Positions 1 to 26,895 of a DNA stretch of 26,895 bases are shown here, in pieces. The position numbers and the translations under genes are program-made. Numbering within the stretch: position 1 is the stretch's first letter; every line of letters starts with the position of its first letter. Source of the DNA: Desulfurobacteriaceae bacterium (GTDB lineage Bacteria; Aquificota; Aquificia; Desulfurobacteriales; Desulfurobacteriaceae); the NCBI GenBank assembly GCA_027064485.1, contig JAMOPR010000290.1, forward strand, positions 1 through 26,895, read 5' to 3'. The notes under the pieces were generated by a model. It was not told the DNA's origin. It did no database searches and saw nothing but the letters and a program-made list of their open reading frames with translations.

Positions 1-1286
1 CCTTCCAAAAAAAAGGGGGTGGCTTTTGTGATTTTCACTTTAACGATTTTTCCTATTAGGTTTTCATCTCCTGTAAAGTTAACGACTTTGTTGTCTTTCG
101 TTCTTCCTGTTAGTTTGTCTCCCCATTGGCTTTTGCCTTCGACTAAAACTTCTTCCACTTTATTGAGTTTTTTAAGGTTTTTCTCTTCTGCCTGCTTTTT
201 GATTAATTCCTGTAATATTTGTAATCTTCTGTTCTTTTCCTCTTTTGGGACGTTATCTTCCATCTGGTAGGCTTTTGTTAGAGGTCTTGGAGAGTATTCA
301 AAGACGAAAGCCTGGTCGTAAGTGCATTTTTCTACGAGCGATAGTGTTTCTTCAAAGTCTTTTGTGGTTTCACCTGGAAATCCGACTATGAAATCTCCGG
401 ATAGTGCAACATTTGGGACGTATTCTCTAAGCATTTCCACTTTTTCTATGTATTCTTCTCTTGTGTAGCCCCTGTTCATGAGTTTTAGGATTCTGTTTGA
501 GCCGCTTTGAGGTGGAAGGTGAACGTATGGGCAGACTTTTCCTATCTCTTTCATCGCTTTGGCTATCTTTTCTGTGAAGCCTGCAGGGTGGCTTGTCGTA
601 AAGCGGATGCGTTCTATACCTTTTATTTCTGAAACCATGTATAGAAGGTCTGCAAGGTCAACGTTTTCGTATCTGTAAAAGTCAACGTTCTGTCCTAAAA
701 GGTGAACTTCTTTTACGCCTCTTTTTGCAAGTCTTTTTACTTCTTCTAATACCAATTCTGGTTTGACGCTTCTTTCCCTTCCTCTGGTAAATGGAACTAT
801 ACAGTAGGTGCAGAAGCGGTTGCAGCCTCTTTGGACAGTGACGTAGGCTACATAAGGATTTTCAAGGTAGCTGTCTATGAGGGGAAGGCGGTCTTCTTCG
901 GGGATTTTTTCTTCAAGTATTTCAATTGTTCTTTCTTTTTTTGCTTTTTCAAGGAGTTGGGGTAGCTTAACGAAGTTGAAAGTTCCGAAGATTAGGTCAA
1001 CGTGTTTAAATCTTAAAAGATGTTCTTTTTCCTTTTGTGGAACACACCCGGCAACGGCAATGATGGTTGATGGTTTTTCTTTTTTGAGTTTCTTCAGGTT
1101 TCCGATAAAGCTGTAAGCTTTGTTGTCCGGTTTTGCCCTAACGGAGCAGGTGTTGACGATTATTACATCTGCTTCTTCTGGTGATTCTGCCTTTTCATAA
1201 CCCAAGTTTTTTAACATTCCCGCCATCTTTTCTGAATCGTTGACGTTCATCTGACAACCGAAAGTTTTTATGAAGAAACGCTTCAT
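1..1286 (-). CDS. miaB: tRNA-2-methylthio-N6-dimethylallyladenosine synthase MiaB (3' end cut by window edge)
   Basis: Radical-SAM methylthiotransferase that adds a 2-methylthio group to i6A37 of tRNAs reading UNN codons. Reading the minus strand from the ATG at 1286 gives about 428 residues with no stop before the window edge. The N-terminal UPF0004 domain has its three cluster-binding cysteines at C11 (KTFGCQMN), C47 (NTCSVR) and C81 (AGC). The radical-SAM CxxxCxxC follows at C155/C159/C162 (GCNRFCTYC). A C-terminal TRAM-like region (LTGRTKDNKVV) is present. The family is usually about 440 residues, so only the last few residues are probably missing. The gene starts 9 bases after the stop of the lipoprotein gene, so the two are probably co-transcribed. 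RimO and MtaB are paralogues, but the NVNDSEKM start and the MNRGYTREEY segment favour MiaB. Confidence 0.93.
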   Translation of the reverse strand, partial: MKRFFIKTFGCQMNVNDSEKMAGMLKNLGYEKAESPEEADVIIVNTCSVRAKPDNKAYSFIGNLKKLKKEKPSTIIAVAGCVPQKEKEHLLRFKHVDLIFGTFNFVKLPQLLEKAKKERTIEILEEKIPEEDRLPLIDSYLENPYVAYVTVQRGCNRFCTYCIVPFTRGRERSVKPELVLEEVKRLAKRGVKEVHLLGQNVDFYRYENVDLADLLYMVSEIKGIERIRFTTSHPAGFTEKIAKAMKEIGKVCPYVHLPPQSGSNRILKLMNRGYTREEYIEKVEMLREYVPNVALSGDFIVGFPGETTKDFEETLSLVEKCTYDQAFVFEYSPRPLTKAYQMEDNVPKEEKNRRLQILQELIKKQAEEKNLKKLNKVEEVLVEGKSQWGDKLTGRTKDNKVVNFTGDENLIGKIVKVKITKATPFFLE

Positions 1287-1295
1287 CTTTCCACC

Positions 1296-2042
1296 CTATC
1301 TACAGTAGCTACAAGGTTCTGGAATTGTTGCTCCTTTGGGGTAAACCATGATTTCCACTCTTCTGTTAAGTGCTCTGCCTTCTGGTGTGTTGTTCGGTGC
1401 TATGGGACATTTGGGTCCGCAGCCGAAAACTAAAATGCGGGTTGGGTTAACGCCGTTGAGAATAAGGAACTTTCTTACAGCTTCCGCTCTTTTTGTTGAA
1501 AGTTCAACGTTGTAGTTAAAGTTGCCGGTGCTGTCTGTGAAACCTGCAATGACTATTACGTTGTCTGGATTTTGCTTGAGAGTTTGGGCTATTTTTCTCA
1601 GAGTTTCTTTAGCTTCTGGTTTCAGCGTGTAGCTGTTGAAATCGAAGAGAACACTGTTTTTGAATATAACTCTTACTTTGTCCGGTTCTTTTACCACGGC
1701 AACGGGTTTTTCTTCACTGATGGGTGGTTTTGTGGGTTTAACTGCTGGATTCGTGTTATCTATGGGCTTAACGCCTACATCGTTTCCTAATTCTTCTGCT
1801 TGATGTTCTAAGATATAACCTATTGCGCCGCCTACTATTGCGCCTATGGCGGCACCTGTTAGAATTCTTTTGCCTTTGTGATGGGATGGTCCTGTTGCTG
1901 CACCCAAAGCACCGCCTACTACGGCACCGATGGCTGCACCTGCAGCAGTTTTATTTACCTTTTGTTGCTGATTTGTTCCTGTTGTTGCGCATCCTGCTGT
2001 AAGTGTTATTACTGTTAAAGTTAGGATTAAATTTTTCCACAT
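1296..2042 (-). CDS. OmpA-family lipoprotein with glycine-zipper domain (YiaD-like)
   Basis: Predicted peptidoglycan-anchoring envelope lipoprotein. The N-terminus is a lipoprotein signal peptide with lipobox LTAGC, lipidated at C18. Two Gly-zipper stretches follow (GAAIGAVVGGALG and GAAIGAIVGGAIG, about residues 35-80) and are likely to associate with a membrane. After a Pro-rich linker, an OmpA C-terminal domain covers about residues 128-235: VLFDFNSYTL, GFTDSTG with the peptidoglycan-binding Asp, LSTKRAEAV, and NRRVEI with the binding Arg. At 248 residues it is close to E. coli YiaD in layout. Oddities are a Cys pair in the loop before the last helix (FGCGPKCP) and a C-terminal CSYC. It lies upstream of miaB and is divergent from proA across an 83-base gap. 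Pal is an alternative, but Pal lacks the glycine zipper. Confidence 0.88.
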   Translation of the reverse strand: MWKNLILTLTVITLTAGCATTGTNQQQKVNKTAAGAAIGAVVGGALGAATGPSHHKGKRILTGAAIGAIVGGAIGYILEHQAEELGNDVGVKPIDNTNPAVKPTKPPISEEKPVAVVKEPDKVRVIFKNSVLFDFNSYTLKPEAKETLRKIAQTLKQNPDNVIVIAGFTDSTGNFNYNVELSTKRAEAVRKFLILNGVNPTRILVFGCGPKCPIAPNNTPEGRALNRRVEIMVYPKGATIPEPCSYCR

Positions 2043-2125
2043 TAGTTTCTCCTGAACATTTGGTTTTAATAAGAATTTAGTTTCATTTTGTTAGAATTTC
2101 CACGAAATCCTAAAGGGGGAGAGGT

Positions 2126-3373
2126 ATGAACGTAAAAGATATGGCTAAAAGAGCAAAAGAGGTAAGCTATCAGCTTGTTGATATTTCTACGGAAGTAAAA
2201 AATAGGGTTTTGTTCAAAGCAGCTGAGTTGATAGAAAGAAACAGAGAGATTATAGAAAAGGAAAACAAGAAAGATTTGGTTGCAGGTGAGGAAAAGGGGC
2301 TTTCAAAAGCGATGCTTGATAGGTTACTGCTCAATGAAAAGAGGATAAAAGGAATGGTTCAGGTTCTTCACGACGTTGCTGCTTTAAACGACCCTGTAGG
2401 TGAAGTTATAAAGATGTGGAAGAGACCTAACGGTTTGAAAATAGGAAAGATGAGAGTTCCTTTAGGCGTTGTAGGAATTATTTACGAATCAAGACCTAAC
2501 GTTACAGTTGAAGCTGCTTCCTTATGTATTAAAAGTTCCAATGCGGTTATTTTGAAGGGTGGCTCTGAAGCCATTAACTCAAACCGCGTTTTAGTAAATA
2601 TTTTGAGGGAAGCAGCATCTTTGGAAGGTTTCCCTGAAGAGGCGATTCAGTTTATAGATACGACAGACAGGTCTGCTGTGAAAGAGATGCTCCAGCTTGA
2701 TGAATACATAGATGTGATAATTCCAAGGGGTGGAGAGGGTTTAATTAGGTTTGTTGCTGAAAACGCCAGGATGCCCGTTATAAAGCACTACAAAGGCGTT
2801 TGTCACGTTTACGTTGATGAGTTTGCGGATTTAGAGAAAGCTTGGAAGATATGCTTTAACGCTAAGGTTCAGAGACCGGGCGTTTGTAACGCTATGGAGA
2901 CGATGCTTGTTCACTCTGCAGTTGCAGAAGCGTTTTTGCCTAAAATGATAGAGATGTTTAGGGAAGCGGGCGTTGAGCTTAGGGGGTGTGAAAGAACGAG
3001 AGCTTTTGCACCAGATTACGTAAAGCCTGCAACGGAAGATGATTGGTATGCTGAATACCTTGACTTGATTTTGGCTGTTAAGGTTGTTGATTCTTTGGAT
3101 GAAGCTATTGAACATATCAATACTTACGGTTCTCACCACAGTGATGCGATAGTTACAGAAAACTACACGAATGGAATGAAGTTTTTGAACAGGGTTGATT
3201 CAGCTGCTGTTTATATTAATGCTTCTACGAGATTTACGGACGGTAACGTTTTTGGGCTCGGTGCAGAAATGGGTATTTCTACCGATAAGGTTCACGTAAG
3301 AGGTCCTATGGGACTTGAAGACCTTACAATACCTAAATACATCATTTTCGGTGATGGGCAGGTAAGGGAGTAA
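2126..3373 (+). CDS. proA: gamma-glutamyl phosphate reductase (proline biosynthesis)
   Basis: Second enzyme of proline synthesis: NADPH-dependent reduction of gamma-glutamyl phosphate to glutamate 5-semialdehyde in the cytoplasm. The 415-residue protein is full length for the family. It shows the N-terminal A-K-x-A-S-like helix, the cofactor-fold segment VPLGVVGIIYESRPNVT, LKGGSEAINSN, DVIIPRGGEGLI, and the aldehyde-dehydrogenase-type catalytic Cys at C254 (RPGVCNAMET). It ends with the typical GPMGLEDLT segment. A strong ribosome site (AGGGGGAGAGG) sits just before the ATG. No proB is next to it, so proline genes are dispersed here. The downstream DNA holds a possible tiny ORF and then the B12 riboswitch. 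Confidence 0.96.
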   Translation: MNVKDMAKRAKEVSYQLVDISTEVKNRVLFKAAELIERNREIIEKENKKDLVAGEEKGLSKAMLDRLLLNEKRIKGMVQVLHDVAALNDPVGEVIKMWKRPNGLKIGKMRVPLGVVGIIYESRPNVTVEAASLCIKSSNAVILKGGSEAINSNRVLVNILREAASLEGFPEEAIQFIDTTDRSAVKEMLQLDEYIDVIIPRGGEGLIRFVAENARMPVIKHYKGVCHVYVDEFADLEKAWKICFNAKVQRPGVCNAMETMLVHSAVAEAFLPKMIEMFREAGVELRGCERTRAFAPDYVKPATEDDWYAEYLDLILAVKVVDSLDEAIEHINTYGSHHSDAIVTENYTNGMKFLNRVDSAAVYINASTRFTDGNVFGLGAEMGISTDKVHVRGPMGLEDLTIPKYIIFGDGQVRE

Positions 3374-3375
3374 AG

Positions 3376-3492
3376 TTGATTTCGAGTTCAACCTTCGGGA
3401 CGTTGCTGTTTTGGTTTTTTATAGTTGTTACTGTTGCTTGGACTGTTGTGGCTGTGGGGGGGAGGATTTTTTCTTTCTTGAGAAGGAAGTAA
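3376..3492 (+). CDS. possible 38-residue single-span membrane protein
   Basis: A short reading frame begins with TTG three bases after the proA stop, preceded by GGGAG at a five-base spacing. The translation is a short polar start (MISSSTFG), one strongly hydrophobic segment of about 18 residues rich in Val, Phe and Trp, and a basic tail ending FLRRK. That is the layout of a one-pass inner-membrane peptide with its C-terminus inside. Its last bases overlap the proposed promoter of the B12 operon. I recognise no family. It could be a real co-translated small protein of the proA transcript or a chance frame. The G-rich codons near its end match an oligomer that recurs in this window. Confidence 0.35.
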   Translation: MISSSTFGTLLFWFFIVVTVAWTVVAVGGRIFSFLRRK

Positions 3493-3506
3493 GGGAATTG
3501 TAAAAT
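3478..3506 (+). promoter_or_regulatory. predicted sigma70-type promoter of the B12 uptake operon
   Basis: TTGAGA at 3478-3483 and TAAAAT at 3501-3506 are separated by exactly 17 bases. Transcription from about seven bases downstream would begin at or next to the first paired base of the riboswitch (about 3513). The match to the consensus is good in both boxes, and the position relative to the RNA element supports it. Confidence 0.6.
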
Positions 3507-3510
3507 TTGG

Positions 3511-3676
3511 TTGGCGCAGGTGAACGGGAAGTCCGGTGAAAGTCCGGCGCTGTCCCCGCAACCGTGAGCAGGAAAACAACAAGGGCTTTAGCCACTGGAA
3601 GGTTGGGTGAAGAGCCTGCCTTCTGGGAAGGTTAAAGCCTTTTAAGTCCTGCGAGCCGGGAGACCGGCCTGCGCTG
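3511..3676 (+). ncRNA. cobalamin (B12) riboswitch
   Basis: The aptamer core is visible: GGTGAACGGGAA, the CCGG-TGAAAGT-CCGG stem-loop, the conserved CTGTCCCCGCAACCGTGA segment, and the B12-box core GCCACTG at 3591-3597. It closes with a helix in which GGCGCAGG (3513-3520) pairs with CCTGCGCT (3668-3675). The RNA lies directly before btuF-C-D-B, the expected target. Binding of adenosyl- or methylcobalamin is known for this family to reduce expression of the downstream genes. No poly-U terminator follows, so control of translation initiation is more likely than attenuation. Confidence 0.95.
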
Positions 3677-3682
3677 AATCTG

Positions 3683-3710
3683 CTGCTTCCTGCGGGGGTT
3701 CAGGAAGCGG
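3683..3710 (+). promoter_or_regulatory. expression-platform hairpin next to the btuF ribosome site
   Basis: A stem of about ten pairs (GCTTCCTG 3685-3692 with CAGGAAGC 3701-3708, extended by C-G and T-G) closes an eight-base loop CGGGGGTT. Its 3' side ends within the Shine-Dalgarno GGGAGGG (3709-3715) of btuF. The pyrimidine arm CTTCCT could also pair with GGGAGG, which would hide the ribosome site. It is in the position of the regulatory P13-type hairpin of B12 riboswitches. The kissing partner in the aptamer was not identified. Confidence 0.55.
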
Positions 3711-3718
3711 GAGGGTGA

Positions 3719-4480
3719 ATGAGGGTTCTTTTTTTGTTTTTCTTTGTTTTCCTGTTTTTGGGGAATGCTTTTGCCTTTGAAAGGATTATCAGTCTTTCTC
3801 CTGCCCTTACGGAAATGGTTGTTTATGCCGGTGCTGAAAGTAAGTTGGTTGGCGTAACCGATTTTTGCACTTTAAACATTAAGGCAGAAAAAGTAGGCGG
3901 AATAGTTAATCCAAATGTTGAGAAGATTATTTCTCTCAAGCCGGATTTGATTCTTACTACGAACATGACTCCTTTAAGGATAAGGAAGATTTTGAGTAAG
4001 GTAGCAAAAGTTGTTGTTTTTCATCTTGTGAATTTGAAAGAGGTTGAAGATGCTGTTGAATATGTTGGAGATTTAGTTGGTTCTGACGGTAAGACACTGA
4101 GAAAGCGATTTGAGAGGGAGTTGGAAAGTTCTTTAAAGAGTGTTTCTTGCTTGAAAGGTAAGAAAGTTCTCGTTTTGGTTTCGTGTAGTCCTATTTACGT
4201 TGCTGGGGAGAGGAGTTATATAGGGGAAGCACTTTCTTTAGGTGGTTTGAAGGTAGTTCCAGAAAGTCTTTCGTTCGGTGCTGTTTCTGCCGAGTTTATA
4301 GTTCAAAATGGAGAAGTAGCTGTTCTTTCGTGTCATAGTGGAGAGAAGAGTTTGGAATTACTGCTAAAAAAGTTTGGTTTGAAGGTGTATAAAGTGCCGG
4401 GGGATTTTTTGCTTCATCCGTCGCCGAAGTTCCTTGAGGGTATTAGATACTTGGGGGAGAAGGTTTGCGGTTTAAAATAG
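3719..4480 (+). CDS. btuF: periplasmic cobalamin-binding protein of ABC importer
   Basis: Captures vitamin B12 or related corrinoids in the periplasm and hands them to BtuCD. The protein starts with a clear Sec signal peptide (a run of Phe/Leu, cleavage after NAFA). The class III binding-protein fold follows: ERIISLSPALTEMV, LVGVTDFC, GGIVNPNVEKIISLKPDLIL, and a C-terminal lobe ending SPKFLEGIRYLGEKVCG. At 253 residues it is near the family norm. It is the first gene after the riboswitch and overlaps btuC by 16 bases. Siderophore-binding relatives share this fold, but the B12 riboswitch makes cobalamin the likely ligand. The ribosome site GGGAGGG is only three bases from the ATG. Confidence 0.9.
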   Translation: MRVLFLFFFVFLFLGNAFAFERIISLSPALTEMVVYAGAESKLVGVTDFCTLNIKAEKVGGIVNPNVEKIISLKPDLILTTNMTPLRIRKILSKVAKVVVFHLVNLKEVEDAVEYVGDLVGSDGKTLRKRFERELESSLKSVSCLKGKKVLVLVSCSPIYVAGERSYIGEALSLGGLKVVPESLSFGAVSAEFIVQNGEVAVLSCHSGEKSLELLLKKFGLKVYKVPGDFLLHPSPKFLEGIRYLGEKVCGLK

Positions 4481-5370
4481 TGCTTGTTTTTCTTCTGCTT
4501 TTAACGGCGGCTGTGTTCTATCTGTTTTTGTGTTGGAAGTTAAGTGATGGGAAGATTTTGGTATGGTTGAGACTTCCGGAAGCGCTTGTTGCTTTTTCTT
4601 TTGGCGGAATTTTGGGGGTTACTGGTGTAGTTTACCAGGGAGTTTTGAAAAATCCCCTCGCCTCCCCCTACATCTTAGGCGTTTCTGCAGGGGCAGCGTT
4701 CGGCGCAACTGTGGCAGCTTTCTTTTCCTTTCCAGTTGTTTTCGGTTCTGTTTTGGGCAGTTTGGCTTCGGTATTTCTTCTGGTTTTGTTCTCGGCTGTT
4801 TATAGGACGTCTACCGAAATACTCCTTTTCGGCGTTGGTATGAACGCTTTTTTGTCTTCTCTTATACTCTTTCTCTATGCCGTTATGCCTTCTTCCACGG
4901 TTCAGGATGCTCTCTTCTTTACGTTAGGATTTATTTCTCCTCAGCCTTTAAAGTTTTCTGCTTTACTGTTTCTACTTTCTTTACTTGCCCTTTTTATTCT
5001 TTTTCCTTTTGGAAAATGGGTAGATGCGCTTTCTTTGGGGGAATTGGGGCTTCTTTCTGGCGTGAGGTTTGAAAGGGAAGGAATCATTCTTTTGGTTTTG
5101 TCGGCGCTTTTTGTTTCTCTTTTTGTGGGAGTCGTTGGCATTGTTGGATTTGTTGGTATTGTTGTTCCTCACATAGGAAGGCTTTTGGGTTTCAGGGTTT
5201 CTAACTACCTGATGCCCGTTTCGTTTTTGATTGGCGGAGTGCTCCTTTTATTTTCTCAGTTTCTGGCAAGGACGTTGGTGTATCCAACAGTGCTTCCCGT
5301 TGGGGCGGTTACTGCTATTGTAGGCGTTCCGCTGTTTCTTTACGTTTTGTGGAGGGAGGGGCGTGCTTGA
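4465..5370 (+). CDS. btuC: cobalamin ABC importer permease
   Basis: FecCD/BtuC-type permease that forms the inner-membrane channel for corrinoid uptake. The 301 residues are almost entirely hydrophobic with about ten predicted membrane segments. The family signature NPLASPYILGVSAGAAFG is present near residue 65, as are the coupling region GLLSGVR and the C-terminal GFVGIVVPHIGRLL, which contacts the ATPase. Translation begins at a TTG with a strong GGGGGAGAAGG just upstream, inside the end of btuF, which implies translational coupling. It is slightly shorter than E. coli BtuC (326). It overlaps btuD by eight bases. Confidence 0.93.
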   Translation: MRFKIVLVFLLLLTAAVFYLFLCWKLSDGKILVWLRLPEALVAFSFGGILGVTGVVYQGVLKNPLASPYILGVSAGAAFGATVAAFFSFPVVFGSVLGSLASVFLLVLFSAVYRTSTEILLFGVGMNAFLSSLILFLYAVMPSSTVQDALFFTLGFISPQPLKFSALLFLLSLLALFILFPFGKWVDALSLGELGLLSGVRFEREGIILLVLSALFVSLFVGVVGIVGFVGIVVPHIGRLLGFRVSNYLMPVSFLIGGVLLLFSQFLARTLVYPTVLPVGAVTAIVGVPLFLYVLWREGRA

Positions 5371-6079
5371 AGTAGGCGTTGTGAAAGCGGGAATTGTCAG
5401 AGACGTTGAATTTACGCTTTCTCCGGGAACGGTTTTAGGAGTAGCCGGAAAGAACGGAAGCGGTAAGACTACTCTTTTGAAGTTTATTGCAGGTGTTTTT
5501 GAAGGGGAAGGGCAGATAAAGTGGAAGGGGAAAGACCTAAGGAAATTATCGTTTAAAGAGCGGATGAAGGTGGTTAATGCAGTTCCTCAAAACTTTGAAC
5601 CAAACCTTTTTTATAGCGTTTACGAGGTTGTTGAATCTTCTTCGCCGATTCCTTTGAGAAGAAAGGAGATAGATGAAGCCCTTGAAGAAATTGGGCTTTG
5701 TGGATTTGGGAGGAGGATTTTTGCAAAGTTAAGTGGAGGAGAAAAGGTAAGAGTTCTCATTGCGCGGCTTTTGGCTATAAACCCGGAGATTGTTCTTTTT
5801 GATGAACCTTCTGCCTTTCTTGACCCGGACGTTGCCGTAGTTGTTGCGGGGATTTTGAGGGAACTGAAAAACAACGGGAAGGTTGTGATTGTTGCTTCTC
5901 ACGATATGTCATTTCTGCTTGACAATTGCGACCTTTTTTTGGGGTTGAAAGGTGGGAGGGAGGTTTTTTGGGGGGGGAGGGGGGATTTTTTGCAGGCGCT
6001 TCAGTTAATTTACGACGTTCCCTTAAAAGTTGCCAAAGTGGATGAAGAAGTTTTTATAAAACCAAACTACAGGAGGTAG
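5363..6079 (+). CDS. btuD: cobalamin ABC importer ATPase
   Basis: Cytoplasmic ATPase driving BtuC. Visible motifs are Walker A GKNGSGKTT (residues 29-37), Q-loop VPQNF near 74, ABC signature LSGGEKVRV from 123, Walker B IVLFDEPS (143-150) and the H-loop His at 180 (VASHD). Start is a GTG preceded by GGAGGGAGGGG, overlapping the btuC stop by eight bases. The 238-residue length is normal. The 3' third contains a very G-rich stretch (G8-A-G6 between two T runs, 5964-5991) that encodes FWGGRGDF. The frame is intact here, but the run is slippage-prone. Confidence 0.93.
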   Translation: MLEVGVVKAGIVRDVEFTLSPGTVLGVAGKNGSGKTTLLKFIAGVFEGEGQIKWKGKDLRKLSFKERMKVVNAVPQNFEPNLFYSVYEVVESSSPIPLRRKEIDEALEEIGLCGFGRRIFAKLSGGEKVRVLIARLLAINPEIVLFDEPSAFLDPDVAVVVAGILRELKNNGKVVIVASHDMSFLLDNCDLFLGLKGGREVFWGGRGDFLQALQLIYDVPLKVAKVDEEVFIKPNYRR

Positions 6080-6086
6080 AGAGAGG

Positions 6087-7874
6087 ATGAAAAAACTGCT
6101 TTTAGCTGCAACAATTTTTGCAGCAGCAAACGCTTACGCGCAAGCGCCAGAGATTCAAATTACAGCGACAAGAGTGGCTGTGCCCGTTGACCACGTAGGC
6201 GATGACGTTGATATCATCACTAAAGAGCAGATTAAAAAGTATGGGTTTACCAGTGTTGCAGATGTTTTGAAATACGTTGCTGGAGTTACAGAGAGTTCCA
6301 ACGGCGGATTCGGACAGACGACAAGCGTTTACATGTTGGGGCTTCCCAGCAAGCATATCTTAGTTTTGATTGATGAAGTTCCCGTTTACGACCCATCAAA
6401 TCCTGAAGGCTATACAAATTTTGAGTGGCTTGACCTTTCAAACGTTGAAAGGATAGAAGTTTTAAAAGGACCTCAGGGGGCTCTTTACGGTTCTGAAGCC
6501 ATTGCAGGCGTTATCAATATCATTACTAAAAAGCCGGAAAAAAACGAATTTAAAGTGGGATTTGAAGGCGGTAAATATAAAACGTTTAAAGAGAATATTT
6601 ATTCTGGCTTAAAGTTAAAAGACGGATTCCTTTCTCTCTCGTTCGAAAATTTCAAGACGAACGGTTTTAGCGCTACCAATAAAAAATCCCCCTACTACGA
6701 ATCAGACAACGACGGCTTTAGGTATAAAACAGGATGGCTATCTTGGGGGTATAAGCCCGTAAATTGGCTTAACTTAAGTGGAAATTTGAAGGTAAAAGGG
6801 GGAAGCGTAGATTTTGATTCTACTCCTACTCTTAATGCGAAAACCAATTACGATAACTTATTCGCAAATTTCAAAGCCGATGCTACTTTAACCGACAAGT
6901 TAGCTTTTACAATGGTTTTTGGTCATAACAAAGATAATAGAGATACTCCTTGGGGCATTTATAGAGGGATAGTGCGTTATTTCTCCCTCCAGCCAATCTA
7001 TTACGTAACTGATTCGCTCTTTGTAACGGGAGGAGTGAACTACAGACAGGAAAAAGCTCTCTTTTCCGGCGCCGCTCGTGCTCATTTAAGGTCTGTTTTT
7101 GCTGAGTTTCACGGCAGTTTCGGCGGGGTTTCTGTAACCGGAGCTGTGAGGAGGGATTTCCACAGTGAATATGGAGATAAAACTACTTACAAGTTTTCGG
7201 CAGGTTATCTCTTTAGGGATATCGGCACAAAAATCAGAGGGCAGTATGGAACCGGTTTTAGAGCACCTTCACTTTATCAACTTTATGGTCCGTTCGTCGG
7301 TAATTCCGATTTAAAAGCCGAAACCAGTGAAGGATGGAACGTGGGAATTGACCAGAAGCTTCCTTACCTTAACGGAACGTTTTCTTTGACCTATTTTAAG
7401 AATCACGTTTGGAATATGATAGATATGCCTTGGTGGCAGGGTGTTTACCAATATAAAAACTACAATAAAGCGATTACCGAAGGAGTAGAACTTGGAATGA
7501 AAGTTGAAGTATTGAAAGGATTGTCTTTATACGGCAGTTACACCCATTTAAGAGCGAAAGATTTCAATCCAACTACGGGAAGCTGGGAGGAATTAGCCAG
7601 AAGACCAAAATTTAACTACACTTTGGGAGTTGACGGTAAAGTCGGGAAAGTAGAAGCTTCTTTGTGGACGCTTCACTACTCCGATAGAGAAGATTCAAAC
7701 GGTAAAACTTTGGGCGGATTTACAACGTTGAATGCGCTTATTTCCTATAAACTCAACGAGAAAGTTAAACTGCATATTAAAGGACTTAACCTAACCGACA
7801 AGGATTACGAGTTGGCTTACGGTTACAATACTTTGGGCAGGTCGTTGTTTGCCGGAGTGGATGTTTCGTTCTAA
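6087..7874 (+). CDS. btuB: TonB-dependent outer-membrane cobalamin receptor
   Basis: Outer-membrane beta-barrel that imports corrinoids using energy from TonB. The 595-residue protein has a signal peptide (cleavage near AYAQA) and a TonB-box-like stretch PEIQITATRV. A plug domain follows (VADVLKYVAGV, RIEVLKGPQGALYGSEAIAGVINIIT), then a long run of amphipathic strands. It ends in VDVSF, with the terminal aromatic residue required for barrel assembly. It is the last gene of the riboswitch operon, seven bases after btuD, with AGGAGG upstream. Siderophore receptors look alike, but the shared B12 riboswitch and the BtuB-like length argue for cobalamin. Confidence 0.9.
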   Translation: MKKLLLAATIFAAANAYAQAPEIQITATRVAVPVDHVGDDVDIITKEQIKKYGFTSVADVLKYVAGVTESSNGGFGQTTSVYMLGLPSKHILVLIDEVPVYDPSNPEGYTNFEWLDLSNVERIEVLKGPQGALYGSEAIAGVINIITKKPEKNEFKVGFEGGKYKTFKENIYSGLKLKDGFLSLSFENFKTNGFSATNKKSPYYESDNDGFRYKTGWLSWGYKPVNWLNLSGNLKVKGGSVDFDSTPTLNAKTNYDNLFANFKADATLTDKLAFTMVFGHNKDNRDTPWGIYRGIVRYFSLQPIYYVTDSLFVTGGVNYRQEKALFSGAARAHLRSVFAEFHGSFGGVSVTGAVRRDFHSEYGDKTTYKFSAGYLFRDIGTKIRGQYGTGFRAPSLYQLYGPFVGNSDLKAETSEGWNVGIDQKLPYLNGTFSLTYFKNHVWNMIDMPWWQGVYQYKNYNKAITEGVELGMKVEVLKGLSLYGSYTHLRAKDFNPTTGSWEELARRPKFNYTLGVDGKVGKVEASLWTLHYSDREDSNGKTLGGFTTLNALISYKLNEKVKLHIKGLNLTDKDYELAYGYNTLGRSLFAGVDVSF

Positions 7875-7919
7875 CTCTGCTAAAATGAACTGCTGTAATT
7901 AATTTGAGGAGGTGGTTGG

Positions 7920-8225
7920 ATGATTTTATCTTTCGGTGAGATACAGGAGGAGCACGAAATTGTTAACATCGCTTATGCTTTTTCTCAGCAGAAGCAGAAA
8001 AACTGGTTCAACGGAGAGTTGCCTATTGACCCTGTTATGCAGGTTGTTGCAATGCTTGAAGAGCAGGCAAACAGATTAAAAGCTGACGGAGTTAAAAATA
8101 TAAAGATACAGATTCTTCAGGGTAAAGATAACGACGGAGATGATGTTATCAACGTTTGGGGAATGGGAACAATCATAAAGCTTAAGAGCAAAGAAGATAA
8201 AAAAGAAATTTCCGATGCCAACTAA
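7920..8225 (+). CDS. small alpha/beta protein, possibly YbjQ/DUF74-like
   Basis: A 101-residue cytoplasmic protein with a strong ribosome site (GAGGAGG) and ATG start. It has no signal peptide or membrane segment. The pattern is strand (ILSFGEI), strand (IVNIAYAFS), long helix (MQVVAMLEEQANRLKADGV), strand (IKIQIL) and strand (VINVWGMGTIIKL). The order and the final small-residue-G-T motif recall the YbjQ (DUF74) family, but the similarity is weak and judged by eye. It precedes the AK6-type kinase and its last 11 bases overlap that gene, so the two are likely co-translated. Its stop codon lies in the first bases of the AAAAATCCCCC repeat. Confidence 0.7.
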   Translation: MILSFGEIQEEHEIVNIAYAFSQQKQKNWFNGELPIDPVMQVVAMLEEQANRLKADGVKNIKIQILQGKDNDGDDVINVWGMGTIIKLKSKEDKKEISDAN

Positions 8226-8793
8226 AAATCCCCCCTCCCCCCGCGGGGGGACTAACCTTAAAATAACCGTTACAGGCACGCCGGGAACCGGTAAAACGAC
8301 CGTTTCAAAAATACTTTCCCGCAAGCTCAACCTTCCTTTGTTTGAACTTTCAAAAGTAATTAAAGAGAAAAAGCTCTACACCTGTTACGATGAAAAGAGA
8401 GATTCCTACGTTGTTGACGTGGATGCTCTGAAGAAATTTTTTGAAGGGAAAGAATCTTTTATAGCCGAAGGAGTTGTGGCTCATTACATACCTTCAGACG
8501 TTTTAGTTATCCTTCGCCTTAAACCTGAAGAAGTAAAGAAGCGACTGAAGATGAGAGGGTATCCCGAAGAAAAAGTGGCAGAAAATGTGGAGTCAGAAAA
8601 GTTGGCAGTTATAGCTACGGAAGCGTTTAATTCTCCACCTTCTCCGAAAATCCTTCACATTGATACTACCGATAGAACACCAGAAGAGGTTGCCGAGCTT
8701 ATATTAGAGGGAATAAAAGGAAAGGAGATATTTGACGACGTTGACTGGCTGGAAGACGAGATTATTGGCTCTAAAGGTTCTGATATCTACTGA
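8215..8793 (+). CDS. AK6/Fap7-type nucleoside-monophosphate kinase (archaeal-like)
   Basis: P-loop kinase of the AK6 family (human CINAP, yeast Fap7, archaeal putative adenylate kinase), known for adenylate kinase or ATPase activity and for a role in small-ribosomal-subunit RNA maturation. Seen here are P-loop TGTPGTGKTT (residues 20-29), an NMP-binding region with CYDEKRDSYVVD, a LID-like KKRLKMRGYPEEKV, and DTTDRTPEEVAEL near the end. The 192 residues fit the family except for an N-terminal extension (residues 1-14) encoded largely by a repeat-like C/G-rich stretch. Family members normally begin at the KITVTG strand. No better in-frame start codon is visible after the repeat. It overlaps rsmB by 62 bases, supporting a joint role in rRNA maturation. 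Confidence 0.82.
   Translation: MPTKNPPSPRGGTNLKITVTGTPGTGKTTVSKILSRKLNLPLFELSKVIKEKKLYTCYDEKRDSYVVDVDALKKFFEGKESFIAEGVVAHYIPSDVLVILRLKPEEVKKRLKMRGYPEEKVAENVESEKLAVIATEAFNSPPSPKILHIDTTDRTPEEVAELILEGIKGKEIFDDVDWLEDEIIGSKGSDIY
8224..8260. repeat. AAAAATCCCCC-type repeat element (copy fused into the kinase gene)
   Basis: Begins AAAAATCCCCC and ends ACTAACCTTA, with a perfect C6-GC-G6 palindrome inside. Its two ends match the elements at 17670 and 18492. It spans the stop of the upstream gene and the first codons of the kinase gene. The family assignment rests on short end matches only. Confidence 0.4.
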
Positions 8794-10066
8794 AAGAGAA
8801 AAATTCAAACGCTTTAAGCCATTCCTTGACAAGCATACTAAAAACTTGCCTCCCCTTGATAGGGCTTTCGTAAGAGAAATTGCCTCTGGGACAGTCAGAT
8901 TCTTAAAGCTTCTTGACTTTTCTATTGAAAAAGCCACCGGCAAAAACCTTATGAAACAAAAAATCCCCACCCGCAACGCCTTGCGCCTTGCTGCTTATCA
9001 ACTGTTTTTCACTGGCATTCCCCCTTACGCTGCAGTTAACGAAACTGTTGAAGCCTTTAAAAGAATTGCCGGTAGAAGGGCAGCAGGTTTTGTTAATGCC
9101 GTTTCAAAAAAACTGATAGATTTTGACTACAAAAGCGCCGTTAACGAGATAAAAGACCCGATTGAAAGACTTGCCGTTTTCCACTCTTTTGAAAATTGGA
9201 TGGTTAAAAGGTGGCACAGCTTCTACGGACAGAACCTTGAACCTTTACTTGAGAGCTTAAACGAAGTTGCACCTCTCTACCTTCGCGTTAATACACTCAA
9301 AGTAGGTGTAAATGATTTTCTAAAACTCCTTGAAAGTGAAGGTTTTGACTTTGAACAGCATCCATTCTTGGAGGAAATGGTTAGAATAAAAGGCAGAATT
9401 GCAGTTGAAGAGCTACCAGGATATGAAAGTGGTTTCTTCTACATACAGGACCCTGCCTCTTACCTTGCAGCGTATCTGCTTGAGCCAAAACCCGGCGAAA
9501 AAATATTGGACGTGGGTGCTGCTCCGGGAGGGAAAACAACGGCTATAGCTGCTCTTGCTAAAAACAGGGCAGAAATTTATGCCGTTGACATTAGTAGAAG
9601 CAGAATGGAGCTTTTAGAAGAAAACTGCAGAAAACTCGGTGTTAAAAACGTTAAACCTGTTATTACTGACATTTCAGAGGATAAAGCTTTTATTGAAGAA
9701 CATAAAAGAACTTTTGACAGAATACTCATTGATGCTCCGTGCAGCGCAACGGGCGTTATCAGGCGACATCCCGAAGGTAAGTGGAACAAGAGTCTATCCT
9801 TGATTAAAGCAAACGCTTCCATTCAGAGAGAGCTAATAAGGTCGGCGGTTAAACTTTTAAAACCCGGCGGCGTTTTACTCTTCAGCGTTTGTTCTTTGGA
9901 GAGGGAAGAAGGAGAATCTCATCTAACGTTTTTTAAAAAACTCAAGCTGAAACCTCAACCATTTGATGAGGTTAAAAGATTTCTCCATCCTGACGATAAC
10001 GTTTTACGGGTTTTTCCTTATAGGAATGGGATGGATGGATTTTTCTATACCCGCTGGAATGTATAA
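8732..10066 (+). CDS. rsmB: 16S rRNA m5C967 methyltransferase RsmB
   Basis: SAM-dependent methyltransferase of the NOL1/NOP2/Sun family acting on 16S rRNA. Residues 1 to about 140 are the NusB-like RNA-binding domain (DRAFVREI, RNALRLAAYQL, AVNETVEAFK, GFVNAV). The catalytic domain follows with SAM motif ILDVGAAPGGKTT (258-270), motif IV DAPCSATGVIRRHPE with C337, and motif VI FSVCSLEREE with the nucleophilic C387. At 444 residues it is full length. The start is a TTG at 8732 with AGGAG upstream, inside the kinase gene; a second TTG nine bases on is possible. The overlap implies translational coupling with the AK6-type protein. Confidence 0.92.
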   Translation: MTTLTGWKTRLLALKVLISTEREKFKRFKPFLDKHTKNLPPLDRAFVREIASGTVRFLKLLDFSIEKATGKNLMKQKIPTRNALRLAAYQLFFTGIPPYAAVNETVEAFKRIAGRRAAGFVNAVSKKLIDFDYKSAVNEIKDPIERLAVFHSFENWMVKRWHSFYGQNLEPLLESLNEVAPLYLRVNTLKVGVNDFLKLLESEGFDFEQHPFLEEMVRIKGRIAVEELPGYESGFFYIQDPASYLAAYLLEPKPGEKILDVGAAPGGKTTAIAALAKNRAEIYAVDISRSRMELLEENCRKLGVKNVKPVITDISEDKAFIEEHKRTFDRILIDAPCSATGVIRRHPEGKWNKSLSLIKANASIQRELIRSAVKLLKPGGVLLFSVCSLEREEGESHLTFFKKLKLKPQPFDEVKRFLHPDDNVLRVFPYRNGMDGFFYTRWNV

Positions 10067-10096
10067 TTATTTTACCATTGAGAGAGGGAGGAGAAA

Positions 10097-10747
10097 ATGT
10101 CAGAACTGGATAGACTTGAGCTTAACCGGGAAGTAATGTTAAGGCTCATAAAAGGTTTGATAGAGGGAGAAGAACTTGAAAAGATTGCTCAGATAATAAG
10201 TCTTGACCCTAACCTTTCTGCAAGGCTTTTAAAATTCATTAACTCTCCCTTTTTCGGTTTGAGGAAAGAGATAAAGTCTATCGTTCAAACGGTTGCGTAT
10301 CTTGGTTATAAAAACCTTAAGGATTACATATTTGTTCTGCTTACTTCTTCCTTTTTGAAAAATAAGAGTCGCGAAGAGATGAAAAACACTATAAAGTATG
10401 CTTACCTTTTGAGGGAATTGGCGGAGAAACTTCTTCCCGAGCATACAGATGAGGCTTATATGGTGGGGATTTTAGCACCGGTAAAGGAAGAAATTGGGGA
10501 AGAAATAAAGGAAGTCCTTGAGAAAGCGGGCGTTTCGGAATATGTAATAAATGGTTTACTGGATGATAATAGTAAATTAGGGAAGATTAGGAACGTAGGG
10601 AGAAAGTTAATGGAGCTTTGCGATGATTTAACTTCTGGAAAGAACGTTAATGTTCCAGAGGAATTTTCTGTATTTACAAAGGAAGAATTGGTGGAGATAT
10701 GCCTCTCAGCCGAAAATAAAGCACAGGATATACTTTCTACCCTTTAA
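10097..10747 (+). CDS. HDOD-domain protein
   Basis: A 216-residue soluble protein consisting mainly of one HDOD domain: LEKIAQIISLDPNLSARLLKFINSPFFG, then SIVQTVAYLGYKNLKDYIFVLL. HDOD proteins are non-catalytic HD-fold relatives used in bacterial signalling and regulation, and no HD metal ligands are expected. The second half keeps only parts of the usual pattern and the protein is shorter than typical examples, so it may be a minimal version. It has a strong ribosome site (GGGAGGAG). Its 3' end overlaps the convergent truD by 11 bases. Its signalling pathway cannot be read from the sequence. Confidence 0.75.
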   Translation: MSELDRLELNREVMLRLIKGLIEGEELEKIAQIISLDPNLSARLLKFINSPFFGLRKEIKSIVQTVAYLGYKNLKDYIFVLLTSSFLKNKSREEMKNTIKYAYLLRELAEKLLPEHTDEAYMVGILAPVKEEIGEEIKEVLEKAGVSEYVINGLLDDNSKLGKIRNVGRKLMELCDDLTSGKNVNVPEEFSVFTKEELVEICLSAENKAQDILSTL

Positions 10748-11909
10748 TGAGAAATCTCAGGAGAACTGTTGCATAGGAGCCGGGAGGGAGGGAAAACTGT
10801 AATTTAACGTGTCTTTTCGTCTTTTCCAAAATGCGGAAAGATTTGGGCTTTACGATTGCTTTTCTTAAGCCGTCTGTCATTACAACCATCCCGGCTGTTT
10901 CTTTATCAAACCAATCTTCCTTTACGCCGTATCTCTTGAAAACCTTTTTTATTGCTTTCTTTAGCTTTGGGTCTTCAGGTTTATAAACGTGACCGGTGTA
11001 GGGTATTTCTAATTTCTCCAAATGTTTGAGGTCGTGAACTTTTAGGTAATAAGAGAGTTTCCAGTTATTTATGAATGGGATTCTTACAAATGGATATTTC
11101 ATTTCAACGTATTCCCTTAACGTTTCGTTCCACAAAAAGCTTTGGAATGCGAAGTTGAACATCAGTCTAACGTTTTTAGGGAGTATCCTAAACGCTTTTT
11201 CAGCGGGCAGTCCTCTCATTAATCCCCTTATTAGGTCCTTTTCATACTCTTCAAGGGCAGGTGAAAGAGTTTTGTATAGTTTTTTCCAGTCGCCCCAGTA
11301 GTCAACGGTGGATTTTCCAAAAAAGTAACTTCTCAGAGCGCCGTCAAAGTCTCCCCTTAAAATGTATCTTAAAACAAAGTCATCTCTACTCTTTACGCTT
11401 CCAAATCTCTGTTCACCGAAATAATTCGGAAAGCCGTAAAATTTAACGACTTCAAGGTTTCTATAAAACTTTTCTCTCAAATTTTTCTCAAAGTTTCTTA
11501 CAGTTATCGTGAATCTATTTCCCTTTAAATCTCCTAAATTCAACTTCCTGTTTACTTTTCCTAAAATTTCAACGCAAAAACCTGTTTCTTTCCCTACGTT
11601 AGCAGTTTCCTTTCTTACCCATCTATTGTTCTTTATTCCAAAGCAGCAGTTTTCAACTGTGTAAGAGTCTGGAATTGTTAAATACTGGGTTGTAACTGCA
11701 AATTTATCCTTTAGTCCTGCAAAGCCTATCTCTTTTAGGGGAATCTTTAAAAATCGGGATAAAACTCTTACGGCTTCTAAGGTGGATGTGTTGGATTTGT
11801 GAAGTTTCAATAAGTAGAAACTGCCGTTTTCTTTCGGTTCTAAAACGGGTAGTTCTTCTACTATGAAATCTTCCGGTTTTTGCTTTATTTTTGTGTATAA
11901 CTTAGCCAT
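10737..11909 (-). CDS. truD: tRNA pseudouridine(13) synthase TruD
   Basis: Makes pseudouridine at position 13 of tRNA(Glu). The 390-residue protein has the family's catalytic core with the Asp in IGFAGLKDKFAVT (D68), the Asn-containing GNRFTITVRN, and FPNYFGEQRFGSV. The insertion domain follows, and then FAFQSFLWNE and the C-terminal LPPGSYATVLLR. It starts at an ATG overlapping the gmhB stop region by eight bases, so it is translated as part of the minus-strand operon. It ends convergently with the HDOD gene with an 11-base overlap and no visible terminator between them. Confidence 0.95.
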   Translation of the reverse strand: MAKLYTKIKQKPEDFIVEELPVLEPKENGSFYLLKLHKSNTSTLEAVRVLSRFLKIPLKEIGFAGLKDKFAVTTQYLTIPDSYTVENCCFGIKNNRWVRKETANVGKETGFCVEILGKVNRKLNLGDLKGNRFTITVRNFEKNLREKFYRNLEVVKFYGFPNYFGEQRFGSVKSRDDFVLRYILRGDFDGALRSYFFGKSTVDYWGDWKKLYKTLSPALEEYEKDLIRGLMRGLPAEKAFRILPKNVRLMFNFAFQSFLWNETLREYVEMKYPFVRIPFINNWKLSYYLKVHDLKHLEKLEIPYTGHVYKPEDPKLKKAIKKVFKRYGVKEDWFDKETAGMVVMTDGLRKAIVKPKSFRILEKTKRHVKLQFSLPPGSYATVLLRFLIKG

Positions 11910-12399
11910 AGTTTTCTACCACAAACTGTGCTGCTTTTAGAAAGTTGTCAAAAGGGTAACTTCCCACTTTTAAACTACACTTCATTCCAGCGTTAAAGCC
12001 AAATTCAACGTCAGAATCTTTGTCTCCTATCATTACACTATTTTTAAGGTCTATATCTAAATCTTTAGCCGCTTTTAGGGCAAGCTCTATTTTTGGCTTG
12101 CGGCAGTTACAATTATCGTCCGGCTTATGCGGGCAAAAGTAGAAAGCATCTATTTGGACGTTAAACGGTTTTAATAGTTCTTGTAATTTATTGTTTACCG
12201 CCCAGAAATCTTTTTCTTCAAAATATCCTCTGCCGATTCCGGATTGGTTGCTTACTACGATTAGCAGGTATCCGTTATCTTTCAGTAGTTTTAAACCTTC
12301 GCTGACGCCTTCAAGTAGAAATACCTTCTCCGGTTCGTGTATGTATCCCGGGTCATAAATAAGGGTATTATCTCTGTCTAAAAATGCAGCTTTTTTCAT
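11902..12399 (-). CDS. gmhB: D-glycero-beta-D-manno-heptose 1,7-bisphosphate 7-phosphatase
   Basis: HAD-family phosphatase of ADP-heptose synthesis for the lipopolysaccharide core. The 165 residues carry HAD motif I FLDRDNTLI (D8 and D10 region), motif II VVSNQSGIGRG, the zinc-binding loop with Cys and His in CPHKPDDNCNCRKP that is specific to GmhB and histidinol phosphatases, and motif IV GDKDSDVEFG. The second residue after the DxD is Asn where Gly is common. It overlaps the upstream VKOR-like gene by four bases and truD by eight. Its presence supports a heptose-containing outer membrane. The histidinol-phosphatase HisB-N is the main alternative, and no his genes are nearby. Confidence 0.87.
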   Translation of the reverse strand: MKKAAFLDRDNTLIYDPGYIHEPEKVFLLEGVSEGLKLLKDNGYLLIVVSNQSGIGRGYFEEKDFWAVNNKLQELLKPFNVQIDAFYFCPHKPDDNCNCRKPKIELALKAAKDLDIDLKNSVMIGDKDSDVEFGFNAGMKCSLKVGSYPFDNFLKAAQFVVENYG

Positions 12400-13193
12400 T
12401 TTGCTCTGTCCGTGCAGTTGGTTATATCGCTGTCTATCGGGCAGAATCCTGAAAGTGAATTTTCTTCGGTTGTGCTGTTTTCTTCTTTTTCCTCCTCGTT
12501 CCTTCTAAAAAGGAAATTTTCTATGTTTTTATCACCTATCACAATAATTTTTTGTGCTTTTTCGTTAACTACTAAAACAGGAACTTCCTTTATGTTCAAG
12601 CTTTTCAAAAATGAAATACACTCTTGAGCGTTTACTTTTTTGAAATCTATTCCTTTTTCTTCGGCTTTTTTCATGACTTTTTCGCAGTGGGGACATCCTT
12701 CTTTGTAAATTATTGTATAAGTAGCATTAAAACTTACGTTGCTTGCTCCTACAGGTTTGAGCATAAACATCACAAAAAGAACGCTGGCAAAGGATAGAAA
12801 TCCGGTAAGGACAAAAGTCCTTTTCATGCTTCTTATGAGAGTTAGAATTACGAACGTGAAAAATACGGTAATGCAGAAAATACATATGGTTTTTACTCTA
12901 AAAAGTTGATAACCTACAAAAACGCCTTCTGCACTTAAAGCTGTTATGAGCAGTGCATCTATAAGTTTTTGACACGTTTTATTTCTGCAGAATGACAAAA
13001 GAAAAAGTAACAGAAAAACAGATAATCCTGTAAAAACTATTATTGCATCAGAAAAGCGAACGCTTTCGGCAACTATTCTGCATCCTTCCGTTGAACAGAT
13101 GCTTTTGTGAAAAAGATTTGAAACAAACTCTAAGCTCGTAAGGATTATTCCAAAAAGTGATATTATTCTAAATAGACTTCCTTGATTTTTCAT
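12396..13193 (-). CDS. VKOR-family membrane oxidoreductase fused to a thioredoxin/glutaredoxin-like domain
   Basis: Predicted enzyme of disulfide-bond formation: it oxidises a thiol partner and passes electrons to quinone. The VKOR part (residues 1 to about 150) has four or five membrane segments, the loop cysteines C33 and C38 (CSTEGC), the conserved Ser six residues on (S44), and the active-site CIFC (C104/C107). The C-terminal domain starts near 158 and carries a CPHC redox motif (C167/C170) and the cis-Pro region EVPVLVV, like a thioredoxin or glutaredoxin. A tail rich in Glu, Ser and Thr ends with two more cysteines. The start has GGGAGGAG, part of a short hairpin with CCTCC. It lies between accA and gmhB. 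Confidence 0.85.
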   Translation of the reverse strand: MKNQGSLFRIISLFGIILTSLEFVSNLFHKSICSTEGCRIVAESVRFSDAIIVFTGLSVFLLLFLLSFCRNKTCQKLIDALLITALSAEGVFVGYQLFRVKTICIFCITVFFTFVILTLIRSMKRTFVLTGFLSFASVLFVMFMLKPVGASNVSFNATYTIIYKEGCPHCEKVMKKAEEKGIDFKKVNAQECISFLKSLNIKEVPVLVVNEKAQKIIVIGDKNIENFLFRRNEEEKEENSTTEENSLSGFCPIDSDITNCTDRAK

Positions 13194-13232
13194 TGAAAAC
13201 TCCTCCCGAAGCTTGGAGGTTGTTAGGTGGTT

Positions 13233-14165
13233 TTAAATCCCAATTCTTCTAAACTTTGCGTATCTGTCTTCTCTTAATTCTTTCCCGGAGAATTTCATCA
13301 GTTCGTCAAGGTGCTTCTTCACGTAAGTTTTAAAGTTTTTAAACGTTGTGTTCCAATCTCTATGTGCGCCTTCTAACGGTTCGGGAATGATTTCATCAAT
13401 TACTCCCAACTCAAGTAAATCTTTAGCCGTTAGTTTCAGCGCTTTAGCCGCTTCTTTAACTTTATCCTGCGATTGCCACAAAATAGCCGCACAACCTTCA
13501 GGTGAAATAACGGAGTAAATGGCATTTTCAAACATCAAAAGCCTATTAGCAACGCTTATAGCTAAAGCTCCTCCGGAACCGCCTTCCCCTATTACCACAC
13601 TTACTACAGGAACGGTTAACTTTGCCATTTCGTAAAGGTTTCTTGCTATAGCTTCCGATTGTCCCTTCTCTTCTGCTTCTATTCCGGGAAAAGCACCCGG
13701 TGTATCAACAAGGGTGATTATCGGTTTTCCAACCTTTTCAGCTAATTTCATAACTCTTAAGGCTTTTCTGTAATCTTCAGGAACGGGCATTCCGAAATTT
13801 CTTGCTATTTTTTCTTTTGTGTCTCTACCTTTTTCCTGCGCTATCACGCAGACAGGGGTTCCTTCAAACTTTGCAAACCCTGCAATTATTGCTTTTCCAT
13901 CTCCGCAGTGTCTATCTCCATGAAGCTCAACGAAATCTTTGAATGTAGCTCTTATAAAATCAATAGAATGTGGTCTATCCGGATGTCTTGCTATTTGAAC
14001 TCTATCCCAGGCTTCAAGGTTTTCGTAGAACTCTTTTATCTTCTTCTGAAACTTCTTTTCTATCTCCTCAATAACTGCTGGTTCAAACTTTTCCATAGAC
14101 TTCAGTTCCTCAATCTTTCTTCTTAATCTATCCACCTGTTTTTCAAATTCAAACAATGCACTCAT
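13233..14165 (-). CDS. accA: acetyl-CoA carboxylase carboxyltransferase subunit alpha
   Basis: Alpha subunit of the carboxyltransferase that makes malonyl-CoA for fatty acid synthesis; it pairs with AccD. The 310 residues are full length. The N-terminal coiled region (FEKQVDRLRRKIEEL) leads to ARHPDRPHSIDFI and DFVELHGDR. The crotonase-fold core is next, with TPGAFPGIEAEEKGQSEAIA, the oxyanion-hole GEGGSGGALAI and VISPEGCAAILW. It starts nine bases after the dnaE stop. The dnaE-accA pairing is also found in proteobacteria such as E. coli. The partner genes accB, accC and accD are not in the window. Confidence 0.97.
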   Translation of the reverse strand: MSALFEFEKQVDRLRRKIEELKSMEKFEPAVIEEIEKKFQKKIKEFYENLEAWDRVQIARHPDRPHSIDFIRATFKDFVELHGDRHCGDGKAIIAGFAKFEGTPVCVIAQEKGRDTKEKIARNFGMPVPEDYRKALRVMKLAEKVGKPIITLVDTPGAFPGIEAEEKGQSEAIARNLYEMAKLTVPVVSVVIGEGGSGGALAISVANRLLMFENAIYSVISPEGCAAILWQSQDKVKEAAKALKLTAKDLLELGVIDEIIPEPLEGAHRDWNTTFKNFKTYVKKHLDELMKFSGKELREDRYAKFRRIGI

Positions 14166-14174
14166 CTTTCAACC

Positions 14175-17100
14175 TCAAGCAACACTTATTCTTTCTCTCG
14201 GTAGAATCTTCCCTAATTCGCTAAACACCTGTGTTTCAATAGGTAGCGAAAATTCAGGATGTAGTTGCAATTTTACAAAACAATCTCTCAGTTTCATTTC
14301 TAAAACTACCGGTTTTCCGTTCGGGCTGGAAAGTCTTTCCAGCGTTTTTTTCAGTTCCTCAAGGAAATTGTCCGTAAGTTCCTCATCGGTTAGTTTAAGA
14401 ACAACTTGGTTAACCTTTTCAAATACTTGTCTATTTAAGGGTTCAACACTTTTTGCTATTACCGATTTGCTTTCTTCTTCCTCTCTTACGGTTCCTTCAA
14501 TTACAACTACGTTTCCTTCCGTTAAGAGTTCCATTGTTTCTTTAAATACATTGGGAAATACTAAAACGTTTACCGTTCCATCCATATCTGAGAGTTCAAC
14601 ATTTGCCCAAAGCTCTCCCCTTTGTGTTCTTCGTGTTTTTACTTCTGTGATAGCTCCAACCAGTCTAACTTCCTGGTCGTCTTCCCATTCTTCTTTTTCG
14701 GCTGTTGAGTTGAATCCAAACTTTATGAAGTCTTTGTATTCAAGGAGAGGGTGCCCTGACAGGTAAAAGCCTATGGATTGTCTTTCGTATTCAAGTTTTA
14801 TTCTTTCGGGCCACTCTTCAATTTCAGGAATTTCTTTGTTTACAACGGACACTTCATCTCCGAACAAGCTCATAAGCCCTTTGCTTTTGGATTTTTGTAT
14901 GCTCTGAGCGGCAGACATGGCTTTATCTAAAACTTCTAAGTTGGCGGCTCTGCTTATTCCCGTTGAGTCAAAAGCGCCGGCTTTTATTAGGGATTCTATT
15001 ACCTTTCTATTTACGATTCTAAGGTCTACTTTTTCGCAGAAATCGTAAATGTCTTTGAATGTGCCTTCTCTTTCTCTTACCTCTACGATATGTTGTGCTG
15101 CTTTTTCTCCCACGCCCTTTATACCGGCAAGTCCAAACCTTATTCCTTCTCCTTCAATGGAAAATACAGCGTTGCTTTTGTTTACGTCCGGCGGATAGAC
15201 AGGAATGCCGTTTTCTCTGCAGTCTTTCATTAGCTTTACGATTTCATCAGTTTTGTCGTAGTCAATAGACATCATTACAGTCATTAACTCTTTTGGATAG
15301 TGCGCTTTCAAGTAAGCTGTAACGTAGGCTAAAAATCCGTAAGCTGCAGAGTGAGATTTGTTAAATCCGTATTCGGCGAACTTGGCTATATCGTCAAATA
15401 GTTTCTCTATTTTGTCTCTTGGGTATCCCCTTTCGACGGCTCTTGTGATGAAAATGTTTCGTTGTTCTTCCATAATCTCTTTTTTCTTCTTACCCATAGC
15501 GCGGCGGAGAAGGTCAGCTTCTCCCAAAGAGTATCCTGCTAAGATGTTGGCAATCTGCATTATTTGCTCTTGATAGATGAAAAGTCCGTAAGTTTCTTTT
15601 AAAACCGGTTCGAGTTCTGGGAATATGTAGTCAACTTCTTCTTCTCCGTGTTTACGTTTTATGTAACTTTCTGCCATTCCGGAGTTTAGGGGACCGGGGC
15701 GGTAAAGAGCAACTAAAGCGATTATGTCTTCAAAAACTGACGGCTTAAGGCGTTTCATTAGATTTCTCATGCCGCGAGATTCAAGCTGGAACACTCCTAC
15801 GGTGTTTCCTTCCTGAAGCAGTTTGAACGTTTTTTCATCGTCTAAAGGTAGTTTTGTGGGTTCTATCTTTACTCCGTGCCTTTTTTCGATTAGCTTAATG
15901 GTTTTATCTATGATGGTTAGTGTTTTTAGCCCTAAAAAGTCCATTTTTAAGAGACCTAAAGCTTCAATCTGCCCCATGTCAAACTGGGTGGTAACGTCTC
16001 CGTCCTTGCTTCTTGCTAACGGAATGAAATCTGTAAGCGTTTCGGGGGCTATAACAACGCCAGCTGCGTGAACTCCCGTTTGTCTGGCGAGTCCTTGAAG
16101 CCTTTTGGCAATTTCTATTAATTTCTTTATAGTTTCATCTTTTTCTGCCAACTCTTTTATTTCCGGTGCTTTTTCTACTGCCTCTTCAACAGACTTTGCG
16201 TCGGAAGGGATAAGTTTTGCGAACTTATCTACCTCTTTTGCGGGCATTCCTAAAACCCTTCCGACGTCTCTGACGACCATTTTTGTTTTCATGGTGCCGA
16301 AGGTGATTATCTGGCACACTTTATCTTCGCCGTATTTATCTCTAACGTATTGAATTACCCTGTCCCTTCCTTCCTGGCAGATGTCAACGTCGATATCGGG
16401 CATTGTTACCCTTTCAGGGTTTAGGAATCTTTCAAAAAGCAGGTTAAACCTTATCGGGTCGATGTCTGTTATTCCTATAGCGTAGGCGACCAAAGAGCCT
16501 GCTGCTGAACCTCTACCTGGTCCCACGGGAATGCCGTTTTTCTTTGCCCAGTTGATAAAGTCCCAAACGATAAGGAAGTAGCCGGGAAATCCCATGTCGG
16601 AGATGATTTTTAGCTCGTGTTCTAACCTTTCGTAGTATTTCCTCTTTGTTTCGCCGTCCTTTATTCCCTGTTCTTTGAACCTCCTTTCAAGCCCTTTTTG
16701 GGCGAGTTCTCTAAGGAAACTTTCGTATGTGTAGCCTTCTGGGACTGTGTATTTAGGCAGTAGGTAGCCTGAAGACTCAAATGTCGGTAGTGTATCTTCT
16801 ACTTTTTCGGCTATTTTGAGTGTGTTATAAACGGCGTGTGGAATTTCTGAGAATACTTTTAGCATCTCTTCGGCGCTTTTGAAGTAAAACTCTTTTGTTG
16901 GAAAGCGCATTCTTTTTTCGTCTGAAAGTTTCTTTCCTGTTTGAAGGCAAAGGAGAACGTCGTGGGCTTCCCAGTCGTCGCGATTCAAGTAGTGGGCGTC
17001 GTTGGTTGCAACTAATTCAATGTCTAATTCTTTTGATAGTTGGGTTAGGAATTTATTTGCTTTTTCTTGGTCTCTTAAACCGTGGTATTGAACTTCAAGG

Positions 17101-17627
17101 TAGAAGTCGTCTCCAAAAACTTCTTTATACCACCTGGCTGCTTTTTTTGCTTCTTCTTCTTTTCCCTGCAGATAAAGTAGGGGTATTTCTCCCTGAACAC
17201 AGGCAGAGAGGGCTATCAACCCTTCGCTGTATTTTTCTAAAACCTCTTTATCAATACGCGGTTTGTAGTAAAAACCTTCCAAGAAAGCTATGGAAGAGAG
17301 TTTCATGAGGTTTTTTAAACCAGTATCGTTTTTGGCTAAAAGCACCAGGTGGTAGCTTCCTTTCTCTCCTTCATTCCCTTTCTTTTTGTCAAACCTTGAA
17401 CCTTTTGCTATGTAGAATTCTTCTCCAATTATGGGTTTGATTCCTTTGCTTTTGCAGGTTTTGTAGAGTTCGTATGAGGCGAACATGTTGCCGTGGTCTG
17501 TAACTGCCACTGCAGGCATGCCGTATTCAATAGCTTTATCCACTAACTCGTTTATTTTGATTGCTCCATCGAGAATGGAGTATTGGGAGTGAAGGTGAAG
17601 GTGGACAAAATCGCCTTTGTTTGCCAT
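14175..17627 (-). CDS. dnaE: DNA polymerase III alpha subunit
   Basis: Replicative polymerase catalytic subunit, 1150 residues, uninterrupted. The PHP domain is at the N-terminus (HLHLHSQYSILDGA, VTDHGNM, NDAHYL) and its metal-binding residues look intact, so it may keep a metal site. The palm carries PDIDVD with D411 and D413 and the third catalytic Asp D563 (LLKMDFLGL). Finger and helix-hairpin-helix regions follow (GIKGVGEKAAQ), then an OB-fold (VRLVGAITEVKTRRT) and a C-terminal domain. This is the DnaE1 form with no fused DEDD exonuclease. The ATG at 17627 has TAAGGAG upstream. No intein or insertion is visible. The toxin-antitoxin pair lies immediately upstream on the same strand. Confidence 0.97.
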   Translation of the reverse strand: MANKGDFVHLHLHSQYSILDGAIKINELVDKAIEYGMPAVAVTDHGNMFASYELYKTCKSKGIKPIIGEEFYIAKGSRFDKKKGNEGEKGSYHLVLLAKNDTGLKNLMKLSSIAFLEGFYYKPRIDKEVLEKYSEGLIALSACVQGEIPLLYLQGKEEEAKKAARWYKEVFGDDFYLEVQYHGLRDQEKANKFLTQLSKELDIELVATNDAHYLNRDDWEAHDVLLCLQTGKKLSDEKRMRFPTKEFYFKSAEEMLKVFSEIPHAVYNTLKIAEKVEDTLPTFESSGYLLPKYTVPEGYTYESFLRELAQKGLERRFKEQGIKDGETKRKYYERLEHELKIISDMGFPGYFLIVWDFINWAKKNGIPVGPGRGSAAGSLVAYAIGITDIDPIRFNLLFERFLNPERVTMPDIDVDICQEGRDRVIQYVRDKYGEDKVCQIITFGTMKTKMVVRDVGRVLGMPAKEVDKFAKLIPSDAKSVEEAVEKAPEIKELAEKDETIKKLIEIAKRLQGLARQTGVHAAGVVIAPETLTDFIPLARSKDGDVTTQFDMGQIEALGLLKMDFLGLKTLTIIDKTIKLIEKRHGVKIEPTKLPLDDEKTFKLLQEGNTVGVFQLESRGMRNLMKRLKPSVFEDIIALVALYRPGPLNSGMAESYIKRKHGEEEVDYIFPELEPVLKETYGLFIYQEQIMQIANILAGYSLGEADLLRRAMGKKKKEIMEEQRNIFITRAVERGYPRDKIEKLFDDIAKFAEYGFNKSHSAAYGFLAYVTAYLKAHYPKELMTVMMSIDYDKTDEIVKLMKDCRENGIPVYPPDVNKSNAVFSIEGEGIRFGLAGIKGVGEKAAQHIVEVREREGTFKDIYDFCEKVDLRIVNRKVIESLIKAGAFDSTGISRAANLEVLDKAMSAAQSIQKSKSKGLMSLFGDEVSVVNKEIPEIEEWPERIKLEYERQSIGFYLSGHPLLEYKDFIKFGFNSTAEKEEWEDDQEVRLVGAITEVKTRRTQRGELWANVELSDMDGTVNVLVFPNVFKETMELLTEGNVVVIEGTVREEEESKSVIAKSVEPLNRQVFEKVNQVVLKLTDEELTDNFLEELKKTLERLSSPNGKPVVLEMKLRDCFVKLQLHPEFSLPIETQVFSELGKILPRERISVA

Positions 17628-17647
17628 TTGGGGCTCCTTATCAGGAA

Positions 17648-17663
17648 TTTCCTTTTAAGGAAA
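17648..17663. promoter_or_regulatory. short inverted repeat in the dnaE leader
   Basis: TTTCCTT and AAGGAAA separated by two bases form a perfect seven-pair inverted repeat, about 20 bases before the dnaE start codon. No U-run follows on either strand, so it does not look like an intrinsic terminator. It could be an operator or a leader RNA hairpin. Function is unknown. Confidence 0.35.
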
Positions 17664-17669
17664 GATACG

Positions 17670-17708
17670 AAAAATCCCCCCCTCCTGCAAACCAACCAAG
17701 CTACCTTA
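17670..17708. repeat. AAAAATCCCCC-type repeat element (copy between toxin gene and dnaE)
   Basis: Begins AAAAATCCCCCCC, contains AACCAACC and ends CTACCTTA. Compared with the copy at 18492 it shares the first 11 bases, AACCAACC at a similar offset, and the ACC-T-A end. It is in the same orientation as that copy and lies on the other side of the MNT/HEPN module. Confidence 0.5.
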
Positions 17709-17716
17709 ACTGCGAT

Positions 17717-18124
17717 TTAAATTTCTGTGTTCTTGAAAGTTTCCAAGATTTTTTCCATTAAAGAGTAATATTCTTTCAATTTCGGAAGGATTAAATCAAC
17801 CAGTTCTCTCCTATAAACGTGAGATAGGTAATTTCTGCTATCAAGCATTTCAATGGCTGACTCATACTCTTCGTAAGTTAAGTAGTTTAATTGAAAAAGC
17901 GTTTTAATAACCCGTTTAGGAGAAGCTACATCTATCCCTTCTTTATCTCTCAAAAATTCTTTTGCTGTTTTCCAGAATAGTTCAAAACACATCTCAAACT
18001 TTTGAATCTGTCCGCTTTCTATAACATCTCTTATTTCTTGTGGAAAATCTGACAAATTTATTTTTAATGCTTTAGAAAAATCTCTTAATGCCTTCTCAAA
18101 TTCCTCAAGTTTTCTTACAGCCAT
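17717..18124 (-). CDS. HEPN-domain toxin / nucleotidyltransferase-substrate-binding protein (HI0074 family)
   Basis: The 135-residue all-helical protein has the HI0074/HepT pattern: RKLEEFEKALRDFSKAL, EMCFELFWKTAKEFL, and the HEPN motif R97-x4-H102-x-Y104 (RNYLSHVY). In studied HEPN/MNT pairs this motif is the RNase active site, and the Tyr is the residue adenylylated by the partner to silence it. Its start overlaps the MNT gene by ten bases, the usual arrangement of the pair. The stop is 12 bases before the end of a repeat element, which is followed by dnaE. Toxicity is inferred from the family, not shown by the sequence. Confidence 0.87.
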   Translation of the reverse strand: MAVRKLEEFEKALRDFSKALKINLSDFPQEIRDVIESGQIQKFEMCFELFWKTAKEFLRDKEGIDVASPKRVIKTLFQLNYLTYEEYESAIEMLDSRNYLSHVYRRELVDLILPKLKEYYSLMEKILETFKNTEI

Positions 18125-18444
18125 CGGATTCCTTCCTTTTTAATAATTTCCTTCATTTCTTCTGGTAGCAGGTCAAAATTCAAAATATCCGCTTCAAAAG
18201 GAACTATACTTTCTTCAAGTTTATCTTCTAACTGCCACCTGAACTTTCTAAATTCTTTTTCAGAAAGACCGGAAACAGCTATATCCACATCCGAATGGCG
18301 TTTAAAATCCCCCCTTGCTCTTGACCCAAATAGATAGACTTTGCAGCATTTTCCCTTTAGGAGAGAAACAACCAATTCTTTAAACTTCTCAAGAAAGTCT
18401 TCTTCTTTTTTATAGTCTATCTGTTTATTAACTTTTAATACCAA
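18115..18444 (-). CDS. MNT-type nucleotidyltransferase (antitoxin of HEPN/MNT pair)
   Basis: Minimal nucleotidyltransferase, 109 residues from the start chosen here. It has the full active site: GS at 40-41, ten residues, then D52-V-D54 (GSx10DxD), and a third acidic site near D86 (EADIL). Family members AMPylate the HEPN partner. I prefer the TTG at 18444, which has AAGAGG six bases upstream. The longer frame from an ATG at 18531 has a poor ribosome site, and its first residues are translated from the repeat at 18492-18532. It overlaps the HEPN gene by ten bases. Confidence 0.85.
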   Translation of the reverse strand: MVLKVNKQIDYKKEEDFLEKFKELVVSLLKGKCCKVYLFGSRARGDFKRHSDVDIAVSGLSEKEFRKFRWQLEDKLEESIVPFEADILNFDLLPEEMKEIIKKEGIRWL

Positions 18445-18491
18445 CGAATACCTCTTAGATAAGTTTGGCGAAACAATAAAATAAATGATAT

Positions 18492-18532
18492 AAAAATCCC
18501 CCGAGACTCTCCAACCAACCCAACTTACCATT
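18492..18532. repeat. AAAAATCCCCC-type repeat element (copy upstream of the toxin-antitoxin pair)
   Basis: Begins AAAAATCCCCC, contains CCAACCAACC and ends CTTACCATTA. It has the same orientation and layout as the copy at 17670, with two to three bases of length difference. Together they bracket the 0.8 kb MNT/HEPN module. Confidence 0.5.
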
Positions 18533-18587
18533 ACTAATATTAATCCCTGAATTTTGATTCACTCTTCTTTATATATTGCAGATTACT

Positions 18588-18605
18588 CTTAACAAATTCT
18601 TAACA
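18588..18605 (+). promoter_or_regulatory. Pho-box-like direct repeat upstream of pstC
   Basis: Two CTTAACA heptamers (18588-18594 and 18599-18605) are separated by four A/T bases, a period of exactly 11. This is the 7+4+7 layout of sites bound by PhoB/PhoP-type response regulators; the hexamer TTAACA also fits the B. subtilis PhoP half-site. It lies 66 bases before pstC. AT-rich candidates for a -10 box follow (for example TAAATT at 18626), but none is decisive. Confidence 0.6.
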
Positions 18606-18671
18606 AAATTTGCCCGTTAAAGTGGTAAATTTATCCTGTAAAATTTTTCTACAAATTTTCGGAGTGCAGTT

Positions 18672-19595
18672 GTGAAGAATTCAAAACTGCTCGATTGGAC
18701 GTTTGAGAAAGTATCTTTTGCTTCTGCATTATTACTCTTAATTGTTCTTTTCGCGTTGTTTGTGGTTCTCTACAAAGAATCATCTCTATCCATTCACACC
18801 TTTGGTATCTGGAAGTTTATTACCTCAAAGGTCTGGAATCCTCCGCTTGAAAAGTTTGGTGGTGCGCCTGCTATTTTTGGAACGATAGTAAGCACGATAA
18901 TTTCAATATTTATCGCCGTTCCCGTTGCCATAGGAATAGCAATATTCCTTACAGAAGTTGCTCCTCCTTTCCTAAAAACTCCTGTTGGCGTTGCAATAGA
19001 ACTTTTAGCAGCTATTCCTTCCATCATTTACGGTATGTGGGGACTTTTCTACTTTGCTCCTTTTATGAGAGATAAACTGCAACCGGTCATTCATGCAACT
19101 TTAGGTAAACTCCCTGTTATAGGAGAGTGGTTCTCCGGCTACACTCCGGGTATAGGGCTTTTAACGGCTTCTATCGTTCTTTCGATAATGATTCTTCCCT
19201 TTACTGCTGCCATTTCAAGGGATTCCTTCAATATGGTGCCCGATATTTTAAAAGAGTCAGCTTACGCTTTAGGAGCAACTAAATGGGACGTAATGAAAGA
19301 CGTAGTTATACCTTACGCAAAAATGGGCGTTATAGGCGGTATTATCCTTTCTTTGGGTAGGGCTTTGGGTGAAACGATGGCTGTCACATTTGTTATGGGC
19401 AACCAGCCTGTAATTCCCCAATCTCTGTTAGAACCTGCTACTTCTATTACCGTTACCCTTGCCAACGAATTTACAGAAGCCGATACAGACCTTTACCTTT
19501 CAAGTCTTTTCTATCTTGCGCTGATACTTTTTGCTCTGAGTTTTGTCGTAATAGTTATCGGCAAATTCCTCTTTTTGAAAAAAGTAGAGAGGTAA
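18672..19595 (+). CDS. pstC: phosphate ABC importer permease PstC
   Basis: One of two inner-membrane channel subunits of the high-affinity phosphate importer. The 307 residues contain about six membrane segments. The family stretch PSIIYGMWGLF is present, as is the ATPase-contacting EAA-type loop ESAYALGATKWDVMKDVVIPYA followed by GRALGETMAVTFVMGN. Translation begins with GTG, with GGAG seven bases upstream. It is followed by pstA after three bases. No pstS precedes it; the upstream gap holds only the Pho-box-like repeat and the short repeat element. Expression is probably induced by phosphate starvation. Confidence 0.95.
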   Translation: MKNSKLLDWTFEKVSFASALLLLIVLFALFVVLYKESSLSIHTFGIWKFITSKVWNPPLEKFGGAPAIFGTIVSTIISIFIAVPVAIGIAIFLTEVAPPFLKTPVGVAIELLAAIPSIIYGMWGLFYFAPFMRDKLQPVIHATLGKLPVIGEWFSGYTPGIGLLTASIVLSIMILPFTAAISRDSFNMVPDILKESAYALGATKWDVMKDVVIPYAKMGVIGGIILSLGRALGETMAVTFVMGNQPVIPQSLLEPATSITVTLANEFTEADTDLYLSSLFYLALILFALSFVVIVIGKFLFLKKVER

Positions 19596-19598
19596 CCT

Positions 19599-20441
19599 GT
19601 GGATGCTTTTAAAAGAAGGAAGTTAGCTAATGCGGTAGTTCTCCTGCTTTCTACTGCGGCAGCTCTTTTTGGAATAATGTGGTTGTTTTGGATACTGGGA
19701 GTTCTTCTTTACAAAGGATTCTCTACGCTGTCGCTGGAAGTTTTTTTAGGGAATCCTCCATCGCCCGGAGATAATACGGGAGGTCTCAAGCATGCAATAG
19801 TGGGACAAACGTTAATCGTTCTTACTGCTACGATAATTGGCGTCCCGCTTGGTATATTGGCTGGCACTTACCTTTCCGAATACGGCAAGAATAGTAAGTT
19901 GGCAAACTTTATAAGGGATATGTCTGATGTAATGATGAGCGTTCCTTCCATAGTTGTGGGAACGTTTATATATGCTATTTTGGTTAAGCCGGTAGGGCAC
20001 TTCATGGGATTTGCCGGTGCTCTGTCTCTTGCCGTTATGATGATACCCATAATACTTAGAACCACCGACGATATGCTTAGAATGGTGCCTCCTGAGTTAA
20101 GAGAAGCGGCTTATGCTCTTGGAGCAACGAAGTTTAAAGTTATAAAGGATGTTGTTTACCGTTCGGCAATAACCGGCATTTTAACCGGTGTCATTCTCGC
20201 CGTAGCAAGGATAGGTGGAGAAACAGCTCCCCTTCTCTTTACATCGTTTAACAACAACTTCTTTACTCTTGATATGACTCAGCCTATGGCATCCCTTACG
20301 GTTACCATGTATGATTATGCTATGAGTCCTTACGAATACTGGCAGAAGCTTGCTTGGGCAGCGGCTATAATTCTCACCTTTGGCGTTTTGGGAGCAAATA
20401 TACTGGGAAGAATTATGACGCAGTGGAAGTTCAAAAAGTAA
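19599..20441 (+). CDS. pstA: phosphate ABC importer permease PstA
   Basis: Partner of PstC in the phosphate channel. The 280 residues show about six membrane segments, with PSIVVGTFIYAI, the EAA-type loop REAAYALGATKFKVIKDVVYRSA, and ARIGGETAPLLFTSF, a PstA hallmark. The start codon is GTG with GAGAGG upstream, just after the pstC stop. The C-terminus ends in a short basic tail (MTQWKFKK). It is followed by pstB after nine bases. Confidence 0.95.
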   Translation: MDAFKRRKLANAVVLLLSTAAALFGIMWLFWILGVLLYKGFSTLSLEVFLGNPPSPGDNTGGLKHAIVGQTLIVLTATIIGVPLGILAGTYLSEYGKNSKLANFIRDMSDVMMSVPSIVVGTFIYAILVKPVGHFMGFAGALSLAVMMIPIILRTTDDMLRMVPPELREAAYALGATKFKVIKDVVYRSAITGILTGVILAVARIGGETAPLLFTSFNNNFFTLDMTQPMASLTVTMYDYAMSPYEYWQKLAWAAAIILTFGVLGANILGRIMTQWKFKK

Positions 20442-20450
20442 GGAGGAGTA

Positions 20451-21230
20451 ATGGCTTACATTATAGAGCACGGTTTAGCTCCTAAGATAACAGTTGAAAA
20501 TCTTAACTTTTACTACGGCGATAAGCACGTTTTGAAAAATATTTCTTTTAAAATACCCGAAAATAAAATAACGGCACTTATAGGACCTTCCGGTTGCGGT
20601 AAAACTACGCTGTTGAGATGTTTTAACCGTATGCATGACCTTTATCCCGGTAACAGGTATGAAGGGAAAATAATTCTTGATGGAGAGAATATTTTAGAGC
20701 CGAAGTATGACCTTATTAAGTTAAGGACCCGCGTTGGAATGGTGTTTCAAAAGCCGACTGCTTTTCCTATGTCTATTTTTGACAACGTTGCTTACGGTTT
20801 GAGGCTTAAGGGTATAAAGAACAAAAGTGAACTTGAAGATAGAGTAGAAAAAGCTCTAAAGGATGCTGCTCTTTGGGATGAAGTGAAGGATAGGCTTAAT
20901 GCTCCTGCTTCTGGGCTTTCTGGAGGGCAGCAGCAGAGACTTTGCATAGCCAGGGCAATAGCAGTTGAACCGGAAGTTTTGCTTTTTGACGAACCCACAT
21001 CTGCTCTTGACCCGATTTCTACTGCGAAAATAGAAGAGTTGGTTGTTAGCTTTAGGGGTAAGTTGACCATAGTGATTGTAACCCACAATATGCAACAAGC
21101 TGCCAGGGTTTCGGATTTTACTGCATTTATGTATTTGGGGGAATTGATAGAGTTTAACAAAACAGAAGAGATGTTTATTAAACCGAAGGAGAAGTTGACA
21201 GAGGATTACCTCACTGGAAGGTTTGGTTAA
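20451..21230 (+). CDS. pstB: phosphate ABC importer ATPase PstB
   Basis: Cytoplasmic ATPase of the phosphate importer, 259 residues. Motifs are Walker [10 protein letters not shown] (45-53), the PstB-typical [10 protein letters not shown]-loop [12 protein letters not shown], signature [14 protein letters not shown], Walker [14 protein letters not shown] and H-loop [10 protein letters not shown]. It ends with LTGRFG, typical of PstB. AAGGAGG precedes the ATG. No phoU or pstS follows. The next gene is nuoA after 145 bases, and no terminator is apparent in that gap. Confidence 0.97.
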
Positions 21231-21304
21231 TACCCTCTTTTTCCTTCATAAATAATTCTCTATATTCCGCTTTCGAAATTTGATATACTTATCTGAAAGA
21301 TTTC

Positions 21305-21344
21305 GTTTACAGAATCTTTACAAATTGTTTACATTTTGTTTACA
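21305..21344 (+). promoter_or_regulatory. four 11-base-spaced TTTACA units upstream of nuoA (response-regulator array)
   Basis: TTTACA occurs at 21306, 21317, 21328 and 21339, each followed by a five-base A/T-rich spacer, so the period is exactly 11. Written as heptamers they are G/C-TTTACA with four-base spacers, the layout of two adjoining Pho boxes. The last unit abuts or overlaps -10-like hexamers (TACAAT 21341-21346 or TATAAA 21346-21351), and nuoA begins 32 bases further on. An OmpR/PhoB-family activator or repressor is the likely reader. Confidence 0.65.
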
Positions 21345-21375
21345 ATATAAACCAGTTCTGTAGCGGAGAGAGGGT

Positions 21376-21711
21376 ATGCTTTACGATTTTGTAGTATTTG
21401 TAGTTGTTATTACAATTGTTGCTCTTTTGATTTGGCTTATGTCTGTAGCGATAGCTCCCAAGAATCCGCATCCTGTTAAAGAAGATACCTACGAGTGTGG
21501 TTTGCCGGCTCCTGAACCTATCATTTCCAGCGTTAATTTTCAGTATTACTTCTACGCCATAATATTTATAGCTATGGATATAACCGGAGTTTTCTTCGTT
21601 CTTTACACTATAGGTGCCGGTAATCCTGCCTACGGTTGGGTTTTCGTTCTATTTGCTCTTCTTTTAATGGTTCCCCTTTCTTACGTAATGCTTGGAGGAA
21701 AATTGGAATGA
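21376..21711 (+). CDS. nuoA: complex I-like subunit A
   Basis: Small membrane subunit at the junction of the peripheral and membrane arms, 111 residues with three membrane spans. The hydrophilic loop carries the conserved Cys (EDTYECGLPAPE), and FQYYFYAIIFIAMDI matches the second span. In most NuoA proteins this span reads FDxE; here it is MDIT, so the Asp is kept but the usual Glu is replaced by Thr. It is the first gene of the cluster, with GGAGAGAGG before the ATG. Its TGA overlaps the nuoB start (ATGA). Confidence 0.9.
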   Translation: MLYDFVVFVVVITIVALLIWLMSVAIAPKNPHPVKEDTYECGLPAPEPIISSVNFQYYFYAIIFIAMDITGVFFVLYTIGAGNPAYGWVFVLFALLLMVPLSYVMLGGKLE

Positions 21712-22178
21712 TTTTGAAGTTTTTTGACTGGAGTAGGGCTAACTCTCCGTGGGGTGTTCACTTTTGTAGTGGTTGCTGTTCTTTGGAAGTTTTGGCTCTT
21801 ATGTCTCCCCGTTTTGACTGGGAGAGATATGGATTTGTAATGGTGCCAAGCCCAAGGCAGGCAGATTTTTTAATAGTTACAGGACTCGTTTCTAAAAAAG
21901 TTTTGCCCGTTCTTTTGAGGGTTTATCAACAGATGCCTGAGCCGAGATACGTTTTAGGTATGGGTGCGTGTGCAGGTGGCGGCGGTCCCTACTGGGATTC
22001 CGATTTTGTTGCTGTTGATGTTTCTCAATACATACCTTTTGACGTTTTTGTGCCTGGTTGTCCGCCCAACCCGGAGGCGACGCTCGAAGGATTTTTAAGG
22101 TTGAAAGAGATAATTAAGAAAGATAAAGCTAACGCTGCGAAGAAGCATCCTAACAGGATGGAAGAGATAAGCTATTAA
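21708..22178 (+). CDS. nuoB: complex I-like subunit B (N2 cluster subunit)
   Basis: Iron-sulfur subunit that holds the terminal cluster N2 next to the quinone or substrate site. From the ATG at 21708 (GGAGGA upstream, ATGA overlap with nuoA) it has 156 residues; the frame is open further upstream but overlaps nuoA. Likely cluster ligands are C23 and C24 (tandem), C88 (MGACAGGGG) and C118 (VPGCPPNPEA). An additional Cys at C20 makes the motif CxxCC, not the plain tandem CC of ordinary NuoB. Residues such as SPRFDWERYG and SPRQADFLIVTG look as much like group 4 hydrogenase small subunits as like NuoB. No membrane segment is seen. Confidence 0.9.
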   Translation: MILKFFDWSRANSPWGVHFCSGCCSLEVLALMSPRFDWERYGFVMVPSPRQADFLIVTGLVSKKVLPVLLRVYQQMPEPRYVLGMGACAGGGGPYWDSDFVAVDVSQYIPFDVFVPGCPPNPEATLEGFLRLKEIIKKDKANAAKKHPNRMEEISY

Positions 22179-22189
22179 GGGGAAGGTTG

Positions 22190-22657
22190 ATGCTGGAGGA
22201 GATAAGGAAAATAGTTGAAGAGGAGTTTGAGCTTCAAGCGGAGAGTTTTGATACTAACGTTCTTTTAATTAGGTGTAGTAGAGGGAAATTGAAAAAGCTT
22301 ATGAATACGTTGAAATCGCAAGGGTTTAATTATCCGCATACTATCTCGGTAGTTGATTATACTCCTAAAGGTAAGGGTTTTGAGGTTAATTACATATTGG
22401 AAAACTTGGTTTTTAAGAAGATGGTTGTTGTAAGAGTGGAACTTTCTGAAGATGATTTGTCGATTCCTACCGTTAGCGATGTATTTCCTGCTTTCCAGCC
22501 TCATGAAAGGGAATGCTGGGAGATGTTTGGAATTAACTTTGTGGGTAATCCAAGACTTGAGGTAATGCTTTTACCGGAATGGGCAGAGGGCTTGTTCCCG
22601 TTGAGGAAGTCTTACGACTTTAAAAAGCACAGAAAACCCTCTAAGGAGAAAAAATAA
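22190..22657 (+). CDS. nuoC: complex I-like subunit C (30 kDa)
   Basis: Peripheral-arm scaffold subunit that packs on NuoD. I chose the ATG at 22190, since AAGGGG lies seven bases before it; a TTG one codon upstream is possible. It has 155 residues: an N-terminal alpha/beta part (SVVDYTPKGKGFEVNYIL) and the signature IPTVSDVFPAF, HERECWEMFGINF and LFPLRKSYDF. Compared with the usual ...GHPDLRR...PLRKDY signature, the His after the F-x-G is Asn (VGNPRL) and the final Asp is Ser, so the sequence is a divergent member. Its stop overlaps the nuoD start by one base. Confidence 0.87.
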   Translation: MLEEIRKIVEEEFELQAESFDTNVLLIRCSRGKLKKLMNTLKSQGFNYPHTISVVDYTPKGKGFEVNYILENLVFKKMVVVRVELSEDDLSIPTVSDVFPAFQPHERECWEMFGINFVGNPRLEVMLLPEWAEGLFPLRKSYDFKKHRKPSKEKK

Positions 22658-23814
22658 TGAATCAAATGGGTTACTCCTTTACGATAGAGAGCAGGAAGGA
22701 AGTAAGCGGTGAAGACCTTGGGTTGTTAAAGGAGAAGATTCTTCAACTTAACTGGGGTGTTCAGCATCCTGCTTCTGGTCCTATGAGGTTGAAGGTATGG
22801 ATTGATGGGGATGTTGTTGTAAAGGTTGACCCCGATATAGGTTACGTGTTGAGGCTTTTGGAAAAGTTAGTTGAGTATAGAACATGGATAAATGCCATTG
22901 TAAACGTTGAAAGAGCTTGCTTTATGGATGATTTTGGCACCATGGTTGGTTATTCTATTGCGGCTGAGAAGATAGCTGGAGTTGAAGTTCCTAAGAAGGC
23001 TGATTACGTGAGAGTTATCCTTGCAGAAGGCGGCAGGATAGTTAGCCACTTGATAGGGCTTGGAAGTTTTGTTGGTGTTATGGGTGTTCATACTGCTATG
23101 CAGTGGGCTTTGATAGCGAGGGAGAAATTTTTAGATGCGTTTGAGACTCTTTCTGGACAGAGGATAGCTACCTCTTCTATTGTTCCCGGAGGTGTGAGAT
23201 ACGAGCCTACCGGAAAGTTTGTAGAGAAGATGGTAGAAGCTGTGGATTTTCTGGAGAAGGAGTTTATACCCAGATATGAAGAAGCTTTTATTGATAATCC
23301 TACTTTGAAGCTTAGAAGTGTAGGTGTTGGAGTTGTCACTAAGGAGAAAGCTGTAGAGCTTGGAATGGCTGGTCCTCCTTTAAGAGCTTCAGGGGTTGAA
23401 TCCGATATTAGAAAGGATTATCCGTATGCTGCTTACGGCGATTTCAAGTTTAAAGTGGTAACCAAAAGTGAAGGGGATTGTTACGCAAGGTATTTGGTTT
23501 TGTGGGAAGAGATACAGGAATCGGCAAAGATTATCAGGCAGGCAATAGAAGGACTTCCTGAAGGTGATTATAGAGTGAAGTTTCCCGTTAAGTTACCGCC
23601 CGGAGAAGCTTACGTTAACGTAGAGTGGGCAAGGGGAGCTTTCGGATTTCATCTGGTTAGTGACGGTGGCACAGGTCCTTACAGATTGAGGATGAGGGCT
23701 CCTTCTTTCTGCAATTTGTGGGCTATACCGGAGATTATGAAAGGTGTTAAACTGGCTGATGTTCCCGTTATTTTCTCTTCCCTTTATATGTGCCACGGTG
23801 ATATAGACAGATAG
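22657..23814 (+). CDS. nuoD: complex I-like subunit D (49 kDa), with altered active-site residues
   Basis: Homologue of the hydrogenase large subunit that forms the quinone cavity with NuoB in complex I. It is 385 residues and full length, with IGYVLRLLEKLVEYRTW, LRASGVESDIRKDYPYAAY, GAFGFHLVSDGGTGPYRLRMRAPSF and the complex I-type end GDIDR. By-eye comparison with T. thermophilus Nqo4 shows two key differences. The segment QHPSTHGVLRL is QHPASGPMRL here (H37 kept, the quinone-ligand His38 of Nqo4 absent). The RMDY segment with the ligand Tyr87 is RACF (F89). C88 and C379 lie at or near the first Cys of each hydrogenase CxxC pair. Substrate specificity is therefore open. Confidence 0.9.
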   Translation: MNQMGYSFTIESRKEVSGEDLGLLKEKILQLNWGVQHPASGPMRLKVWIDGDVVVKVDPDIGYVLRLLEKLVEYRTWINAIVNVERACFMDDFGTMVGYSIAAEKIAGVEVPKKADYVRVILAEGGRIVSHLIGLGSFVGVMGVHTAMQWALIAREKFLDAFETLSGQRIATSSIVPGGVRYEPTGKFVEKMVEAVDFLEKEFIPRYEEAFIDNPTLKLRSVGVGVVTKEKAVELGMAGPPLRASGVESDIRKDYPYAAYGDFKFKVVTKSEGDCYARYLVLWEEIQESAKIIRQAIEGLPEGDYRVKFPVKLPPGEAYVNVEWARGAFGFHLVSDGGTGPYRLRMRAPSFCNLWAIPEIMKGVKLADVPVIFSSLYMCHGDIDR

Positions 23815-23822
23815 GAGGAAGT

Positions 23823-24767
23823 ATGGAAGCGTGGATAAAAGCGTTATTTTTCCCGGGATTTTTCTTCCTGCTGATTACGTTCTTGATGGTTTTTTACCTG
23901 GAAAGGAAAGTGCTGGCGAGCGTTCATTTGAGGATAGGTCCTTTTTATGTGGGGAAGTGGGGGATTTTGCAGACAACTGCTGATGTTTTTAAGCTCTTTC
24001 AGAAAGAGTTTGTTATACAGAGAAGGGCTAATAAGCTTTTATACTCATTGATACCGTTTGTTGCTTTTGTAATGGTGTCGATTCTTTTAACTTTTATTCC
24101 CTTTTCCAAAAATCTTTACGTAGTCAGCACCAGCTTTGATTTGCTGATTTTCTTGGCAATTATTACAAGTATGCCCCCTATATTTTTCTACGCTGGTTGG
24201 GCTTCTAAAAGTAAGTATTCCTTCATAGGCGGGTTAAGGGTTGTTAACCAGATGATTTCTGGAGAAATACCTTTATGGCTTTCAGCTCTTTCTGCTGCTA
24301 TTTTTTACGGGACGTTGAATCACGTATCGATGGTGGAGAGAAGTTCTTTCTGGTCTTTTATATTTCTTATTCCTGCCTTTTTCATCTTTATGACAGCGGC
24401 GCTTATCGTTACCGATAGACCTCCCTTTGACATACCCGAAGCAGAGCAAGAAGTGGTTTACGGTTTTATGACAGAATTCGGAGGTTTCAACTACGCCATT
24501 CTTTCGGTTGCGAAGTTGATAGAAGTGTTTGCTCTGTTTAGCCTTGCAACTGTTTTGTTCCTTGGTGGATTTAAAGGTCCGTTCTTGCCGGGAGTTGTAT
24601 GGTTCCTTTTAAAAGTTGCAGCTCTTTACCTTTTTGCTTTTATACTTAGAGCTTCTACGCCTCGTATAAGGATGGACCAGTTGCTTGGTTTTTGCTGGAA
24701 GGTTTTGACGCCGTTGGCACTTTTAAACCTTGTTTTTGTAATTCTTCTGAAGATGTTCCTTTTCTAA
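23823..24767 (+). CDS. nuoH: complex I-like subunit H
   Basis: Membrane subunit that contacts NuoB and NuoD and forms part of the path from the quinone site to the proton pumps. The 314 residues form about eight membrane spans. Visible hallmarks are YLERKVLASVHLRIGP, GILQTTADVFKLFQKE, the cytoplasmic loop TDRPPFDIPEAEQEVVYG with its conserved acidic residues, TEFGGFNYA, and FILRASTPRIRMDQLL near the end. GGAGGA precedes the ATG, eight bases after nuoD. The gene directly follows nuoD, where nuoE, F and G would normally intervene. Confidence 0.94.
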   Translation: MEAWIKALFFPGFFFLLITFLMVFYLERKVLASVHLRIGPFYVGKWGILQTTADVFKLFQKEFVIQRRANKLLYSLIPFVAFVMVSILLTFIPFSKNLYVVSTSFDLLIFLAIITSMPPIFFYAGWASKSKYSFIGGLRVVNQMISGEIPLWLSALSAAIFYGTLNHVSMVERSSFWSFIFLIPAFFIFMTAALIVTDRPPFDIPEAEQEVVYGFMTEFGGFNYAILSVAKLIEVFALFSLATVLFLGGFKGPFLPGVVWFLLKVAALYLFAFILRASTPRIRMDQLLGFCWKVLTPLALLNLVFVILLKMFLF

Positions 24768-24779
24768 AAGGAGAGAGGA

Positions 24780-25301
24780 ATGAATGAAGTAAAAGAGTTG
24801 GCTTTATTGCCTTTTAGAGTTTTTCAGAAAGTCGTGAAAGTGTCAAAATCTATGTTTGAAAGGAAAGCAACGGAGATTTGGTGGGACAGAGGTATAAAAA
24901 GGGACCTGCACTTTAGAGGTAAGCACGTAATAAAAGCAGAGCTGTGTATAGGTTGTTCTTTGTGTGCAAGGTCTTGCCCGGTTAACTGTATAGAAATGGT
25001 TCCAACTGGCGTGAAAAAGCCAAGAGCTGTTCCGAAGGTAAGAGCAAGTGAATGCATTTTTTGCGGTCTTTGTGAGGATGCTTGTCCGGTGAAACCGCAG
25101 AAGGCTATTCAACTTACGGATAATTACAGTATGCTGATTGAACCTGGCACGTGGGAAAAACTGAATGGCTACGTGTTTGAACCCGAAAACCTTGAAGCTG
25201 CGATAGAGAAAGCGAAAAAGATGGAAGAGTTGATAGAGAAGAAAAAACAGGAAGCTTTGAAGAAGAAACAACAGCAGGAGAAGAAGGATGATGGGCAGTA
25301 A
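24780..25301 (+). CDS. nuoI: complex I-like subunit I (two 4Fe-4S clusters)
   Basis: Ferredoxin-like subunit that carries electrons to N2 through clusters N6a and N6b. The 173 residues have ligands C56/C59/C62/C66 and C92/C95/C98/C102, each in a CxxCxxCxxxCP pattern, plus an N-terminal amphipathic region that would lie against the membrane arm. The C-terminal 35 or so residues are an unusual Lys/Glu/Gln-rich helix, probably a coiled coil. AAGGAGAGAGG precedes the ATG. The 3' end overlaps nuoJ by 14 bases. With no NuoEFG encoded here, NuoI could be where an external donor such as ferredoxin docks. Confidence 0.93.
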   Translation: MNEVKELALLPFRVFQKVVKVSKSMFERKATEIWWDRGIKRDLHFRGKHVIKAELCIGCSLCARSCPVNCIEMVPTGVKKPRAVPKVRASECIFCGLCEDACPVKPQKAIQLTDNYSMLIEPGTWEKLNGYVFEPENLEAAIEKAKKMEELIEKKKQEALKKKQQQEKKDDGQ

Positions 25302-25773
25302 CGTTTACTTTTGGATTATATATGCTGTAATAGTAGTTTCAGCCATTGTTGCTCTTGAAGCCACTTCGCTTTTATGGGCTGCTATTTCCTTTGTTATTCT
25401 CCTTTCAGAGATAGCTATCGTTTATTTTGGTTTGGGTATGCCCGTTTTGGGAGGCGTTCAACTTGCCGTATACGCTGGTGGAGTGACGATACTCGTTCTG
25501 TTTGCCATAATGCTGGTAGGTGAAAGTTATAAGAAACCTTCTGGTAAGGCGGTTACTGCTATTGTTTTGAGTTTGTTGATAGTGTTGATAGGTGTAGGCG
25601 TTTCCTTCCTTAGCGCTTTAGATACTTTCCCCTATAAAGTTTACTCTACCGAGTTTCTGGGAACGATATTCGTTAGATACTACTCAATTTTTACCATTGT
25701 CCTTGGATTTATAGTGGCAGCAATGCTTTATCTCGGTAACGCTATTATTGGTAAGAAGAGGGAGGCAAAATAA
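25288..25773 (+). CDS. nuoJ: complex I-like subunit J
   Basis: Hydrophobic membrane-arm subunit, 161 residues with about five spans. The third span contains the flexible family stretch VQLAVYAGGVTILVLFAIMLVG, which in known complexes helps couple the arms. It starts at ATG 25288 inside nuoI (GGAG seven bases upstream); the next codon is also ATG. The C-terminus is a short basic tail. It is followed by nuoK after one base. Confidence 0.93.
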   Translation: MMGSNVYFWIIYAVIVVSAIVALEATSLLWAAISFVILLSEIAIVYFGLGMPVLGGVQLAVYAGGVTILVLFAIMLVGESYKKPSGKAVTAIVLSLLIVLIGVGVSFLSALDTFPYKVYSTEFLGTIFVRYYSIFTIVLGFIVAAMLYLGNAIIGKKREAK

Positions 25774-25774
25774 G

Positions 25775-26083
25775 ATGCTTTTAGCTGCTGATGTTCATTA
25801 CTACTTGTTCCTTTCCTTCTCTTTGTTTGCCGTTGGGGTTTATGGTTTGCTGTCCCGCAAGTCGGTAATAAGGATGCTCTTTTCTGTAGAAATGATTATT
25901 AACGCTGCGAATATAAACTTTGTTATTTTTTCAGCTCAGAGAAATGTTCACGGGGAAATATTTGCTTTCTTTACCATAGGTCTTGCTGCTTTAGAGGCAG
26001 CGATTGGTCTTGCTATTGTGATTGTATTTTACAAGCGTTTTGGTGAAGTTATCCCATCCAAAATAAGAAATTTGAGGTGGTAG
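25775..26083 (+). CDS. nuoK: complex I-like subunit K (MrpC-like)
   Basis: Small membrane subunit of 102 residues with three spans, homologous to MrpC of cation/proton antiporters. The two membrane glutamates required for proton movement are present, in SVEMIINAANINFV (span 2) and GLAALEAAIGLAIVI (span 3). I chose ATG 25775 with GGGAGG nine bases upstream; the frame is open further 5' but that part overlaps nuoJ. Its stop is one base before nuoL. Confidence 0.94.
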   Translation: MLLAADVHYYLFLSFSLFAVGVYGLLSRKSVIRMLFSVEMIINAANINFVIFSAQRNVHGEIFAFFTIGLAALEAAIGLAIVIVFYKRFGEVIPSKIRNLRW

Positions 26084-26084
26084 G

Positions 26085-26895
26085 ATGGTAGAGCTTGCAT
26101 ATTTGAACATTGCAATTTTTTTCATTGGAAGTATTCTCGCGTTTTTGGTCGGTAGGTTTACGGAAAGGTGGAATTCTTTTTGGGTTGCAGTGCTGACAGG
26201 ATTGATAGGTTTCACTATTTCCTGCTACATAGCTGTTAACATGGGAGAGCGTCCTATAGTTCACCAATTTGAGTGGTTTAGATTCGGACATTTTTCTGTT
26301 CCTTTCGGTATTTTCGTTGACCATTTGTCCATTGTTATAGCCCTTATAGCTACGGGTATTGGATTTTTAGACATCATTTTCTCGAAAGGTTATATGGAGG
26401 ACGACGAATCTCCTCACAGGTATTACTTTGAAAAACTGTTCTTTATCGGTTCTATGGTGGGATTGGTTTTTGTTAGCAATTTAGTCGGGCTTTACATATT
26501 CTGGGAAGGTGTTGGTCTTTGTTCTTATCTCCTTATAGGTTATTGGTATTGGAAGAAGAGTGCTGCAGAAGCTGCACTGAAAGCCTTTGTAATGACAAGG
26601 TTTGGTGATGTGTTTATGCTTGCCGGTATTTTGGTTGCGTGGGTATTTTTGGGAACTATTAACTTTCAAGATTTGAACGCTCTTGCCGTTATAGGAGCTT
26701 TTAGCGTTAAGTTGGGATTGATAATAAGCGTTTTGATATTTATAGGTGCAATAGGAAAATCCGCCCAATTCCCCCTCTTTCCGTGGCTTTTAGATGCCAT
26801 GGAAGGTCCTACAACGGTTTCTGCTCTCATTCACGCTGCAACAATGGTTAACGCCGGTGTTTACTTAGTTGCGAGGATGTTCCCGTTCTTCGAAT
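26085..26895 (+). CDS. nuoL: complex I-like subunit L (antiporter-like proton pump; 3' end cut by window edge)
   Basis: Start of the largest antiporter-like subunit of the membrane arm. About 270 residues are visible of the usual 600 or more. Key residues are in place: the Glu in LYIFWEGVGLCSYLLIGYW, the Lys in IGKSAQFPLFPWLLDAMEGP, and the His in SALIHAATMVNAGVYL. The frame is open to the last base, so truncation is only by the window. It starts one base after nuoK. nuoM and nuoN would be expected to follow. Confidence 0.93.
   Translation, partial: MVELAYLNIAIFFIGSILAFLVGRFTERWNSFWVAVLTGLIGFTISCYIAVNMGERPIVHQFEWFRFGHFSVPFGIFVDHLSIVIALIATGIGFLDIIFSKGYMEDDESPHRYYFEKLFFIGSMVGLVFVSNLVGLYIFWEGVGLCSYLLIGYWYWKKSAAEAALKAFVMTRFGDVFMLAGILVAWVFLGTINFQDLNALAVIGAFSVKLGLIISVLIFIGAIGKSAQFPLFPWLLDAMEGPTTVSALIHAATMVNAGVYLVARMFPFFE

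Follow-up and report, generated by a model that had tools for sequence, protein, structure and literature searches.

How the protonation of quinone drives the pump of complex I is a long-standing question, and the models give a central part to the residues His38, Tyr87 and Asp139 and to the Glu channel. In the F420H2 dehydrogenase (Fpo) of Methanosarcinales, the substrate of the corresponding subunit, FpoD, is methanophenazine. In its catalytic pocket the complex analysed here resembles the membrane-bound sulfane reductase (MBS) of the archaeon Pyrococcus furiosus (subunits MbsL, MbsJ and MbsM; 6u8y), whose MbsL, a subunit of a polysulfide reductase, is known to lack equivalents of His38 and Tyr87 and to carry single cysteines, C85 and C385 (PMC7684303; this and the other papers cited by PMC number were available in part).

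Bacterial complexes related by gene content have also been described. Thermovibrio ammonificans has two NADH dehydrogenase clusters, the second presented as a duplicate without nuoEFG that has conserved counterparts in Desulfurobacterium thermolithotrophum and Caminibacter mediatlanticus (PMC5441870). The nuoABCDHIJKLMN of strain HR11 was treated, together with a nuoGFE located apart from it, as one menaquinol-oxidising NADH dehydrogenase (PMC12724263). Reverse electron transport was the role proposed in Nautilia for a partial complex I that lacks nuoE, F, G and K (PMC2628731), the Nuo of the C. jejuni type works with flavodoxin (PMC6682613), and ferredoxin is the proposed donor of an 11-subunit complex of Desulfitobacterium that has no NuoEFG (PMC11238625). 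From their gene content, we infer that the second cluster of T. ammonificans (presumably Theam_1488-1498) and that of HR11 are of the type described below.

Gene content and surroundings of the locus

The window, that is, the whole stretch of DNA analysed, is a contig of 26,895 nucleotides from a member of the Desulfurobacteriaceae (Aquificota; assembly GCA_027064485.1, contig JAMOPR010000290.1). Its last part carries the following genes, and within nuoD the codons discussed later:

21376..21711, + strand: nuoA, 111 aa, YECG loop motif kept, PF00507
21708..22178, + strand: nuoB, N2 cluster subunit, 156 aa, FCSGCC, PF01058
22187..22657, + strand: nuoC, 156 aa, PF00329
22657..23814, + strand: nuoD, catalytic subunit, 385 aa, PF00346 (E = 6.6e-77)
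22918-22920, 22921-22923 and 22927-22929: nuoD codons for C88, F89 and D91
23785-23787, 23791-23793 and 23800-23802: nuoD codons for Y377, C379 and D382
23823..24767, + strand: nuoH, 314 aa, PF00146, V196 and K231 at Nqo8 E213 and E248
24780..25301, + strand: nuoI, 173 aa, two 4Fe-4S motifs, Fer4 families
25288..25773, + strand: nuoJ, 161 aa, PF00499
25775..26083, + strand: nuoK, 102 aa from the likely ATG, PF00420 (ORF listed from a TTG at 25748)
26091..26895, + strand: nuoL, 5' part, cut by the contig end; the remainder is on contig G000:C287 of the same assembly

The start of nuoK was picked by comparison with relatives. The window holds nuoA, B, C, D, H, I, J, K and part of nuoL, and in the relatives the operon is full, with 11 genes (nuoABCDHIJKLMN); nuoEFG are absent from it in the window and in the relatives' loci alike. 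In gene content and order, in the lack of NuoEFG and in the possible donor, this is like the Desulfitobacterium complex (PMC11238625). The window NuoD, for its part, lacks the His and Tyr found in 29/29 canonical rows, and its clade is separate from the canonical one. The 14-subunit canonical complex I that occurs in the same family (L050) is similar in the overall complex, the NuoH clade and the pump subunits, but has QHPSTHG and RVDY in its NuoD and nuoEFG inside the operon. Judged by sequence, the complex of the window, which belongs to heat-loving vent bacteria, is a conserved variant of complex I: its catalytic pocket has been rebuilt and resembles that of MBS, while the remainder of the body is of the complex I type.

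Directly upstream of nuoA there is a pstCAB-like phosphate-transport operon (assigned by eye; window 18672-21230), in an order kept in loci L049, L052 and L083. Further upstream (17717-18531) lies a pair of what we take to be nucleotidyltransferase-like and HEPN-like genes, presumably of the kind seen in toxin-antitoxin pairs, that is also present in L052. A transposase-like ORF of 435 residues (by eye; L048:5523-6830) separates nuoB from nuoC in a D. thermolithotrophum-like genome.

Catalytic pocket of NuoD

The nuoD ORF (22657-23814) contains no internal stop, and its leading matches in a PDB search were Nqo4 (258 bits), cyanobacterial NdhH (244) and MbsL of P. furiosus (236). With the NCBIfam NuoD equivalog TIGR01962 the protein scored 322 bits, below the cut-off of 459, and with the FpoD model 296 of the 600 bits required. 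It passes the broader NF004739 (376 bits, cut-off 360), which a Sulfurovum relative (P0101) fails with 328. The alignment that we used comprised 105 close relatives, 29 canonical NuoD rows (a narrow set of Aquificota loci, one Hydrogenedentes MAG and three PDB chains), 7 FpoD and 10 Korarchaeum-type rows (chosen from P0106-P0120, of which P0116 is named Korarchaeum), MbsL, an Asgard protein and hydrogenases.

A preliminary description of this DNA had noticed, by eye, that the motif QHPASGPMRL lacks one residue at the position of Nqo4 His38 and that the ligand Tyr87 is replaced by Phe89. Both are borne out by the alignment with Nqo4: the gap falls on His38 in 105/105 relatives, vs. His in 29/29 canonical rows, and Phe is found in 105/105 where the canonical rows have Tyr (29/29). 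The same description had placed Cys88 and Cys379 at or close to the first Cys of the two CxxC pairs that hold NiFe in hydrogenases, with Asp at the second. Against an Ech-type hydrogenase (RVCGICSH ... DPCFSCLDR) they fall exactly on the first Cys of each pair, and D91 and D382 on the second (CFMD and CHGD). The conservation proposed there as a check was found as well, since C88 is Cys in 105/105 relatives (Asp in 29/29 canonical rows, Nqo4 Asp86) and C379, at Nqo4 Val403, in 104/104 complete ones (P0029 is incomplete). As many as 104 of the 105 have all three motifs at once, and replacements fixed to this degree are the result of neither chance nor neutral drift.

The two acids differ in what they say. 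Position 91 is Asp in all 105 relatives, in 10/10 Korarchaeum-type rows and in the Asgard row, and Glu in MbsL, with an acid in 0/29 canonical and 0/7 FpoD rows; D382 is present in 104/104 complete relatives, but canonical NuoD also has Asp or Glu there (28/29). By these counts D91 is the distinctive acid of the window NuoD, and D382 is nothing special. At the position of Asp139 (D or E in 29/29 canonical rows) the relatives have N (48), V (23), T (21) or A (12), with one residue not printed. A further change, overlooked in the preliminary description, concerns the position of Nqo4 Asp401, which is Tyr377 in the window and Tyr in 102/105 relatives (P0102 has His, P0103 Asn and P0029 is incomplete). 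Asp is found here in 29/29 canonical rows, MbsL, Ech, four FpoD rows and 9/10 Korarchaeum-type rows, the tenth (P0120) having Tyr. The objection foreseen in the preliminary description, another His and Tyr in the cavity, applies by half: Tyr377 and His145, the latter found in 89/105 relatives, are candidates for these places.

The likeness to MBS includes the deletion of His38, the lack of Tyr87, the acid at 91, W150 and the two cysteines (MbsL C85 and C385 = window C88 and C379), with Tyr377 as a difference. Korarchaeum-type NuoD also has the deletion, no Tyr87, D91 and W150 (10/10 each of the last two), but C379 occurs in 0/10 and C88 in 3/10. FpoD has the single Cys at both old hydrogenase positions (7/7) and no His38 (Pro in 7/7), but keeps Tyr87 (7/7), has no deletion and no acid at 91, and branches apart.

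Two Cys and two acids, all conserved, at the four NiFe ligand positions raise the idea of a modified catalytic centre where NiFe once was, with a metal bound by C88 and C379 together with D91 and D382, or with a redox-active disulfide. We consider this highly improbable. In MbsL the two Cys are likewise accompanied by E and D, and its C85A/C385A mutant showed activity comparable to the wild type (PMC7684303, in the part available); the D382 position is, besides, acidic in canonical NuoD too. The modified metal centre envisaged in the preliminary description has no support. As the double mutant is active and FpoD has the single Cys as well, the cysteines alone argue neither for metal nor for catalysis, and look like leftovers shared with known enzymes. 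The earlier suggestion of an intermediate between hydrogenase and complex I agrees with the Cys pattern, but loses its specificity with the same single Cys in FpoD, where Tyr is kept, and in MbsL. A hydrogenase or NiFe centre proper is ruled out because the second Cys of each pair is absent.

The pocket is unmentioned in the available parts of PMC5441870, PMC12724263 and PMC2628731, and a literature search that covered the main texts of mostly open-access papers returned no description of such a pocket in bacteria among the texts seen. The MbsL tree of PMC10356935, as far as the part seen goes, included Aquificota rows, and window-type proteins may already have been called MbsL there.

Phylogeny of NuoD and NuoH

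In a tree of 55 NuoD rows rooted on hydrogenases, Fpo branches first (weak, 85/57), and the 14 rows of canonical complex I (100/98) stand opposite a clade of 31 rows (99/95) that is composed of MbsL, the Asgard row, the Korarchaeum-type rows and the window clade, itself at 100/99. In this phylogeny, of the kind called for in the preliminary description, the window NuoD is not inside canonical complex I and sides with MbsL, though the rival grouping is rejected only marginally. When the three motif stretches were left out, the larger clade with MbsL retained 86 SH-aLRT in a quick tree. In AU tests, placing the window clade with canonical NuoD gave p = 0.037, a marginal value with MbsL as a long branch; with canonical plus Korarchaeum-type rows p was 0.040, and with canonical plus Fpo 0.058, not rejected.

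The membrane subunit NuoH gives the opposite affiliation, as 7 clade and 10 canonical rows are split together from MbsM, MbhM, HycD and Ech at 100/99. With NuoD on the side of MBS but NuoH on that of complex I, there are two possible explanations: either the complex is a mosaic, or one like it was the source of the catalytic arm of MBS. An ancestry shared by NuoD and MbsL would make the pocket a third kind beside those of classical complex I and Fpo.

The N2 cluster and the membrane arm

This affiliation opens the possibility of a bacterial sulfane (polysulfide) reductase, with an MBS-like catalytic subunit on a complex I membrane arm, in which electrons would pass from ferredoxin through N2 to polysulfide in a hydrophobic chamber. 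Support from NuoD comes from the clade with MbsL (99/95, and 86 without the motif columns) and from the MbsL-like set of deletion, missing Tyr87, Cys pair, acid at 91 (E in MbsL) and W150. On the other hand, the AU test against a grouping with canonical NuoD reached only p = 0.037, and one member of the clade is Sulfurovum, a genus with sulfur-oxidising relatives at vents.

NuoB bears on this possibility in both directions. Its cysteines are at 20, 23, 24, 88 and 118, and C23, C24, C88 and C118 make up the four N2 ligands of complex I, tandem pair included; CSGCC was found in 14/14 clade loci, the window among them (the clade loci in this and the following counts for NuoA, NuoH and the pump residues are all Aquificota). 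The match to MbsJ (5-150 on 10-155) has an offset of 5, by which, rather than by residue-by-residue alignment, C20, C23, C88 and C118 correspond to MbsJ C25, C28, C93 and C123. C24 is the extra, complex-I-type Cys that MbsJ does not have, and C20, the one that falls on MbsJ C25, is Cys in 14/14 clade loci vs. Gly or Ala in 11 canonical rows (by eye). Catalysis in MBS takes place on a three-Cys cluster (PMC7684303, in the part available). With four N2 ligands in 14/14 loci, an open three-Cys site would not be expected here, which speaks more strongly than anything else against a plain MBS mechanism.

The remaining subunits are similarly divided. At Nqo8 E213 and E248 (numbering from a printed alignment), which we take to belong to the Glu channel, NuoH carries Val and Lys in 14/14 clade loci vs. 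Glu in 10/10 canonical loci; MbsM has Met and His there, and E. coli Val and Glu. The loss of both Glu is as in MbsM, but NuoH as a whole is off the MBS side, and NuoA is present: it matched 14 PDB sequences, every one from complex I or NDH, although the second acid of its canonical FDLE-type motif is replaced (MDIT; 14 clade vs. 10 canonical rows, by eye). The gene order is that of complex I as well. Simple MBS is ruled out by NuoB C24, NuoA and NuoH. As to the hosts, the sulfur or thiosulfate reductase of two of them is unsettled in the available parts of PMC12724263 and PMC5441870, which leaves room for a polysulfide reductase, but mbs was listed as absent in HR11 (PMC12724263) and a menaquinone gene, mqnC, is present in 11/11 owners tested (see below). 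All in all, we find a polysulfide reductase of this kind unlikely, though among the alternatives to a menaquinone enzyme it is the one to be taken seriously.

The putative pump residues, Glu and Lys of NuoK, L, M and N, are kept in the clade. Charged positions that are common to the canonical rows are changed at NuoL 232, NuoM 231, NuoN 282 and 284, and NuoJ 141. A wider version of the non-quinone idea would be a complex I, widespread in vent bacteria, in which an MBS-type subunit on the full pump hands electrons from ferredoxin on to polysulfide or to some other acceptor that is not a quinone. His38, Tyr87, Asp139 and Asp401 of NuoD, Glu213 and Glu248 of NuoH and the second acid of NuoA, as residues of proton donation and coupling, would have been jointly dismantled, and redox energy would drive the pump without quinone protonation. 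This, too, we regard as unlikely.

Distribution and second copies of NuoD

Among NuoD sequences with an organism name, the one from Desulfurobacterium pacificum comes closest (91% identical), and the owners include, by name, cultured species such as D. pacificum, D. thermolithotrophum and Sulfurovum riftiae. Within the phylum, 23 of 136 genomes had a match at E <= 1e-80, 17 of them Desulfurobacteriaceae and 6 from a second family (f5). The 17 are out of 22 Desulfurobacteriaceae genomes, those without being four of one genus (g7) and one that is 62% complete. Database matches P0042-P0105 were mostly CD fusions, and the named ones (Sulfurimonas, Nitratifractor, Sulfurovum and Hydrogenimonas) led us to take this branch for Campylobacterota; P0251-P0253 (YCVACC or YCIACC) may be part of it. 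A scan of viral_contigs with P0053, aimed at the gene context of the Campylobacterota branch, found no relative, and a plasmid search with P0101 gave 241 records, all below 60% identity, the best 20 of the 241 all being from Sinorhizobium meliloti.

Among the 17 Desulfurobacteriaceae owners, 12 have a second NuoD, 38-41% identical to the window type, and in the seven loci that were read (L050, L053-L058) this is canonical (HG and DY residues). No canonical-type second NuoD was found in the window genome (assembly 83% complete) or in its congener G001. Tree and identity together rule out a recent duplicate of canonical Nuo.

Several observations concern other nuo-like genes. One genus without the window type (g7) has a different Nuo without EFG, with an apparent extra antiporter-type gene between nuoK and nuoL (by eye; L051:13927-18946). 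A MAG labelled Thermotogota (L042) contains a NuoD of Desulfurobacteriaceae type (85% identical), probably through an error of binning or naming. The window genome itself encodes a second NuoD-like protein with neither NiFe cysteines nor quinone residues (RVSGDN ... NLSYSGND; L006:9248-10222, on G000:C85), which adjoins a hydrogenase-like small subunit and looks like part of a hydrogenase-related complex, and more NuoL/M-like antiporter proteins, ca. 31% identical to NuoL (G000:C263:1735-6631 and G000:C25:1188-2396).

Electron donor and acceptor

Genes for donor and acceptor were looked for in 11 of the 23 owners and in one non-owner (G012). A NuoF-type protein (PF01512) was absent from 7 of the 11, G008 and the six f5 genomes; the sole one of G003, with 643 residues, adjoins a CO-dehydrogenase-like gene (by eye). 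In the window genome and G001, nuoEFG is retained as a detached set. With NuoF missing in most of the owners tested and nuoEFG detached elsewhere, the complex does not seem to need NuoEFG.

The detached nuoEFG might nevertheless be borrowed by a menaquinone complex I that is ordinary in function and arose by duplication of NADH dehydrogenase, with neutral changes in its pocket. This would agree with the published views of the second T. ammonificans cluster as a duplication without nuoEFG (PMC5441870) and of the HR11 cluster plus nuoGFE as one NADH dehydrogenase (PMC12724263), both as given in the parts available, and E. coli NuoH also lacks E213. We think it quite unlikely. The window NuoD is on a separate branch and only 38-41% identical to the second NuoD, so it is no recent duplicate, seven owners have no NuoF-type protein at all, and replacements fixed in 105/105 are not neutral drift. 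In HR11, NuoGFE were quantified, but of the other eleven subunits only NuoC and NuoI were detected, according to the available part of PMC12724263. In this respect the published view that the second Nuo cluster is a duplicated NADH dehydrogenase, as far as it was accessible, is corrected.

Regarding the acceptor, MqnC scored above its cut-off in 11/11 owners tested. PF02621 and UbiA were each found in 10/11, the miss being both times the incomplete window genome, but these two are unspecific (UbiA occurs in 14/14 controls, and PF02621 also in Thermotoga and Sulfolobus). All owners checked are thus likely to have menaquinone at their disposal, which supports, but does not prove, a quinone substrate. 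The preliminary description had left the choice between another acceptor and an unusual quinone, and MqnC favours a quinone; no relative with demonstrated ordinary menaquinone reduction was found.

The reading that we prefer, to which we would give about an even chance, is an 11-subunit, NADH-independent, ferredoxin-linked proton pump that acts on menaquinone in a rebuilt pocket. Electrons would enter from ferredoxin at NuoI and pass to a four-Cys N2 cluster of the complex I type, which would exchange them with menaquinone. In the pocket His38, Tyr87, Asp139 and Asp401 are replaced by the deletion, Phe89, non-acidic residues and Tyr377, with C88, D91 and C379 alongside, and binding or proton delivery may have been taken over by Tyr377, C88 or D91. 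Either the oxidation of ferredoxin would pump protons, or the proton motive force would drive electrons from menaquinol to ferredoxin for CO2 fixation. Several facts speak against menaquinone. NuoD sides with a subunit of a polysulfide reductase and not with the quinone enzymes; His38, Tyr87 and Asp139 are all gone, the first two as in MBS; FpoD, which acts on methanophenazine, keeps the Tyr; E213 and E248 of NuoH are gone as in MbsM; the membrane-arm charges listed above are changed; and the second NuoD in 12/17 owners of the family means that a quinone role is not forced upon the window type there.

A ferredoxin-linked pump of this kind would decide how these autotrophs obtain reduced ferredoxin, which bears on CO2 fixation. 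Moreover, nature offers here a conserved complex that retains the main pump residues but has lost the coupling residues; whether it reduces quinone and still pumps bears on whether the latter are needed at all.

The detached nuoEFG of the window genus (L078:3757-7945 and L079:73-3807) resemble those of the relatives' canonical operon, and have a divergent ferredoxin-like gene next to them and, in L078, also an adjacent regulator-like gene. In two other loci (L080:6220-11409 and L084:726-5852), NuoE/F/G-like proteins have a CO-dehydrogenase-like neighbour (by eye); such an NAD-linked module might be taken in error for subunits of complex I.
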